From Saprospiraceae bacterium (GTDB lineage Bacteria; Bacteroidota; Bacteroidia; Chitinophagales; Saprospiraceae), in NCBI GenBank assembly GCA_020631135.1, contig JAHDHU010000001.1:1-64000 (forward strand): a DNA stretch of 64,000 nt, written 5' to 3'. Positions 1-64,000 of the stretch are shown here, one piece after another (position 1 is the first letter of the stretch; every line of letters begins with the position of its first letter). The notes under the pieces are model-generated. The model worked only from the letters and a program-made list of their open reading frames with translations, did no database searches and was not told the DNA's origin. The translations under genes and the position numbers were made by a program.

Positions 1-41
1 CGCCGATGGTACTACATTGTGGGAGAGTAGGTCGCCGCCTT
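1..41 (+). rRNA. rrf: 5S rRNA, 3' end (partial)
   Basis: The first bases carry the conserved 3' portion of bacterial 5S rRNA: the GCCGATGGTACT loop-E/helix-IV side, then GGGAGAGTAGGTCG and the closing GCCGCC that pairs with the 5' end. The rest of the gene lies left of the window. A strong hairpin follows at once, so this is the end of an rRNA operon. The exact 3' end (39 to 41) cannot be fixed without the 5' strand. Confidence 0.9.
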
Positions 42-45
42 TTAT

Positions 46-77
46 GAAAGCCTTTCAGTGAAAACTGAAGGGCTTTC
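46..77 (+). terminator. Terminator of the rRNA operon
   Basis: A 14-base arm at 46-59 pairs with 64-77 around a GAAA tetraloop, with a single G:U pair. It starts five bases after the 5S end. The downstream T-run is weak (tccattta), but the stem is long and its position fits an rrn terminator. Confidence 0.75.
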
Positions 78-146
78 TCCATTTATACCCTAATCTAAAG
101 CGGCGATTTAGACCTTATTTCCGTTTGCCAGACAGACTACTTCAAA

Positions 147-665
147 ATGAAACTTCTAACAACGCTCTTTTTTAGTTTTTTTTGCCTAATCTCTTATGGA
201 CAAGAAACAACAGTTAATGTTGAAATACAAAATGCTGAGTTTTACAAAAAGAATTTTATTTATGCCACTTATGGTAATTTGATTTTTGTTGATCACGTTT
301 CTTTTTCATTTGAAAGAAGTTTTTATCAGAAATACAGAACAAGGTTTAATGCAAAATTATCTGTAGGGAGATTCCCAAGAAACGGTTTTGATCTAGAGAC
401 TGGAGAAAAGATCAACAAGAAATACCTTGCTTTTTCTGGAGTGTTTTGCTTAAATCTATTCGAAGTACAGTTGGGAGTTGCATATCGCGAGTACCAATTA
501 GCAGTAGGTTTTACACCGGATCCAGGGATAGACTACAATGAAAACCTTTCTGGATTACAAAGTACCGGAGCAATTGGATTTCGATTTGAAAAACAAAATT
601 TTATTTTAAGAGCGGGTGTAGGAAATCACGAACTTCTATATGCAAGCATAGGTGTAGGTTTTTAA
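147..665 (+). CDS. Putative outer-membrane beta-barrel protein, unknown function
   Basis: The gene encodes 172 aa. A signal peptide covers about residues 1-18 (hydrophobic core, SYG then QE), followed by alternating polar/aromatic segments. The protein ends in a phenylalanine (…SIGVGF), as many outer-membrane barrels do. I do not recognise a specific family. It lies between the rRNA operon and gpmI, and it converges on gpmI with only 8 bases between the stops. The ATG at 147 is the only start that keeps the signal peptide. A small porin-like or assembly-type barrel is plausible but is inferred from composition only. Confidence 0.65.
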   Translation: MKLLTTLFFSFFCLISYGQETTVNVEIQNAEFYKKNFIYATYGNLIFVDHVSFSFERSFYQKYRTRFNAKLSVGRFPRNGFDLETGEKINKKYLAFSGVFCLNLFEVQLGVAYREYQLAVGFTPDPGIDYNENLSGLQSTGAIGFRFEKQNFILRAGVGNHELLYASIGVGF

Positions 666-673
666 GGCATTAG

Positions 674-2188
674 TCAATGGATTAAAACTTCACCATCCAT
701 TTCTTCAGGAATAGCTAATCCCATTAATTTGAGAATTGTTGGGGCTAAATCGCCTAGTTTTCCTGATTTGATGTTTATCTCTTGCGAATTTGAAATTAGA
801 AACAGGGGCACAGGGTTAGTAGTGTGAGCAGTATTAGGGCTACCATCTTCATTGATAAGTACATCGGAATTACCATGATCTGCAATGACGATAAAATCAT
901 ATTCAAGGGAAAGCTTCTTGACAAGTTTCTCTAGTTCTCTATCAACTGTTTCACAAGCAACTTTGGCTGCTGATAAAATACCGGTATGACCTACCATATC
1001 CGGATTGGCATAATTTAAACAAATGAAATCGGGTCTATTTTCTTCTGCTTCGGATATGATTGATTCGGTTATTTCTATGGCACCCATTTCTGGGGCAAGA
1101 TCATAAGTGGCAACCTTAGGGGATGGTATTAAAATTCTTTTCTCATTATCGAAAGCTTTTTCTCTACCACCGTTAAAGAAAAATGTAACATGTGGATATT
1201 TTTCAGTTTCTGCAATTCTCACCTGACTTTTACCTGCACGAGAGAGAACTTCCCCCAAAGTATTTTTAAGATTGTCCTTTTTGTAAAGTACATTGATATC
1301 ACTAAAAGATTCTTCATATTCCGTCATCGTAGCCATAGAAATATTTAGTTTAGACATTTCAAATTCTGGATAATCTTTTTGACTCAAAGCGGAAGTCAAT
1401 TGTCTTGGTCGATCTGTACGATAATTAAAAAACAAAACAGCATCACCTTCTTTAATGGTTCCTTCTTGTTCTATTAAAATAGACGGCAAAAATTCATCAG
1501 TTATTTCTTGTTTATAAAGATCGAGGATACTTTCAGATACATTATCTGTTGGTATTTCCGCATGTCCTTTTACCAAAAGATCATAAGCTTTTTTAATTCT
1601 CTCCCATCTATTATCTCTATCCATTGCATAATATCTACCAATGACCGAAGCCAAGTGCACTGAATCCAGTTCTTCGATAAAAGCTTTTACATCATTGATA
1701 TGATGGATGCCGGATCGAGGGTCACAATCCCTACCATCCGTAAAGGCATGAATAAATGTTTTCCCTACACCATTTTGATCTGATGCTTTACACAAGGCTC
1801 TCAAATGATTTATGTGGGAATGTACTCCACCATCAGAAACCAAACCGATCAAATGAAGATTGTTACCTGAATTTTTAAGCTCTTCAAACAAACTTAGAAG
1901 ATTTTTATTTTGATAAAAGTCACCACTCGCAATTTCATTATTGATTCTTGCCAACTCTTGAAAAACTATCCTACCTGCTCCGATATTTAGGTGACCAACT
2001 TCCGAATTCCCCATTTGACCCTCAGGGAGCCCTACTTGTTCACCATATGTAATTAGATGAGCATTGGGTACACTTTCGTATAAACCATCGACAAAAGGCG
2101 TTTTGGCCATAGAAATTGCACTTCTTGATGGATCTTTTCCTATTCCCCAACCATCTAAAATCACTAAAAACACCTTTTTTTCACTCAT
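674..2188 (-). CDS. gpmI: 2,3-bisphosphoglycerate-independent phosphoglycerate mutase
   Basis: This glycolytic enzyme interconverts 3-phosphoglycerate and 2-phosphoglycerate in the cytoplasm using two Mn2+ ions. The protein has 504 aa, close to the usual 505-515. Metal-binding LDGWG stands at residues 11-15, with Asp12, and the phosphoserine nucleophile is Ser62 in GNSEVGH. The substrate-binding GGVHSH and TDGRDCDPRSG motifs lie near residues 120-125 and 150-160. The C-terminal metal ligands are in NPDMVGHTG, IADHGNSD and NTAHTTNP. All catalytic motifs are intact. The gene is single, divergent from the DUF4783 gene, with a candidate promoter in the 71-base gap. Confidence 0.97.
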   Translation of the reverse strand: MSEKKVFLVILDGWGIGKDPSRSAISMAKTPFVDGLYESVPNAHLITYGEQVGLPEGQMGNSEVGHLNIGAGRIVFQELARINNEIASGDFYQNKNLLSLFEELKNSGNNLHLIGLVSDGGVHSHINHLRALCKASDQNGVGKTFIHAFTDGRDCDPRSGIHHINDVKAFIEELDSVHLASVIGRYYAMDRDNRWERIKKAYDLLVKGHAEIPTDNVSESILDLYKQEITDEFLPSILIEQEGTIKEGDAVLFFNYRTDRPRQLTSALSQKDYPEFEMSKLNISMATMTEYEESFSDINVLYKKDNLKNTLGEVLSRAGKSQVRIAETEKYPHVTFFFNGGREKAFDNEKRILIPSPKVATYDLAPEMGAIEITESIISEAEENRPDFICLNYANPDMVGHTGILSAAKVACETVDRELEKLVKKLSLEYDFIVIADHGNSDVLINEDGSPNTAHTTNPVPLFLISNSQEINIKSGKLGDLAPTILKLMGLAIPEEMDGEVLIH

Positions 2189-2223
2189 TTTTAAAAATAA
2201 TCGTTAAAAATAGAACCTAAGCG

Positions 2224-2255
2224 CAATTATAATTCGTTCATTAGTAAATCAAAAA
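2224..2255 (-). promoter_or_regulatory. Candidate promoter of gpmI
   Basis: Read on the minus strand, TTTTTG is followed after 18 bases by TATAATTG. This resembles the Bacteroidota -33 TTTG / -7 TAnnTTTG pattern with one mismatch, and lies 36 bases upstream of the ATG. Confidence 0.35.
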
Positions 2256-2259
2256 GATA

Positions 2260-2631
2260 ATGCGAAAAACTATTATTCTCTTATTCTTATTTATTGGGTC
2301 TGGGATGCAAATTTTTGCTCAGAATAAGAAAATTGTCGAATCACTTGCCAACAAGGATCTATCAGTATTGGAAAACATGATGAATGATCAAATTGATTTT
2401 TGCATTAATGATGGTCAAAAATTAGTTTCTAAAAAAGAAGCAATTGCTTCAACTTTAGCGTTTTTGAATGGATTGAATATTAAGTCATCTAGAAAGATAC
2501 ACACGGGTGATTCCAAAGCACAAGGGACTTATTACGAAGTTGGAAAACTCAAAACAGATAAAGGAGCGTTTAGAGTTTTTATTTATTATGAAAACGACAA
2601 GGTAGTTGAATTCAGAATAGATAATTATTAG
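2260..2631 (+). CDS. DUF4783-family secreted protein
   Basis: The gene encodes 123 aa with a signal peptide (residues 1-20, IFA then QN). The mature part has the layout of DUF4783 proteins: a short helical start (SLANKDLSVLENMM), a central KKEAIASTLAFLNG helix, and a strand-rich half with GTYYEVGKL and FRVFIYYEN, giving a SnoaL/NTF2-like fold. The family is common in Bacteroidota and its function is unknown. The gene converges on the T9SS gene downstream with only 3 bases between the stops. The assignment rests on pattern memory. Confidence 0.75.
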   Translation: MRKTIILLFLFIGSGMQIFAQNKKIVESLANKDLSVLENMMNDQIDFCINDGQKLVSKKEAIASTLAFLNGLNIKSSRKIHTGDSKAQGTYYEVGKLKTDKGAFRVFIYYENDKVVEFRIDNY

Positions 2632-2634
2632 TGA

Positions 2635-3798
2635 CTATTTAACTACAGAAAATTTCAGGTGACCAACTTTTTTTGATTTGTCTTTCCATTTAAAGATATA
2701 ATTACCATTTGGTAGCATTGGAAGCAAGATTTGTCCACCAACAAGATTATCAGAATGGACAAGATTGCCCGAGAAGTCGAAGATTTCAAATTTTTGGATT
2801 TGGAGTTCGCTAGAATATAAGAAGAGAACGCCATTAGTAGGGTTTGGATAAAGACTTGTTTCCAAAGAACTTAGCTCATCGTTTGAAGAAGTTAAAGAAT
2901 CCCAATGTTTAGAATAAAGTTTACCTGTTACATTATCAAACTCGAGATCTATGAGGTTGTCAGTATCTTCAATGGAGACTGGTTGATTAAATATAATTTC
3001 GCCATCTATTAACGATAAAGCGGCTAGATAGTAGGATTGAGATTGCCGATAAATATATAAATATAGTTTGTTTGCCTCATCGATTGTTGCTGATCCACCA
3101 ATATATAAGTTTGTTTTACTTTCTCCAATCTTGTCGTAAACTCCAGTAGTCACATCTATTTTAGCAAGGAAAACAGAATTACCCGAATCTTCACTAAACA
3201 AAGCATACAGATTACCGCTTTGAGTATCATATTCGTAATGTTGAATGTTTATGCCTTGTGGGAAAGATAGTGTCGGCTGGTGCAATATTGTTCCAGATTG
3301 AGTGTCCAAAGTGTATAAAATGTTTGGTGGACCAGTAAATGTGTACTGTTGAAGTTTATCATTAAAAGCGTCTTGACCTTGAAACATTGTCGAAGCAGGT
3401 ATGGTATCTGAAACACTAAGAACCGTTCCTGAATCAACATCCAGTTGTACAAGCTGTTTAATATTATTAGTAATGTCAATTTTTATCGCGTAGAGTTCGT
3501 TTAGCGAATTGCTGAATTCTATGGCTTGAATATTTTGAGACTCAAAAAAACTTTCCAATTCTCCGCTAACAACATTGATTCCATAAACTCCTTCTTTTTC
3601 TTGAGAGCTAATAAAATAGAAGATAGATGAGTTTTGATCATAGGTATTCATCCCAGGAAAAATGAAACTTACATCATCGATTTTTTTACTAACTTTTTGA
3701 AAAGTAAAATCTTCTAGATTGTATTCGACAATGAACTCATTTTGAGCATTCAAAATAAAGCTTGTAAGAACAAGGAGAATAGTGAATAAGCTTTTCAT
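2635..3798 (-). CDS. T9SS-exported protein with beta-propeller-like repeats
   Basis: The gene encodes 387 aa: a signal peptide (1-18, ILNA then QN), then repeated segments of the type DxxSGxLYAL / DVxTGxxxxI that resemble YVTN/WD-like propeller blades. The last 72 residues (316-387) are a type A T9SS sorting domain starting LYPNPTNG and ending in a Lys-rich strand with KFSVVK. Known family behaviour is export through the Por secretion system with cleavage of this tail and surface attachment or release. The substrate is unknown. The single gene lies 29 bases downstream of the amidohydrolase and may be cotranscribed with it. Confidence 0.85.
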   Translation of the reverse strand: MKSLFTILLVLTSFILNAQNEFIVEYNLEDFTFQKVSKKIDDVSFIFPGMNTYDQNSSIFYFISSQEKEGVYGINVVSGELESFFESQNIQAIEFSNSLNELYAIKIDITNNIKQLVQLDVDSGTVLSVSDTIPASTMFQGQDAFNDKLQQYTFTGPPNILYTLDTQSGTILHQPTLSFPQGINIQHYEYDTQSGNLYALFSEDSGNSVFLAKIDVTTGVYDKIGESKTNLYIGGSATIDEANKLYLYIYRQSQSYYLAALSLIDGEIIFNQPVSIEDTDNLIDLEFDNVTGKLYSKHWDSLTSSNDELSSLETSLYPNPTNGVLFLYSSELQIQKFEIFDFSGNLVHSDNLVGGQILLPMLPNGNYIFKWKDKSKKVGHLKFSVVK

Positions 3799-3827
3799 TT
3801 TATCACCAAGGTAAATATTTAGAGAAG

Positions 3828-4934
3828 CTATTCAGGAAAAAGAGATTTGTCAATATCTGGAAGTAATCTTAAAGCATTTTTGTAGTACAACTTTTTTAAG
3901 ATTTCATCTGAGAGATCCAATCCGTACATTCTCCAGAAGGCGTGATACCTTTTATAGTATGGAAAGTATTCGTCAGCGGTTTCTAATACTCTAAAGTAGG
4001 TTTCAAATTCTCTTGGTTTAAAAGAATCCTTCCCAAACAAAACCCGATCTTGGTATTTGTCAATGAATCGTTTTGCAGCTCTAGGTTGCCTTCCAAGTTC
4101 AGCTATTACCGCACCTATTTCTACAACCATATTTGGCATTTCATTCATGTAACCGCTAAGTTTTTCTAGATCATTGGCATACCAACCCATGTGGGCATTG
4201 ATAAAAGTTGTATTAGGATGTCTTTTGAAGACATTGTGTTGTTCGGCAATTATTTGTTCAAAAGGAGCCGGATTGTCGGCTTCTCTTTTTCTAGAGGGAC
4301 GAACTTTTAGTTCTAACCATCTTTCATTAAGACTGTCATGGGGCATCCAAAATTGTGGAGGATCAGCGGAGTGAATTAGAACAGGCATTCCCAATTCTCC
4401 ACATTTATCCCATACGGGACCAATCCTAGGATCATCAATCGCAATTCTCTTGCCGAGGCTATCCTTGTGATGCATGCCTTGGCTTTTGTAAATTTTTAAA
4501 CCTCGAGAACCATTGGCATAGTCATATTCGATTTGTTTGACAGTTTCAACAGTCCAATCAGGAGCGTCGATGCTTCTGAATTCGATGTTTGAGAAGACCA
4601 CAAACCTGTTGGGTTGGGAACAATTCTTAATGTTCTCCATATATTGCTTTAGCTTTTCACTGTTTCTACCACTAAGGTTTACCGTTACCGCTAAATTTAG
4701 AGTGTCCATTTGCTTAATCAACAATTCTAATTTTTCTGGATCCATGTTCCAATGATGGCTATGGATATCAATAACAGGAAATTTTGCAGATTTTACCAGG
4801 TTTTCTTTGACCACCAAAGTCGATGGAGGATCATAAGATTCCCAATCGATGTTTATATCTAATGGATCTTGTCTTTGGGCATTCGCCGAATGGCAAACAA
4901 ATAAAAAAACTAAAACTCTTATCAAATTTTTCAT
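3828..4934 (-). CDS. Secreted amidohydrolase family 2 (TIM-barrel metal hydrolase)
   Basis: The gene encodes 368 aa. The signal peptide ends at residue 20 (SANA then Q). The fold is the amidohydrolase-2 (ACMSD/decarboxylase-like) TIM barrel: DIHSHH at 56-61 supplies the first metal ligands, Lys150 sits in GLKIYK, and His188 (HSAD), His248 (NAHMGW) and Asp303 (GKDS) complete the site. The substrate is unknown; relatives hydrolyse or decarboxylate cyclic and aromatic acids. Cells of this phylum often keep such enzymes in the periplasm. The cleavage-site codons overlap a near-palindrome at 4880-4892 (see findings). The stop of asnS lies 9 bases upstream of the ATG, so the gene may follow asnS in one transcript. 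Confidence 0.85.
   Translation of the reverse strand: MKNLIRVLVFLFVCHSANAQRQDPLDINIDWESYDPPSTLVVKENLVKSAKFPVIDIHSHHWNMDPEKLELLIKQMDTLNLAVTVNLSGRNSEKLKQYMENIKNCSQPNRFVVFSNIEFRSIDAPDWTVETVKQIEYDYANGSRGLKIYKSQGMHHKDSLGKRIAIDDPRIGPVWDKCGELGMPVLIHSADPPQFWMPHDSLNERWLELKVRPSRKREADNPAPFEQIIAEQHNVFKRHPNTTFINAHMGWYANDLEKLSGYMNEMPNMVVEIGAVIAELGRQPRAAKRFIDKYQDRVLFGKDSFKPREFETYFRVLETADEYFPYYKRYHAFWRMYGLDLSDEILKKLYYKNALRLLPDIDKSLFPE
4880..4892. repeat. CATTCG-C-CGAATG near-palindrome
   Basis: A 13-base inverted repeat with a one-base centre, a degenerate member of the CGCATTCGCGAATGCG family. It lies in the codons for the signal-peptide cleavage site (H-S-A-N-A-Q) of the amidohydrolase. Confidence 0.5.
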
Positions 4935-4943
4935 ATGCCAAGT

Positions 4944-6365
4944 TTAAAATTCTGCATTCCCCGGAAATCGAGGAAAAGGAATCACGTCTCTAATGTTAGT
5001 CATCCCAGTCACGAATAAAATTAGTCTTTCAAAACCTAATCCGTAGCCCGCATGCGGACAGGTTCCGAATTTTCTAGTATCTAAAAACCATTGCATTTCT
5101 TCTTTAGGAATGTCCATCTCTTCCATTCTCTTTTCTTCTTCTCTTTGAGATCCACCGATGATTTCACCGATGCCAGGAAACAATACATCCATGGCAGCTA
5201 CAGTTTTGTCATCTTCATTCATTCTCATGTAAAAGGACTTAATCTCTTTCGGATAATCGATTAGGATTACAGGTTTTTTAAAGTGTTTTTCTACCAAAAA
5301 TCTTTCATGCTCTGATTGAAGGTCAGCGCCCCAATCATCAATTGGAAATTGAAATCGACCTTTTTTATTTGGCTTACTATTTTTAAGTATATCTATAGCA
5401 CGTGTATAGGTAAGTCGCTCGAAATCATTGGCTAAACAAAATTCAAGTTTTTCTCGAAGAGGCATCGGAGATCTTTCGTTTTGCGGTTTTTGTTTTTCCT
5501 CTTGTAAGAGTCGGTTTTCTAAAAACTCTAAATCTTCAGGATTGTGATCCATCACGTATTTGATCACATATTTAAGCATTTCTTCAGCTAAATCCATATT
5601 GTCCTCGAGGTCGTTAAAAGCAACTTCTGGTTCTATCATCCAAAACTCCGCAAGATGGCGCGAAGTATTAGAATTTTCAGCTCTAAAGGTTGGACCGAAT
5701 GTGTAAACTTCACTCAAGGCCAAAGCTGCCAGTTCTGCTTCTAATTGACCCGAAACTGTCAAGTTCGTAGACTTGCCGAAAAAGTCTTTTTTGTAATCAA
5801 TATTTCCATCTTCGTCTTTTGGTGGATTATCTAAATCCAAATTGGTTACTTTAAACATTTCGCCCGCACCTTCAGCATCTGAACCTGTAATGATAGGGGA
5901 GTGCATATAGAAAAACCCCTTGTCATTAAAAAATTTGTGGATGGCGAATGCCGCAGAATGACGTATTCTAAAAATAGAACCAAAGGTGTTTGTACGAAAT
6001 CGTAAATGCGCTATTTCTCTGAGAAATTCGAGACTGTGCTTTTTAGGTTGCAATGGATATTTTTCGGGATCACTATCACCTAGAATTTCAATTTGATCCG
6101 CTACCAATTCAACAGTTTGTCCTCTACCTTGTGACTCGACCAGTATGCCAGTGGCCATCACTGCAGCACCTGTAGTAATTCTTTTTAGTATAGATTCATC
6201 AAATTTTTCAAAATCTACTACAACTTGAAGTGTTTTTAAAGTAGATCCGTCATTGAGGGCTAGAAATTGATTATTTCTGAAGGTTTTTACCCATCCCATT
6301 ACTGTATAACTACTTCCAATTTTGTCAGCATTTAATAAAACTTTTAGTTTCGTCCGCTTAGCCAT
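4944..6365 (-). CDS. asnS: Asparaginyl-tRNA synthetase
   Basis: This class IIb synthetase charges tRNA-Asn. The protein has 473 aa, normal for the bacterial enzyme. An N-terminal OB-fold anticodon-binding domain (about 1-115, with [12 protein letters not shown] and LNDGST) precedes the catalytic core. Motif 2 is [16 protein letters not shown] near residue 230, and the end (440-473) carries motif 3, GLGFERL, and the class-typical IPFPRFPG. The AEFW motif and the short terminal segment separate AsnRS from AspRS, which is present separately at 51659. The Bat operon ends 77 bases upstream. Confidence 0.97.
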
Positions 6366-6442
6366 AACTTCTTTTTAAAACGAACTGCGAAGTTAGCGTA
6401 ATTGTAAGTAAAGCTTAACTCTAGAGCGTGAAATTTGATGCT

Positions 6443-8164
6443 CTAGCTAAGTTGCTCCTCTATGAGGCTCAGAGTTTCTAAGGTTGAATAATAAACCTCA
6501 TCCATTTTACCAGATTCATTGGATCCGGCAAAAAGGGAGAGTTCACAAGATTTTAGGATATCAGATATTTTTTCTACTAAATTTTTTGATACTCCTAATT
6601 CTAGCAAGGTACTACTGATGTTTTCTTTGCTCATTTCCGATGCGGGAATTTTAATCTTATCAGAAGCATATCCTAAAATTGATTTAGATATTTCATTGAA
6701 GAAAGAGCGTTGATCATTTTGAATTTTGTATTCATTGGCGAATGCCAACTTGCTTTCAGCGACTCTTCTGGCATTTTGGGATTTGATCAATTCTGGATCA
6801 ATAAGACCTTCTTGAATCTTCTTATGTCGCATCCAAGTTATCAAAGGAAAGCCAGATAAAATCAGTCCAAAGATTATCCAAAATGGAACTGAATTATAGA
6901 AGGTCCATTTTGTGGAAGATAGTTTAACTTCTTCAATGAAAGGATACATTTTATCTGAACGTTCGGAAAGATTGGTGTCTTCGATTAAATTGGATTTACC
7001 AGCGCCTTTTAAAACCTTTAGATTAATCACATTTGATACGGCAGTTTCGAAAGTATTGCTATCCGGATTGAAATAATTTATTGATGGTTGAATTCGGTAA
7101 TCACCAACATGTTTGGGAACGATAAGATACTCGTATATCGTTTTATGTTTTTGTCTTCCTTGATCAACATATTTGTCTTCTTTAATGAAATTTGGATCAT
7201 ACACTTCAAGTGAATCAGTGAGGTTTAGACTTGGTGGCTTGATAAGTTCTGGATCTCCGTCTCCGTAAAGAGTCAGAATGAGGCTAATGGATTGATCCAA
7301 ACTAATGGTGTTTTTATTGCTTTGAATTAGCAAAGAATAGTTACCGACAGTTCCAGAAAAATCTGTTTTATTGGGAATATTATTAACCGTGAGGTTAAAT
7401 GACTCAGTAGAACAAAATTCTTCTTTAAATGAACCGAAGAAGGAGCTCATTCTACCCGTTTGATTCGGATTGTCTGAAGCTACATATAAAATAAATGAGC
7501 TAGGATCTATTGTGAATTGCCCGACTTTCTGAGGAAATAACGCGATTTTTCGAACGGTCTGAAATGCGTATTCTGTTCCGTTAATTATTTTTCTTTGTAC
7601 GTTTTCATTAAAATCTTTTATCGCCAAAGCGAAAAACCCTTCGAAGTCGTCTTCCCTCTGAATGGATATACTATTGATATTTTGATCAACTCTCGCAAAG
7701 AGAACATAATCGATCAGGATTTGCTGACCTAAATAAGTTGATGTGTCAGAGACAACGGCTTCAATAAAAAACTTTTTTTGATTCTTGTTTTTGGCAGAGT
7801 CTTTTAAAACTTTTACATATAGGTTTTTGGTTTTTTGAATTGCACCACCAATTGTTGCGCTTGCTGCTTCGATGCTTAGGTTTCCAATACGCTTGGGTTG
7901 AAGAATGTAGGTGAACGATAAAGTAGATGACCTTCGCCCATTTATTATACTAGTTCTATTGGATTGACTCGGCCCTTGTAAAACGGTGAAATCTTTAAAT
8001 GCTGGAGCTTTGAAGTCTGATGCTTGAGCGTTTTCAATAATAAAGCTGACAGTTAGATAAGAATTGGATAGCATTTCTTTGGCATCAGCCTGAGCATAGA
8101 ATTTGGCTTGTGCAAAACTTCCAATAGATAGGGAAAGAAATAAAAACGTAATTAGATGTTTCAT
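6443..8164 (-). CDS. batD: BatD: membrane-anchored protein of the Bat operon
   Basis: The gene encodes 573 aa: a signal peptide (1-18), a long periplasmic part of Ig-like BatD domains (residues 20-420), one transmembrane helix at about 428-445 and a 128-residue cytoplasmic helical tail. The N-terminal VLQGPSQSNRTSIINGRRSS segment and YILQPKRIG are characteristic of BatD. Bat proteins are thought to form a membrane complex that is energised by MoxR and helps tolerate stress; the mechanism is not established. The ATG overlaps the stop of the preceding gene by one base (TAATG), which suggests translational coupling. It is the last gene of the operon. Confidence 0.9.
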   Translation of the reverse strand: MKHLITFLFLSLSIGSFAQAKFYAQADAKEMLSNSYLTVSFIIENAQASDFKAPAFKDFTVLQGPSQSNRTSIINGRRSSTLSFTYILQPKRIGNLSIEAASATIGGAIQKTKNLYVKVLKDSAKNKNQKKFFIEAVVSDTSTYLGQQILIDYVLFARVDQNINSISIQREDDFEGFFALAIKDFNENVQRKIINGTEYAFQTVRKIALFPQKVGQFTIDPSSFILYVASDNPNQTGRMSSFFGSFKEEFCSTESFNLTVNNIPNKTDFSGTVGNYSLLIQSNKNTISLDQSISLILTLYGDGDPELIKPPSLNLTDSLEVYDPNFIKEDKYVDQGRQKHKTIYEYLIVPKHVGDYRIQPSINYFNPDSNTFETAVSNVINLKVLKGAGKSNLIEDTNLSERSDKMYPFIEEVKLSSTKWTFYNSVPFWIIFGLILSGFPLITWMRHKKIQEGLIDPELIKSQNARRVAESKLAFANEYKIQNDQRSFFNEISKSILGYASDKIKIPASEMSKENISSTLLELGVSKNLVEKISDILKSCELSLFAGSNESGKMDEVYYSTLETLSLIEEQLS

Positions 8165-8655
8165 TAAAATTTTCTTCTCTTTCTTTTTTTCTCTGGTTTA
8201 GCTTGTTCTATAGGAGACTCAAATAGTTTTGAGTCAAAATCAAAGCTAAAGGGATTCGAATTGAAGGTATCATCTATGATGTTATCCGGATTAGGTAAAA
8301 CAGTTATCCTAAGTTGTTGCGATTTGACTTCTGTCATATTGGATTTAAGGTAGGCGCCATCTAAAATCAAAACACCTTCTTTTAAAGGCTGTATAATATA
8401 GGTGTAGCTTTTTTTCTGAGATACTTCTCCGTTGATGCTTTGGTAGTGGGAAGAAATGCTTGGTCCGGAAACCTTACAACTATCAAAAGAAGGTGGAATC
8501 AATTCTCCTTCTAATGTATTTAGGTGATAACTTAATTTAAAAGCATTTCCAACAAGGATCGAGTCATGTGAAAGTTCAACTTGTATCTTATCCTGTCCTG
8601 ATGCGGAAAGAAACAAAAAACTAAAAATCAAAATTGATGTAATCGATTTAAACAT
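8164..8655 (-). CDS. Short BatD-like protein (single N-terminal domain)
   Basis: The gene encodes 163 aa with a signal peptide (1-20, SASG then Q) and one Ig-like domain that mirrors the first BatD domain: DSILVGNAFKLSYHLN, then KVSGPSISSHYQSINGEVS and YTYIIQPLKEG. It lacks the membrane helix and cytoplasmic tail of BatD and ends in a basic KKRKRRKF stretch. It lies between batC and batD and is coupled to batD (TAATG). It looks like a partial duplication or a split BatD, and may act as a soluble periplasmic partner; that role is inferred. Confidence 0.8.
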   Translation of the reverse strand: MFKSITSILIFSFLFLSASGQDKIQVELSHDSILVGNAFKLSYHLNTLEGELIPPSFDSCKVSGPSISSHYQSINGEVSQKKSYTYIIQPLKEGVLILDGAYLKSNMTEVKSQQLRITVLPNPDNIIDDTFNSNPFSFDFDSKLFESPIEQAKPEKKRKRRKF

Positions 8656-8677
8656 AAGACTGCAAAATTATATTGTT

Positions 8678-9505
8678 CTACCAATCCTTGCTAGGTTTCT
8701 TTTTGTTGTTTTTGACCATTCTCATTTTGTCTTGAACTCTCTTTTCTTCCAACTCGGCTGCTTGTAATAATCTTTCTGCTTCTTCTTTTGAGAGTAGGAT
8801 AGATTGCATCATTCTGGAGCTATCCATTTGTGTCGAGTCCATTTCTGATTCTTCTGCTTGTTGTTGCTGCAAGGAATCTTGTTGTTGCTGTTCTTGTGAG
8901 GTAGAATCCTGTTGCTGCTCTTGTTGTTGCTGTTCTTGATTTTCGGAATCTTGTGGTTCTTGGTTCTCCTGATTTTCGTCTTGTTGCTCTTGTTGCTCTT
9001 GCTGCTCTTGCTGCTCTTGCTGCTCTTGTTGTTGCTCTTCCATTTGTTTTTTAGCCAATTTCGCAAGCATTAAATTTTCTATAATATCAGGATCATTACT
9101 ATTTAGTTTAACACCATTTTTATAGGCTTGGATTGCTTCTTCGAGTTTACCCTGCTGAAAAAAGGCATTACCCAAATTATAATAGGCTTTACTTTTTTGA
9201 ATATCATCGACGATTAGATCCAAAGACTGACTATAATACTTAGTTGCTTCTTCATATCGATCTTGTTGATATAATGAGTTTCCTAAGTTAAATGCAGCTT
9301 TAGGACTTCTGCTCTTGTCTAGTGCTTTATGATATGCTATTTCGGCTTCGGCATATTCTTGCTTAGTGTAGAGTTTATCTCCATCCATTAAAAGTTTATG
9401 ACTACTTTGACCATTGACGTAAGTCAGAAATAGGCTAAAGAATATAAACACTAAACAATGAAGTGTTTTCAATAAACTTTTAATTATCAATTTTTTTGAG
9501 CACAT
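8678..9505 (-). CDS. batC: BatC-like TPR protein with glutamine-rich segment
   Basis: The gene encodes 275 aa. A hydrophobic N-terminal export segment (11-32) precedes about three tetratricopeptide repeats (residues 45-150, for example AAFNLGNSLYQQDRYEEA and AYYNLGNAFFQQGKLEEA). Residues 154-217 are almost pure Gln/Glu, including five consecutive EQQ units. The C-terminus is helical and charged. TPR proteins at this point in Bat operons are called BatC and are assumed to scaffold the BatA/BatB complex. The ATG at 9505 lies inside the end of batB (26-base overlap), which argues for coupling. A start further in would cut the export signal. Confidence 0.88.
   Translation of the reverse strand: MCSKKLIIKSLLKTLHCLVFIFFSLFLTYVNGQSSHKLLMDGDKLYTKQEYAEAEIAYHKALDKSRSPKAAFNLGNSLYQQDRYEEATKYYSQSLDLIVDDIQKSKAYYNLGNAFFQQGKLEEAIQAYKNGVKLNSNDPDIIENLMLAKLAKKQMEEQQQEQQEQQEQQEQQEQQDENQENQEPQDSENQEQQQQEQQQDSTSQEQQQQDSLQQQQAEESEMDSTQMDSSRMMQSILLSKEEAERLLQAAELEEKRVQDKMRMVKNNKKKPSKDW
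8981..9025 (-). repeat. Tandem GAGCAGCAA-type repeat encoding (EQQ)5
   Basis: Five nine-base units, varying at synonymous CAA/CAG positions, encode five Glu-Gln-Gln triplets in BatC. More irregular Gln-rich sequence extends on both sides (about 8853-9046). Confidence 0.85.
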
Positions 9506-10496
9506 TTTTTCCTAATAGAAAGTCAATGAATAAAAGAACTAAAGAAATAAAAAGAAAATATTGGAAGTAATTATTGTATTCAGAAAATGAATTGATTTCG
9601 GATTCCTTTTTCTCTAATTGGGCAATATCCTTTGTGATACTTGAGATTACTGAGTTTTCATCATTCAATAAGTAAGAAAGACCTCCTCCTGCATCTGCGA
9701 TGTCTTTAATCAATTGAGTATTTAAACTGGTACGCACAGGATTTCCCTGCTGATCTTTTTTGTATTGTTTATATCCATTTTCAATAACTCTTACATAATC
9801 GCCAGCTTCGGTCCCAACCCCAATTGCATATACAATGATTCCTGATTCTTTGGCCTTTTTTGCTGCTTCTATAACAGCTTGTTCGTGATTCTCTCCATCT
9901 GTAATTACAATCAATGCTTTTTTATATATTTTTTCTTCTGCACGTTCTAGTGATTCTGTGGTTAGAGCGATGGCTTCTGCGATGGCGGTACCTTGTGTTG
10001 CTGCTTTTTCGGTATTCGCGGCTTTGACAAATATTTCGACGCTGGCAATATCATTTGTGACAGGAACTTGTAAATAGGCATTTCCTGCAAAGAAAATTAA
10101 TCCGACTCTTTCAGATTTTAGTTTGTTGAGAAGATTAGTCGTAAATCTTTTTGCTCGCTCCAACCTATTTGGAGAGATATCTTCAGCGAGCATACTTTGC
10201 GAAATATCCAAAGCGATATAGACATCTGTACTTTTAGCTTTGGCTTTAGCTTTTTTTAAACCCCACTGAGGATTCGCATATGCGAAAAACAAAAAAACTA
10301 AACCAATCAAGAATAAAAATAATTTTAAACTGTTACGCGTACTTGATATTCCTGGCATCAGGTTTTGTATCAATGAAGCATCGCCAAATTTATCATGATT
10401 TCTTTTTCTCCATCGATTAGAAAGGAGATACAAAACAAAAATTATTGGGATTGCCCACAAGAGGTGTAAGTATTCTATGTATTCGAATCTAAACAT
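9480..10496 (-). CDS. batB: BatB: von Willebrand factor A domain membrane protein
   Basis: The gene encodes 338 aa. Transmembrane helices lie at about 12-28 and 58-76, with a final one at 310-329. Between them is a periplasmic vWA domain whose MIDAS motif is intact: Asp97-x-Ser99-x-Ser101 (DISQS), followed by LAEDISPNRLERAK and the later TDGENHEQA loop. This is the standard BatB architecture. The start overlaps the batA stop by one base (TAATG). BatA and BatB probably interact through their vWA domains and use a divalent metal; this is known from the domain family rather than shown here. Confidence 0.93.
   Translation of the reverse strand: MFRFEYIEYLHLLWAIPIIFVLYLLSNRWRKRNHDKFGDASLIQNLMPGISSTRNSLKLFLFLIGLVFLFFAYANPQWGLKKAKAKAKSTDVYIALDISQSMLAEDISPNRLERAKRFTTNLLNKLKSERVGLIFFAGNAYLQVPVTNDIASVEIFVKAANTEKAATQGTAIAEAIALTTESLERAEEKIYKKALIVITDGENHEQAVIEAAKKAKESGIIVYAIGVGTEAGDYVRVIENGYKQYKKDQQGNPVRTSLNTQLIKDIADAGGGLSYLLNDENSVISSITKDIAQLEKKESEINSFSEYNNYFQYFLFISLVLLFIDFLLGKNVLKKIDN
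10273..10286. repeat. TTCGCATATGCGAA perfect palindrome inside batB
   Basis: A 14-base perfect palindrome built from the same TTCGC/GCGAA half-sites as the dispersed CGCATTCGCGAATGCG element. It is read as F-A-Y-A-N in BatB residues 71-75. Confidence 0.6.
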
Positions 10497-11449
10497 TATG
10501 GGAAGGTTCTTAATAATGTGTTTTTTAAAAAAAACTCAATTGCTAAAAATATTAATGCCCAAAAAAGAAACATTCGAAATTCTTCAGAATATCTTTTGAA
10601 TGTACTTATTTCTATTTTTGTTTTTTCGAGTTGGTCTATATAGTCATAGATTTCTGCCAATGCCGATTCTGATTGCGCACGAAAGTATTGACCTCCGGTT
10701 TTTTCTGCTACTGATCTTAATAGAGGCTCATCTATAGAATTTCTAAATCTACTTGGTCTACCGATCCCAATCGTATAAATCTTGATATCGAACTCTTTAG
10801 CAATATCTGCCGCAGTTTGCGGGTCAATATATCCTTCGCTGTTTAATCCATCGGTTAATAGAATGATAACTTTACTTTTGGATTTACTTTCTTTTAAACG
10901 ATTGACAGCAGAAGCGAGTCCCATTCCGATAGCGGTCCCATCTTCTAACATTCCACATTGCAATGATTTTATGAATCGTTTAATGACCTCATGATCTGTA
11001 GTTAAAGGACATTGCGTAAACGCCTCAGCTGCAAAAACTACTAACCCAATCCTGTCATATTTTCTTTTAGAAACAAAATCAGCAGCTAAGTTTTTGCTGA
11101 CCTCTATTCTATTCGGTTTAAAATCTCTTGCGAGCATACTAGAAGAGGTATCCATCGAAATAATGATGTCAATTCCGTCTGCATTTATTTCTTCCTCTTT
11201 AAGAGTCAATTGAGGACGAGCCAGTGCCAAAACAATTGCACCTAGTGCTAAGGTTCTTAGAAGTGGAATAAGAAATAATAGCTTCCCCCGAAACGAAGAG
11301 ACATCACTCAAAGACGCTAGCGATGGAAGAATTAAATTGATGTTTTTTTCGGGTTTTTTAAAATAGTACCAAAGGCCGATGATCGGAATTAGCAGGAGTA
11401 AGAGTAAAAACTCTGGATTTTGAAATGATATGTTTCTTAACAGATTCAT
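10496..11449 (-). CDS. batA: BatA: von Willebrand factor A domain membrane protein
   Basis: The gene encodes 317 aa. Helices lie at about 13-30 and 57-77, then a vWA domain with MIDAS Asp100-Thr-Ser102-Ser-Ser104 and the LLTDGLNSEGYIDP loop, and a C-terminal helix near 292-310. It is the paralogue of batB directly downstream, which has the same topology. The start overlaps the preceding gene by four bases (ATGA). Membrane vWA proteins of this type are taken to assemble with a MoxR ATPase to remodel or chaperone partner proteins. Confidence 0.93.
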   Translation of the reverse strand: MNLLRNISFQNPEFLLLLLLIPIIGLWYYFKKPEKNINLILPSLASLSDVSSFRGKLLFLIPLLRTLALGAIVLALARPQLTLKEEEINADGIDIIISMDTSSSMLARDFKPNRIEVSKNLAADFVSKRKYDRIGLVVFAAEAFTQCPLTTDHEVIKRFIKSLQCGMLEDGTAIGMGLASAVNRLKESKSKSKVIILLTDGLNSEGYIDPQTAADIAKEFDIKIYTIGIGRPSRFRNSIDEPLLRSVAEKTGGQYFRAQSESALAEIYDYIDQLEKTKIEISTFKRYSEEFRMFLFWALIFLAIEFFLKNTLLRTFP

Positions 11450-12483
11450 TCTTCCTCTTGATGAAAATCTTGTTTAGTATTTTCTATAAAGTTTACTGAA
11501 GTATTCATAAATCTTTCATGAATATTATTAGGTGGTTTTGCTTTTGCAAATTTTATCAAATCAGCCATGGTTAAAATTTCCACCAATTGAGATTCGTAGA
11601 AAGGATTGAATTTTTTTTGCTTTAACGCCCTCATGGTTTCGTCGGTGGTCAATTCTAATGCGGGTACATCATACCTTCCATCTATATAAGCTCTAACAAT
11701 GTCCGTGAGTCTTGATTGATAGGCCTTGATTTCACCCTTTTGCCAAAGCTCTTCCTTTTTGAGTTGATCAAGATCATCAATTGCAATTTCATATGGGCTT
11801 CTGATAATCTCAGGTATATCTTCAATTGTTTGTTGAGGCTTTCGAACTTGAATAAAATAAAATAGAGCACTTAGAGCAAGCAATAAGATGGCTAATAAAA
11901 ACCATGGCCAATAGTCGATGATAGATTTAGATTCTCGGATAATACTTTTGATGGGTTTTATCGGAAGTTGTTTGGTGGTGTCTATATTAAGTTCGGGTTG
12001 ACGCACAAACAAAAAGGTACCTTCTAAAGGAATAACACTGGTGGTGGAATCAACAAGATTGAATTGTCCACCTCTTAATTTATAAATACCAGGATCCCAA
12101 AATCGCATTTCGATTTGATTCTCAGCATAGCTTATATTTTGGGTTTTATCATCAACCCAGTTGATGGAAGTATATGGAATTATTTTTTGATCATAGAACC
12201 CATCCCAGCTACCCAGTTTACTAATTTCAAAATCTGGCCTCTCATTGAATCGACCGGTACTATCAGCCGTGCTAAATGCATGTTGTATTACCAATGGGTT
12301 AAAAAGAGGATTTAAATCTAATGATTCAAATTTGTCGCTAAAGGCTTTTGTGTTCTTAATCTTTGCTGTAATTACTTCACCTACACTTACAGTATCACGG
12401 TCAAGAAGAATCGTTGAACTTAATTGTGCATTTAGAAATTGAAAAAAAGCACTAAAAAGAAATATGTGAATTAATTTTTGCAA
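11446..12483 (-). CDS. Bat-operon membrane protein of unknown function (TTG start)
   Basis: The gene encodes 345 aa: a signal peptide (1-20, LNA then Q), an Ig-like periplasmic domain (about 21-165), one transmembrane helix at 192-213 and a cytoplasmic helical region with DIVRAYIDGRYDVPALELTTDE. A protein of this layout regularly stands between the DUF58 and BatA genes in Bacteroidota; it is DUF4381-like in its second half. The only start that keeps the signal peptide is TTG at 12483, three bases after the DUF58 stop. Its position suggests it is part of the same complex as BatA/B. Confidence 0.75.
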   Translation of the reverse strand: MQKLIHIFLFSAFFQFLNAQLSSTILLDRDTVSVGEVITAKIKNTKAFSDKFESLDLNPLFNPLVIQHAFSTADSTGRFNERPDFEISKLGSWDGFYDQKIIPYTSINWVDDKTQNISYAENQIEMRFWDPGIYKLRGGQFNLVDSTTSVIPLEGTFLFVRQPELNIDTTKQLPIKPIKSIIRESKSIIDYWPWFLLAILLLALSALFYFIQVRKPQQTIEDIPEIIRSPYEIAIDDLDQLKKEELWQKGEIKAYQSRLTDIVRAYIDGRYDVPALELTTDETMRALKQKKFNPFYESQLVEILTMADLIKFAKAKPPNNIHERFMNTSVNFIENTKQDFHQEEE

Positions 12484-12486
12484 AGA

Positions 12487-13356
12487 TTATCCTATTCGTT
12501 TCTTGAAAAATTGCATGAGTAATTTTACGTAATCATGATCAGTTCTAATATTGATTAAATCTGATTTAGTTTGAATAAAGCAATTTTTGAGGTATGCCAG
12601 GTTGTCTTGATACCATTGGTTGTATTTGTTGCGCACTTTACTCGATGCACTATCAATTACCTGTTTTACCCCAGTTTCGGAATCTATAGCTCTAATAATA
12701 CCAACATTGGGTAATGTTTCTTCTCTTTGATCGTAAATTCTGATTCCTATGATATCATGTCTTTTACTGGCAATTCTCAAGTCTTCTAAATAATCTGTGG
12801 TGAGAAAATCAGAAATGATAAAAACTATTGCCTTCTTTTTTTGAACATTACTCAAATATTGAAGTGCAGATTTTAGATTCGTTCCTTTTTCAGGAATGTC
12901 ATCATCTAGTAGCTCTCTAATAATCCGTAGCGTGTGTTTTTTACCCTTTTTTGGTGGAATGTACTTATTGACAGTATTCGAAAATAAAATGGCACCAACT
13001 TTATCGTTGTTGTTTATTGCAGAAAAGGAGAGAACTGCACAGATTTCTGCAATGATTTCGTTTTTAAACTGATTGAGCGTGCCAAACAAAGCCGAATGAC
13101 TTTTATCAACCAAAAGCATAAGAGTTAATTCTCTCTCTTCTTCAAATACTTTTACAAACGGTTCACCAGTACGTGCTGTTACATTCCAGTCGATATTCCT
13201 GACGTCATCACCATATTGGTAATCTCTGACCTCAGAAAATGACATACCTCTTCCTTTAAAGGCACTTTGATAATCCCCTGAGAAGATATGCTTACTCAAC
13301 CCTTTGGTTTTTATCTCTATTTTTCTAACTTTTTTTAAGATCTCAGTTGTATCCAT
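12487..13356 (-). CDS. DUF58 domain protein (vWA-like), Bat operon
   Basis: The DUF58 protein has 289 aa from the ATG at 13356; a GTG two codons upstream overlaps the previous stop and could also be used. The conserved DUF58 block GRGMSFSEVRDYQYGDDVRNIDWN covers residues 36-59. It leads into a vWA-like fold with Asp84-x-Ser86-x-Ser88 (DKSHS). No signal or membrane helix is seen, so it is cytoplasmic. DUF58 proteins pair with MoxR ATPases; here it is separated from moxR by an unusual extra gene. Confidence 0.92.
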   Translation of the reverse strand: MDTTEILKKVRKIEIKTKGLSKHIFSGDYQSAFKGRGMSFSEVRDYQYGDDVRNIDWNVTARTGEPFVKVFEEERELTLMLLVDKSHSALFGTLNQFKNEIIAEICAVLSFSAINNNDKVGAILFSNTVNKYIPPKKGKKHTLRIIRELLDDDIPEKGTNLKSALQYLSNVQKKKAIVFIISDFLTTDYLEDLRIASKRHDIIGIRIYDQREETLPNVGIIRAIDSETGVKQVIDSASSKVRNKYNQWYQDNLAYLKNCFIQTKSDLINIRTDHDYVKLLMQFFKKRIG

Positions 13357-13358
13357 TG

Positions 13359-14651
13359 TCACTCTATATCCAAGTCTTTTACAAAGTCTTTTTTCAAATC
13401 TTTAGAAAGTTTACCATAAGGAAGTAAAATTTGGCGTTCACCAAAAATATTATTGAATTCAGTAATAAAAAGAAATCCATTTTTGGAAATTGTCACATAT
13501 TCAAATTTTTCAGTTGCGATCCAATCTTTGATAAGTTCCAATTGAAACGGACGATAGTTTTTTTTCTGATCCGAAAGAAATGATTTTTTTCGTTGGATTA
13601 GATTTTGGGGCTTTTTAAATGCGAAGCCAGGACTAAGAACTTTACTTTTTTCGAGGTCTATGACGAAGGCGATTCTTTGATTATCTCCTTTTAAGTTAGA
13701 TTGTTTTGTAATGATTCCACTGATATACTTTTTTGAAAAATAGTGGATGTCAGTCCAAATAGAAATATTTTCTGAAAAACGATTTTCAGGAATATGATTC
13801 TCAAGAGAGTTTGTTCTGATCTTGTTTACACCAAAGCTTTTGAGTTGCATATCGATAAAGCCATTGAAGAACTCATTGCTGATTTCAGGGTAGATTATAT
13901 CGAATCTACTATTGTAGTTTGCATAATTCTGACAATTAAATTTCAAATGATCATCAAGCGTAAGTCGTACCATCGAATTACTTCCTTCTTTCTTCAATAC
14001 TTGTAAGGAGAGACGGTTGTCTTCCAAGAATGTGAAAATAAATTTTGTATAAATGTGTTCAAATTCAGGAGCGGTAACTTCAAAGCTTCGACAATCATCT
14101 GATAGACATTTGGAAATCCCGCTAATATTTATCCGATCGAGACTTAAATCTATTTTTAGATCCCGGTTGTTTTCTTTTAGAATTTGTACTTTGAGATTGC
14201 TCTTGTCTAAAATGCCGAAATAAATTTTTCTCCAGTTACTTTCTTGACAGTTAAAGTCATTTGTCTCTTGCCCACTTTTCCAAAGATCCATTCTCAAAAA
14301 TTGATAACCCAAAGGGTGACTCCATATTCCTGATACTTTCTCTTCACTATTTTTGAAACTTAGATTACCAGATATTTTAAGTTGATCATCTATTTCTTGG
14401 AGGAAAATATCATGGTTTTCAAGATTTCCTTCAAGTTCGAAAGTTTGTTTAGAACTTAACAAGGTGTATTTCCCAACACATTTCCCATTTTTAATTTGCA
14501 GTGTCAAATGTATTGGGTGGATTCCATCGATGGTACCATACCATTCTTGCTTGACAGTTTTATCGTTATCCTGCCTTAAGAAGGTCTCTTCATTTTGAGC
14601 AATTGCGAAATGGACTAAAAAACTGAGCAGAAATGTAAGGGTATACTTCAT
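13359..14651 (-). CDS. Secreted protein with DUF3298-like C-terminus, inserted in Bat operon
   Basis: The gene encodes 430 aa with a clear signal peptide (1-18, AIA then Q). The N-terminal 130 residues form a strand-rich domain (GTIDGIHPIHLTLQI, GKYTLLSSKQTFELEG). The last 100 residues (YITISKNG-like strand, ending ILLPYGKLSKDL) resemble the end of DUF3298/RsiV-type domains. I do not recognise the whole protein. It stands between moxR and the DUF58 gene with gaps of 4 and 2 bases, so it is cotranscribed. A periplasmic sensor or binding role is possible but is inference only. Confidence 0.6.
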   Translation of the reverse strand: MKYTLTFLLSFLVHFAIAQNEETFLRQDNDKTVKQEWYGTIDGIHPIHLTLQIKNGKCVGKYTLLSSKQTFELEGNLENHDIFLQEIDDQLKISGNLSFKNSEEKVSGIWSHPLGYQFLRMDLWKSGQETNDFNCQESNWRKIYFGILDKSNLKVQILKENNRDLKIDLSLDRINISGISKCLSDDCRSFEVTAPEFEHIYTKFIFTFLEDNRLSLQVLKKEGSNSMVRLTLDDHLKFNCQNYANYNSRFDIIYPEISNEFFNGFIDMQLKSFGVNKIRTNSLENHIPENRFSENISIWTDIHYFSKKYISGIITKQSNLKGDNQRIAFVIDLEKSKVLSPGFAFKKPQNLIQRKKSFLSDQKKNYRPFQLELIKDWIATEKFEYVTISKNGFLFITEFNNIFGERQILLPYGKLSKDLKKDFVKDLDIE

Positions 14652-14655
14652 AATA

Positions 14656-15654
14656 TTATGGTACCTGAACTGTATTCAGAATTTTAGTAATAATGTCTTC
14701 AGTAGAAATATTTTCAGCTTCAGCCTCATAAGTCAATCCAATACGATGTCTTAAAACATCTTTGGCCACGTTTCGCACATCTTCGGGGATAACATAACCT
14801 CTTCGATTAAGAAAAGCTAATGCTTTAGATGCCAAGGCCAGGTTAATACTAGCTCGAGGAGAACCTCCGAACGAAATTAGATTTTTCATTTCAGCTAAGC
14901 CATCAGATGTATTTGCTCTAGTAGCAAAGACAATATCCAAAATATAGCTTTCAATCTTCTCGTCCATATATATTTTACGAACCATTTTTCGTGCATCTAT
15001 AATGGTTTGTTTATCGACAACGCTATCTATGGTTTGAAGTGTTTCACCAAGAATAGTTTTTCGAATAATATCTCTTTCTTCGGATTTATTAGGGTAATCT
15101 ATTTTTACTTTCAACATAAAACGATCCACTTGTGCTTCAGGAAGGGGATAGGTTCCTTCTTGCTCAATTGGATTTTGAGTAGCTAGGACTAAAAATGGTT
15201 CTTGGAGAGTGAAGGTTTCTTTACCGATGGTTACCTGCTTTTCTTGCATTGCTTCTAGTAAGGCACTTTGAACTTTAGCAGGAGCACGATTGATTTCATC
15301 CGCTAAAACAAAATTGGCAAAAATGGGTCCCTTTCGAACGGTAAAATCGTTTTTAGTTGGATTATATATCATCGTTCCAATGATATCTGCAGGTAACAAG
15401 TCCGGTGTAAATTGTATACGACTAAAATCAGCATTCACTGCTGATGCCAAGGTTTTAATCGAAAGCGTTTTGGCTAATCCAGGAAGACCTTCAAGTAATA
15501 CGTGTCCTTTGGCTAACAATCCCAAGAGCAATCTTTGGATCATATAGTCTTGACCCACGATGACTTTGGAAGTAGCTTTTTTTATGTCATCTACAAATTC
15601 ACTTGAGGCGTTTATCTGTTGGTTTAATAATTCTATATCTACTGCTGCTTGCAT
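14656..15654 (-). CDS. moxR: MoxR-family AAA+ ATPase
   Basis: The protein has 332 aa from the ATG at 15654. A TTG five codons upstream (15669) is in frame but less likely. Walker A is GLPGLAKT (56-63), Walker B VLADE (116-120), sensor 1 Asn161 in ATQNPIEQEG, and the arginine-rich SPRAS segment lies near residue 270. MoxR proteins are cytoplasmic AAA+ chaperones that work with vWA proteins. As the first gene of the nine-gene operon it is expected to energise DUF58/BatA/BatB. The promoter must lie in 15655-15744; I see no clear TAnnTTTG there. Confidence 0.95.
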   Translation of the reverse strand: MQAAVDIELLNQQINASSEFVDDIKKATSKVIVGQDYMIQRLLLGLLAKGHVLLEGLPGLAKTLSIKTLASAVNADFSRIQFTPDLLPADIIGTMIYNPTKNDFTVRKGPIFANFVLADEINRAPAKVQSALLEAMQEKQVTIGKETFTLQEPFLVLATQNPIEQEGTYPLPEAQVDRFMLKVKIDYPNKSEERDIIRKTILGETLQTIDSVVDKQTIIDARKMVRKIYMDEKIESYILDIVFATRANTSDGLAEMKNLISFGGSPRASINLALASKALAFLNRRGYVIPEDVRNVAKDVLRHRIGLTYEAEAENISTEDIITKILNTVQVP

Positions 15655-15698
15655 ACTATATTCATTCAATTTAACTGCTAAAATACTATTGATTATAC

Positions 15699-15718
15699 AA
15701 TCTCATTATTGTGAGATT
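15699..15718. promoter_or_regulatory. Inverted repeat between the lipoprotein operon and moxR
   Basis: AATCTCA at 15699-15705 pairs with TGAGATT at 15712-15718 around a 6-base loop. On the minus strand it is followed by GTATAATC rather than a T-run, so it may be a weak terminator of the upstream operon or an operator in the moxR promoter. Confidence 0.35.
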
Positions 15719-15744
15719 CTTTCTTTAACTCAATCTTAACTGGC

Positions 15745-16059
15745 TTATTTTTCTTCGAATGGTTTTATGGGTCCAGGATCCGAAATTTCAAGGTATTTTG
15801 GTCTGTCAGGTCTGTTTGGTTTAGAAATCATTTCGACTGAATCTTCTAAAATTGAAAACCTTGTCATTTGGTAAATGATGGAGTCAACATAAATTTCTGC
15901 TTCCAAAATCGCATTTTGTCTACAGTTAAAACTTTGATCTTTTTTGAAGGCATCAAATTTTTTTTCAAGCTCTTTTTCCATCAATTCTTCTTCCGAGATA
16001 GGAGAAGTATTGGTGCAACCAATGAATAAACTCAATATTATCAAAGCTAATATTCTCAT
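15745..16059 (-). CDS. Small lipoprotein, unknown function
   Basis: The gene encodes 104 aa. A lipoprotein signal peptide ends in the lipobox FIGC (Cys15). The mature part is helical and charged (EEELMEKELEKKFDAF), with a conserved-looking NCRQNAILEAEIYVDSI block and a Pro-rich tail. The start overlaps the preceding small lipoprotein gene by four bases (ATGA). The C-x6-7-A…DSI pattern recurs in that neighbour, so the pair may be duplicates. No function is recognised. Confidence 0.65.
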   Translation of the reverse strand: MRILALIILSLFIGCTNTSPISEEELMEKELEKKFDAFKKDQSFNCRQNAILEAEIYVDSIIYQMTRFSILEDSVEMISKPNRPDRPKYLEISDPGPIKPFEEK

Positions 16060-16307
16060 TGGGATAAAATGCTTTGAATTTCCTCTGCTCTCAGATTTTG
16101 AATAGAATCGATGGCCAGTTGATAAATTCCTTTAAATTGTTTCGTGCACTCCATGGCTGTTTCCTCCTTTAGTGAATCGAGTCTTGCGGTATAAAGAGAA
16201 TCCACCATCTTCTTCATTTCTTTTGAAAGTTGTGGTGGCGGTGGAGGGGTACAAGATGTAAACCCTAATAGAAACGAAGCTAAAATCAAAAAAAGTCCTT
16301 TAGACAT
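16056..16307 (-). CDS. Small proline-tagged lipoprotein, unknown function
   Basis: The gene encodes 83 aa from the ATG at 16307. A longer reading from 16415 would run through the end of lptB and lose the signal peptide. The signal peptide ends with lipobox FTSC (Cys19), followed by TPPPPPQ and a helical domain with [19 protein letters not shown]. The start overlaps the lptB stop by eight bases (ATGTCTAA), a strong sign of translational coupling. The location behind lptB hints at an envelope role, but nothing more can be said. Confidence 0.7.
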
Positions 16308-17040
16308 TGAGATTTTTTCTTTTAAGTTCAAAGTTTTGTCCCAGATAGACTTTACGGACCATTTCATCTGATGCCAATTCTTCGGCTGTACCTGCTTTAA
16401 GAATCTTACCTTCAAACATAAGGTACGCTCTATCTGTAATAGACAAAGTTTCTTGTACGTTGTGGTCCGTTATAAGTATTCCAATCTGTTTTTCTTTTAA
16501 TTTAGATACGATAAGCTGGATATCTTCAACTGCAATTGGGTCAATCCCTGCAAAAGGTTCGTCTAGTAAAATAAATTTAGGATCAGATGCCAAGGCTCTT
16601 GCTATTTCCGTTCTTCTTCTTTCTCCCCCTGACAACGAATCACCTTGATTTTTCCTTACTTTTTCTAAGCCAAATTCTTCAATAAGTGATTCTAGTTTTT
16701 CCTTTTGTTCTTCTTTGCTTAAATCCCTCATTTCAAGCACAGCGGTAATGTTATCCTCAACACTTAGTTTGCGAAATACAGAAGCTTCTTGTGGGAGGTA
16801 ACCAATGCCGCGTTGAGCTCTCCTGTACATAGGTAAATCAGTTATGTCTTCTTGATCTAAAAAGACTCGACCCGAATTAGGTTTCACAAATCCAACAACC
16901 ATATAAAAGGTTGTGGTTTTTCCGGCTCCATTGGGACCTAACAAACCGACAATTTCGCCCTGGTTTACTTGGATAGAGATCGATTGAACTACTTCTCGAT
17001 TACTATAAATCTTGATTAAATCATTTGCCTTTAGGATCAT
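16300..17040 (-). CDS. lptB: LPS export ABC transporter ATP-binding protein
   Basis: LptB is the cytoplasmic ATPase of the Lpt bridge that moves lipopolysaccharide to the outer membrane. The protein has 246 aa, the normal length, from the ATG at 17040, which is preceded by GAAGAAG. An upstream in-frame start at 17079 would add 13 atypical residues. Walker A is GPNGAGKT (35-42), the Q-loop YLPQEASVF (81-89), the signature LSGGE (136-140) and Walker B FILLDEP (156-162); the [10 protein letters not shown] segment is typical of LptB. It overlaps the Ig-like lipoprotein gene by 20 bases. Confidence 0.95.
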
Positions 17041-18643
17041 CTTCTTCAAAATTATTAAATAACATACTACTAATCTCAACTTCTAATTCCCAGTTTTCTT
17101 TTAATTTATCCAGTTCTTTAATTGCAATTCTTTCCGGTTGAATTTTATTTGTAAAATCTGCCGGATCCCACTTTCCATTTTTGTTTCTATCTTCAATAAT
17201 TATTAAGCTATACTTTTTAGGAAACAGCTCTTTTAAGGTGAGTTTTTCTTGTTCCGGAAAGAAAGAAAACTTATCAATTTCTTTTTGACCGTCTAATAAT
17301 TGTAAAACATAAACTTGATCCGAAGCAATGCTGTCGTGGACAAAATGAATTACACCTAACTGTTCTACATTTAAATATTCGAAAGAATAGCCAAAAGAAT
17401 CATTATGCACCCCATTAAAGGAAATCAGACTGCTGTCTCTGACGGACACATTGTAGGGTATGTTTGACAATCTGTTTGGTTCTATCTTCAAGGATTTTTT
17501 ATCAGAAGAAATAGATAATTCAAAATCAATAGCTTGCTTGGAAGTGTCTTGGACAATTATACTGTCTTTGTTAAATGTTAGAATGGGATAATCTAAAAAT
17601 ATCCTAAGACTATCACTGGGTACAATTTTAGATTCGCTTTTGCCTTCATCAATACCAATGCTGAATTCTTTCTTTTTCTTTTTACTCTTTGGTTTAATCT
17701 TAAAAGTATCTTGTTCTATGTACATTGAAAAAGATGGATTGTTAATAGTGTCATACCAGATAAATAAAGAGTCTTTTTCAAAATGACTTAGATAGTTGAT
17801 TTCTTTCGAAAAACTAAAGTCTGGCACTTTATCCAAATTACTACTAAACCCGCATTTTATTTTGCCATCTTGATGGGCTTCTACAGTTAATACTTCAGGT
17901 GCTGAACCTGGTTTTGAAAGAAAGAGTTTGATGTCTTGGTCAAATGAGTCTGTTAGTTCGAATGCCGCATTCGCGAATGCGATATCTTCCACCAAAGAGT
18001 CCCAGGTATAACTTAAGTTTTCATCAGTAATGGCATAAATAGAAAAACTATCCTGTTTAATATTTTCTATGATGAAATTTCCTTCTTTATCTGTTTTATC
18101 GAAGTAAAAAGGTTTTTCTGAATAAACAGCAGAGTCCTGAAGATTATCATAAAGTAGCACTACGGCATTTTCAATCGGCTTACCATCTAATGCATTATAG
18201 ACTTTTCCAGAAATTCTTAATGAGTCAAGTTTGTCACCAGTTCCAAAAACGAAAGTAAAATTTTCAAGAATGTTGCCTTCACGAAAATCTTGTATTGCAT
18301 TGCCAAAATTAATAGTATACGTTGCGCTGTCTCTCAGCACCTCATCTTCACTAAAATCAATGGTCAGTTTTTTGCCGTATGACTTAAATTTTGGAAAATT
18401 TTTAAGAGGTGGTGATATTCCAATTTCTTTTAGTGGATTTTTAAGTTGTATGTATTCATCAAAGACGAGCTCAATCTTATTGGGATAAAAATTGGTTTGG
18501 TAATTTTCAGTGGACTTAGATGCTTCCATTTTGGGAGGATCTTCATCTGGTTCTCCTCCGGTAAGTATTCCTTGAGAAGCACAATTCCACAAAAAGAAGG
18601 TGAAGCCGATAAATAAAATAAGATAAGCTTTCTTAAGGTTCAT
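17021..18643 (-). CDS. Lipoprotein with Big_5 Ig-like domain
   Basis: The gene encodes 540 aa. The lipoprotein signal ends at Cys21 (LWNC). The first 110 mature residues match the bacterial Ig-like (Big_5) fold: [14 protein letters not shown], then GKKLTIDF and [17 protein letters not shown] CarboxypepD-like [18 protein letters not shown] domain follows near residues 155-210, then long beta-rich sequence. Such proteins are common in Bacteroidota next to envelope genes; the function is unknown. It sits between xerD (no gap) and lptB (20-base overlap). A 16-base perfect palindrome lies within it at 17966. Confidence 0.8.
17966..17981. repeat. CGCATTCGCGAATGCG perfect palindrome
   Basis: A 16-base perfect palindrome inside the Big_5 lipoprotein gene, read on the minus strand as I-A-F-A-N-A. 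The identical 16-mer occurs at 40832 and 53735. Confidence 0.9.
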
Positions 18644-19573
18644 CTAAGAATATACGCTTGAATGCTGCTTTTTGTTTCTTGGGTGATACTTCAAGATAGT
18701 ATCTCTTAAGAAATCTGTATTTAAATGAGTATAAATTTCTGTAGTAGTTATGGATTCGTGACCCAACATATCTTGAACTGCTCTTAAATCTGCACCGCCT
18801 TCTACCAAATGTGTCGCAAATGAATGCCTAAAAGTATGTGGACTCACGTTTTTCTTTAGACCCGCTTTATCTACACAATCTTTGATTACATTAAAAACGG
18901 TTATTCTGGACAATTTTTTACCTCGTCTATTTAAAAAAAGAAAATCTTCGTGATCCGAATGGATATTATCCATATGGTTTCGATATCCTTCTACATAAAA
19001 ACCGATTTGTTTTATAGCCTCACTTCCAATAGGCACAATGCGCTCTTTATTGTTTTTTCCTAATACTTGAACAAATCCTTCACTAGGATAATAATGACTA
19101 AGCCTCAAAGTGATCAATTCAGAAACCCGAAGCCCACAAGCATAAAGTGTTTCCAACATTGCTCGATTTCGTTGACCATGGGCGGTACTCATGTCTATGG
19201 TTGCAAGTACCATTGTTATTTCATCGTAACTGAGGACATCTGGAATTTTTCTTGGGAGCTTTGGACCTTCTAATAGATCAGTAGGAGAGTCTTCAATAAG
19301 ATCTTCTAGAAGTAAGAATTTGTAAAAGGCTTTAATTCCTGAGATAATTCGGGCTTGTGAGCGGGCACCTAATCCTATTTTATTTATCCAATGAATGAAT
19401 TTTTCTAAGTCTTTAAAGCTCACTTCCAGCGGACTGATCATATTTTCTGATGATAGAAAATATTGATGCAATTTCAACACGTCGTCTTCATAAGCCATTA
19501 CGGAGTTTTCCGATAAAGAACGCTCTAACATCAAATAGGCCTTAAAACCATTAATTGCTGAATTCCAGTCCAT
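18644..19573 (-). CDS. xerD: Tyrosine recombinase XerD
   Basis: The gene encodes 309 aa. An N-terminal SAM-like DNA-binding domain (1-95) precedes the catalytic domain. All catalytic residues are visible: Arg149 (CGLRVSEL), Lys173, His246 and Arg249 ([11 protein letters not shown]), His272 (LGHESI) and the nucleophile Tyr281. The length and the [19 protein letters not shown] block fit the housekeeping XerC/XerD class that resolves chromosome dimers at dif, not a phage integrase. It heads an operon with the Big_5 lipoprotein and lptB. XerC and XerD cannot be told apart with certainty here. Confidence 0.92.
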
Positions 19574-19621
19574 CCCTTAAAGATATTAAAGAAAATCGTA
19601 ATATGTTATGGCGCTTAATTG

Positions 19622-19661
19622 ACAGAATGATTAAAATTTAAAAGGTTTTTGTCATTTCTGT
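19622..19661. promoter_or_regulatory. Imperfect inverted repeat upstream of the DUF4856 operon
   Basis: ACAGAATGA (19622-19630) can pair with TCATTTCTGT (19652-19661) with one bulged base. It lies in the divergent region between xerD and the DUF4856 gene. An operator is possible; the evidence is weak. Confidence 0.25.
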
Positions 19662-19744
19662 TTAAAGGAGCTTTTTTCTTTCATTTTTTAAGAATCTGTT
19701 CGTTTATTTGTGCTTAATTAGATTAAATCCAAATAAAAATAGCA

Positions 19745-20941
19745 GTGATAATCAACCGCATAGTTGTTCTTTTATTCATTATTGGATTCAGTGCTTGTGA
19801 AGAAAGCAGCAATATTGATGTTCCAATCACATATAACTTCGAACGAAATGGAGAATCTTCGGTTTCTTTTGAGGGCCAAACGATAAGAATTTTAATGGCT
19901 GAAGAGTTGATTAGCTCAATGGCTGACTTTAATCAAACAAAAGAACAGTTGTTAGAAATGTATTCTAATCAAACTTCTAATGGTGATGATGCCAATCCAT
20001 TTAGTATTGAATGGTTAAATGAATCGACTAAAAGCATAAAATCAAAAGTTGCTGCCTCAAGAGATTTTTATTCTGCGAACGCAGCAGAAAGCGCTTTAAT
20101 CAGGGGAGATCTAGAATCATGGATTCTAAATCAAGTTCAAGAAATATATAGTAATCAATCGGTAGCTGCCACGAAGGGACAGGCTGGCCAAATTGCCGAT
20201 GGTAGCTCAGTAAGATATGTCAATAAAAAAGGATTAGAATACAATCAAGTTGTAGGTAAGGCATTAATTGGAGCTTTGATGATAGATCAAATGTGTAACA
20301 ATTACTTAAGCCAATCGGTTTTGGATGAAGCTGACAATATTGACAATAACGATGCTGGAATATTAGCTATGGATAAGAATTATACTACGATGGAACACAA
20401 ATGGGATGAAGCCTATGGATATCTTTTTGGAGCTTCTGCCAATAGCGATGATCCAACAGGGACAATTGGAAGTGATGATTCATTCTTAAACAAATACCTC
20501 GGGAGAGTAGATGGAGATGATGATTTTTCTGGAATCGGAATAGATATTTACAATGCATTTAAATTGGGCCGAGCAGCCATTGTTGCCGGTAACTATAAAG
20601 TTAGAGATGAGCAAGCCGAAATACTAAGAGAAAAATTGGCTACAGTTATTGGGGTAAGAGCAGTTTATTATTTACAGAAAGGAAAAAATTCATTGTCTTC
20701 CAGAGCATGGGGCACTGCCTTTCATGATTTGTCTGAAGGATTTGGATTTATTTATAGCCTGCAATTTTGTCGACAAAGCAATAGTTCATTGCCTTATTTT
20801 TCTCGAACTGAGGTTAACAACTTTATTGAGCAATTATTGGAAGCTAACGGATTTTGGGATGTTTCAGCAAATACTTTAGATCAAATCTCTAAAGAGATAG
20901 CTGACAAATTTGAATTCACAGTGGAACAAGCAGCCAATTAA
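19745..20941 (+). CDS. DUF4856 lipoprotein (GTG start)
   Basis: The gene encodes 398 aa from a GTG start, the only one that keeps the lipoprotein signal (lipobox FSAC, Cys18). The start of the mature domain, NFERNGESSVSFEGQTIRILMAEEL, is characteristic of DUF4856. Other family-like blocks are KGLEYNQVVGKALIGALMIDQ (about 160-180), KWDEAYGYLFGA (about 217-230) and RAWGTAFHDLSEGFGF (about 320-335). DUF4856 proteins usually accompany imelysin-like proteins and are all-helical; the biochemical role is unknown. It is followed after 9 bases by the imelysin gene, so it is the first gene of a four-gene operon. Confidence 0.85.
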   Translation: MIINRIVVLLFIIGFSACEESSNIDVPITYNFERNGESSVSFEGQTIRILMAEELISSMADFNQTKEQLLEMYSNQTSNGDDANPFSIEWLNESTKSIKSKVAASRDFYSANAAESALIRGDLESWILNQVQEIYSNQSVAATKGQAGQIADGSSVRYVNKKGLEYNQVVGKALIGALMIDQMCNNYLSQSVLDEADNIDNNDAGILAMDKNYTTMEHKWDEAYGYLFGASANSDDPTGTIGSDDSFLNKYLGRVDGDDDFSGIGIDIYNAFKLGRAAIVAGNYKVRDEQAEILREKLATVIGVRAVYYLQKGKNSLSSRAWGTAFHDLSEGFGFIYSLQFCRQSNSSLPYFSRTEVNNFIEQLLEANGFWDVSANTLDQISKEIADKFEFTVEQAAN

Positions 20942-20950
20942 TTTAAAGAA

Positions 20951-22054
20951 ATGTCTAAAGCGAAATACATAATTTGTTTTTTGAGTTTGAGTGTATTGTT
21001 TTTGCACTCTTGTGGTGATGCTGAAAAGTCCTTCAATGATGAATATGATCGCCAAGCGATGTTGGCGTTTTGGGCTGATCAAATAATTATTCCCGCCTTC
21101 GCGGAATACAACACGAAACTTATTGAACTTGATACCGATGCAACGAATTTTATTTCCAATCCCTCTGTTACATCCTTAAATGAACTCAGAGAGAGTTATA
21201 TTCTAGCTGCTAAAAATTGGCAATATGTTTCCATGTTTGATATCGGCAAAGCAGAGGAAATCGGTCTAAGAAATTACAGCAATATTTTCCCAACAAACGA
21301 ATCTGAAATCGAATCAAATATTACCGCCAATGCGTATGACTTGAGTTTGCCTTCTAACTTTGATGCACAGGGATTGCCAGCATTGGATTATTTGTTGTTT
21401 GGTTCCGGTTCGAGTGATGCTGAAATTTTGAATTTTTTTTCAGTAACAAGTCGTACTAATTATTTAAAAGCCTTGACTCAAAGACTTGTTGAATTAACTA
21501 CCATGGTTTTAAATGATTGGAACAGTAGCTTTCGCGAGACTTTTGTTTCAAATGATGGATCATCTGCAATTTCTTCGGTGGATAAGTTGACCAACGATTT
21601 TTTACTTTATTATGAAAAGTTTTTTCGAGCAGGTAAAATAGGAATACCAGCAGGAATCTTTTCAGGGAATATTGCCGGTGAAAAAGTAGAGGCTCCTTAT
21701 TCGGGTCAATATTCTAAGATGTTGTTTGAAGAATCACTAAAAGCAATTCAAAAATTTTATCAAGGCATTTCATTTGATGGAACTGTATCCGGACCTAGTT
21801 TACGAGATTACACGGATTACGCGACAGAAATCACAGGAGTTTCAAACATTTCTTCGAGAGTTTTAAACGGGTGGGACATAGTAGAGGAAAAAATCCAAGA
21901 ATTAGATGCTGATTTTAAAAATCAGATCGAAAACGACAATGGTAAAATGCTTGAAACTTATGATGAAATTCAAAAAGTGGTAGTAATACTAAAAGTAGAT
22001 ATGATGCAAGCGCTTTGCATACAGGTTGATTTTGTTGACGCTGATGGTGATTGA
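20951..22054 (+). CDS. Imelysin-family lipoprotein
   Basis: The gene encodes 367 aa. The lipoprotein signal ends at Cys21 (LHSC). The body matches the helical imelysin/IrpA-like fold: FWADQIIIPAFAEYNTKLIELD near the start, ESYILAAKNWQYVSMFDIG, and QGLPALDYLLFG at the place where imelysins carry GxHxxE. Here the His is Pro and the Glu is Asp, so the classical metal motif is altered. Family members are tied to iron uptake. The stop overlaps the next ATG (TGATG), so the two are translationally coupled. Confidence 0.85.
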   Translation: MSKAKYIICFLSLSVLFLHSCGDAEKSFNDEYDRQAMLAFWADQIIIPAFAEYNTKLIELDTDATNFISNPSVTSLNELRESYILAAKNWQYVSMFDIGKAEEIGLRNYSNIFPTNESEIESNITANAYDLSLPSNFDAQGLPALDYLLFGSGSSDAEILNFFSVTSRTNYLKALTQRLVELTTMVLNDWNSSFRETFVSNDGSSAISSVDKLTNDFLLYYEKFFRAGKIGIPAGIFSGNIAGEKVEAPYSGQYSKMLFEESLKAIQKFYQGISFDGTVSGPSLRDYTDYATEITGVSNISSRVLNGWDIVEEKIQELDADFKNQIENDNGKMLETYDEIQKVVVILKVDMMQALCIQVDFVDADGD

Positions 22055-23406
22055 TGATAGCAAGCATTGACAAGTATTTGAACAAAACAACGAAGGCCGC
22101 TCCATTAGCGGTCTTTCGTATTTTATTTGGGATGCTCATGAGTTTTAGCATCATTAGATTTTGGTATCATGGTTGGATTGAAAAATTGTATCTAGAACCA
22201 AAATTTCATTTTCACTATTTGGGATTTGAATGGATACAGGTTCCTGGAAGATGGGTTTATCTCCTCTTTTTTATTTGCGGAGTTTCTGCATTGCTATTTG
22301 CACTGGGTTTTAAATATCGACTTAGTATAATTACATTTTTCTTGAGTTTTACTTACATCGAGTTGATGGATAAGACCACCTACTTGAATCATTATTATTT
22401 TGTTTCGGTGGTTAGCCTCATCTTAATTTTCCTGCCAGCTAACATGTGGTTTTCCATCGATGCGACTCGAGATAAAAACCTACGATCAGCCAATATTCCT
22501 AGATGGTGTATTGACAGTGTGATGCTATTTGTTGCGTTGGTTTATTTTTATGCGGGACTTGCTAAACTCAATTCGGATTGGATGCTTAATGCATTGCCTT
22601 TAGGTATATGGTTGCCAATCAAGTCGAATATTCCAATCATTGGACCGCTATTGGATGAGAAATGGTTGCATTATTTATTTAGCTGGGGTGGAGCAATTTA
22701 TGATCTCACTATAGTTTTTTTCTTAATGTGGAGGAGAACCAGGTTGTTTGCGTTTGCTGCCGTAGTCTTCTTTCACTTAATCACTCGAATATTATTTCCG
22801 ATTGGGATGTTTCCATATATCATGATCATAAGTACTTTGTTATTTTTCGATGCTTCCATTCATGAATATGTACTAAAAAAAATTGACCGCTTTATAGGTA
22901 AGTCTTTTTATCACAATGAAAACAAAACGAGTATAGTAAATAAAAGTGATTTCACATCAAAGCTTGCCCCTATCATGGTAGCAGTTGTGTTGATCATACA
23001 AATTGTACTTCCTTGGAGATTTACCCTTTATCCAGGAAATCTATTTTGGACAGAACAAGGCTATCGTTTTTCGTGGCGAGTGATGTTGATGGAAAAAACG
23101 GCATACGCTAATTTTAAAATCGTAGATGGTGAAACAGGAAAACGGTTTTATGTACAGAATGAAGATTTTCTGACTCCGTTCCAGCAAAAACAAATGAGCA
23201 CCCAAGCTGATTTTATTGTAGAGTATGCTCATTATTTGGGCAAGCATTTCGAAGATCAAGGACATCAAAATGTTGAGGTGTATGTCGAAAGTGTTGCTTC
23301 TCTGAATGGGAGGCCAAGCCAAGAATATATTCGTTCAGATGTGGATTTACTTAAGATTAAAAATTCATTAAAACACAAAGATATTTTCGTTCCAATCAAT
23401 GATTAG
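22054..23406 (+). CDS. Vitamin K-dependent gamma-carboxylase homologue (HTTM domain)
   Basis: The integral membrane protein has 450 aa from the ATG at 22054 (TGATG overlap). Several helices fill residues 15-300, the HTTM/VKG carboxylase domain. Motifs can be matched to human GGCX from memory: DKTTYLNHYYF (about 106-116) against the NNHSY region with His160, and YFYAGLAKLNSDWM (164-177, Lys171) against YFIAGVKKLDADWV with Lys218. After the last helix, WTEQGYRFSWRVMLMEKT and FKIVDGETGKRFYV resemble the lumenal C-terminal domain. It is therefore a near full-length homologue, not just an HTTM fragment. The substrate is unknown; the neighbouring lipoproteins are candidates. Confidence 0.85.
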   Translation: MIASIDKYLNKTTKAAPLAVFRILFGMLMSFSIIRFWYHGWIEKLYLEPKFHFHYLGFEWIQVPGRWVYLLFFICGVSALLFALGFKYRLSIITFFLSFTYIELMDKTTYLNHYYFVSVVSLILIFLPANMWFSIDATRDKNLRSANIPRWCIDSVMLFVALVYFYAGLAKLNSDWMLNALPLGIWLPIKSNIPIIGPLLDEKWLHYLFSWGGAIYDLTIVFFLMWRRTRLFAFAAVVFFHLITRILFPIGMFPYIMIISTLLFFDASIHEYVLKKIDRFIGKSFYHNENKTSIVNKSDFTSKLAPIMVAVVLIIQIVLPWRFTLYPGNLFWTEQGYRFSWRVMLMEKTAYANFKIVDGETGKRFYVQNEDFLTPFQQKQMSTQADFIVEYAHYLGKHFEDQGHQNVEVYVESVASLNGRPSQEYIRSDVDLLKIKNSLKHKDIFVPIND

Positions 23407-25873
23407 GCTTAAGAAAAATATCACGCTAATAATTTTTTTCTTTCCAATCGTTTTGATTGGACAATATACCTTAAAGGTTAATGTAGTTTCAGAAGAAGAA
23501 AATTTGCCATTGCAAAATGTAGAGCTATATCATAAAGTAGAAGGGAAAATTTATTTGAGTGATGCTAAGGGGTTTTTGCAAATTGATGATTTGGCAAAAG
23601 CGAAGCATGAATTTTTAGTTTTTAGAGAAGATTTTGATATTCTGAATAAAGAAATTGATCTTGATTCTGACACAACGATATTGATTCAATTGAGATCATT
23701 ATCCGTTGCATTAAATGCCATCGAAATAGCTGAACGAAAAAAAGAAATTTTCCAAATCAGGCATCTCAAAGACGTGGAAGGCACGGCAATTTACGCAGGG
23801 AAAAAGTCTGAAGTTGTATTGATGGATTTGGTCCGAGGAAATGTGGCCATCAATCAAGCACGTCAAGTATACGCTCAGGTTTCTGGTCTAAATATTTACG
23901 AAGGATCAGATGGTGGATTACAATTAAATTTAGGAGGCAGAGGTTTGGACCCCAATCGTACATCTAATTTTAATACAAGGCAAAATGGATACGATATCAG
24001 TGCAGATGTTTTAGGTTATCCAGAAAATTACTATACACCACCTACAGAAGCATTGGAAGAAATTCGCATTGTAAGAGGCGCAAGTTCTTTACAGTACGGA
24101 ACTCAGTTTGGAGGTTTGATAGATTTTCGAATAAAGAAAGCCCCAAACTTTAAAAAATTTGATTTGCAAACTAGCCATACAATTGGTTCTTATGGTTTGT
24201 ATTCGAGCTTGACAAATTTTGGTGTCAACCGATCAAAGGTTTCGGTCAATGGTTTTTATCAATATAAGAGAGGTAATGGTTTTCGAGAAAATTCACAATT
24301 TAAATCGAACAATTTGTGGCTTGCTGTTGATTACAAATTGAGTACGCAGACCAACGTCGAATTCGAGTTTACCTACTTTAATTATTTGGCCAAACAGGCA
24401 GGTGGATTGACAGATCAACAATTTGAAATAGATCCTCAGATGAGTACTAGATCCAGAAATTGGTTTGGGGTAGATTGGAAATTATATAATCTAGAGTTTA
24501 TTCATGAGTTTAAAAAAGATCATAAAATTTCGTTGAGCTTATTTGCTTTGGATGCTGCGCGTAATGCCTTAGGATTTAGAGGGAATCCTTCCAATTTAAA
24601 TGAAAATCCAATAACCGCCTTAGATGAGCAGGATTTACAAGGTCAATTTATTTTACCGAGAGACTTAATCAAAGGAACTTTTAGAAATGCGGGATTTGAA
24701 TTTAGATATATTCAGCCTTTATATGTTGGCGAAATAAAGTCTATCGCTTTGGTTGGACAAAAGTTGTTCAAAGCAAAAAACGCATCGATCCAAGGACCTG
24801 GTTCAAATGGTGTAGATCCTGAGTTTAGTTTTTCGAATGAATTGTATCCTGATTATCCCAGCCAATCCAATTTTCTATTTCCTAATTTTAATTATTCCGC
24901 ATTCGCGGAAAATATATTTTATCTAAATCCACGATTTTCTATTACTCCTGGCATAAGATGGGAATACATTAAAACCCAATCAGAAGGAAATTACAATCAG
25001 GTAATTTTTGATAACGCAGGAAATCCAATCGCCAATAACCTCTTGACGGATGATCGACTCTTAGAAAGAAATTTTTTATTGTTGGGTATTGGAATTCAAC
25101 ATAAGAAGAGTGAAAATTTTCAATGCGTTTTCAACTTTTCTCAAAACTATAGATCGGTAACTTTTAGTGATATTCGAACAGTGAGTCCAACCTTCGTTAT
25201 CGATCCTGATATCAAAGACGAAACAGGATTTACAGCGGACTTTGGAATAAAAGGGAGGTATGGAAAATACCTTTCTTATGACCTAAGTACTTACGGTATT
25301 CTATATGACAATAGGATAGGAATTATTTTGGATGATCGTGCAAATCGGATTAGGAAAAATATTGGTAAAGCTTTAATAGGAGGTCTTGAATCTTTGTTGA
25401 CTTTTAACCCAGTACGTTTTATCAATGACTCTACTTCATTATGGTCAACAAACATGTTCGTCAATATGGCTATCACTACCTCCCGTTATATTGAATCTGA
25501 AGAAAGCAATGTTGTAGGAAAACAAGTAGAGTTTATACCTCTAATAAATTTAAAAACGGGTGTTGATTTGGCTTACAAACGAACTCAGATAAGTGCCCAA
25601 TACAGTTTTATTTCAAAGCAGTATACGGATGTTCAAAATTCTTCGATAGCTCCAGCTGGAGATAATCGAAGTGGTATAATTGGAGAAATTCCTGCTTATC
25701 AAATATTCGACTTGCATCTAAGTCATAATTTGGATAGAGTCGAAATTAGTGCTGGAGTAAATAATTTGTTCGACGCTGCCTATTTTACTCGACGTGCAAC
25801 GGGTTATCCTGGTCCAGGAATAATTCCTTCGACTGGCAGAAACTTTTACTTTGGTGTCAATTGGAAGCTTTGA
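23399..25873 (+). CDS. TonB-dependent receptor
   Basis: The gene encodes 824 aa: a signal peptide (1-21, LIG then Q), a carboxypeptidase-like regulatory domain (about 22-110, LPLQNVELYHKVEG), a plug (about 115-240, with VYAQVSGLNIYEGSDGG, RTSNFNTRQNGYDISAD and IRIVRGASSLQYG) and a 22-strand-type barrel ending RNFYFGVNWKL. The plug is most like the FecA/siderophore group. The ATG overlaps the end of the gamma-carboxylase-like gene by eight bases (ATGATTAG), so the receptor belongs to the same operon. The cargo is unknown; iron or another metal complex is inferred from the imelysin neighbour. The 3' end overlaps the convergent gene by 17 bases. Confidence 0.93.
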   Translation: MIRLKKNITLIIFFFPIVLIGQYTLKVNVVSEEENLPLQNVELYHKVEGKIYLSDAKGFLQIDDLAKAKHEFLVFREDFDILNKEIDLDSDTTILIQLRSLSVALNAIEIAERKKEIFQIRHLKDVEGTAIYAGKKSEVVLMDLVRGNVAINQARQVYAQVSGLNIYEGSDGGLQLNLGGRGLDPNRTSNFNTRQNGYDISADVLGYPENYYTPPTEALEEIRIVRGASSLQYGTQFGGLIDFRIKKAPNFKKFDLQTSHTIGSYGLYSSLTNFGVNRSKVSVNGFYQYKRGNGFRENSQFKSNNLWLAVDYKLSTQTNVEFEFTYFNYLAKQAGGLTDQQFEIDPQMSTRSRNWFGVDWKLYNLEFIHEFKKDHKISLSLFALDAARNALGFRGNPSNLNENPITALDEQDLQGQFILPRDLIKGTFRNAGFEFRYIQPLYVGEIKSIALVGQKLFKAKNASIQGPGSNGVDPEFSFSNELYPDYPSQSNFLFPNFNYSAFAENIFYLNPRFSITPGIRWEYIKTQSEGNYNQVIFDNAGNPIANNLLTDDRLLERNFLLLGIGIQHKKSENFQCVFNFSQNYRSVTFSDIRTVSPTFVIDPDIKDETGFTADFGIKGRYGKYLSYDLSTYGILYDNRIGIILDDRANRIRKNIGKALIGGLESLLTFNPVRFINDSTSLWSTNMFVNMAITTSRYIESEESNVVGKQVEFIPLINLKTGVDLAYKRTQISAQYSFISKQYTDVQNSSIAPAGDNRSGIIGEIPAYQIFDLHLSHNLDRVEISAGVNNLFDAAYFTRRATGYPGPGIIPSTGRNFYFGVNWKL
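24895..24910. repeat. TTCCGC-ATTC-GCGGAA inverted repeat
   Basis: Six-base arms flank ATTC; it is a divergent relative of CGCATTCGCGAATGCG. It is read as S-A-F-A-E in the TonB receptor, again with A-F-A in frame. Confidence 0.5.
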
Positions 25874-27095
25874 GTTTTTTATCAAATTGGGGCTTGTCAT
25901 AACGCCTCTCAAGAATATATATTTCGGAGATCGATCCTTCGCCTTCTAATATTTCAATTCTTAGTTTTTTACATTGTTTTGGAAAAATACCATCAGCCAT
26001 TACCACAGAGAAACCAGGCATGTGCTCTGTGGATAAATTCAGATATTGTGGATTTTCAAGAGAAATAGTTTTATTCCCTCCTTTTCCAATCCATGGTTCT
26101 GTAGAGTGATAGCGAACGTCATTGGTTAAGATTTTGAGTTTTTTTATTTTATTCGACTTGACAAAATTTTCTTTACTGGAATAATCTCCACTAAGCATCA
26201 TCAAACCAAGTATTGATTTACCATTTTCACCTTCAAAAGAGAATTCTATGCAATCACCTTCAGTTCCTTCCCAGGTTGTTTTCACGTCACCATCGATTAG
26301 ATTACAAACCCATTCTTCATTTGTAGAACACTTTATGTTTGTTATATGAGAGTCAGATAATTTTTTCTTCTTAATAAACTTTGACAATTTAATGGGGATG
26401 GTGTTGTATTGAATCTCGATTCTGCCTGCTTGTTTTAAATCAAAATTTGAAGACGAATGTGTAAATCTGTGATTTATAACTTCATAATCTTTAAGTCCTG
26501 TCACCTCATATTGAGCACCTTGATTTCCAATATCGGATATGTCAATGGAAACATTCATTTTCTTTACGATTCCATTATCCCAATTCTTGGAAGGATTGAG
26601 GTCGTAGGTAAAATGTCTTTCTGTAAACTCGGGGATTTCTTTGAAGCCAAGTTTTTTGTCCCTTAAGGTGTTTTTAATTTTATACTTTATTGTCAGTTTT
26701 TTTGTTTCTTTTGATTTGAAAAAGAGATTAAGCGAAGACCATTTCCTGTGTACCTTATATTTTTTTTGTTTTCTGCGTTCACTCAAATATTCAATACCAT
26801 AAGTGCTTGCAGAATATAAATTATCAACGATCCATTGTGATACTTTCAAAGGTTGCTCATTTTCATAAGCATTAAAATATTTTAGACAGTCATTGCCTCG
26901 ACTAAAAACTTTTAGAGGATCCCCAAACCACCAATCGGTTTCGAACGCATCAACTGGAAATCCGTATGCTACTTTTTGACTCGGACCGTTATTTTTTAAA
27001 TGGTATTCCACGGTTATCTCCGTGTAATCTCCAACTATTTTGATCTTTAAATTTTCTTGGAGTAAGGTGATATCTGCAATTTGTAGCAAACGCAT
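25857..27095 (-). CDS. NADase-type glycan-binding domain protein, 5' end frameshifted
   Basis: The gene encodes 412 aa in this frame. Residues 1-240 hold a strand-rich domain (IKIVGDYTEITVEYHLKNNG, VAYGFPVDAFETDW). Residues 275-400 form the discoidin-like NADase-type glycan-binding domain, with NLIDGDVKTTWEGTEGDCIEFSF and a C-terminal KKLRIEILEGEGSISEIYILE. Homologues begin with a signal peptide and Asn-Gly-Gly-Pro just before the LLQIADITL segment. Here that part lies upstream in another frame (27096-27180). Either one base is extra, or the protein is now made without export. It converges on and overlaps the TonB receptor gene by 17 bases. Confidence 0.8.
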   Translation of the reverse strand: MRLLQIADITLLQENLKIKIVGDYTEITVEYHLKNNGPSQKVAYGFPVDAFETDWWFGDPLKVFSRGNDCLKYFNAYENEQPLKVSQWIVDNLYSASTYGIEYLSERRKQKKYKVHRKWSSLNLFFKSKETKKLTIKYKIKNTLRDKKLGFKEIPEFTERHFTYDLNPSKNWDNGIVKKMNVSIDISDIGNQGAQYEVTGLKDYEVINHRFTHSSSNFDLKQAGRIEIQYNTIPIKLSKFIKKKKLSDSHITNIKCSTNEEWVCNLIDGDVKTTWEGTEGDCIEFSFEGENGKSILGLMMLSGDYSSKENFVKSNKIKKLKILTNDVRYHSTEPWIGKGGNKTISLENPQYLNLSTEHMPGFSVVMADGIFPKQCKKLRIEILEGEGSISEIYILERRYDKPQFDKKLKASN

Positions 27096-27180
27096 ATGGC
27101 CAGTCTACAGGTCCTCCGTTGGCTTTTAAATAAAAGGCAATTAGAAGTAAAACGGATGTTGGGAATATTGATCTTTTCAT
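27096..27180 (-). pseudogene. Out-of-frame signal-peptide segment of the gene at 25857-27095
   Basis: From ATG at 27180 the minus strand encodes a good signal peptide (MKRSIFPTSVLLLIAFYLKA) followed by NGGPVDW. It then runs into a frame that reads a meaningless tail to 26989. Shifting by one base near 27097-27103 joins NGGPVDW to the MRLLQIADI of the downstream frame, as expected for the family. This is a frameshift in the genome or a sequencing error. Confidence 0.65.
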
Positions 27181-27404
27181 CGAACCACGGGGTTTTTTGA
27201 TCTCAGTTAAGATTGAACGAATGGAGCGAAGTGGATTGATATAATTGCTTTAAGTAAATTCAGAATTGTACTAATAGAATTAATCAATTTATGATTTTTC
27301 AAAATCACTTCAAACAAGTATAGTGGATGATGATAGTTGATCTTTATAGTCTTGTCACACCAATGTAATAAGATGGGCGAAATGCTTGAAATTAGTCAAC
27401 CATC

Positions 27405-27436
27405 ATTGATGCTTAGTACTTTAGATAATAAGTTTG
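27405..27436 (+). promoter_or_regulatory. Promoter of the TonB receptor at 27444
   Basis: ATTG (27405-27408) is followed by a 20-base spacer and TAAGTTTG (27429-27436), a full match to the Bacteroidota -7 TAnnTTTG. The ATG follows after 7 bases, so the mRNA leader would be very short. The rest of the 263-base gap (27181-27443) shows nothing else recognisable. Confidence 0.5.
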
Positions 27437-27443
27437 AAGGTTA

Positions 27444-29486
27444 ATGCAAAGAATCCTATTCTGCCTGTTTATTTTCTTTTATCTACTTCCATTGTTTGGA
27501 CAAGTAGAAGATTTGGATAGCATTGGATTTTCCATCGATTTGGATCAGTTTGTCATTTCCGCAAATTACGAACCCACGCACTACAAAGAGGCAATTCACG
27601 ATGTTGAAGTAATTAGTAAAAAAGCGATTCAATTAAGAGGAGCCATTAATTTAGAACAGGCTTTAACCATTAGTCCTTCGATACGATTAGAACAAGATCC
27701 AATATTGGGGACTTCAATTAGGATGCGGGGTATTGGATCTCGCAATGTCGCGATTTTGGTAGACGGAGTTCCTGTTATTGGAAGATTAGGAGGATCTATT
27801 GATTTGTCTCAAATATCTTTGCAAAATGTCGAACGCATCGAATTGGTAGAAGGCGCACTTTCTAATTTTTACGGCAATAATGCAGCGGGAGGAGTTATCA
27901 ACATTATTACTAAGAAAAGCCAAGTCAAACCCTTAGAAGCAAATATTTCGGGGCAGCTTGAGTCGATAGGTAGTCAAAATATTGAAGCAGGTATTGGATA
28001 CAAAATGAAAAAAGCATCTTTGCGTATTCATGGAAGGTATTTTAATTACAATCAATACCCTATCGACAGTTTAAGAAGAACAGAAGAGGTAATACTTTCA
28101 GATGGAACAAAGATTACACAATCTATCTACCCTTTGAATCCCAAAACACAGGCGAGCTTAGGATCAGTTTTTAGATATCAGTTTGATGATCAATCTGACC
28201 TGACATTAAAGTATGATCGGATGCAAGAAGATGTAGATGATTACGGTGCCATCAGAAGACTGCAATTTAATCCGTATGCCAATGAAATCTTTTTCAACAC
28301 AAAAAGAGAAGATTTATCTCTTAACTATAAGAAGAGTTGGGATCAATTGTATTTAGAATTTACGACAGCGTATAATCAATTTGACCGAATAGTAGACGAA
28401 CAACGATATTATATCGAAACGGATTCCTTTGATATTGATTTGCAAAATCAAGACACGACGCACTTTGATAATTTTTTTAATCGCTTGGTTCTTTCCTATC
28501 CCATCAATGATCGCCTAAAGGTAAATGCAGGAATTAACTACAACAAAGAACGAGGATATGGAGATAGGATATTGGATCGCAATAATCTAAAAGATTCTAC
28601 TCGAGCTTCTTTTACGGAAGTAGCACCATTTTTTGATTTTAATTACGATTTTTCTAAAGAACTAAAAGTTTCATTCGCCGGAAGGCAAACCATACATAGT
28701 ACTTATCAAGGTAAATTCACTCCCTCAATTCAAGCTGTTTATAATCCGACAACTAAGTGGACCTTGAGAGGAGGTTATGCACAAGGTTATCGAAGTCCTT
28801 CTTTAAAAGAATTGTATTTGGAGTTTGTAGATGTTAATCACAATATTTTGGGCAATACAAATTTGCTTCCGGAAACCAGCCATGATTTTCGACTTGGAAT
28901 GGACTATGAAATTTCAAAGGCTTTTAGCACATCCGTGAATGTATATCGCACTTTAATTGAAGAGCGCATTTCACTGTTCGAATATGAAACTTTAAAATTT
29001 AGATACGATAATGTGGATACTTACGAAGTGCGCGGTTTACAAGCAAGCTTAAGTATAAAGACAAGAAATGCTCAATGGGATAATTCATCCAATTTAGGTT
29101 TCTGGTCCACAAATTTGGACGATACCTCAGCTCCCGAATACGGGAGAGTTTTTGATTTTAATTCTAGCCTGCTTTACAAACTACCGATAAAGAATTTGAC
29201 TGCTTTTATTAATTACCGTTTTAATGGAGAGCAACCCAACTATTCCATTCGAGACAACAATGTTCAGGTAAGTATTATTGAAGCTTATGCATTATTGGAT
29301 TTCAGTTTGAATTATGCAATGACAAAACAAAGCGCAAAATTTACATTGGGAATTAAAAATCTGTTGGACATTGATAATACTGCGACAAGAGGAGGAGCGA
29401 GTACGGGGGTACACAGTGCGCAGGGCAGAAACGTGATTGGTCCAGGCCGATCTTTTTTCCTTCAAATGGCATATAATTTTAATTAA
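27444..29486 (+). CDS. TonB-dependent receptor (BtuB/CirA-like)
   Basis: The gene encodes 680 aa: a signal peptide (1-19, LFG then Q), a TonB-box-like segment (FVISANYEPTHYKEA at about 32-46), a plug (about 48-155, with ALTISPSIRLEQDPILGTSIRMRGIG, VAILVDGVPVIG and NFYGNNAAGGVINI) and a barrel ending FFLQMAYNFN. It has no carboxypeptidase-like extension, unlike the other two receptors in this window, and is more like cobalamin or iron-siderophore receptors. The substrate cannot be told. It appears to be monocistronic, with its own promoter. Confidence 0.93.
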   Translation: MQRILFCLFIFFYLLPLFGQVEDLDSIGFSIDLDQFVISANYEPTHYKEAIHDVEVISKKAIQLRGAINLEQALTISPSIRLEQDPILGTSIRMRGIGSRNVAILVDGVPVIGRLGGSIDLSQISLQNVERIELVEGALSNFYGNNAAGGVINIITKKSQVKPLEANISGQLESIGSQNIEAGIGYKMKKASLRIHGRYFNYNQYPIDSLRRTEEVILSDGTKITQSIYPLNPKTQASLGSVFRYQFDDQSDLTLKYDRMQEDVDDYGAIRRLQFNPYANEIFFNTKREDLSLNYKKSWDQLYLEFTTAYNQFDRIVDEQRYYIETDSFDIDLQNQDTTHFDNFFNRLVLSYPINDRLKVNAGINYNKERGYGDRILDRNNLKDSTRASFTEVAPFFDFNYDFSKELKVSFAGRQTIHSTYQGKFTPSIQAVYNPTTKWTLRGGYAQGYRSPSLKELYLEFVDVNHNILGNTNLLPETSHDFRLGMDYEISKAFSTSVNVYRTLIEERISLFEYETLKFRYDNVDTYEVRGLQASLSIKTRNAQWDNSSNLGFWSTNLDDTSAPEYGRVFDFNSSLLYKLPIKNLTAFINYRFNGEQPNYSIRDNNVQVSIIEAYALLDFSLNYAMTKQSAKFTLGIKNLLDIDNTATRGGASTGVHSAQGRNVIGPGRSFFLQMAYNFN

Positions 29487-29536
29487 GGGCTGCACTCTTC
29501 TTTTAGAATTTTAGACAATTATATTATTTTGTCCTT

Positions 29537-31159
29537 ATGAGAATTATCGTATTGGTATTTAGCTTTTTATTGGCCCTTGCTTCTTTGATTTTAACCTTCA
29601 CTGTTTCAAATAGATTTTGGTGGACCTTATTAATTTCAATTCCAATTTTTTTGTGGGCTCTTTATGATGCCAATCAAAAAAAACGAGCCATTGTTCGAAA
29701 TTTCCCAATCATCGGACGCTCGAGATATGTTGCCGAATGGCTGAGGCCAAAGCTCTATCAATATTTTGTTGAGCCTGATACAGATGGTAGACCTTTTAAT
29801 AGATTGGATAGAAATATCATCTACCAACGTTCCAAAAATGTTAACGATACCACTCCTTTTGGAACGCAATTAAATATTTATGATGAAGGTTATGAATGGA
29901 TTAATCATAGCATAGCAGCCATAGATCATCATAAGATAGAAGAAGACCCAAGAGTTATCGTTGGTGGAACTAATTGTAAACAACCCTATAGCATGAGTCT
30001 ATTTAATGTTGCTGCAATGAGCTTTGGTTCTTTAAGTAAAAACGCGGTCATGGCTTTAAATGGAGGGGCAGCAATTGGCAATTTTGCGCACAATACTGGA
30101 GAAGGTGGCATTTCTCAATATCACGATAAGTTTAATGGTGATCTCATATATCAAATAGGTACAGGCTATTTTGGTTGCCGTACTGCTGATGGAAATTTCT
30201 CAGATGAACTGTTTGTGGAAAGAACCAGCAAGGACAATGTTAAAATGATTGAGATTAAATTATCTCAAGGTGCAAAACCAGGACATGGTGGAATTCTACC
30301 AGCTAAAAAAGCCACTCCTGAAATAGCTAAAATTCGAAATATCGAACCACATAAGGCTGTTTTGTCTCCTCCTTTTCATAGGGCATTTTCTACTCCAATA
30401 GGATTAATGAAGTTTATTGGTAAATGCCAAAACTTATCCGGTGGTAAACCAGTTGGTTTTAAATTATGCGTGGGTCAAAAATCAGAATTTATCGCTATAT
30501 GTAAAGCGATGTTGGAAACGGGAATTAAACCAGATTTTATTGCTGTAGATGGAGGAGAAGGTGGCACAGGTGCAGCACCTTTGGAATTTAGCAATTCTGT
30601 CGGGATGCCTTTTATTGAAGGACTCAGCTTTGTTTATAATACTTTAATTGGCTTCGATATAAAAAAGGAAATTACCTTGATCGCCTCTGGAAAAATCGTT
30701 TCTGGCTTCCATATATTTAGAGCCATTTCTTTAGGTGCGGATGCCTGCAATTCTGCACGTGCAATGATGATGGCCGTTGGTTGTATTCAAGCATTAGAAT
30801 GCAATCACAATACTTGTCCCACTGGAGTCGCAACCCAAGATCCGAGGCTTATAAAAGGTTTGGATGTTTCAGATAAAAAATATCGCGTAGCCAATTACCA
30901 TAAGGAAACCGTAAAGAGTTTCATAGAATTAATGGCAGCCGCTGGAATCGATGATCCAGATAAAATTAATCGTTCTCATGTCAATCGAAGAGTCGACCGA
31001 AATCGTACCAAAGCTTATCACGAAATTTTCCCCTATTTGGCCGAAGGTTGCTTATTAAACAACGATTCGGTTCCGGTAGAATGGAGAAATGATGTAGCCA
31101 TTGCAGATCCAAATTCTTTTGAGCCTAAATTCGAAAGTATTTACATCGAATCCGACTAA
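29537..31159 (+). CDS. Membrane-anchored FMN-binding glutamate synthase-like protein
   Basis: The gene encodes 540 aa. Two N-terminal membrane helices (about 3-43) precede a GltS FMN/(beta/alpha)8 domain (about 95-500). The FMN-binding VDGGEGGTGAAPLEFSN lies near residue 338. The 3Fe-4S cluster motif is complete: C-x5-C-x4-C in GCIQALECNHNTCPTG (about 414-427). There is no glutaminase domain and no gltD neighbour, so it is not an ordinary glutamate synthase. Orphan proteins of this family are widespread and their reaction is unproven. It follows the TonB receptor by 50 bases and could be cotranscribed. Confidence 0.9.
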   Translation: MRIIVLVFSFLLALASLILTFTVSNRFWWTLLISIPIFLWALYDANQKKRAIVRNFPIIGRSRYVAEWLRPKLYQYFVEPDTDGRPFNRLDRNIIYQRSKNVNDTTPFGTQLNIYDEGYEWINHSIAAIDHHKIEEDPRVIVGGTNCKQPYSMSLFNVAAMSFGSLSKNAVMALNGGAAIGNFAHNTGEGGISQYHDKFNGDLIYQIGTGYFGCRTADGNFSDELFVERTSKDNVKMIEIKLSQGAKPGHGGILPAKKATPEIAKIRNIEPHKAVLSPPFHRAFSTPIGLMKFIGKCQNLSGGKPVGFKLCVGQKSEFIAICKAMLETGIKPDFIAVDGGEGGTGAAPLEFSNSVGMPFIEGLSFVYNTLIGFDIKKEITLIASGKIVSGFHIFRAISLGADACNSARAMMMAVGCIQALECNHNTCPTGVATQDPRLIKGLDVSDKKYRVANYHKETVKSFIELMAAAGIDDPDKINRSHVNRRVDRNRTKAYHEIFPYLAEGCLLNNDSVPVEWRNDVAIADPNSFEPKFESIYIESD

Positions 31160-31211
31160 TTTATGACAAAAATGAGACTGTTAAATTGTGGATTGATACC
31201 GTAGTTAATAC

Positions 31212-31219
31212 TAAATTTG
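31212..31219 (+). promoter_or_regulatory. Candidate -7 element for recQ
   Basis: TAAATTTG matches TAnnTTTG exactly in the 166-base gap before recQ, but no good TTTG lies 19-21 bases upstream. A transcript from here would have a leader of about 100 bases containing the hairpin at 31284-31306. Confidence 0.3.
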
Positions 31220-31283
31220 CAGCCCAATTTGAGACAAGTTATTTTAAGATCTTCTCGATAATTGAATTTATAAGCTAATGAAT

Positions 31284-31306
31284 TCAATGAATTATCTGTT
31301 CATTGA
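31284..31306. promoter_or_regulatory. Inverted repeat in the recQ leader
   Basis: TCAATGAA (31284-31291) and TTCATTGA (31299-31306) form a perfect 8-base inverted repeat with a 7-base loop, ending 19 bases before the recQ ATG. It could be an operator or an mRNA hairpin near the ribosome site. Confidence 0.4.
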
Positions 31307-31325
31307 CAACAATCAATAAAATATA

Positions 31326-33512
31326 ATGAGTGAATTGCGTGCTGCGCTAAAACAATATTTTGGCTTTGATGATTTTAAAGGAAATCAAGAAGAAATAATC
31401 CAAAGTGTACTAGATAATAAAAATACTTTTGTAATCATGCCAACTGGTGGGGGAAAGTCATTGTGCTACCAATTACCGGCATTAATGTCAGAAGGAACTG
31501 CAATTGTAGTATCTCCTTTGATCGCTTTAATGAAAGATCAGGTCGATGCGATAAGATCATATTGCAAAGATGATGCTGTGGCACACTTTTTCAATTCTTC
31601 ACTCAATAAAACTCAAATTGCTCGAGTAAAAGATGATTTGTCATCAGGCAAAACTAAACTACTTTATATAGCTCCGGAAACTTTGACCAAACCAGATGTT
31701 AGGGCTTTCTTCGAAACGATAAAACTTTCATTTGTTGCTGTCGATGAAGCACATTGTATTTCTGAATGGGGGCACGACTTTAGACCAGAGTACCGACGCA
31801 TTCGCGAAATGATTGACAGCATTGCTGATGAAATACCAAGTATAGCTTTGACCGCAACGGCTACTCCTAAAGTCCAGTCCGACATTCAAAAGAATTTGGA
31901 CATAAAGGGAAATGTCTTTATCTCTTCTTTTAACAGAGACAATCTTTATTACGAGATACGACCCAAAAGAGATATTGAGCAAACCCAAAAGGCAATTGTT
32001 CAAATCATCAGAGGTATGAAAGGTCAATCAGGAATTGTTTATGTCTTGAGTAGAAAATCTACAGAAGAGGTAGCCAAAATTCTTCAGGTCAATGGGATAA
32101 ATGCGCAAGCCTATCATGCGGGATTGGATGCCAAAACCAGAGCAAAGACTCAAGAAGATTTTTTGATGGATGATATTGACGTGATTGTGGCGACCATAGC
32201 CTTCGGAATGGGAATCGACAAACCCGATGTGAGGTTTGTAATTCATTATGACATTCCTAAAAGTTTAGAAAATTATTATCAAGAAACAGGAAGAGCGGGT
32301 AGAGATGGATTGGAAGGAAAGTGTTATGCATTTTATTCTTACAAAGACATTTTAAAACTCGAGAAATTTTTAAAGGATAAACCACTCGCCGAGCGAGAGA
32401 TGCAAGGCCAATTGTTAGAAGAGGTCAGTGCATTTGCAGAAACTGGCTCATGTAGAAGAAAAGGAATTTTGCATTACTTCGGTGAGGTATTTGAAGAGAG
32501 CAATTGTAACACCATGTGCGATAATTGTAAAAATCCTAAGGAAAAAATTAGTGTCAAAAATGAATTAAAACTTGTTTTGGAAAGTGTGATGGAATTAAAA
32601 GAAAAATTCACAATCAAACCTTTGATTGATTTTGTTTTTGGCAATCACACACAAGAGATGAAGGACTTTGGATATACTAATAATAGACTTTTTTCGAATG
32701 GCAAGGATAAGGATGAGTTGTTTTGGCATTCACTGACTAGACAAGCAATGCTCAAAGGATTTTTAAAAAAGGAAATAGAAGAGTATGGCGTTTTAAAACT
32801 TACTCACGAAGGAAGAGAGTTTATTAAAAACCCTACCGATCAAGAAATTGTCATTAATCATGACTACTCCAAAATGACGGATGAAGAAATTTTAACTTCT
32901 GGTTCGAAAGGTACCGCTTTGGATGAAGCTTTGTTTAGGGAATTGTTAGACTTAAGAAAGAAGGAGTCAAAAAAACATAATGTTCAACCTTGGGTTATTT
33001 TTCAAGAGCCCTCTCTAAAGGATATGGCAACTTTTTATCCGATATCTGAAGAAGATATGCTAAACATAACGGGAGTTAGTATGGGGAAGGCAAAAAGATA
33101 TGGAAGACCTTTTATGTATCTAATTAAAGATTATATCGAGTCGAATAACATAGAACGACCAGGTGATATGGTTGTCCGTCAGGTTGCGAATAAATCAAAA
33201 AACAAGGTTGTCATTATTCAAGGTATCGATAGAAAATTACCTTTCGACGATATTGCCAGCTCTGTAAAAATGGATGTCTCTAAATTGTTAGAAGAGATGA
33301 ACGTTATTGTAGACTCAGGGACGAAGCTTAATATAGATTACTATTTAGAAGAACTGGTTGATGAAGAAGTGCTTGAAGATATTTTTGACTATTTTGGAGA
33401 TGCCGAGTCAGACAGCATGGATACGGCTTTCGCCGAATTAAAAGAAGAAGATATAACCATGGAAGAGATCCAAGTTGCAAGAATAAAATATTTAACAGTT
33501 CACGCTAACTAG
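31326..33512 (+). CDS. recQ: ATP-dependent DNA helicase RecQ
   Basis: RecQ unwinds DNA 3' to 5' in recombination and replication restart. The protein has 728 aa. Motif 0/I is FKGNQEEII and MPTGGGKSLCYQ (Walker A, about 38-44). The DEAH box is VDEAHCISEWGHDFRPEY (about 138-156), and motif VI is YQETGRAGRDG. The zinc-binding RQC cysteines are in SCRRKGILHYFGE and NTMCDNC. A winged helix and an HRDC-like domain (ISEEDMLNITGVSMGKAKRYG) follow, then a C-terminal extension of about 100 residues common in Bacteroidota RecQ. aroQ follows after 4 bases. Confidence 0.97.
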   Translation: MSELRAALKQYFGFDDFKGNQEEIIQSVLDNKNTFVIMPTGGGKSLCYQLPALMSEGTAIVVSPLIALMKDQVDAIRSYCKDDAVAHFFNSSLNKTQIARVKDDLSSGKTKLLYIAPETLTKPDVRAFFETIKLSFVAVDEAHCISEWGHDFRPEYRRIREMIDSIADEIPSIALTATATPKVQSDIQKNLDIKGNVFISSFNRDNLYYEIRPKRDIEQTQKAIVQIIRGMKGQSGIVYVLSRKSTEEVAKILQVNGINAQAYHAGLDAKTRAKTQEDFLMDDIDVIVATIAFGMGIDKPDVRFVIHYDIPKSLENYYQETGRAGRDGLEGKCYAFYSYKDILKLEKFLKDKPLAEREMQGQLLEEVSAFAETGSCRRKGILHYFGEVFEESNCNTMCDNCKNPKEKISVKNELKLVLESVMELKEKFTIKPLIDFVFGNHTQEMKDFGYTNNRLFSNGKDKDELFWHSLTRQAMLKGFLKKEIEEYGVLKLTHEGREFIKNPTDQEIVINHDYSKMTDEEILTSGSKGTALDEALFRELLDLRKKESKKHNVQPWVIFQEPSLKDMATFYPISEEDMLNITGVSMGKAKRYGRPFMYLIKDYIESNNIERPGDMVVRQVANKSKNKVVIIQGIDRKLPFDDIASSVKMDVSKLLEEMNVIVDSGTKLNIDYYLEELVDEEVLEDIFDYFGDAESDSMDTAFAELKEEDITMEEIQVARIKYLTVHAN

Positions 33513-33516
33513 TCAG

Positions 33517-33939
33517 TTGAAAAAAATCATCATCATTAATGGCCCAAATCTAAATCTTCTCGGTAAGAGGGAGAAAGATATTTATGGTGATCAATCATTT
33601 GAAGATTTTTTTCATGCGCTTCAAATAAAATATCCGCAAGTCAACCTTAGTTATTTTCAATCCAATCACGAAGGTGTACTCATTGACAAACTACAAGAAT
33701 TGGGATTTAGTTTTGACGGAATTATTTTAAATGCCGGAGGATATACCCATACTTCGATCGCGATTATGGATTGTATTAAGGCGATAAGTACGCCAGTTGT
33801 TGAGGTGCATATCAGCAATATTTACGAAAGAGAAAGTTTTAGACACAATTCTTATGTAGAATTGGTTGCAGTAAAAACAATCGTTGGTAAAGGTCTAAAG
33901 GGATATGATGATGCGATTAAAACAATACTGGATTTATAA
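33517..33939 (+). CDS. aroQ: 3-dehydroquinate dehydratase, type II (TTG start)
   Basis: This enzyme catalyses the third step of the shikimate pathway. The protein has 140 aa, the usual size of the dodecameric type II enzyme. Conserved blocks are IINGPNLNLLGKRE (6-19) with catalytic Arg18, Tyr23 in DIYG, FQSNHEG, LNAGGYTHTSIA and VEVHISNIYERE/FRHNS. No ATG exists at the right place: the sequence needed for the first strand starts at TTG 33517, four bases after the recQ stop. Translation is probably coupled to recQ. Confidence 0.95.
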   Translation: MKKIIIINGPNLNLLGKREKDIYGDQSFEDFFHALQIKYPQVNLSYFQSNHEGVLIDKLQELGFSFDGIILNAGGYTHTSIAIMDCIKAISTPVVEVHISNIYERESFRHNSYVELVAVKTIVGKGLKGYDDAIKTILDL

Positions 33940-33988
33940 ACTTTTACCTGATTATATCTCAGAATCATGGTAAATCCCATTCAATAAA

Positions 33989-34014
33989 ATCCATCCAATC
34001 CATCCAATCCATCC
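33989..34014. repeat. Tandem repeat ATCCATCCA x3
   Basis: Three consecutive copies of a 9-base unit (the last lacking its final A) lie in the 159-base region between aroQ and the receptor gene. The region shows nothing else recognisable. Confidence 0.7.
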
Positions 34015-34098
34015 GTTGGTATAAATTGTTGATACATTGATCGTATGAAGTTTCTCGCGATCTCAAAGAAATCTAACTTCGAAATACAATTAAAATGT

Positions 34099-36531
34099 AT
34101 GAAACTACTATTAACCAGCATTTTCTATTTCACCCTATCAATTCTTCTGGGTCAAAGTTCAAGTCTGACAGGTATTCTTCAAGACAATGAAGGAGAAGCA
34201 ATTATCTTTTCAAACGTTGTTTTATATAACTCGGACAAGACGCAATTAGTAAAAGTCGAAACAACAAATGAGGATGGACAGTTCACTTTTACCAATATTG
34301 TTCCAGGCAGCTATATCTTGACAGCAAGCTATATCGGATATGGAGACATAAATAAAAATGTTGAACTTCTTGATGGTGATGACCAAGACCTTGGATTATT
34401 AATATTTCAATCAAAAGGAATTGAATTAGAAACAGCCGTGGTAACCGCGCAAAGGGCAATGGTGGAGGTTAAGCCCGATAAAACTGTATTTAATGTTGAA
34501 GGAACCATTAATAGTGCTGGAGATAATGGTTTAGGTTTACTTCGAAAGGCTCCGGGTGTACTTGTGGACAACAACAATAATGTAATGGTTTTAGGACGAA
34601 GTGGAATGCTATTTTACATAGATGGAAAGAGATTGCCACTATCAGGTGAAGAGTTGACCAATTACTTGCTTAATATTCCAGCGGAGCAAATTGATAGAAT
34701 TGATATAATTTCCAATCCAGGAGCTAGATATGAGGCCGAGGGAAATGCAGGGATCATTGATATAATACTAAAAAAGCAAAAAAATACTGGTTATAATGCG
34801 AAGTTAAATTCAAATGTCACACGTGGGAGGAGAACGCGTGCCAATCTTAATTTATCCGGAAATTACAGAAACCAAAAGTTCAATGCTTTTGGTACCCTAG
34901 GATATTCATACAATCAAAATTGGAATCGTATGTTTTTTGACAACTTTCAAAACACATTGTTTATGAAAGAAAGTAATGTCATATACAATGATTTTTGGGG
35001 ATCGAATTACAGAATTGGAACGGACTTTTTTTTATCGGATAATCATACCCTTGGGTTTATTATATCGGGAGGAGATACCGATTTAAAAACAGACGTAGAA
35101 AACCGAATACAAATTTCTAATATCTCTACACCTACTCAATTAGACAGTGTTTTATTTGCTGATAATGTAGCTTCAGGAGTTAGAAATCAAAACACATACA
35201 ATCTTAATTATGTATTTAAAAAAGCGGACAACCGATTAAACTTTGACTTGGATTACGGGAGGTATGACAACGAAACTTATTGGGATCAACCAAATTTGTA
35301 TTTCACCGATCTTAACCAAACTCAAGCCCTTAGCGAAGTCATCACCAATTATAACACTCCCGTAGAGATTAATATTTATACAGCAAAAATTGATTTTGAA
35401 AAAGAGGCTTTGGGCGGCAAAATCGGTATTGGATCGAAATATAGCAATGTTGATACGGACAATACTTTTTTGTTTTACGATGTTTTAAATGATCAATCTA
35501 TACAAAACAATCAACGCTCAAATCGATTTGAGTATTCCGAAAAGGTAATCGCAGGATATTTAAGTTATGCTCGAAAATTAAATGACAAATGGAATATGAT
35601 TTCAGGTCTAAGGGTGGAAAAGACAAATAGTAATGGTTATTTAACTGCTTTCGATCCTAATCTTCAAGAAGATCCTGTAATTCAGGATTATGTCAATTTT
35701 TTTCCTAGTGGAGGACTAACTTATATCCATAAACCTAACAAAACTTATACATTAAATTTTGGACGAAGAATAAATCGTCCAAATTATAATGTGCTCAATC
35801 CTTTTAGAACTCAATTGAGTGAAATTTCATTCGAGAAAGGAAACGAAAAACTCTCACCAGAAATAGTAAACAATGTGGAACTGGGTTATACTTTCAACTA
35901 CCGATATAATTTTAAGCTAGCATATAGTTATACAACAAATCAGATAACTAGACTTATTGCACCTGATAAAACTGACTTAAGAGCAAGTTTTATCACTTGG
36001 GAGAATCTTGCCGAGCAAACTGTCATCAACTTTAATATTTCTGCTCCTTTTACAGTTAGTCAGAAATGGAGTTTGTTTCTTAATCTGAATGCTTCTCACA
36101 TTGATAATCAAGCTGATTACTCGGATGGAGACGGAGGAATCGTTGATATTCAAGTTTTCACTTACAGTATTTTTCAGCAATCAACTTTTGATTTAGGAAA
36201 AGGCTTCAAAGGAGAAATTAGTGGTTGGTTTGGTGGACCCGGTGTTTGGGGCGGGGTCTTTAAATATGATTCAAGTTATTCCTTGAATTTAGGACTCCAA
36301 AAGAAATATGATCGTTTAAGTTTCAAGCTTAGTGCTCAAGATGTGACTTTCCAATCTGGATGGTCCGGAGCATCTGAATTTAATGGATTACGAGGAGAAG
36401 GAAGAGGCAATTGGGATAGCAGAACCGTGGGACTGAGCATCTCTTACGATTTTGGAAATTCTAAAATTAAAGCGAGTCGTAAAAGAAAGACAGGAATGGA
36501 ATCAGAATCTGGAAGAGTAAATAACGGATAA
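34099..36531 (+). CDS. TonB-dependent receptor-like outer-membrane beta-barrel protein
   Basis: The protein has 810 aa from ATG 34099, which places the signal peptide (MKLLLTSIFYFTLSILLG, then Q) at the terminus. An upstream ATG at 34045 would put 18 charged residues before it. A carboxypeptidase-like regulatory domain (SSLTGILQDNEGEAIIFSNVVLY), a short plug (VVTAQRAMVEVKPDKTVFNVEGT, GVLVDNNNNVMVLGRSGMLFYIDGKRL, IISNPGARYEAEGNAGIIDI) and an OMP_b-brl_3 barrel follow. This subclass lacks an obvious TonB box and its cargo is unknown. It has no operon partners and converges on the DUF1801 gene. Confidence 0.88.
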   Translation: MKLLLTSIFYFTLSILLGQSSSLTGILQDNEGEAIIFSNVVLYNSDKTQLVKVETTNEDGQFTFTNIVPGSYILTASYIGYGDINKNVELLDGDDQDLGLLIFQSKGIELETAVVTAQRAMVEVKPDKTVFNVEGTINSAGDNGLGLLRKAPGVLVDNNNNVMVLGRSGMLFYIDGKRLPLSGEELTNYLLNIPAEQIDRIDIISNPGARYEAEGNAGIIDIILKKQKNTGYNAKLNSNVTRGRRTRANLNLSGNYRNQKFNAFGTLGYSYNQNWNRMFFDNFQNTLFMKESNVIYNDFWGSNYRIGTDFFLSDNHTLGFIISGGDTDLKTDVENRIQISNISTPTQLDSVLFADNVASGVRNQNTYNLNYVFKKADNRLNFDLDYGRYDNETYWDQPNLYFTDLNQTQALSEVITNYNTPVEINIYTAKIDFEKEALGGKIGIGSKYSNVDTDNTFLFYDVLNDQSIQNNQRSNRFEYSEKVIAGYLSYARKLNDKWNMISGLRVEKTNSNGYLTAFDPNLQEDPVIQDYVNFFPSGGLTYIHKPNKTYTLNFGRRINRPNYNVLNPFRTQLSEISFEKGNEKLSPEIVNNVELGYTFNYRYNFKLAYSYTTNQITRLIAPDKTDLRASFITWENLAEQTVINFNISAPFTVSQKWSLFLNLNASHIDNQADYSDGDGGIVDIQVFTYSIFQQSTFDLGKGFKGEISGWFGGPGVWGGVFKYDSSYSLNLGLQKKYDRLSFKLSAQDVTFQSGWSGASEFNGLRGEGRGNWDSRTVGLSISYDFGNSKIKASRKRKTGMESESGRVNNG

Positions 36532-36536
36532 GGGAT

Positions 36537-36956
36537 TTATTTTAATCCTAAGAATTTCTGATTTTTCACTGAGTGGTAACACAACGCAGCGGCAATACAT
36601 TGTTTAAGCTGATCTTTGGGAAGACTCTCATCTAGGTTAAAAAGTAGTGCTCTTTTATTTTCGTATTTAAAAAGGTCGCCAAAAACTTCTTTAAAGCTGA
36701 CAACTAACTTGCTAGTGCACTTGAAATATAATCCAAATTGATTTGGATTCTTAGCTTTCCAATCCATCCGAATCGTACTGCCCTTTTTTACCAAGTAACT
36801 TGGTTCGCCCCATTTTAAAGTTTCTTCTATTTTTTCAATCTTAAGATCTTTCGCAGTATCTAAAATCAATCTTCTTAATTCTTTTAATCGCTTTTTGATT
36901 TTAGGCGAATACGAATTGAGTTTTTCTTGAACCGCCGGATTAGACTCGATGATCAT
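36537..36956 (-). CDS. DUF1801 domain protein
   Basis: The gene encodes 139 aa with no signal peptide, so it is cytoplasmic. The DUF1801 (YdhG-like) fold is indicated by LRRLILDTAKDLKIEKIEETLKWGEPSYLVKKGSTIRMDW and FGLYFKCTSKLV. The function of the family is unknown; relatives are small NTF2-independent alpha/beta proteins. It follows rnpA by one base and is probably cotranscribed with it. A second, different DUF1801 protein lies at 45735. Confidence 0.8.
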   Translation of the reverse strand: MIIESNPAVQEKLNSYSPKIKKRLKELRRLILDTAKDLKIEKIEETLKWGEPSYLVKKGSTIRMDWKAKNPNQFGLYFKCTSKLVVSFKEVFGDLFKYENKRALLFNLDESLPKDQLKQCIAAALCYHSVKNQKFLGLK

Positions 36957-36957
36957 A

Positions 36958-37341
36958 TCACAGCTTTTTTTCTAAGGACGACAAAACACTTTTTACCAAT
37001 GCCTCTATTTGAACATAAGTAGGCATGTCTTTACCTTGATAAACAAACATTAATTGCATTTGCTTTTGATGATCGATCAATTTGGATTTTGCCTCCAAAC
37101 AATTTATTCTAAAAGCCTCCCTGACCAATCTTTTGATTCTGTTTCGGTCAACGGCCTTTTTAAAATTTTTCTTAGGAACGCTAACCGCAAATAGAGTCGG
37201 ATGTTTTTGTTCATTAAGCTCCTCAATTATGTAAGCCATTTTGAGAGGGTATTTACCCATAAAGGCACCTTCCTTAAAAAGTCTATCAATAGACTTTCGA
37301 CTCTTTAAACGCTCAGATTTGGATAAGGTCTTTTTCAACAC
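36958..37341 (-). CDS. rnpA: Ribonuclease P protein component (GTG start)
   Basis: RnpA is the protein cofactor of RNase P, which trims the 5' leader of tRNA precursors. The protein has 127 aa. The basic signature DRNRIKRLVREAFR lies at 65-78 and the N-terminal RLKSRKSIDRLFKEG at 11-25. GTG at 37341 is the best start; a TTG follows immediately and no ATG is suitable. rpmH, usually next to rnpA, is not here: upstream is the divergent ndh gene and downstream a DUF1801 gene. Confidence 0.93.
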   Translation of the reverse strand: MLKKTLSKSERLKSRKSIDRLFKEGAFMGKYPLKMAYIIEELNEQKHPTLFAVSVPKKNFKKAVDRNRIKRLVREAFRINCLEAKSKLIDHQKQMQLMFVYQGKDMPTYVQIEALVKSVLSSLEKKL

Positions 37342-37502
37342 AATATGAAGTTAGCGCAAATAAATAATCGAAAATATTTTAGCTGAAGTCATTTTTAAAA
37401 CTTCCACTCTTTTGAGTGAGAATGTATTTATTTTAGGTTGAAATAGTTGCAACATACAAGCAACAAATTTGTTTTAATACATAGACAATCACAAAATAAA
37501 AG

Positions 37503-38786
37503 ATGGATAAAATCCAAGGAATACCTACCACAGAAAAGCAGAGAATTGTCATTATTGGGGCCGGTTTTGCAGGATTACAGTTTGCCAAGTCTTTAAAGAA
37601 AAATGATTTCCAAATCATTCTACTTGACAAAAACAACTATCACCAATTTCAGCCCTTGTTTTATCAAGTAGCAACGGCAGGATTAGAGCCGAGTGCCATT
37701 TCCTTTCCGATAAGGAAAGCATTTCAAAACCGTAAAGATGTACATTTTAGAATAGCAACATTAGAAAAAGTTGCTTCGGATCAGAATACAATTTCAACAA
37801 ACATTGGATCATTAGAATACGATCATTTGGTGATAGCTATGGGCGCTGACACCAATTATTTTGGCAACAAAAATATCCAGGAAAAAGCTGTTCCAATGAA
37901 ATCTCTTTCAGAGGCAATAGAACTCAGAAATGTGATTTTGGGAAATTTCGAAAAAGCCTTAAATGAATCAGAAGAATCAAGGGTAAGAAGCTTATTAAAT
38001 TTTGTGATTGTTGGAGGAGGGCCGACAGGTACTGAGTTAGCAGGAGCTTTGTCAGAAATGAAAAACAATATTTTACCTAAGGATTATCCAGAATTGGATT
38101 TTAGTATGATGCATATCTATTTGCTCGAAGCAAATGACAAGATTTTAAATGGATATTCTGAAATCTCATCCATAAAAGGAAAAGCCTATTTGGAAAAACT
38201 GGGAACAAAAGTTTTAACTGAAACTTTTGTAAAGTCTTATGATGGGAGAAATGTAGAATTGGCCAACGGAGAATCGCTTCAAACTGACACTTTGATTTGG
38301 GCGGCAGGTGTAAAAGCAAATCCAGTCAATGGTTTGAGTGAAGAAGTTTTAGGACATGGAGGTCGACTGAAGGTGAACCAATTCAATAAGTTAAATGGTC
38401 AACGTAATATTTATGCAATTGGAGATATCGCATTGATGCAATCAGATGAATATGAAAAAGGTCATCCTCAAGTTGCTCAAGTTGCCATTCAGCAGGCTGA
38501 ATTATTAGCAAAAAATTTAAGACGAGATCAAAAAAATCAGGGATGGAAAGAATTTAATTATAAAGACAAAGGATCCTTGGCAACTATAGGTAGAAATCTT
38601 GCAGTAGCTGATTTGCCTTGGTTTAGTTTCCAAGGATTTTTTGCTTGGGTGCTTTGGTTGTTTGTTCACTTGATGGCTATACTAGGAGTAAAAAATCGAC
38701 TATTCGTTTTTATAAATTGGGCATGGAGTTACCTCACCTATGACCAATCTTTACGATTACTAATAAATCCCAAAAAACAAAGCTAA
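37503..38786 (+). CDS. ndh: Type II NADH:quinone dehydrogenase (FAD-dependent)
   Basis: The gene encodes 427 aa. The FAD-binding GAGFAG lies at 19-24, with NYHQFQPLFYQVATAGLEP following it. The NAD-binding VGGGPTGTELAGAL is near residue 163, and the second FAD contact is in IYAIGDIA. The C-terminus (about 370-420, WFSFQGFFAWVLWLFVHLMAILG and WAWSYLTYDQSLRL) is the membrane-anchoring part typical of NDH-2. The enzyme passes electrons from NADH to menaquinone without pumping protons. It is a single gene divergent from rnpA. Confidence 0.92.
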   Translation: MDKIQGIPTTEKQRIVIIGAGFAGLQFAKSLKKNDFQIILLDKNNYHQFQPLFYQVATAGLEPSAISFPIRKAFQNRKDVHFRIATLEKVASDQNTISTNIGSLEYDHLVIAMGADTNYFGNKNIQEKAVPMKSLSEAIELRNVILGNFEKALNESEESRVRSLLNFVIVGGGPTGTELAGALSEMKNNILPKDYPELDFSMMHIYLLEANDKILNGYSEISSIKGKAYLEKLGTKVLTETFVKSYDGRNVELANGESLQTDTLIWAAGVKANPVNGLSEEVLGHGGRLKVNQFNKLNGQRNIYAIGDIALMQSDEYEKGHPQVAQVAIQQAELLAKNLRRDQKNQGWKEFNYKDKGSLATIGRNLAVADLPWFSFQGFFAWVLWLFVHLMAILGVKNRLFVFINWAWSYLTYDQSLRLLINPKKQS

Positions 38787-38822
38787 ATCTTTGCTTGTAT
38801 CGTATATCAAAGAAGGTTTTAC

Positions 38823-38853
38823 TTCGTTTAAAAGTGGAAACAATGTAGTTTTG
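38823..38853 (+). promoter_or_regulatory. Candidate promoter of the ABC cluster
   Basis: TTCG (38823-38826), a 19-base spacer and TAGTTTTG (38846-38853, exact TAnnTTTG) stand just 4 bases before the ATG at 38858. If this is used, the mRNA would be leaderless or almost so. Confidence 0.4.
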
Positions 38854-38857
38854 TATC

Positions 38858-39487
38858 ATGGTCCAAACCCATAAACTTACATATCAATACGATGGCAATA
38901 ATCAGTTTAGTTTTCCAGATTTAAGCTGCGCCTCTGGAGAGATACTTTTGATTTTGGGAAAATCAGGAATCGGAAAATCAACCTTATTAAATCTGCTTGG
39001 AGGATTGATGCCTTCTAGATCTGGTGAGATTTTGATTGACGATACCAAGATTAGTGATTTAAGTTTGAGTAAACTCGATAAATTTAGAGGATCCAATATT
39101 GGGATTGTTTTCCAAAAGCCTCATTTCATTTCTTCTATAAGCGTAATCGAAAATTTATTGTTGACTCAAAAATTAGCGAAAGTCGGTGTTGATAAAAATG
39201 TGTGTTTGCAAATTTTGGAAGATTTAGGGATTGCAAAAAAGGCCAATGCCAAAATTTCCAATTTGTCTGAAGGAGAGAAACAAAGGGTGTCTATTGCAAG
39301 AGCCATTGTTAATAAGCCAAAACTGATATTGGCGGATGAACCAACTTCTGCATTAGATGATGAAAATTGTCAGAAAGTAGTGGACCTTTTAAACCAACAA
39401 GCTAAAAAAATTGGAGCGGCTTTAATGATTGTTACTCATGACAAAAGATTAAAGGACATCATTGATAACCAAATCATTTTATCATGA
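38858..39487 (+). CDS. ABC transporter ATP-binding protein (LolD/MacB-type)
   Basis: The gene encodes 209 aa. Walker A is GKSGIGKST (34-42), the Q-loop is at VFQKPHF, the signature is LSEGEKQR (136-143) and Walker B is LILADEPTSALDDE (156-169). The family (LolD/MacB/FtsE) works with FtsX-like permeases as mechanotransmitters rather than as classical importers. It overlaps the permease gene by four bases (ATGA). The histidine-rich partner points to metal-related work. Confidence 0.92.
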   Translation: MVQTHKLTYQYDGNNQFSFPDLSCASGEILLILGKSGIGKSTLLNLLGGLMPSRSGEILIDDTKISDLSLSKLDKFRGSNIGIVFQKPHFISSISVIENLLLTQKLAKVGVDKNVCLQILEDLGIAKKANAKISNLSEGEKQRVSIARAIVNKPKLILADEPTSALDDENCQKVVDLLNQQAKKIGAALMIVTHDKRLKDIIDNQIILS

Positions 39488-40755
39488 GTCTATTAAAACT
39501 AGCTTGGAAAAATATCATTGCTAATCCTTGGACATTAGTTCTTAACCTAATTTTGTTTGCATTGGGTATTGGCTTGATTAACTTTTTATTGCTTTTTAAT
39601 GATCAAGTAAAAGAAAAATTCGAAAGCAATCTGGCTCAAATAGATATGGTGATTGGAGCCAAAGGAAGTCCATTGCAAATGATACTTTGTAGCATGTATC
39701 ATGTTGATAATCCAACTGGTAATATTAAGATTGAAGAAGCCAAGCCTTTTTTAAATCCCAAACATCCGCTTATCAAAATGGCTGTTCCGTTATCTCTTGG
39801 GGACAATTATAGATCTTATCGCATTGTAGGTACTACCTATGACATCCTAGATCTATACAACGCCAAAGTAGGGCAAGGAAACAAATGGCTACATGATGAG
39901 GAAGTTACAATAGGTGCAATCGTTGCCTCAAAAACAGGATTAAAGATTGGTGATAAGTTTGTCAGTAGTCATGGATTTGAAGAAGATGAAGACTTGGCAC
40001 ATGATCACTCGGCATTAAAAGTTGTAGGTGTTCTAGAACCCACCGGATCCGTGATAGATCAATTGATTTTAACCAATACCGCGACAATTTGGAATGTTCA
40101 TGCGCACGAAGGCGAAAGCCACGATCATCACGATCATGAAGAACATTCTCATGATCACGATCATAATCATGACAATAGCGTGGAGGATTTATTAAATCAT
40201 CCTGAAGAAGAGATCACAAATATTTTGATAAGATTCAAAAACAAAAAGAACTTTCAGTCATTGAGCATGCCAAGGAATATCAATGAAAACACGGATTTAA
40301 TGGCAGCTTCTCCAGCGTATCAAATTAATAACTTAAACGCCAATATTGGGGTAGGTACCAATGCCTTACGATATTTAGCTTTGCTCATTGCCTTTGTGTC
40401 TGGTTTGAGCATTTTTATAAGCTTGTTTAAATCACTCCAAGAAAGAAAATATGAATTGGCATTAATGCGGGTAAACGGAGCATCTCCAGGCCAGTTGGCT
40501 TGGTTGATTTTATTGGAAGGATTGGTGCTAGCCATTTTGGGATTTGTCCTTGGTATAATTGTAAGTCATCTTGCTTCGGCTTTGATGGGTCAAGCTATGA
40601 GTGATGCTTATCAGTATGATTTTAGCGCGTGGAAGTTTGGACGCAATGAGGCCAAACTATTGATCGCATCTTTGCTTATTGGTATTGTTGCGGCATTGAT
40701 TCCTGCTTTTAAAGCTTTTAAAACGGATATTAGTAAAACATTGAGCGGTAAATAA
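39484..40755 (+). CDS. FtsX/MacB-type ABC permease with histidine-rich loop
   Basis: The gene encodes 423 aa. One helix lies at about 15-37, then a large periplasmic domain (MVIGAKGSPLQMILCSMYHVDNPTGN and so on), then three helices near 290-315, 335-365 and 390-412: the MacB/FtsX layout. Residues 206-230 carry 11 histidines among Asp/Glu in a loop of the periplasmic domain, a probable zinc or copper binding strip. Similar ATPase/permease pairs stand next to DUF3299 proteins in zinc-repressed clusters (the Zrg system of Vibrio is the comparison I have in mind). A role in zinc handling is inferred. Confidence 0.88.
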   Translation: MSLLKLAWKNIIANPWTLVLNLILFALGIGLINFLLLFNDQVKEKFESNLAQIDMVIGAKGSPLQMILCSMYHVDNPTGNIKIEEAKPFLNPKHPLIKMAVPLSLGDNYRSYRIVGTTYDILDLYNAKVGQGNKWLHDEEVTIGAIVASKTGLKIGDKFVSSHGFEEDEDLAHDHSALKVVGVLEPTGSVIDQLILTNTATIWNVHAHEGESHDHHDHEEHSHDHDHNHDNSVEDLLNHPEEEITNILIRFKNKKNFQSLSMPRNINENTDLMAASPAYQINNLNANIGVGTNALRYLALLIAFVSGLSIFISLFKSLQERKYELALMRVNGASPGQLAWLILLEGLVLAILGFVLGIIVSHLASALMGQAMSDAYQYDFSAWKFGRNEAKLLIASLLIGIVAALIPAFKAFKTDISKTLSGK

Positions 40756-40781
40756 CGTCTCCTTGGTATAAAGGTTTTTAA

Positions 40782-41273
40782 ATGAAGATTACAAACGGCA
40801 TTTTGATCATTTTTTTGGCTGTGACAAGTATCGCATTCGCGAATGCGCAAGAGACCAAAGAAATTATTGAAAACGTTGACTTCAAAGAAGAAAAGAAGAA
40901 GAATGTTTGGCGTACACTCGGAAAAATAAGTTACAAAAAACAGTATAATGAGATCATGGGATTTAAGGTGGATGTCCCTGTTTTTTCTGATGATGTTAAA
41001 GCTTTAGAAGGAAAAGAGATCGAGGTCAAAGGATATATTATTCCAGTCGAAGGTTACAAGAGTCATAAAGAATTTATTTTCTCTGCCTTTCCATACAATA
41101 TGTGTTTTTTCTGCGGAGGTGCAGGTCCCGAAACAGTGATGGAAGTAGAAGCAATGGATCCAATAAAATTTAGATCCGAATCCATAAGAATAAAAGGAAA
41201 ATTGAAGTTAAACGCTGAAGACATCAATAACTTGATGTACAAGATCGTGGATGCACAAATGATAAAAGATTAG
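40782..41273 (+). CDS. Secreted DUF3299-like protein with CxxC, metal-ABC cluster
   Basis: The gene encodes 163 aa with a signal peptide (1-22, AFANA then Q). The mature core, LEGKEIEVKGYIIPVEGYKSHKEF followed by YNMCFFCGGAGPETVMEV, follows the pattern of DUF3299 OB-fold proteins, but with a C-x-x-C where those have GACIHxPPP. The cysteines could bind metal. It lies 26 bases behind the permease and is surely in the same operon. The cleavage-site codons consist of the 16-base palindrome at 40832. Confidence 0.7.
   Translation: MKITNGILIIFLAVTSIAFANAQETKEIIENVDFKEEKKKNVWRTLGKISYKKQYNEIMGFKVDVPVFSDDVKALEGKEIEVKGYIIPVEGYKSHKEFIFSAFPYNMCFFCGGAGPETVMEVEAMDPIKFRSESIRIKGKLKLNAEDINNLMYKIVDAQMIKD
40832..40847. 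repeat. CGCATTCGCGAATGCG perfect palindrome
   Basis: A 16-base perfect palindrome identical to those at 17966 and 53735. Here it encodes A-F-A-N-A, the signal-peptidase recognition site of the DUF3299-like protein. Confidence 0.9.
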
Positions 41274-41281
41274 TCCCTGAT

Positions 41282-41785
41282 TTAACTAAACAACTTTTTC
41301 CATCCTATTACACAAATCACAATGACAAGCAAAAACCCTATTAAAAACCATTGAGCCGGTAGGAAGGTGATGGCAATGATATGCGTTTTTTCGAGTACCC
41401 ACATAAATGCAATTAGCGCAGTAAGAATCATTACCAATCCGGATAATTTTCCAAAGCCAGGAATATCTTCAAAACATACATTTCTACGTATAAGGTAAAG
41501 TGTCAAAATCATGGAGAGTATAGGCAGTATTTGAGTATAAATATTTGCGTCAAATACACTTTGCCGTTCAAAAAGAAATAGATAAACATTTAGCGTAATC
41601 GCAAATATGCCTGGTAAGGTAGTGAAATAAGCCAATAAAGAATATAGATAATTCCACGGAGTGGCCGTGCCCTCTTCCTTTCCAAAAATCCAAGCTAAAA
41701 AGGCAACCAAAGGAATGGCTAAAAAATAAAATAAAATCCAAGATGGGTTATTTCCTATGGCTTCAAAACAATCTCCAAGGGTCAT
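41282..41785 (-). CDS. Polytopic membrane protein, unknown function
   Basis: The gene encodes 167 aa with about five transmembrane helices (roughly 16-34, 46-70, 83-99, 112-131 and 138-161). No family is recognised. Short loops contain FGKEEGTATPWNY and RRNVCFEDIPGFGK. It converges on the DUF3299-like gene (8 bases between stops) and follows odhB by 38 bases in the same direction, so readthrough from odhB is possible. No functional link is evident. Confidence 0.65.
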   Translation of the reverse strand: MTLGDCFEAIGNNPSWILFYFLAIPLVAFLAWIFGKEEGTATPWNYLYSLLAYFTTLPGIFAITLNVYLFLFERQSVFDANIYTQILPILSMILTLYLIRRNVCFEDIPGFGKLSGLVMILTALIAFMWVLEKTHIIAITFLPAQWFLIGFLLVIVICVIGWKKLFS

Positions 41786-41823
41786 GTCATATTTATTTAA
41801 GCCTCAAAATAAATAAAAGAAAA

Positions 41824-43071
41824 TTAGACACCCATAAATAGACGAATCGGATCTTCTAGTTGTTCTTTAACCCTAACTAAGAATGTAACAGAAGTACTCC
41901 CATCGATTACTCTATGGTCATATGACATCGCCAAGTACATCATAGGTCTGATTTTTACTTCACCATCGACATTAACTGGCCTTTCTTGTATCGTGTGCAT
42001 CCCTAATATGGCGGATTGTGGACGATTTAGTATCGGAGTACTCATCATCGATCCGAAAATCCCTCCATTGGTAATCGTAAAAGTGCCACCTTTCATTTCA
42101 TCCAAAGTCAAATCTCCTGATCTCGCTTTACCAGCAAGCTCTTTAATTTTAAATTCTATTTCATGTAATCCTAAAGATTCACAATTATGCACTGGTGGTA
42201 CAACCAAACCTGTTGGGGTCGAAATTGCAATTGAAATATCTGTATAGTCATGATAAATCAATTCGTTGGTTTCTTCATCTATGATAGAATTTACATCTGG
42301 AAATTCTAATAATGCATTTGAACAAGCTCTTGTAAAAAGAGACATGAAGCCAAGTTTGATCCCAAATTTGGCAATAAATTCTTCTTGATATTTTTTTCTA
42401 AGTTTTTTAATTTCTGTTAAATCCACTTCGTTAAAAGTGGTTAACATGGCAGTTGAATTTTTAGCTTCCACCAATCTGCTGGCTATCGTTCTTCTCATTC
42501 TGCTCATTTTCTTTCTACTCGATCCACGACTAAAACTGCCTGCTCTCAGCGAAGGACTTCCAGTTGCCGTACTTGGTGTTGAAGGAGCGGGAGGCGCTTT
42601 GGGAGTGCTGCTGGCAGCTTTTGTAGCATCTTCCTTCGTGATTCTACCATCCTTTCCTGTTCCTTTAACACCGCTAGGATCCACATTCGCTTCCCTTAGT
42701 ATTTTTGCTGCTGCAGGAGAAGGGTGTCCTGTTGCGTGATTACTAGTTTGCGTTTGAGCCTGAGCTGGTGGCTCTGGATCTTTTGCTGCGGGTGCACTGG
42801 TAACTTCTTCTTTGGCTCCAGCTGGAGCTTCGACACTGGTATCAATTTTCGCTACTAAGGCTCCGATTTCGAGATCATCTCCTTCGGCAGCAACATAAAC
42901 CAATTTGCCCGATGCTTCAGCTGGAAACTCCAAGGTTGCTTTGTCGGATTCAAATTCACAAATTGGTTCGTCGATGTTTACATAATCTCCGTCTGATTTT
43001 AACCATTGCGATAAGGTTACTTCAGTAATTGATTCTCCAATTGTGGGAACTTTCATTTCGATGATACTCAT
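41824..43071 (-). CDS. odhB: 2-oxoglutarate dehydrogenase E2 (dihydrolipoyl succinyltransferase)
   Basis: This is the TCA-cycle E2 subunit that transfers succinyl groups to CoA. The protein has 415 aa. A lipoyl domain (1-76) carries lipoylated Lys44 in [10 protein letters not shown] Pro/Ala linker, the E3-binding domain ([31 protein letters not shown], about 117-147), a second linker rich in Ser/Pro/Lys, and the acyltransferase core follow. The active site is His386-x3-Asp390-Gly (YDHRVIDG). The core sequence ([21 protein letters not shown]) is of the succinyltransferase rather than the pyruvate type. The E1 gene is not adjacent in this window. Confidence 0.93.
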
Positions 43072-43240
43072 AAGAGTTATTTTGATTTATCCCTAAAAAT
43101 AAGGGCTTCTTAGCTTTGAACCTTCAAAATTTGTGATCATTAGTTCATTTAATTAGATTCACTATAAATAAAAATTAGATAAGTCTAAAAAAATAAATTG
43201 TAGTTTGTCGAAAAGACTATTTTAATTCAACACATAGCAT

Positions 43241-43248
43241 TAGTTTTG
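43241..43248 (+). promoter_or_regulatory. Candidate -7 element of the DUF5916 gene
   Basis: TAGTTTTG is an exact TAnnTTTG and stands 4 bases before the GTG start, the same spacing as in front of the ABC cluster at 38858. No clear -33 element is seen. Confidence 0.35.
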
Positions 43249-43252
43249 TAAA

Positions 43253-45727
43253 GTGAAAAAGCTACTTACCACCATTCTGCTATGCGCTTTTCTAATTACT
43301 CTATTTAGCCAAGATATCGAGCGTAAATCCTTGACCATAAAACGTACCGAGTCACGAATAGATTTAGATGCTTACGCAAATGAAGGCGATTGGCTGACAG
43401 CTGATATTGCCACTGGATTTACTCAATTTGATCCTAATCCTGATTCGCTCCCTTCACAAAAAACTATTGTTAAACTCCTTTATGATAACGAAGCGATCTA
43501 TGTCTTTGCTCATTTGCATGACACTAGTCCGGATTCAATTTTAAGAGAATTAACCCTGAGAGATAATACAGGAAATGCTGACTGGTTTTCTATTTCCTTT
43601 GATTCTTATAGAGATGGTCAAAACTCATTGTCCTTTGCGGTTACTTCCGCTGGAGTTCAATTAGATGTCAAATATTCAAATCAAGGGGAAGATAGTACCT
43701 GGGATGCAGTATGGGACAGTAAGGTTAGGATAGGTGAAGATGGTTGGTATGTAGAATTAAAAATTCCTTATTCCGCACTCAGATTTAGTGATTCGAACGA
43801 GCAGCTTTGGCGAATGCAAATCATGCGGAATATCCGAAGACATCGTCAAACAAATTTTTGGAATCGAATGGATCCTAATATAGATGGATTTGTTAATCAG
43901 TTTGGAGTTTTAGAGGGATTGGAAAACATAAAATCTCCATTGCGACTAAGCATAAACCCATTTGTCATTGGATATGTAAATACGGTCAAAGATCCTGAGG
44001 CTAATCCAGAGAAAGATAGCGGAACGGCCTGGGGCGCAGGGATGGATTTGAAATATGGAATAAATGACGCTTTTACTTTAGATATGGCATTGATTCCTGA
44101 TTTTGGACAGACCCAATCAGATAACCAAGTTTTAAATCTTGGCCCATTCGAGCAATTCTTTGAAGAACGAAGACCCTTTTTTACGGAGGGCACTGAGTTG
44201 TTTTCGAAAGGGGATTTATTTTATTCTAGAAGGGTAGGTGGAACTACTTTCAGATCTGCCGAACTTGCTGATAACGAAACCATTGTTAACGAACCTGCTG
44301 TGACTCAACTTTACAATGCATTAAAACTTTCGGGCAGAACTTTTAAAGGAACTGGTCTTGGATTTTTTAATGCAGTGGAAGCACAAGAAGAGGCTATCAT
44401 AGTCAACGATAATGGGGAAGAAAGGGAGGAGATAGTCAATCCTCTAACCAACTACAATGTCTTTGTTGTTGATCAAAATCTTCCAAATAATTCTTCATTG
44501 GCATTGGTGAATACCAATGTAACTAGACAAGGGAGTTTTTATGATGCGAATGTAACTGGATTGCAGGGAAATTTTCGTAGTAAAAATCAAACTTGGGGCT
44601 TGGATGTGTTTGGGGCAGTTAGCCAGCAGTTTTATGAGGACGAAACTGAACGGGGAGGAGCATATGCTGTGGAGTTAGGAAAAATAAGTGGTAAATGGCA
44701 ATATAACGCATACGCGAATGTAGAGTCTGACACCTACGATATAAATGATTTAGGACTTTTGTTTAGCAATAACGAATTTTCATACGGAGCAAGTTGGCAA
44801 TTCAATCAATTTACACCTACAAAAAAGCTAAATCGATACAATATAAATGGACAAATTCGATTTGAGCGTCTGTATCGACCAAATGCATTTACAGCTACTA
44901 GCTTTAACTTGAATACTTTTTTCTTCACCAAAAAATTCTTTGGTTTTGGCTTTTTCACAGGAGGGCAACCAATAGACGCTCATAATTATTTTGAACCGAG
45001 GACAGGAGATTTTGAAACTTTTTCGAAAGTACCAGCCTTCCAATACATTGGTGGCTTTTTATCTTCAGATTACAGAAAAACATTGGCCTTAGATGTAAAT
45101 GTGGTTATGGGTAATTCATATAGTAGAGGTGTTCGCTACCGTAATTATAGAGTTTCTCCGAGATGGAGAGTTAATGATCGAATCTTACTCACTTTAGCAG
45201 GTAATTTTGAATTAGGGAAAAATCAAATAGGCTATGTCAATCGAAATGGTTATGATGATGACATTCCAGAAATTGGAAGTGACGACATATTGTATGGTTT
45301 AAGAGATAGATATACTTGGAATAACTCTTTTTCAGCTAGATATGTACATAGCAATACAGCATCGGCAACAGTATTTATCCGACACTATCAGGATCGCGTA
45401 AGATGGCATGACTTAGGAAAACTAAACGACGCAGGATGGACTGATCCGATAGCTTTTGATGGTATAGTTGATAATGTACCTGTTTTTGACCGAAACGTAA
45501 ATATTTTTAGTCTGGACTTTCAATTCACCAAAAGATTTGCTCCAGGAAGTGACATCATCTTCTTTTGGAAACAACAAATATTTGGTAGTGATGAAGAATT
45601 TGAAAGAAATTATTTTCAAAATTTGATTGGCCTAAATGATCACTTTAGAACCAATAGCGTTTCACTGAGAATAGTATATTTCTTAGATTATCAACGTATC
45701 GAAGCTTTGCGCAAAACTCCTTATTAA
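43253..45727 (+). CDS. DUF5916 protein with CBM9-like N-terminal domain (GTG start)
   Basis: The gene encodes 824 aa: a signal peptide (1-19, LFS then Q), a carbohydrate-binding family 9-like sandwich (about 25-215: DAYANEGDWLTADIATGFTQFDP, DNEAIYVFAHLHDTSPDSI, DGWYVELKIPYSALRF), then the DUF5916 barrel-like domain (GAGMDLKYGINDAFTLDMALIPDFGQTQSDNQ, FFEERRPFFTEGTELF) to the end (LRIVYFLDYQR). Proteins of this type are predicted outer-membrane barrels with an exposed binding domain. The function is unknown. The start is GTG at 43253; no ATG keeps the signal peptide. Confidence 0.88.
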   Translation: MKKLLTTILLCAFLITLFSQDIERKSLTIKRTESRIDLDAYANEGDWLTADIATGFTQFDPNPDSLPSQKTIVKLLYDNEAIYVFAHLHDTSPDSILRELTLRDNTGNADWFSISFDSYRDGQNSLSFAVTSAGVQLDVKYSNQGEDSTWDAVWDSKVRIGEDGWYVELKIPYSALRFSDSNEQLWRMQIMRNIRRHRQTNFWNRMDPNIDGFVNQFGVLEGLENIKSPLRLSINPFVIGYVNTVKDPEANPEKDSGTAWGAGMDLKYGINDAFTLDMALIPDFGQTQSDNQVLNLGPFEQFFEERRPFFTEGTELFSKGDLFYSRRVGGTTFRSAELADNETIVNEPAVTQLYNALKLSGRTFKGTGLGFFNAVEAQEEAIIVNDNGEEREEIVNPLTNYNVFVVDQNLPNNSSLALVNTNVTRQGSFYDANVTGLQGNFRSKNQTWGLDVFGAVSQQFYEDETERGGAYAVELGKISGKWQYNAYANVESDTYDINDLGLLFSNNEFSYGASWQFNQFTPTKKLNRYNINGQIRFERLYRPNAFTATSFNLNTFFFTKKFFGFGFFTGGQPIDAHNYFEPRTGDFETFSKVPAFQYIGGFLSSDYRKTLALDVNVVMGNSYSRGVRYRNYRVSPRWRVNDRILLTLAGNFELGKNQIGYVNRNGYDDDIPEIGSDDILYGLRDRYTWNNSFSARYVHSNTASATVFIRHYQDRVRWHDLGKLNDAGWTDPIAFDGIVDNVPVFDRNVNIFSLDFQFTKRFAPGSDIIFFWKQQIFGSDEEFERNYFQNLIGLNDHFRTNSVSLRIVYFLDYQRIEALRKTPY

Positions 45728-45734
45728 ACTCTTA

Positions 45735-46190
45735 TTATTTTTTTTGAAGCTTTTCTTCGTATAGATTTATCCAGTCTTTCATAGACATTTTCTTCATGAG
45801 TTCTCCTACCAAATCATAAGGTATATCATCTAATTTTTTAAATCTTACACAGCTTTTACCCATGTCCAATTTGTACTTACTTCTCTTGGCATATTCTTCC
45901 TGAAACCAATTTAGAATTTTGGGTTCTGCATACATACCCATATGGTATAAGGCAATAAAATTTTTCTGATTAGCCAAATTGGCAAACGGAAGAGGAGTGT
46001 CTTTTTTACAATGGTATCCCTGAGGGTACGCCTTAAGCGGAACCACATATCCTGGCATTCCATAATTCAATTGTTCTTCAAAACCTTTCGGTAAGTTATC
46101 CAAAACGGTTTTTCTTAATTTATTGAAAGTTTCTAAACGTTCCTCCGGGATGTTGGCTATGTATTCTTCAATGTTTTTTGGTTTGGACAT
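45735..46190 (-). CDS. DUF1801 domain protein
   Basis: The gene encodes 151 aa, cytoplasmic. The DUF1801 signature is clear: EYIANIPEERLETFNKLRKTVLDNLPKGFEEQLNYGMPGYVVPL, then FIALYHMGMYAEPKIL and GKSCVRFKKLDDIPYDLVGEL. It is longer and better conserved than the DUF1801 protein at 36537 and belongs to another subgroup. The single gene converges on the DUF5916 gene. The biochemical role of the family is unknown. Confidence 0.85.
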   Translation of the reverse strand: MSKPKNIEEYIANIPEERLETFNKLRKTVLDNLPKGFEEQLNYGMPGYVVPLKAYPQGYHCKKDTPLPFANLANQKNFIALYHMGMYAEPKILNWFQEEYAKRSKYKLDMGKSCVRFKKLDDIPYDLVGELMKKMSMKDWINLYEEKLQKK

Positions 46191-46243
46191 CTTGGTTTTT
46201 TCCTGAAGTTAATTGACCCATGTTATTCACACAAGATTATAGA

Positions 46244-46972
46244 TTATTTTATTTCATTGAGAAATTCTGCAAATCGAATTCTCGCTCCTAATAAAATATT
46301 GAAAGCAATGAATGATCGGTTTTTGTGAGATTTATGAAATTGCATTGGTCGAAGGTCAATACCAGCAGCGAAATCAAATGCCATAAAATCTAATGCATTA
46401 ATCTTAAAATTCGGAAGAATAGAAAGGCTAGGTACAACATTATTAAACTCGGCCTTGATATCCTCTTGTATTTCAGGATAAGGTCCATATTGATAAATAG
46501 TGGATTTGGCTGAATTTAGATAATTGAATTTAAGCATTGCTCTAATTGAAAAATTTTTGTGGATTTTTGACAGCTTATAATAAGCTCCAATCCCAAGGGT
46601 CATGTATGAAATACGGAAATTTTGATACCCTAAATCATTTAAGTTTACAAGACCAGTAGTGTCAATTAATTTTGCTGTTGGTTCTTGACGTGTGAAGTCT
46701 GCCATAGCCAGTCCCAAAGTGACGGCCCATCTCAATTTATGTAGGTACTTTGAACTGCCACTTAATCCCAATTCCAAATCACCTTTTCCAGAATAATTAT
46801 ATGAAATCAAGTTGTCGCTCAGGATCAGTTCATCCGATAAAAAAGTATGTGCTCCTTGAATGTTGCCATGCATTTCAATTTGGGAAAATAAACTACTCAT
46901 TGAAAAAGCCATCAATAGTAACGAGAGAATGAGATTTTGGTACGAATTGAAAAGCAGTAGTGAATTGGACAT
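46244..46972 (-). CDS. Putative outer-membrane beta-barrel protein
   Basis: The gene encodes 242 aa. The N-terminus has an export signal (about 12-30, SSLFS then Q). Strand-like segments with alternating aromatic residues follow (LELGLSGSSKYLHKLRWAVTLGLAMADF, ISYMTLGIGAYYKLSK, FSIRAMLKFNYL, FIAFNILLGARIRF), consistent with an 8-10-stranded barrel of the OmpW/PorT kind. No specific family is recognised. It is divergent from the T9SS gene at 47056, with a TACGTTTG -7 element 27 bases upstream of its ATG. Confidence 0.6.
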   Translation of the reverse strand: MSNSLLLFNSYQNLILSLLLMAFSMSSLFSQIEMHGNIQGAHTFLSDELILSDNLISYNYSGKGDLELGLSGSSKYLHKLRWAVTLGLAMADFTRQEPTAKLIDTTGLVNLNDLGYQNFRISYMTLGIGAYYKLSKIHKNFSIRAMLKFNYLNSAKSTIYQYGPYPEIQEDIKAEFNNVVPSLSILPNFKINALDFMAFDFAAGIDLRPMQFHKSHKNRSFIAFNILLGARIRFAEFLNEIK

Positions 46973-46999
46973 AAATAAAGTACAAACATGATTATTTTA

Positions 47000-47007
47000 C
47001 AAACGTA
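47000..47007 (-). promoter_or_regulatory. Candidate -7 element of the barrel-protein gene
   Basis: On the minus strand TACGTTTG matches TAnnTTTG exactly, 27 bases before the ATG at 46972. No convincing -33 element is present. Confidence 0.35.
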
Positions 47008-47055
47008 ACCATTTCCGAAGTCAGTTAGCGGGCTTCTTAATTTTAAAAATTTCAA

Positions 47056-48318
47056 ATGAATAAAAGAATACCTTACTTAAATTTTTGCATTGTTTTTTTT
47101 CTTATAACAGCATTTTCTCAAACTAACTTAAAAGCTCAATGTTTTGCAGGAGATATGACTTCTACAGGGATGGTGGCTGTTCCGGATGGAGATACTTTTG
47201 ATTTGATGATGTCCAATGAGATGGTCCCAACTGGAAATACTTGGTGTTGGTTTCTAGATAACACTAATTCAAATGGTACAGGTGGATTAGAACAGCCGGT
47301 AGTAATTACAGGAATTACTGGCATGGAAACTTGGGATAATGATTTATCCGGAATTCTTAGTGCAAACGGTCTGCCGCGATTGGAGGGAGTCTGGATTTTC
47401 AAAGGAGCAATTTTTACAGATCCCATGGATCCACTAAACAGTTTTTGTGATGTGACAGTAGATTCACTAATTGTTGAATTTGGTCCAGTCATGATGACGA
47501 CTTGTTCGGCAGGAACAATGACCACCATAGGAGAAACTACTGTTTGTAACGGTGAAACATTTAGTGTAATAACCGAAATGACTGATATTCCAACGACAGG
47601 CGGACTTGCGTGGAGTTTTGATGATGCTTTAGGTGGTTCGGGAGGACAGGCAGGCGGATTTATATTGCTAAATGTAACAGGAAATGAAACTTATGATAGT
47701 GATCTAAATGGAATCATGTCTGGGAATGGATTAGATGCACTAAGTGGAACTTGGGTGGTTAAATCTAGTGTCTATGAATTGGCTGGGAATCCATTAGCTA
47801 CTGTTTGTGATGTGTCGACAGATTCTTTGATTGTGAATTTTAATCCACAGATAAATATAAGTTTAGATAATCCATTTAATACTTATGTAATTGCAGATGT
47901 TACTGGTGGGGTAGCACCTTATGAATATTTATGGACCAACGGCGAAACTCAGGATACTGTTTTCAATCTTGAGGACGGAATCTTAACACTCCAAATAACA
48001 GATGCCAATGGTTGCATGCAAACAGAAACAATAACTTTGATGAATACTTCAATAGATGAGGTTAAAGGACTAGAATCATTTGAAATTAGTCCAAATCCTT
48101 CGGATGGAATCAGTCATTTAAACATGACTTTCGATCAAGCACAGAATATCGAGATTCGCGTACTAAATATGGAAGGAAAACTTTTGTCAGTTGTTGCCTC
48201 CGAAAAGTCTAAGGGTAGGATTTATCCAATTGATTTATCCCAGTATAATTCGGGAGTTTATTTGATTCAAGTGATAACATCAGATGCAAAGTTTGCAGAA
48301 AGAATAATTAAAAGATAA
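47056..48318 (+). CDS. T9SS-exported protein with internal duplication
   Basis: The gene encodes 420 aa: a signal peptide (1-27, LKA then Q), then two related copies of about 115 residues. Each begins with a Cys-Phe/Ser-Ala-Gly motif, contains GGxxxxWxxD and ExxDxDLxGIxxxNGL, and ends with CDVxxDSLIVxF (about 28-142 and 150-268). A SprB-like repeat follows (VTGGVAPYEYLWTNGETQDTV…ITDANGC, about 275-335). The last 75 residues are a type A T9SS sorting domain (FEISPNPSDG … AERIIKR). The product should be surface-exposed or released; its ligand is unknown. A strong terminator follows. Confidence 0.88.
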   Translation: MNKRIPYLNFCIVFFLITAFSQTNLKAQCFAGDMTSTGMVAVPDGDTFDLMMSNEMVPTGNTWCWFLDNTNSNGTGGLEQPVVITGITGMETWDNDLSGILSANGLPRLEGVWIFKGAIFTDPMDPLNSFCDVTVDSLIVEFGPVMMTTCSAGTMTTIGETTVCNGETFSVITEMTDIPTTGGLAWSFDDALGGSGGQAGGFILLNVTGNETYDSDLNGIMSGNGLDALSGTWVVKSSVYELAGNPLATVCDVSTDSLIVNFNPQINISLDNPFNTYVIADVTGGVAPYEYLWTNGETQDTVFNLEDGILTLQITDANGCMQTETITLMNTSIDEVKGLESFEISPNPSDGISHLNMTFDQAQNIEIRVLNMEGKLLSVVASEKSKGRIYPIDLSQYNSGVYLIQVITSDAKFAERIIKR

Positions 48319-48341
48319 GATCAAAATATAACTATTGGAAA

Positions 48342-48367
48342 GGGGACATTAGATGTCCCCTTTTTTT
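48342..48367 (+). terminator. Rho-independent terminator, probably bidirectional
   Basis: GGGGACAT (48342-48349), loop TAG, ATGTCCCC (48353-48360), then TTTTTTT (48361-48367). It ends the T9SS gene and overlaps the stop of the convergent methyltransferase gene, for which AAA before the stem supplies a short T-run on the other strand. Confidence 0.92.
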
Positions 48368-49538
48368 ATACCAGCTTCATAAGTTTTTCTAAAAAATGAT
48401 ATTCAACACCGAAGGTTTTTCGAATTTGTTGAATTTTTTCCAAAACACTTTTAGGAAATATTTCAACTGATTGTTGAAAGGTCGCTACGATGAGGAGATT
48501 TTTTGGTGTATGGCTGGTCGAGATAAATTCCATTACGTTTGTTTTGTATCCAAAGCCTTCTAATATCAAAGCCCTTATAGTGTCCGTAACTATTTCGGCT
48601 TGTCTTTCTTTGAGAATGCCGTATTGAAGAATGGAACCAACATCTGGAGTTAGTTTCATTTGTTTTCGGACTTGTTTGTGACAACAAGGCGAGCAAACTA
48701 TAATCTTAGCTTTTTTATTTATTCCAGCAGCGATGGCATCATCTGTCGCGGTATTACAAGCGTGAAGTGCAATTAGTATATCAGAAGACTCAATGCTGGA
48801 TGTTTCAATATTACCTTCATGAAAACTCAGATCATTGTATTCTAAAGATCGCGCAATAGCATTACACTGCTCTACAAGATTGGATCGAATCTCTATACCT
48901 TTTATAACTGGTTCGTGGTTTTTTCTATTTTTCAAATGATCATATAAGGCAAAAGTTAGATACCCTTTACCAGAACCCATATCACTTACCGTGTATTTAT
49001 CAGGTAAGTTTGCTTTTTCAATAATTGGATCAATTATTTCTATAAACTTGTTTATCTGTTTGAATTTATCTTGTTTGTCTTTTAAAACTTTTCCATCCAC
49101 ACTACTAATGCCAAGATGATACAGATATGGAGATTTTGAGGAGACCAATCTATTCTTTTGGTGATCATGTTTGAGGTCAAGAATTTTTTCCTTTCCTAAT
49201 ATTTTGGATTTGATTTTTGTCTTTCCTTTTTCAGGATAAGAAAAGTAGTGCTCGATTTTGGTGTCGTGCAGATCTGCTTGAGCAAAATTATTTTCAAGTT
49301 GCTCATCAATTATCTTAAGGGAAGTTTCTAAATTGTAATTTTTGGTGAGGTCATTGGTCGAATATCGATAAACAAATGATAATCTAAAACCAGCTTTAAG
49401 TTGAACTGGCCGAATGATTATTTTTTTTAAGTCATCCGCTTTGTTCTTTTTATTTATCAATAAAAGTCGGACAAATGTATTTTCGTCAATACATTTTTTA
49501 ATGATTTGTAAAAACTCTTTTTTCTTCTCGCTATTCAT
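48366..49538 (-). CDS. SAM-dependent methyltransferase-like protein
   Basis: The protein has 390 aa from ATG 49538; a TTG one codon upstream is also in frame. The C-terminal half is a Rossmann methyltransferase with motif I SDMGSGKGYLTFALYDHL (about 185-202), acidic motif II in GIEIRSNLVE, and IALHACNTATDDAI with CSPCCHKQ, the pattern of the Methyltransf_32 (METTL25/GSTCD-like) group. The N-terminal half is a separate, conserved-looking domain (KIIIRPVQLKAGFRLSFVYRYSTND). The substrate is unknown; RNA is a common guess for the group. It is followed in the opposite direction by a shared terminator. Confidence 0.82.
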   Translation of the reverse strand: MNSEKKKEFLQIIKKCIDENTFVRLLLINKKNKADDLKKIIIRPVQLKAGFRLSFVYRYSTNDLTKNYNLETSLKIIDEQLENNFAQADLHDTKIEHYFSYPEKGKTKIKSKILGKEKILDLKHDHQKNRLVSSKSPYLYHLGISSVDGKVLKDKQDKFKQINKFIEIIDPIIEKANLPDKYTVSDMGSGKGYLTFALYDHLKNRKNHEPVIKGIEIRSNLVEQCNAIARSLEYNDLSFHEGNIETSSIESSDILIALHACNTATDDAIAAGINKKAKIIVCSPCCHKQVRKQMKLTPDVGSILQYGILKERQAEIVTDTIRALILEGFGYKTNVMEFISTSHTPKNLLIVATFQQSVEIFPKSVLEKIQQIRKTFGVEYHFLEKLMKLV

Positions 49539-49565
49539 CAAGGTAAAGATAATCAGGTCCTCAAG

Positions 49566-50924
49566 TTATCTTTTCGGATTTAAACAATAATGACTTTTCT
49601 TGAACTGAAAATACTTAGGATTAAAATCGTCCGTATTAAGAGTTTTAAAAGGACCCAAAAAGGCACTTGGGTTTTCTTTTTTAATGTAGTCTTGAGAATT
49701 TTTAGTGTAAAACACAGTTTTATACTCATTCCTTTCTGCTGCTAACAATGCTGATTCAAATGGTATTGCCCATTCCATTTTTAGTGTTCCTTTTAATCTA
49801 ACATAAGCAGGGACCACTGATTTTTCGCATTTCGCGAATGCGAGCTTATTATTTAACCAATTTATTCGCTGAGTGTATGCAGTGGATGAAAGCGTAATTC
49901 TTGTAAAGCAGATCATCAATATCAAAGGTATGATCAACAAGTATTTACTTTGAACCCTTTCAGATATATAAATGTGTTTTAAAAAAGGATAAGTAACAAA
50001 TACGGACAAACAGGTATAACTAGATTCTCGATAAAACATTCGAATGCCTTCCGGATTGCCAAGGTGTACGACAAGGATGAAAACAAGAAAACTCGCCATA
50101 AGAAATATAGCACGAAGCCAATTTCGATACTTAAAAAAAATGAATAAGTTGACAATGAGTAGAAAAAATATAGTCTGATAAAAGAATGGAATTTCAACTA
50201 TAAATACCTCATGTGCGTATAAATCAAACCAATTTCGAGAGCTTAGGTTTTCCCAAAATTCTTTGCTTTTTGCTGCATCATACCAAGTCGTAAAGAATTG
50301 ATTTCTTACCAACCATGTGATCACAAAAACGATCGGTAAGAAAATAATTTCTTTGCTCAGCTTTTTGTTTTCTAATACATCATCCTTGATCATATAGAAA
50401 AAGGGAAAAAGAACCAATGGATGAAAAAATACTGCAGCGACAATAAAAAAGGCACTTAGAGCATATTTGAAAAGGAGTTTCTTAGAATTTTTGTAAACCA
50501 CAAAAGCAAGAAGGACAGTTAGTATACCTTGTAATAGATCAGACGAACACCAATAAAAGGTTTCGGAACAACCTAAAAGGACGGTAAAAAGTACCAGCAT
50601 AGAGAATACTTTATCTCGATAAACCCAATGACATATCGAGAAAACAATTATGTGATATAAGGGAAAAGAGATAGAAAACAATTTGGCCAAAGTAGCCATG
50701 CTCAGATTCAGTTTTAAAGCGATAAAAGGAAGAAGCCTAAAAATTATCGAAGGCCATCGATTGGTCATCACTTCGATTTTTTGATCATTGACTAAAAGAA
50801 ATAATTGAAACGCTGGATCAGAAAAATATATTCGTTCTCTATAGAATATGATTGAAAGAATAAAAATTAAGGTAAAGCAAACGCCACCTAATATGCTGAT
50901 ATAATATTTTCTTAACCAGTCCAA
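49566..50924 (-). CDS. Polytopic membrane protein, possibly GT-C-like (TTG start)
   Basis: The gene encodes 452 aa with about ten hydrophobic helices between residues 9 and 335, and a soluble C-terminal tail (about 340-452). The layout, with charged residues after the first helix and a periplasmic-type tail, resembles GT-C glycosyltransferases, but I see no definite signature. The first helix requires the TTG at 50924 because no earlier ATG is in frame. A one-base-different copy of the CGCATTCGCGAATGCG palindrome lies at 49826. It is 31 bases downstream of the CHAP gene in the same direction. Confidence 0.6.
   Translation of the reverse strand: MDWLRKYYISILGGVCFTLIFILSIIFYRERIYFSDPAFQLFLLVNDQKIEVMTNRWPSIIFRLLPFIALKLNLSMATLAKLFSISFPLYHIIVFSICHWVYRDKVFSMLVLFTVLLGCSETFYWCSSDLLQGILTVLLAFVVYKNSKKLLFKYALSAFFIVAAVFFHPLVLFPFFYMIKDDVLENKKLSKEIIFLPIVFVITWLVRNQFFTTWYDAAKSKEFWENLSSRNWFDLYAHEVFIVEIPFFYQTIFFLLIVNLFIFFKYRNWLRAIFLMASFLVFILVVHLGNPEGIRMFYRESSYTCLSVFVTYPFLKHIYISERVQSKYLLIIPLILMICFTRITLSSTAYTQRINWLNNKLAFAKCEKSVVPAYVRLKGTLKMEWAIPFESALLAAERNEYKTVFYTKNSQDYIKKENPSAFLGPFKTLNTDDFNPKYFQFKKSHYCLNPKR
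49826..49842. repeat. CGCATTTCGCGAATGCG near-palindrome
   Basis: This 17-base element equals CGCATTCGCGAATGCG with one extra T. On the minus strand it reads L-A-F-A-K-C in the membrane protein. A 15-base match to the same variant lies at 31797-31811 in recQ. Confidence 0.75.
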
Positions 50925-50955
50925 GATTTGTTAAAGATAGCTATTGCAATATTGA

Positions 50956-51657
50956 TCATCTGGACAACCAGCCAATAACATGTTTGCTGTCTATTTTCCA
51001 TTTACCATTAACAAAAAGCAAAGGGATGGTGCTTCTGGACTTTTGAGAATGTCCATTGTTTTGAGAAACCATTTCTATTTCCCCATCTCTAACCGAAGAA
51101 ATAATACCGACGTGACCGAAAGAGTTTGTAGCATCAGGTCCAAATACCAAAATGGCATTTTCTCTAGGTTGGTAAAAACTATAATTACGATATTGGTTTA
51201 ATCCCCTGGCTTCGTTGAAGCCTCCATCACTTACATTCCAATCAAAAAATTCTTTAGCATGCCCATAGCTTTGCTTCATTTTGTGATTGTAATATTCGTA
51301 ATAAAATCTTTTTACAAATTCTACACACTGAAACTTTAAACCTAAGTTGTAACCATCTGCTGTCACATGACGACCATATACGGAACTTAAAGATCCGTTA
51401 TGATAAACCGCAACGCCCAGATGATTGTCTATTATTTTGACATCGTCCAAAGTTGTTCGATCGGGATTTGATTTAAAAGTTTGAACCTTACTTTTCTTCT
51501 TGGTTCTTTTAGGCGGATTGTTTTTACGTTCTGGAATTTTTGGAATCCATTCTTTGACCTCGATTTTATCCATGACTGTGTCTGGGATAAAAAAGTATCC
51601 GATTCCACCTAGAATTAAAATCGTGATAAATAAAGCCTGGATTTGAGTTTTTTCCAA
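50956..51657 (-). CDS. Membrane-anchored CHAP-domain hydrolase (TTG start)
   Basis: The gene encodes 233 aa. One N-terminal helix (7-24) anchors a basic linker (KNNPPKRTKKKSK) and a CHAP domain (about 85-230) with catalytic Cys111 (FQCVEFV) and His182 (FGHVGI). CHAP enzymes are cysteine amidases or endopeptidases acting on peptidoglycan or glutathionylspermidine. The start is TTG at 51657, two bases after the aspS stop, so translation is likely coupled to aspS. The active site is on the periplasmic side if the helix is a signal anchor. Confidence 0.85.
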   Translation of the reverse strand: MEKTQIQALFITILILGGIGYFFIPDTVMDKIEVKEWIPKIPERKNNPPKRTKKKSKVQTFKSNPDRTTLDDVKIIDNHLGVAVYHNGSLSSVYGRHVTADGYNLGLKFQCVEFVKRFYYEYYNHKMKQSYGHAKEFFDWNVSDGGFNEARGLNQYRNYSFYQPRENAILVFGPDATNSFGHVGIISSVRDGEIEMVSQNNGHSQKSRSTIPLLFVNGKWKIDSKHVIGWLSR

Positions 51658-51658
51658 A

Positions 51659-53434
51659 TTAAGAATCCGCTGGTTTAAATGTTGAGTCTAGAAATAATTC
51701 TTCCATTTGGATGTTGTCAATTTTTGATGGGGCATCTATCATCATATCCCGACCTTGATTGTTTTTAGGAAAGGCGATAAAATCTCGAATTGAATTTTTA
51801 CCATTGAGCACTGCACACAATCGATCAAATCCAAAAGCAATACCACCATGAGGTGGTGCTCCATATTCAAAAGCTCCTAATAAAAATCCAAATTGAGCTT
51901 CCGCTTCTTCTTTGGTAAATCCTAACAAATCAAAATTCTTGGATTGTAGTTCTCTATCATGAATCCTAATCGAGCCACCACCGATTTCAACACCGTTGAT
52001 AACCAGGTCATACGCATCAGCTTTGAGGCTTTTCATAGTTGCGTGATCACCATTCATCATGCGAGAAATTTCTTCTTTTTTAGGAGAGGTAAACGGATGA
52101 TGCATCGCATGAAATCGCTCAGAATCTTCATCCCATTCTAATAGAGGAAAATCGATTACCCAAAGAGGTTTAAAATCTCCTTCTTTAATAAGTCCCATCC
52201 TTTGTCCCATTTCGAGACGTAGTTCATTTAATTGTTTCCTTGTTTTTTCATCTTCACCACTAAGCATAAAGATGATGTCACCTTTTTTGGCACCATGCTT
52301 TTCTGCTAGTTTTAGGAGAAATTCATCATCATAAAATTTACCTATTGTTGATTTGATGGTCCCGTCTTGATTGTATTTGATATATACCAAACCTTTGGCA
52401 CCTATCTGTGGACGTTGCATCCATTCTGTAAGGTTTTTTAAATCTTTGTTCGAGTAACTTTCGGCTATATCGTTTGCTACAATCCCTACGATGGTCTCTG
52501 CATTATCAAAAACACCAAATCCTTGACCTTTCATAGATTCTGCAAAATCTATAAATTCCATTCCGAATCTCAAATCTGGTTTGTCACTTCCATATCTTCT
52601 CATTGCTTCGTCGTAAGACATTTTTGGAAAATCAGACAGTGACACACTTTTTAATTCTTTAAAAAGATGTTTGGTGAGTCCTTCGAAAGTATCTAAGATT
52701 TGATCTCTCGTTACGAAAGCCATTTCGCAATCTATTTGAGTAAATTCTGGTTGTCTGTCTGCCCTAAGGTCTTCATCTCTGAAACACTTGACAATTTGGA
52801 AGTACCGGTCAAATCCACCAACCATCAAAATTTGTTTAAAGGTTTGAGGAGATTGAGGTAGTGCATAAAACTGGCCGGGATTCATCCTGGACGGTACCAC
52901 AAAATCTCGAGCACCCTCCGGTGTTGATTTGATAAGAACTGGCGTTTCTACTTCAACAAAACTTTGTCCATCAAGGTATTTTCTTGTTTCGATTGCTAGT
53001 TTGGATCTAAACAAGATATTTTGTTGCAAAGGTGTTCTTCTCAGATCTAAGTATCTGTATTGCATTCTCAATTCGTCACCACCATCCGAATCATCCTCAA
53101 TAGTAAATGGAGGAGTTTTTGATTCATTGAGAACATCTAGTTGGGAAACTTCAATTTCAATATCACCAGTTGGTCGATTTGGATTCTTGCTACTTCTTTC
53201 ACGTACTTTTCCAGAAGCTTTAATTACAAACTCCCTTCCCAGTTTACGAGCTAATTCACAAAGAGATTGGTTTTCATCCATATTGAATACCAATTGAGTG
53301 ATTCCATATCTATCTCTTAGATCGACAAAGGTCAAGCCTCCTAGATCCCTACTTATTTGTACCCATCCACTTAAGATTACTTGTTGACCAACATCCGAGA
53401 TTCTTAAGTCTCCACAATTATGAGTTCTATACAT
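51659..53434 (-). CDS. aspS: Aspartyl-tRNA synthetase
   Basis: This class IIb synthetase charges tRNA-Asp. The protein has 591 aa, the normal bacterial size. An OB-fold (about 1-110, [24 protein letters not shown]) is followed by motif 1, motif 2 ([20 protein letters not shown], about 213-232), the bacterial GAD insertion (about 290-420) and motif 3 ([13 protein letters not shown] near 540). The insertion marks the bacterial type. The ATG is preceded by AAAGGAG, an unusually clear Shine-Dalgarno for this window, and by a good promoter. Confidence 0.97.
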
Positions 53435-53457
53435 TTTTCTCCTTTAAAAATAAACCG

Positions 53458-53488
53458 CAAAGGTACTTTTTGTGGAAGTATTAAGAAA
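53458..53488 (-). promoter_or_regulatory. Promoter of aspS
   Basis: On the minus strand TTTC (53488-53485), a 19-base spacer and TACCTTTG (53465-53458, exact TAnnTTTG) lie 23 bases upstream of the ATG. It is the best promoter match in the window. In the rest of the 330-base gap 53435-53764 I find only the palindromic terminator at its right end. Confidence 0.55.
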
Positions 53489-53716
53489 CATGCTTTAGGT
53501 TAATATTTCAAAACTCAATGTTTACGAAATGCTTATTCTAGAGGGTGTCACTTTGAGGCATCATTTTTTCTTGTCGACCAAAGTGGAGACAACTTTTTTT
53601 CTTTTCAATTCCCTCTAGTTTTAGGAGATTTATTGGCTTTTGTTATTTACTTTAAATGATAAACAACTGGTCATTAACAAGATCAAATTAGATTAAAGGT
53701 CCTTGTATTAAGATCT

Positions 53717-53751
53717 TAGAAAAAGAGAAAAGCCCGCATTCGCGAATGCGG
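53717..53751 (-). terminator. Terminator of the lipoprotein gene, built from the palindrome
   Basis: On the minus strand the perfect 18-base palindrome CCGCATTCGCGAATGCGG (53734-53751) is followed by GCTTTTCTCTTTTTCT. It begins 13 bases after the stop of the gene at 53765. A palindrome of this kind can fold into a stem with a small loop, so it serves as a Rho-independent terminator. Confidence 0.65.
53734..53751. repeat. CCGCATTCGCGAATGCGG perfect palindrome
   Basis: An 18-base perfect palindrome, containing at 53735-53750 the same 16-mer found inside genes at 17966 and 40832. This is the only intergenic copy. Confidence 0.9.
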
Positions 53752-53764
53752 ACCCACTTAATAT

Positions 53765-54448
53765 TTACATTTCTTTTCGATACGGAAATCTCTTTGAAAT
53801 TTGATGATTTACTCTTGAAACCGCTTCATCTGTTTCACATTGCCAATCTGTATCAATTTTTCGATTCCATGCCCATAAAGAGACACCTTCACTTCCATCT
53901 ATAAGATTGGCATTAACATATATCTCCGAAGTCCTTTTTAGCCTTCTTTCATTGACGCCAGGGATAAAAACTCCTGATAGTGTCGTGGCTATATCAACAA
54001 CCGCAGATTCCGTATTAGACAACCAAAAATCTTTGTGAAGATCAACTTTAACCACCGCGTCAACGCCTAATATTTTGGACAATTCTTCAGGAGATTTTTC
54101 CCAACTTTGATCTATTTCAATTCCATTTTCTGCAAGAATTTTATTAGTGCGATCTATATTTTGAATCGAAATTTGAATATTGCTTCTTTTCCGATTTATT
54201 CTGGATTCTTCCAATAATTGAAAATACAGTGAACGTTGAAATAAAATAGCTTCTTCGATTTGAAGTTGAAGAATATCTTCATCGCTTAGATTGTCTGGAA
54301 TTCTTCCAGAGTAATAGTTTTCGTAAGGAAGGACAGCAATTTTACGGTGTTGATTGGCATAGCTATGATAATCGTGCGTAATAAATTTTTTAGGACTACA
54401 GGCTGAAACCGTGATAAGAGCAAGCAATAATAAGTAGAGATTTTTCAT
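53765..54448 (-). CDS. Lipoprotein, unknown function (CsgG/GNA1162-like pattern)
   Basis: The gene encodes 227 aa. The lipobox VSAC puts the lipidated Cys at 17. The mature part begins with KIAVLPYENYY, a strand typical of TolB/CsgG-like lipoproteins, and continues with LQLQIEEAILFQRSLYFQLLEES, SPEELSKILGVDAVVKVDLHKD and IYVNANLIDGSEGVSLWAWNRKID. This order (conserved strand, helix, GVDAVV strand, then DG…W) is that of DUF799/GNA1162-like proteins. The role is unknown. The gene stands alone with its own terminator. Confidence 0.65.
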   Translation of the reverse strand: MKNLYLLLLALITVSACSPKKFITHDYHSYANQHRKIAVLPYENYYSGRIPDNLSDEDILQLQIEEAILFQRSLYFQLLEESRINRKRSNIQISIQNIDRTNKILAENGIEIDQSWEKSPEELSKILGVDAVVKVDLHKDFWLSNTESAVVDIATTLSGVFIPGVNERRLKRTSEIYVNANLIDGSEGVSLWAWNRKIDTDWQCETDEAVSRVNHQISKRFPYRKEM

Positions 54449-54596
54449 AGTTCGAGATTTTAGTGGTTACGAATTACACTCAAAATTATTCCGATTAAAA
54501 GCTTTGGTCACCATAACTTTGGGTCTTTGAAATATGTTTAACGACGACGATAAATAGTGTTAAATTCAAGAATTGACCAATGTCACCGTAAACCCA

Positions 54597-54625
54597 GACA
54601 AAACATTGGTAATAATGTTTTCGTC
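54597..54625. promoter_or_regulatory. Long inverted repeat upstream of the MBL hydrolase gene
   Basis: GACAAAACATT (54597-54607) pairs with AATGTTTTcGTC (54614-54625) with one bulged C and a 6-base loop. It lies in the divergent gap (54449-54702) and has no T-run, so an operator is more likely than a terminator. Confidence 0.4.
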
Positions 54626-54702
54626 AGAAAATCTGAAATAATTTGTTTAACATTTAAGTTATTTTGGTTTAACCGATATTCACATTTCTTTAAGTAAAAG
54701 CT

Positions 54703-55593
54703 ATGAAATACTACTTTATTTTTTTGTTGAGTTTATTAACATCTTTAACATTTGGTCAGCCAGATTGGAGCAAGGTCCAAATCAAAGAGCATAAGATTAA
54801 CGATCACATGTATATGCTTGAAGGAAGTGGTGGAAATATTTTGATCTATCTGGGTCAAGAAAAAGTTTTGATGATAGACAGTCAGTTTGCTCCTCTTTCT
54901 GAAAGAATTAAAGTAAAGATTGACCAATTATCAGGAAACAAGGAGATTCAATATTTGATCAACACACATTTTCATGGTGATCATACCGGTGGAAATGAAA
55001 ATTTTACCAGTTCGACAATCCTTGCCCATCACAATGTAAAAGAACGCTTATCCAAGGATCAGTTTTATAAGGCATTTAATCAAACTGTAGAAGCCAAGCC
55101 TAATTCTTACTGGCCGGATATAACTTATAGTCAAGAAATGAATATTTATTTTGAAGGAGTTGAAATAGTCTTATTGCATTCGCCGAATGGTCATACAGAT
55201 GGAGACACAAGAGTCTTTTTCCCAGAAGAAAATGTCGTACACATGGGTGATACTTATTTTAAAGACAGATTTCCATATATAGACCTTACCAGTGGAGGTA
55301 CGATCAATGGTTTAATTGAATCCGTCAAGTCGATCTTGTTATTTATGGATACGGAAACTTCCATCGTCCCTGGTCATGGTGCATTGGCTAATAAAAAGGA
55401 ACTTGAAAGCTATTTAAAAATGTTGAAAACAATGAGGGACAGAGTAGCAAAGAAAGTAAAGAAGAAAAAATCCATTGAAGAAATCAAAGAAAGTAAACTG
55501 GACAAAGGTTATGAAGAGTGGGGGACTGGATTTATTTCTTCTGAAAAATTTGTCGATACTATCTGGACAGATTTGACACGAGGTAAAAAGTAG
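54703..55593 (+). CDS. Secreted metallo-beta-lactamase-fold hydrolase
   Basis: The gene encodes 296 aa with a signal peptide (1-18, TFG then Q). The zinc-binding motif is complete: HFHGDH (His89, His91, Asp93, His94), His164 in NGHTDGD, Asp183 in HMGDTYF and a final His in VPGHG. The THFHGDHTGGN context resembles subclass B3/quinoprotein-relay-type MBL proteins rather than a typical resistance enzyme. The substrate is unknown. It lies 94 bases before the MscS-like gene. Confidence 0.9.
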   Translation: MKYYFIFLLSLLTSLTFGQPDWSKVQIKEHKINDHMYMLEGSGGNILIYLGQEKVLMIDSQFAPLSERIKVKIDQLSGNKEIQYLINTHFHGDHTGGNENFTSSTILAHHNVKERLSKDQFYKAFNQTVEAKPNSYWPDITYSQEMNIYFEGVEIVLLHSPNGHTDGDTRVFFPEENVVHMGDTYFKDRFPYIDLTSGGTINGLIESVKSILLFMDTETSIVPGHGALANKKELESYLKMLKTMRDRVAKKVKKKKSIEEIKESKLDKGYEEWGTGFISSEKFVDTIWTDLTRGKK

Positions 55594-55687
55594 ATTTATT
55601 TAGCACAACTAGCTCAGAACAATTGTGTAATAGTTGGAAGAGGATTATATTTTTCAAGCTCTTTTTTATTTTGAATATTTTTGACAT

Positions 55688-56743
55688 ATGGAGTTTAATT
55701 TCAGTGAATTATTAAAGAACTGGGTACCTTTTTTCTTGACAGTACTATTTATAGTTGTGCTTTATCGTGTCTCTAAGTACTTGCTTGATCAAAGGATGAA
55801 AAACAATAAAGGCAGTTCAGTCTTGGGCTCAGTAATCTTGTTTTGTATTGTACTCATAGGTGTAATTATGATCGTTTTGGCTTTGCCAATGAGCTCATCT
55901 TTAAAAGGTCAGGTCTCGAGTTTAATAGGGATTGTGATAGCCGCGGTTTTGTCTTTGGGTTCGGCCACATTTTTTGGAAATGGATTGGCAGGTGTTTTAT
56001 TAAGGTCAATCAACAATTTTAAAATCGGGGATTTTATAAGAATTGAAAATACTTTTGGGAGGGTTTCAGAAAGAGGACTTTTTCACACCGAAGTACAAAC
56101 GGAAGATCGTGATTTAATTACTTTACCGAATTTATACTTGGCTAACAATCCTGTCAAAGTCATAAGATCATCGGGTACTTTTATTTCTGCTACGTGTTCT
56201 TTGGGTTATGATGTCTTTCATGGAAAAGTGAAAGAGGTATTGGTAAAAGCAACGGTAAAAGCCGACTTGCAAGATGGGTTTGTTTTGGTTAAAGAATTAG
56301 GTGATTTTTCTATTGTCTATGAGGTTCTTGGAAAACTAGTAGATGTAAAAACCTTCATTAGCGCCAAATCAAGATTACATTCTGCAATGTTGGATTGTTT
56401 ACATGAGGCTGAAATCGAAATAGTATCTCCGACTTTTATGAACCAAAGACAAGTAAACGATCAGTTGTTTTTGTCGAAGGTGGCAAAGAAAAAAGAAACA
56501 ATCGAACCAGATAAAGTAGAGGATTTAATTTTCGATAAAGCAGAGAAAGCGGAAGAAGTTGAAAAATCTAAAGAGACGATGAGTGATGTAGAAGAAAAAC
56601 TTAAAATATTACAAATTCAATTGAAAAATGCTGCGGATGAAACTGAGAAAGAAAAAATTAATCACCGCATCGATACTTATACAGCTTTACGAGATAGAAT
56701 GAAGCAAAAAGTAGAAGATAAACTGAATAAACTCGAGAGTTAA
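55688..56743 (+). CDS. MscS-family mechanosensitive channel
   Basis: The gene encodes 351 aa. Three helices lie at about 12-28, 44-66 and 74-100; the last (GIVIAAVLSLGSATFFGNGLAGVLL) is the pore-lining TM3 and leads into the MscS beta domain (FKIGDFIRIENTFGRVSERGLFHTEVQTEDRDLITLPN). The cytoplasmic domain ends near 265. A further 85 residues, rich in Glu and Lys (DKAEKAEEVEKSKETMSDVEEKL … LNKLES), are a predicted coiled coil not found in the basic MscS. The channel should open under hypo-osmotic shock. It converges on osmC. Confidence 0.88.
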   Translation: MEFNFSELLKNWVPFFLTVLFIVVLYRVSKYLLDQRMKNNKGSSVLGSVILFCIVLIGVIMIVLALPMSSSLKGQVSSLIGIVIAAVLSLGSATFFGNGLAGVLLRSINNFKIGDFIRIENTFGRVSERGLFHTEVQTEDRDLITLPNLYLANNPVKVIRSSGTFISATCSLGYDVFHGKVKEVLVKATVKADLQDGFVLVKELGDFSIVYEVLGKLVDVKTFISAKSRLHSAMLDCLHEAEIEIVSPTFMNQRQVNDQLFLSKVAKKKETIEPDKVEDLIFDKAEKAEEVEKSKETMSDVEEKLKILQIQLKNAADETEKEKINHRIDTYTALRDRMKQKVEDKLNKLES

Positions 56744-56751
56744 ATGACAGC

Positions 56752-57147
56752 CTATTTTTCGATTATTTCGAATTTGGCGATAATCTTAGCTGACTTCTCT
56801 ATCATTTGAGATACTGAACAATATTTATTTAAAGAAATGTCAATGGCTTTTTCTGCTTTGGCTTCTTTAACTTTCCCGTAAATTTTATAACTCAGTTTTA
56901 TTTTAGTAAAAACTTTAGGATGAGATTTACTCCTCTTGGCTTTTACTTTGACTTGAACATCTCTGACCTCCTGTCTCATTTTTTTTAAAATCATTATAAT
57001 GTCGATGGTACTACAACCCGCAATGGACATCAACACAGCCTCCATTGGACCTACGGCATCATTTTCACCTAAGGTGATGGAATTACCCTCTTTGTTAGAA
57101 CAGATAAATTGACTTAAATCATTACTCGTGCGTAGTGAAACTTTCAT
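56752..57147 (-). CDS. OsmC-family peroxide/thiol protein
   Basis: The gene encodes 131 aa. The two reactive cysteines of the OsmC/Ohr superfamily are present: Cys45 in AGCSTIDI and Cys110 in NKYCSVSQMI, with the MEAVLMSIAGC helix and the AEKAIDISLNKYC helix. The family reduces organic hydroperoxides or handles other thiol chemistry; this member resembles the YhfA-like subgroup rather than Ohr. It is divergent from a thioredoxin-like gene across a gap with a perfect inverted repeat. Confidence 0.9.
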   Translation of the reverse strand: MKVSLRTSNDLSQFICSNKEGNSITLGENDAVGPMEAVLMSIAGCSTIDIIMILKKMRQEVRDVQVKVKAKRSKSHPKVFTKIKLSYKIYGKVKEAKAEKAIDISLNKYCSVSQMIEKSAKIIAKFEIIEK

Positions 57148-57231
57148 ATAACTATTAAATAATCCTTAAAGTTGAAATCTACGATAAAAACCATAAACAT
57201 TTGATAGAAATTTGCGTCTGAAAAGTGTACT

Positions 57232-57249
57232 AGCTTTCAGTTGAAAGCT
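57232..57249. promoter_or_regulatory. Operator-like inverted repeat between osmC and the thioredoxin gene
   Basis: AGCTTTCA-GT-TGAAAGCT is a perfect inverted repeat with a 2-base centre. It lies immediately upstream of CATATTTG (57251-57258), a one-mismatch TAnnTTTG, so it would sit between the -33 and -7 sites of the thioredoxin gene. Confidence 0.5.
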
Positions 57250-57275
57250 TCATATTTGTGAAATAATAATATAAG

Positions 57276-57764
57276 ATGAAAAGTTTTAAAGCAGTTTTTT
57301 TATTTGCAGCATTGATTTTTGGCGTTACGACGATCTCTGCGCAAGAATACAAAGCAAAAAATGAAGGTTGGCATGTTGTTTTGGAAGATGCTTATAAGGA
57401 AGCAAAGAAAACAGGTAAACCGATCTTGGCTAATTTTACTGGAAGTGATTGGTGTGGTTGGTGTAAAAGATTAGACAAATCTGTTTTTCATCAAGATGGA
57501 TTTGAATCTTGGGCTGATGATACTGTCGTCTTGCTAGAATTAGACTTTCCAAGAAGATTTAAATTGCCAGAAGATATTGCTAAACAAAACAGAGGTTTGC
57601 AACAAGCCTTTGGAGTTAGAGGTTATCCATCTATCTGGGTATTTGATTTAGATAAAGATGATCAAGGTAAATTTAATATTAGCGCTCTAGGCAAAACAGG
57701 TTATACCAAAACCTTGAAAGAGTTTCAAGACACGATCTCGAAATTTATAGCCACAAGAACTTAA
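57276..57764 (+). CDS. Secreted thioredoxin-family protein
   Basis: The gene encodes 162 aa: a signal peptide (1-22, ISA then Q) and one thioredoxin fold with the active site Cys60-Gly-Trp-Cys63 in GSDWCGWCKRLD and a cis-Pro in RGYPSIWVF. The DWCGWCK context is that of the thioredoxin_7/DUF255-like periplasmic proteins of Bacteroidota, used for disulfide reduction or redox signalling. It is divergent from osmC and followed by a perfect terminator. Confidence 0.9.
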   Translation: MKSFKAVFLFAALIFGVTTISAQEYKAKNEGWHVVLEDAYKEAKKTGKPILANFTGSDWCGWCKRLDKSVFHQDGFESWADDTVVLLELDFPRRFKLPEDIAKQNRGLQQAFGVRGYPSIWVFDLDKDDQGKFNISALGKTGYTKTLKEFQDTISKFIATRT

Positions 57765-57774
57765 AAAACAAATA

Positions 57775-57808
57775 AAAAAAAATGAATCCAATCGGATTCA
57801 TTTTTTTT
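57775..57808 (+). terminator. Rho-independent terminator of the thioredoxin gene, bidirectional
   Basis: ATGAATCC (57782-57789), loop AATC, GGATTCAT (57794-57801), then TTTTTTT; an A-run stands in front. The A-run/T-run pair makes it symmetric. An ATG in its left arm (57782) is in frame with the next gene but belongs to the terminator. Confidence 0.93.
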
Positions 57809-57823
57809 GTTAATTACAGAACC

Positions 57824-58288
57824 ATGAGGTATTATAAGTCCATTTTAATGGTATTTATTCTTACTGCTTTTTCGATGTCCATTGGAAATGCTCAAGCAGA
57901 AACGAGATCGGATTATCATCAAACGCTTGCTAAAATGTTTTCTGTATCAGGAAGCGAAGAAACTTACGAAACCGTCATTGATCAAATGATTACGATGTTC
58001 AATACTGATAGTAACTCAGAAATTCCTTCAGAATTTTGGGAAGAATTTGCGATTGAAATGAAGAAAAACTCTTTGGAGGAGTTGACCACTATGTTGGTGC
58101 CTGTTTACCAAAAGTATCTAACAATAGAGGATCTCAATGGACTCATTAAATTTTACGAATCTCCATTGGGTTCAAAATTTGCCAAACACAGCCCGCAAAT
58201 TACGCAAGAAGCTATGCTTATTGGTCAAGAGTGGGGTATGAGTATCGGAATGAAGATTGCTCAAAAATTGGAAGAACAAAAAAAGTAA
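57824..58288 (+). CDS. Secreted DUF2059 protein
   Basis: The protein has 154 aa from ATG 57824. An earlier in-frame ATG at 57782 lies in the terminator stem and would spoil the signal peptide (1-20, GNA then Q in the chosen numbering). The mature protein is helical with the DUF2059 pattern: FSVSGSEETYETVIDQMITMF, then LVPVYQKYLTIEDLNGLIKFYESPLGSKFAKHSPQITQEAM. The family is periplasmic and its function is unknown. It stands 59 bases behind the thioredoxin gene. Confidence 0.85.
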   Translation: MRYYKSILMVFILTAFSMSIGNAQAETRSDYHQTLAKMFSVSGSEETYETVIDQMITMFNTDSNSEIPSEFWEEFAIEMKKNSLEELTTMLVPVYQKYLTIEDLNGLIKFYESPLGSKFAKHSPQITQEAMLIGQEWGMSIGMKIAQKLEEQKK

Positions 58289-58296
58289 TAAGATTC

Positions 58297-58626
58297 TTAT
58301 TCGCTTGAAGGAGCTATTTCTAATTCGATATTATCCAATTCTTCGGATACTTTAATTTGACAGGTCAAACGGCTATTATCTTCTACAAAAAAGGCTTGAT
58401 CTAACATATCTTCTTCATCTTCTGAAGCTTCTTTTAGTTGGTGATCAGAACGGATGTAACAATGACAAGAAGCGCAAAGCGCCATGCCACCACAAGTACC
58501 TTCTATAGGAAAGTCATAAGATTTTAATACCTCCATTAGATTGAGGTTCATATCCGTTGGTGCTTCCAGATGATGCTCCTCGCCTTTACGATCTTTAACC
58601 TTTATTTGTATAGTTTCTTTAGCCAT
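58297..58626 (-). CDS. 2Fe-2S ferredoxin
   Basis: The protein has 109 aa from ATG 58626; a start at 58641 is possible but would overlap the reductase gene further. The adrenodoxin-type cluster motif is complete: Cys45, Cys51, Cys54 (CGGMALCASC) and Cys89 (LTCQI), with the conserved EDEEDMLD region between. It overlaps the stop of the ferredoxin reductase gene by eight bases (ATGGCTAA), so the two are made together and are likely electron-transfer partners. The acceptor is unknown. Confidence 0.93.
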   Translation of the reverse strand: MAKETIQIKVKDRKGEEHHLEAPTDMNLNLMEVLKSYDFPIEGTCGGMALCASCHCYIRSDHQLKEASEDEEDMLDQAFFVEDNSRLTCQIKVSEELDNIELEIAPSSE

Positions 58627-59632
58627 TTGTAAATCCTTCAACGCCTGTAACTGTGGTATATTTAAAACTCAGTTTTTGATCCGGATAAATATATTTAAAA
58701 GCAGATTGAACCATAAGTGTTGCTTCATGAAAACCACATAATATTAGTTTTAGTTTCCCTTCATAGGTGTTTATATCTCCAATAGCATAAATACCTTCGA
58801 CATTAGTGCTGTAATCCAATGTGTCTACTTCTATTGCGCTCCTATCAATATTTAAGCCCCAATCGGCAATAGGTCCCAGCTTTGGTGTCAAACCAAATAA
58901 GGGAATAAAGTAATCCACATCGATGCTTTTTTCACCGAGTGTGTTTTGATTTATTTTGACATGCGTCAATGTTGAATCTCCTTCTACTCCAATGGCTTGA
59001 GCTTCGGTTATTAAATCTATTTTCCCTTGTTGAGCCAATTCCATTACCTTGTCAACACTATCCAAAGCGCCCCTAAATGTGCTACGTCTATGAATTAAGG
59101 TTATGTGCTTTGCAATTTCTGCAAGTTCAATGGTCCAATCCAATGCCGAGTCTCCACCACCAGCTATAATTATTTTTTTATCTCTGTATTTTTCGGGATC
59201 CTTAACCATATAATCGACTCCGTGGTCTTCAAATTTTTCTAATCCTTCTAAAGGAGGTTTTCTAGGTGTAAAAACTCCTAATCCTCCAGCTATTACAATT
59301 ACTGGAGCTTGAATTTGTGTTCCTTTGTCAGTCGTTAAGGTAAATTCTTTGTCTCCTGTTTTTTCGATAGAATCGGCCTTTTCTCCTAAAGTAAAACTGG
59401 GCTCAAAAGGTTTTATTTGTTCCATTAAATTTTTCACTAGATCACCAGCCAAAATTGAAGGGTATCCCGGAATATCATAGATAGGTTTTTTCGGATAAAT
59501 TTCTGTCAGTTGACCACCAGCTTGAGGCAACACATCTACCAAATGACATTTTAACTTTAACAATCCTGCTTCGAAAACTGTAAACAAACCACAAGGTCCA
59601 GCTCCAATTATAATTAAATCTGTTTTTATCAT
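58619..59632 (-). CDS. Ferredoxin--NADP+ reductase, thioredoxin-reductase type
   Basis: The gene encodes 337 aa. FAD-binding GAGPCG (10-15), PQAGGQLTEIYPKKPIYDIPGYP (about 36-58), NADPH-binding AGGGDSALDW (about 156-165) and the second FAD contact AIGDINTYEGKLKLILCGFHEA (about 286-307) are present. The lack of the CxxC disulfide centre separates it from thioredoxin reductase and matches the YumC/TrxR-like FNR class. It is translationally coupled to the ferredoxin gene. Confidence 0.93.
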   Translation of the reverse strand: MIKTDLIIIGAGPCGLFTVFEAGLLKLKCHLVDVLPQAGGQLTEIYPKKPIYDIPGYPSILAGDLVKNLMEQIKPFEPSFTLGEKADSIEKTGDKEFTLTTDKGTQIQAPVIVIAGGLGVFTPRKPPLEGLEKFEDHGVDYMVKDPEKYRDKKIIIAGGGDSALDWTIELAEIAKHITLIHRRSTFRGALDSVDKVMELAQQGKIDLITEAQAIGVEGDSTLTHVKINQNTLGEKSIDVDYFIPLFGLTPKLGPIADWGLNIDRSAIEVDTLDYSTNVEGIYAIGDINTYEGKLKLILCGFHEATLMVQSAFKYIYPDQKLSFKYTTVTGVEGFTNG

Positions 59633-59733
59633 TCTTTTAAACTAAAAGGCCTGCAAAACTCTATACTTCTTAAGGGAATTTCAAATTATCAAAGAATTAA
59701 TTCTACTTTCATCTTTCAGCAATTAAACAACTA

Positions 59734-60831
59734 ATGTCGATTAGGGTTTTGGTCATTAGCGATTATCGCAAATATCACAGTACGAGAGGTGAGGCTGAAA
59801 TATTTATTCAATTGGCAAAACGCGGTTTCAAAATTCGTATTCTTACTTTCCGTCAAGGAAAACATATCGAAAATTTTGAACGTGTGGGAATCGATATTAC
59901 AGACTTTCATCCCATCAAAAGATTAGATAGAGCAGAAATCCAATTTATAAGGAAACAGGCAATTGATTGGATGGCGGAAATTGTTTATCTATTTAATAGT
60001 AGAGCAATTTTAAATGGCATTCAAGCGGTCAAAAAACTGGAGTGTAAAGTGGTTTTATATAGAGGCCTTTCGGCGAATGTTCAATGGTATGATCCCACCA
60101 TGTACTTTAAGTTCTACCATTCTGCTGTCGATAAGGTAGTTTGTAATTCGATCGGTGTTAGAGAAGCTTTCGAAAAACAAGGAGTCCTCAAAGCTGAAAA
60201 ACTGGTGACCATAAATAAAGGACATCGCATAAGCTGGTACGAATCACCCACGCCTTATGATATTCGCAGAGAACTAAAGTTGAAAGAGGATACGGTATTA
60301 TTTTTTAATGTTTCGGTCAATCGTAAAATGAAAGGTATTCCTTATCTATTGGAAGCCATATCGCTCTTACCTTCTGAATTAGATTTTATATTGCTTTTGA
60401 TTGGATCTGATATGGATGATCAAGCAAATTTAAAAGCCATTAAAAAATACCAATTAGAAGAAAAGGTAAAAATATTGGGTTATCGAACAGATGCCTTGAA
60501 TATTATGGCTTCTTGTGACGTAAAAGTTTTGCCTTCAATTAGCGGGGAATCGATCAATAAATCTGTGATGGAATCAATGGCTCTTGGTAAAGCAGTGATA
60601 ATTTCTGACATCGCTGGCAATAAAGAATTAATTGAAAATGAAACCAGTGGTTTGATTTTTCCAAATAGAAATGTGATTGAACTAAAGAAGCAAATTTTAA
60701 AACTTTACTTAAATCCTAGCTTGCGAAAAAACCTTGGTAGCAATGCAAAGAAAAGAATAAGGGACAGATTCAATATTGACGATACAGTTGATCAAACAGA
60801 AGTGCTTTTTAAGGAATTGGTCTCGAAATAA
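59734..60831 (+). CDS. Glycosyltransferase family 4
   Basis: The gene encodes 365 aa with no signal peptide. The N-terminal Rossmann half (1-170) has SDYRKYHSTRGEAEIFIQLAKRGFKI. The C-terminal half holds the GT4 nucleotide-sugar site: LFFNVSVNRKMKGIPYLLEAI, a GYRTDALNIMASCDVKVLPS turn and the E-x7-E type GESINKSVMESMALGKAVI. The retaining GT-B enzyme probably builds a surface polysaccharide or glycolipid; donor and acceptor are unknown. It is a single gene with no neighbouring polysaccharide locus, divergent from the ferredoxin reductase. Confidence 0.9.
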   Translation: MSIRVLVISDYRKYHSTRGEAEIFIQLAKRGFKIRILTFRQGKHIENFERVGIDITDFHPIKRLDRAEIQFIRKQAIDWMAEIVYLFNSRAILNGIQAVKKLECKVVLYRGLSANVQWYDPTMYFKFYHSAVDKVVCNSIGVREAFEKQGVLKAEKLVTINKGHRISWYESPTPYDIRRELKLKEDTVLFFNVSVNRKMKGIPYLLEAISLLPSELDFILLLIGSDMDDQANLKAIKKYQLEEKVKILGYRTDALNIMASCDVKVLPSISGESINKSVMESMALGKAVIISDIAGNKELIENETSGLIFPNRNVIELKKQILKLYLNPSLRKNLGSNAKKRIRDRFNIDDTVDQTEVLFKELVSK

Positions 60832-60884
60832 AATTTATTGATTACGAAAATAAGACAACTTGGTATAGATGAGTAAAGTCATTT

Positions 60885-62441
60885 ATGTTGGTCAAAACTT
60901 ATGCGAGCTCAGTTTTAGGTGTTGAAGCTCAAACAATAACCATTGAGGTAAACGCGGGAGGTACAGTAGCAGCTGGCAAACAAATGGTTTTTATGGTTGG
61001 TCTTCCCGATAGTGCGGTAAAAGAAGCGCAACACAGAATGGAAGCTGCTATTAAAAATTGTGGATTTCGATATCCAAGAATGAAACAAGTGATCAATCTT
61101 GCACCAGCAGATGTAAAAAAGGAAGGATCATCCTTCGACTTACCGATTGCTATAGGAATATTGGCAGCTACTAAACAAATGAGCTTTGAAAGTTTAGATC
61201 AGTTTGTGATCATTGGTGAGTTATCTCTCGATGGTAAACTCCGACCAATAAAAGGTGCATTACCCATAGCTGTACAAGCAAAAAAAGAAAATTTTAAAGG
61301 ACTGATATTACCATTGGTGAATGCCAAAGAAGCGGCTATGGTAGATGGACTGGATGTCTATGGTATCGAATCAATCACCGAGGCAGTTGATATTATTGAA
61401 AAAAGAGGAGATGCTGTGCCTTTATCTATCAATATTGAGTCTGTTTTTTCGAATAAGAAAGATGAATTTCAACTAGATTTTTCTGATGTCCAAGGGCAGG
61501 AAAATATTAAACGAGCATTAGAACTAAGTGCTGCTGGTGGACATAATGTCATTTTGATCGGACCACCAGGTGCAGGTAAAACCATGCTTGCTAGGAGATT
61601 GTCAACGATATTGCCTCCATTAAATATTCAAGAAGCATTGGAGACAACTAAAATACATTCTGTTGCTGGAGCTTTAAACAAGGATTTGGCTTTGATTTCT
61701 CAACGACCATTTCGGTCTCCTCACCATACCATTAGTGATGTGGCTTTGGTAGGTGGCGGCTCTAATCCTAATCCAGGCGAAATATCACTGGCGCATAATG
61801 GTGTATTATTTTTAGACGAATTGCCGGAATTTAAAAGATCAGTCTTAGAAGTTTTAAGACAACCTATGGAAGAACGGAAAGTGACGATTTCGAGAGCAAG
61901 GTTGAGTGTAGATTTTCCGGCTAGTTTTATGTTGGTCGCTTCGATGAACCCTTGTCCTTGTGGCTTTTATAATCACCCAGACAAAGAATGTATGTGTAGT
62001 ACAGGAAATGTGAAAAGATATCTAAACAAAATTTCTGGACCTTTATTAGATCGAATCGATTTACATGTAGAAGTTACACCGGTTTCGGTAGAAGAACTTT
62101 CAAGTGGAAATCAGAATTCGGAGAAGAGTGAGATTATCAGGAAAAGAGTAATCCGAGCTAGAATCCAACAAGATCGAAGATTTAAAAGCAACGAAGATGT
62201 ATTTTGTAACGCTCAGATGTCATCAAATATGGTGAAACGTCTCTGCCATATCGACAAATCTTGTAAATCATTGCTAAAAGCAGCTATGAACAAATTGCAA
62301 CTCTCGGCTCGTGCTTATGATCGAATCATCAAAGTTGCCAGAACAGCAGCAGATTTAGATGGAAACAATGAAATAGCGCAAGAACATATCGCCGAAGCGA
62401 TCCAATTTAGAAGTTTAGATAGAGAAGGTTGGGCGGGTTGA
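60885..62441 (+). CDS. comM: YifB/ComM family AAA+ ATPase (Mg-chelatase-like)
   Basis: The gene encodes 518 aa. The N-terminal Lon-protease-like fold (ChlI domain, 1-180: VEVNAGG-type start, GLPDSAVKEA, NLAPADVKKEGSSFDLPIA) precedes the AAA+ module. Walker A is GPPGAGKT (226-233), Walker B is VLFLDE (307-312), and the insertion SPHHTISDVALVGGGSNPNPGEISLAH is typical. A Cys cluster (NPCPCGFYNHPDKECMC) and a C-terminal magnesium-chelatase domain with LSARAYDRIIKVARTAADL follow. Known members aid branch migration in natural transformation. The gene is followed by a 203-base gap before the convergent uvrA. Confidence 0.93.
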   Translation: MLVKTYASSVLGVEAQTITIEVNAGGTVAAGKQMVFMVGLPDSAVKEAQHRMEAAIKNCGFRYPRMKQVINLAPADVKKEGSSFDLPIAIGILAATKQMSFESLDQFVIIGELSLDGKLRPIKGALPIAVQAKKENFKGLILPLVNAKEAAMVDGLDVYGIESITEAVDIIEKRGDAVPLSINIESVFSNKKDEFQLDFSDVQGQENIKRALELSAAGGHNVILIGPPGAGKTMLARRLSTILPPLNIQEALETTKIHSVAGALNKDLALISQRPFRSPHHTISDVALVGGGSNPNPGEISLAHNGVLFLDELPEFKRSVLEVLRQPMEERKVTISRARLSVDFPASFMLVASMNPCPCGFYNHPDKECMCSTGNVKRYLNKISGPLLDRIDLHVEVTPVSVEELSSGNQNSEKSEIIRKRVIRARIQQDRRFKSNEDVFCNAQMSSNMVKRLCHIDKSCKSLLKAAMNKLQLSARAYDRIIKVARTAADLDGNNEIAQEHIAEAIQFRSLDREGWAG

Positions 62442-62587
62442 CCCCTATTCAATATTTCATTTTCTATATCAACAGATAATTTTTGACATTTTCGAAATTT
62501 ATATTTTTTAGCTTCTTGTTTTCTTGGAAAGGAAAGCTTGTGCATCTATATTTGCAATAGTTCTCAAATTATTTAAGGTGTTTTTAG

Positions 62588-62621
62588 GAAAATCCTCAGA
62601 ATTCTCAATTCGGGGATTTTC
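62588..62621. terminator. Hairpin between comM and uvrA
   Basis: GAAAATCCTCaGAATT (62588-62603) pairs with AATTCGGGGATTTTC (62607-62621) with one bulged A, a G:U pair and a CTC loop. No long T-run follows on either strand, so it is a probable but not canonical terminator of the converging genes. Confidence 0.45.
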
Positions 62622-62644
62622 TCATTTATAGGGGTTGGTATTTC

Positions 62645-64000
62645 TTAAAACTCAGCTTTCAAATACTTTGCCGTATGGCTAAGCTTGTTCTTAATCATTT
62701 TTTCTGGGGTGCCTTCAAAAATGATTTTTCCACCTCCTTTTCCTCCTTCTGGACCCAAGTCAACTAAATGATCGGCCACTTTTATCACATCCATGTTGTG
62801 TTCTATAACCACAACAGTATTACCTTTTTCCACCAGTTTGTTTAATACATAAAGTAAGTGCTTTATGTCTTCAAAATGCAGTCCTGTGGTTGGTTCATCC
62901 AGAATATATAATGTATTACCCGTATCTCTCTTAGACAATTCTAAGGACAGTTTGACCCTTTGTGCCTCACCACCAGAAAGTGTGGTGGCCTGTTGACCTA
63001 AAGTGATGTAACCCAAGCCGACATCGGACAAGGTTTTTAGTTTTCTATAAATGGAAGGGATGTGCTGAAAAAATTCGGTTGCTTGATCTACCGTCATTGA
63101 TAAAACATCCGAAATTGATTTTCCTTTATATAATATTTCAAGGGTTTCTCTATTGTATCTTTTTCCTTGACACTCCTCGCAATCTACCAATACATCTGGA
63201 AGAAAATTCATTTCAATAACTCGCTTACCACCTCCTTGGCAAACTTCGCATCTTCCACCTTTTACATTAAATGAAAACCTTCCTGCCTTGTAACCTCGAA
63301 TTTTTGATTCTGGAAGATTGGTAAAAATATTCCTGATAAAGGAAAAAACACCGACGTAGGTGGCAGGGTTAGAACGAGGCGTTCTTCCAATTGGTGATTG
63401 ATCTATTTCGATGACCTTATCGATGTTGTCCATACCTTTGATGGAATCATGGGGTAAAGAGCGATCGATGGCTTTGTGAAAATGACTTCTTAGTATTGGA
63501 TAAAGCGTACCATTTATTAAGGATGATTTTCCGCTACCCGAAACCCCTGTCACGCAAATTAATTTTCCAAGCGGTACTTTTAAATTTACCTTTTGTAGGT
63601 TATGACCAATTGCGCCTTTTAGCTCTATAAACTTGCCACTTCCTTTTCTGCGCTCTTTTGGGATTTCGATCTTTTCTTTATTAGAAAGATATTTAGCAGT
63701 TAGACTTCCATTTTTCTTGAATTGCTTCGGAGTTCCTTCGCTTACAATTTCTCCACCATGAGTACCTGCTCCAGGACCTAAATCGATGATATAATCTGAA
63801 GCCAGCATAATGTCTTTATCATGTTCCACAACCAAAACTGAGTTTCCAATCGTGGTTAGATTCTTTAAGGCTTTAATCAATCTTTGGTTATCTCTTTGGT
63901 GTAAACCGATAGAAGGTTCATCCATTATGTAAGTGATACCAGTCAATTGAGAACCAATCTGTGTGGCCAATCTGGTTCGTTGAGATTCACCACCTGATAA
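62645..64000 (-). CDS. uvrA: Excinuclease ABC subunit A, C-terminal part (runs off the right edge)
   Basis: UvrA is the DNA-damage sensor of nucleotide excision repair. The visible 451 residues or so begin inside the first ABC domain's signature (LSGGESQR, at 63980-64000) and continue without a break to the stop. They include Walker B ([17 protein letters not shown]), the second Walker A ([15 protein letters not shown]), the zinc finger ([20 protein letters not shown]…CEEC), the second signature (TLSGGEAQR) and the [13 protein letters not shown] Walker B. The reading frame is open to base 64000, so the start of the gene lies outside the window. Confidence 0.97.

Follow-up and report, generated by a model that had tools for sequence, protein, structure and literature searches.

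A Zrg-like ABC cluster with a histidine-rich permease loop and no detected ZrgA in a Saprospiraceae bacterium

Three genes and their inheritance

The window, by which we mean the whole 64,000-nucleotide stretch of Saprospiraceae DNA analysed here, carries three plus-strand open reading frames at 38858-41273, confirming the ATPase, FtsX-type permease and secreted CxxC protein proposed in an earlier sequence-only reading. The first (38858..39487, plus strand, 209 aa) encodes a ZrgC/PA4064-like ABC ATPase with a LolD/DevA-like nucleotide-binding domain; it matches ABC_tran at 116 bits and has a Walker A motif (GKSGIGKST) at residue 34, the signature LSEGEKQR at 136 and a Walker B motif (LILADEPTSALDD) at 156. 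Its end overlaps by 4 bp (ATGA) the gene for a ZrgB/PA4065-like FtsX/MacB-type permease (39484..40755, plus strand, 423 aa; FtsX, 61.3 bits). The third gene (40782..41273, plus strand, 163 aa) encodes a DUF3299-like (ZrgE/PA4066-like) protein, a putative secreted beta barrel with an N-terminal stretch that by eye resembles a signal peptide. Among NCBIfam models the ATPase scores best against LolD (168.8 bits, below the cut-off of 307.75), and the permease reaches 56.9 bits against LolCE, below the cut-off of 362.45.

The gap 5' of the ATPase gene (38787..38857, plus strand) does not contain the candidate Zur-like palindrome described below. Upstream of it lies a gene for an NDH-2-type dehydrogenase (Pfam), a type absent from the recurrent neighbours of relatives' clusters, and downstream of the cluster is a gene on the opposite strand without a Pfam match. 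The gene at 36958-37341 (minus strand) resembles by eye the RNase P protein gene and may be rnpA.

We evaluated the inheritance of the cluster by profile searches. At thresholds of E up to 1e-15 for the permease and up to 0.001 for the third protein, the permease was found in 36 of 198 genomes of the phylum and the third protein in the identical 36, sets that share ancestry and so do not represent independent events. Among 60 nearer relatives the permease was present in 38 and the third protein in 40; the permease never occurred alone, and the third protein occurred without it in G012 and G049. The ATPase gene lies directly 5' of the permease gene in 68 of the 80 loci fetched with the permease profile, and a DUF3299-like gene is nearby in 44 of the 80, an adjacency that is frequent rather than universal. 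Many relatives carry two or more tandem copies of the third gene. Together these profile searches and models show that the ATPase, a permease of predicted MacB/LolE fold and a putative secreted protein resembling PA4066 are inherited together as a unit. A Bacteroidota-type cluster was also seen on a contig titled Euryarchaeota archaeon (L250), probably a wrongly binned contig of a metagenome-assembled genome.

The permease loop, its core histidines and the cysteine pair

The permease model (pLDDT 90.6) comprises TM1, a large periplasmic domain and TM2-4, so that the ATPase adjoins a predicted 4-TM permease of MacB type, as in the Zrg and PA4063-PA4066 systems. MacB (5gko) was the best Foldseek match (E 6.9e-16). 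VIA-align superposed the model on 5xu1_M with Z 24.6 (7.2 Å over 349 residues) and on 5gko with Z 19.8 (4.4 Å over 355 residues), and the fold neighbours returned by the two programs were MacB, LolE, HrtB and YtrF. The sole long uncertain stretch of the model is a disordered His-rich loop, with Asp and Glu as well, in the periplasmic domain, where residues 211-230 have a pLDDT of only 53-58.

This loop (residues 206-230; 40099..40173, plus strand) contains, as the sequence-only reading had counted, 11 His in 25 residues, against 8 in the remaining 398 residues of the permease (2.0%). The binomial probability of this enrichment is ~7e-13, or ~3e-10 when all windows of the permease are considered. 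Measured from His206 to the next conserved segment, the median His count of 117 Bacteroidota loops is 6 (range 0-38), with at least 3 in 94 and at least 6 in 66, and 18% of the residues in these loops are His compared with 2.2% elsewhere in the permease. The position of the loop and its His/acidic character are kept, and its length and sequence vary freely. A non-conserved loop had been named in advance as evidence against the metal reading; what we found is conservation of place and make-up without conservation of length or sequence, and 12 of the 117 Bacteroidota loops have only 0-1 His.

Three histidines are far more constant than the loop as a whole. His163 (codon 39970..39972, plus strand) is kept in 121/121 aligned permeases, His173 (40000..40002, plus strand) in 120/121 and His206 (40099..40101, plus strand), which is the first His of the loop and belongs to a W-x-x-H motif, in 121/121; Asp107 is likewise kept in 121/121. 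This set spans Bacteroidota (117) together with Aeromonas, Phaeobacter, Catenovulum and Deinococcus and is restricted to permeases longer than 380 residues; it counts sequences rather than lineages, and some contigs are duplicated between genomes and contig loci. All three histidines were also kept in 12/12 permeases of a second set that partly overlaps the first. The structure alignment comprises 53 permeases, the window's included, drawn from 80 loci, with the others omitted for compactness. Since His163 and His173 flank a strand-loop-strand in the model and His206 ends the helix that precedes the loop, it is plausible that the three share one site.

Against DUF3299 the third protein scores 16.8 bits where the Pfam cut-off is 22, and the likeness first noticed by eye is thus real but weak; proteins above this cut-off were found in 19 of the 198 phylum genomes. 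Its C-F-F-C segment (residues 108-111, Cys108 and Cys111; codons 41103..41114, plus strand) stands where the proteobacterial DUF3299 counterpart has C-I-H. GACIH occurs at this position in Phaeobacter, Aeromonas, Ruegeria, Pseudooceanicola, Sulfitobacter and PDB 4hsp, which bears out the earlier view of it as the usual motif, at least for proteobacterial DUF3299 proteins. The same reading had called the cysteine pair unusual; it is instead the Bacteroidota norm, both cysteines being invariant in 52/52 aligned DUF3299-like proteins. Other Bacteroidota proteins have the intermediate motifs GCMH, GCCYS and GCFYC at the position of the pair. Given this invariance and these intermediates, the alignment identifies CxxC as a clade-wide family signature, with Cys-x-x-Cys in the place of the Cys-x-His of the other branch.

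The model of the third protein is a beta barrel (pLDDT 86). It superposes best on PA4066, PDB 4hsp (Z 8.8, 3.3 Å over 104 residues), the sole chain with Z of at least 8. The fold alone is weak evidence, because several unrelated OB-fold chains reach Z 6 to 7.5; in Foldseek no PDB chain matched at a threshold of E 0.001, and a sequence search of the PDB returned 4hsp at E 1.8 only. The probable link to PA4066 draws on this rank, the sub-threshold profile match and the intermediate sequences taken together.

Two further genes for CxxC DUF3299-like proteins lie elsewhere in the window's genome (L033:7222-7686 and L034:7897-8406, on contigs C17 and C35), without ATPase or permease genes and with no candidate palindrome upstream. 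One of them adjoins iscS/iscU-like genes, as judged by eye, and precedes such genes in three genomes of the genus. Two Deinococcota proteins annotated as hypothetical (L132:3773-4231 and L283:2917-3339) have Cys-Pro-Phe-Cys and adjoin an ATPase and a permease; they have no Pfam match and probably belong to the same family as the DUF3299-like third protein.

Relation to ZrgA-bearing systems

The nearest described systems are the ZrgABCDE clusters of V. cholerae and V. parahaemolyticus and PA4063-PA4066 of P. aeruginosa. In Vibrio, zinc represses Zrg, the system is needed when zinc is limiting, and ZrgA is the proposed binding protein, according to the available portions of two reports (PMC9820375, PMC9817125). 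By contrast, the accessible part of a third describes the homologous P. aeruginosa pair as modelled as MacB and assigns PA4063-PA4066, by inference, to export of pyochelin-cobalt rather than to zinc handling (PMC11481552). ZrgABCDE shares with the window cluster a split ATPase and MacB-type permease and a DUF3299-type secreted partner, and homologous proteobacterial operons run ZrgA-ATPase-permease-DUF3299. The window system differs in that no ZrgA (DUF2796) was found, no ZrgD lies in the cluster and no Zur site is recognisable; its permease carries the His loop, and it has CxxC where the ZrgABCDE side has GACIH. PA4066 is the best structural match of the third protein, a counterpart of the ZrgA-type PA4063 was not found, and the other differences from PA4063-PA4066 are those just given.

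Other MacB-fold machines are more distant. MacB of MacA-MacB-TolC shares the permease fold (5gko, Z 19.8), whereas here ATPase and permease are separate chains rather than a fusion and no MacA-like or TolC gene lies in the cluster. The LolCDE system provides the best-scoring ATPase model, LolD, and a close permease fold, LolE, yet the window has one permease gene instead of two and scores far below the LolD and LolCE cut-offs. The clusters on D. radiodurans pMP1 and Allomeiothermus pMESIL01 share a Cys-Pro-Phe-Cys protein, an ATPase, a permease and the lack of a ZrgA on the sequence record; they differ in having 0 loop His and in placing the CxxC gene first. Three Rhodobacterales plasmid operons (L281, L282 and L287) combine an HlyD-type protein with an ATPase, a His-loop permease and a DUF3299 protein, a MacAB-like version of the arrangement.

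Within the ZrgB/ZrgC/ZrgE (PA4064-PA4066) family, the window cluster appears to represent a Bacteroidota branch that lacks ZrgA. Because ZrgA, a Zur site and a sufficient DUF3299 score are missing, we file it as a variant and not as a member of ZrgABCDE. The sequence-only reading had described a resemblance to zinc-repressed Zrg-type clusters. The resemblance stands, through homology and shared parts (the MacB fold, the PA4066-like protein and the homologous proteobacterial operons); zinc repression is not supported for the window copy, where the candidate box is absent, as it is from the 18 relatives' operons scanned.

ZrgA itself (DUF2796, PF10986) was found above cut-off in 0/60 relatives and 0/198 phylum genomes, and it was not found in the window's genome, whose assembly is 73% complete. 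As positive controls, the same profile matched the ZrgA-bearing records in two sets (2/4 and 3/7 records). Weak PF10986 matches in 11 of the 198 phylum genomes (E up to 0.01) were considered as possible Bacteroidota ZrgA and rejected, being below cut-off and mostly short; 2 of 14 control genomes likewise gave sub-cut-off matches.

We then compared ZrgA and the loop across 11 operons from plasmid records, which represent few lineages and for which ZrgA status comes from the plasmid records alone rather than from whole genomes. The ZrgA-bearing operons (Phaeobacter, Aeromonas, Pseudooceanicola, Sulfitobacter and strain SC52) have 0-1 loop His, and the ZrgA-less Rhodobacterales operons (Ruegeria conchae, strain M382 and Alisedimentitalea, the last two near-identical) have 13-15. 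Those of Catenovulum, D. radiodurans and Allomeiothermus have neither a ZrgA on the sequence record nor a loop. The absence of any operon among the 11 with both ZrgA and a His loop fits a replacement of one by the other. The loop is not always needed, since three ZrgA-less operons lack it and 12 of 117 Bacteroidota loops have only 0-1 His. These comparisons lead us to a conjecture that we entertain seriously and stop short of favouring: the loop may be a built-in replacement for ZrgA, anchored at His206, which would pass metal to the three-His core and on to the CxxC or CxH barrel, with at least two swaps, in Bacteroidota and in one Rhodobacterales lineage.

Metal context, proposed mechanism and alternatives

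Genes near the cluster bear on the identity of the metal. Among 80 loci, a Fur-type gene is nearby in 9, MerC in 8 and a COG0523-type GTPase in 7, and Pfam confirmed one or two genes of each type; the clusters of Pedobacter and Cyclobacteriaceae stand with genes of all three types. Upstream of the operons in these two groups lies the palindrome TGCAAYNNNRTTGCA, often twice, with a spacing of ~37-40 bp. Within 700 bp of 67 ATPase-permease loci it occurs exactly at 9 and with at most one difference at 12, compared with Markov expectations of 0.04 and 0.8 from 200 first-order resamplings, although some of the loci counted here had also served to recognise the motif by eye. The upstream sequence, 49 kb in all, contains 14 exact palindromes, and the other 724 kb contain 8. 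The loci more independent of that recognition are L201, L224 and L251 (exact), L234, L235 and L240 (one difference) and the window's own genome. Four of the seven exact palindromes in the P. cryoconitis genome are at the cluster locus, and one palindrome in that species precedes genes for a Cys/His-rich protein and, as judged by eye, an apparent RND pump. We consider the palindrome a candidate Zur box.

The sequence-only reading had suggested a genome-wide search for such a box, and in the window's genome this search found three exact palindromes. At L267:4087-6494 (contig C89) a second Fur-type gene is followed by an exact TGCAACACCGTTGCA palindrome and then by MerC, HupE/UreJ and MbnP genes, making this a candidate Zur locus of the genome. 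The Fur-type protein beside this palindrome is 35-40% identical to cluster-borne Fur-type proteins, and the genome's other Fur has no match to them at E 0.001. The remaining palindromes precede genes for a Cys-rich exported protein and a TonB-type receptor (L268:2124-5117, contig C89) and genes for two small exported proteins with a converging TonB-type receptor gene (L269:1603-4983, contig C21). The N-terminus of the L268 receptor reads GLCGMCKERIE, HMA-motif-like by eye and without a Pfam HMA match; one of the two L269 exported proteins is His/Asp/Cys-rich.

The search thus placed the palindrome beside the genome's own Fur-type and MerC genes and not before the window cluster. The earlier statement that no Zur-like site lies upstream of the cluster agrees with our scan, which used the motif inferred here for Bacteroidota and matched there at best 9 of 12 positions; six matches with at most two mismatches occur in the window, none near the cluster. 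We considered Zur control of the window copy and rejected it, the palindrome being absent before this cluster and 0/18 scanned relatives' operons showing it. Zinc control of the window copy is therefore unsupported, and the link of the cluster to zinc would be a comparative one. Our literature search returned nothing to the point on FtsX permeases rich in His or on a Zur box in Bacteroidota, which leaves absence from print unproven, and the word Bacteroidetes does not occur in the available parts of two papers on Zur and COG0523.

These data allow us to propose a mechanism. We lean, modestly, towards reading the cluster as a mechanotransmission ABC machine. Outside the cytoplasm it would transfer a transition metal, most probably zinc, from one carrier to another; the loop would gather the metal, the three histidines would relay it and the CxxC barrel would be the partner protein. 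Metal binding, the identity of the metal, the direction of transfer and its control are all inferred. The loop would collect periplasmic metal and pass it to the site formed by the three core histidines. As the ATPase binds and hydrolyses ATP, the periplasmic domain would shift and so release the metal, free or in a complex, to or from the CxxC barrel. The loop would be the in-cis equivalent of ZrgA, the separate His-rich protein that acts in trans in Proteobacteria.

The alternative that survives best, which we still regard as rather unlikely, is a MacB-like exporter whose cargo, a metal-chelator complex or some other molecule, would be driven out across the envelope, with the loop only sensing or buffering metal. 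The MacB/LolE fold of the permease suits export, as does the pyochelin-cobalt export inferred for PA4063-PA4066 in the accessible part of that report (PMC11481552). The three His-loop Rhodobacterales operons have a biotin/lipoyl-binding HlyD-type protein beside the ATPase (Pfam on two), and for those operons the MacB-like export reading is therefore favoured. No membrane-fusion gene, however, is present in the window cluster or was recognised among the largest 16 recurrent-neighbour clusters listed for the 80 loci, and the third secreted protein, found in 36/36 permease genomes, has no MacAB-TolC counterpart.

Copper, to which CxxC and His-rich loops are suited as well, or several metals could take the place of zinc. 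We consider this unlikely. It would accommodate the CxxC barrel, the MbnP-type and MerC genes at the own genome's Fur-type locus and the P. cryoconitis palindrome before the Cys/His-rich protein and apparent RND pump. It sits poorly with Vibrio Zrg, described as zinc-repressed in the portions available of PMC9817125 and PMC9820375, and with the COG0523-type and Fur-type genes beside the cluster, which point to zinc starvation. One ZrgA operon, moreover, holds two genes annotated as GTP-binding proteins of the COG0523 sort.

Direct zinc import, with the loop as a tethered substrate-binding arm like that proposed for Vibrio ZrgABC, seems to us decidedly unlikely: the predicted permease has the 4-TM MacB-type fold, and we know of no transmembrane substrate path in members of that fold. 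Such an importer would explain the complementarity of ZrgA and loop and the poorer growth of Vibrio zrg deletions under zinc limitation, as given in the available parts of PMC9820375 and PMC9817125. A LolCDE-like machine for lipoproteins or envelope lipids, with the loop as incidental low-complexity sequence, is highly improbable, for although LolD and LolCE score highest among NCBIfam models and LolE is among the best folds, all scores fall far below the curated cut-offs, the three core histidines and PA4066-like partner mark a Zrg-type family, and the loops hold 18% His against 2.2% elsewhere.

Publications, in the parts available, differ over Zrg/PA4063-type machines, reading them either as zinc importers or as exporters of a metal complex. 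Set against this, the ZrgA-less version, with its putative metal ligands borne by the permease and three core histidines kept across phyla, is a simpler object for binding, structural and mutant tests. If the loop does replace ZrgA, the family would include an ABC machine that hands on metal with no separate protein to bind it. The candidate Bacteroidota zinc response, with tandem palindromes beside a Fur-type gene, is within reach in culturable Pedobacter.
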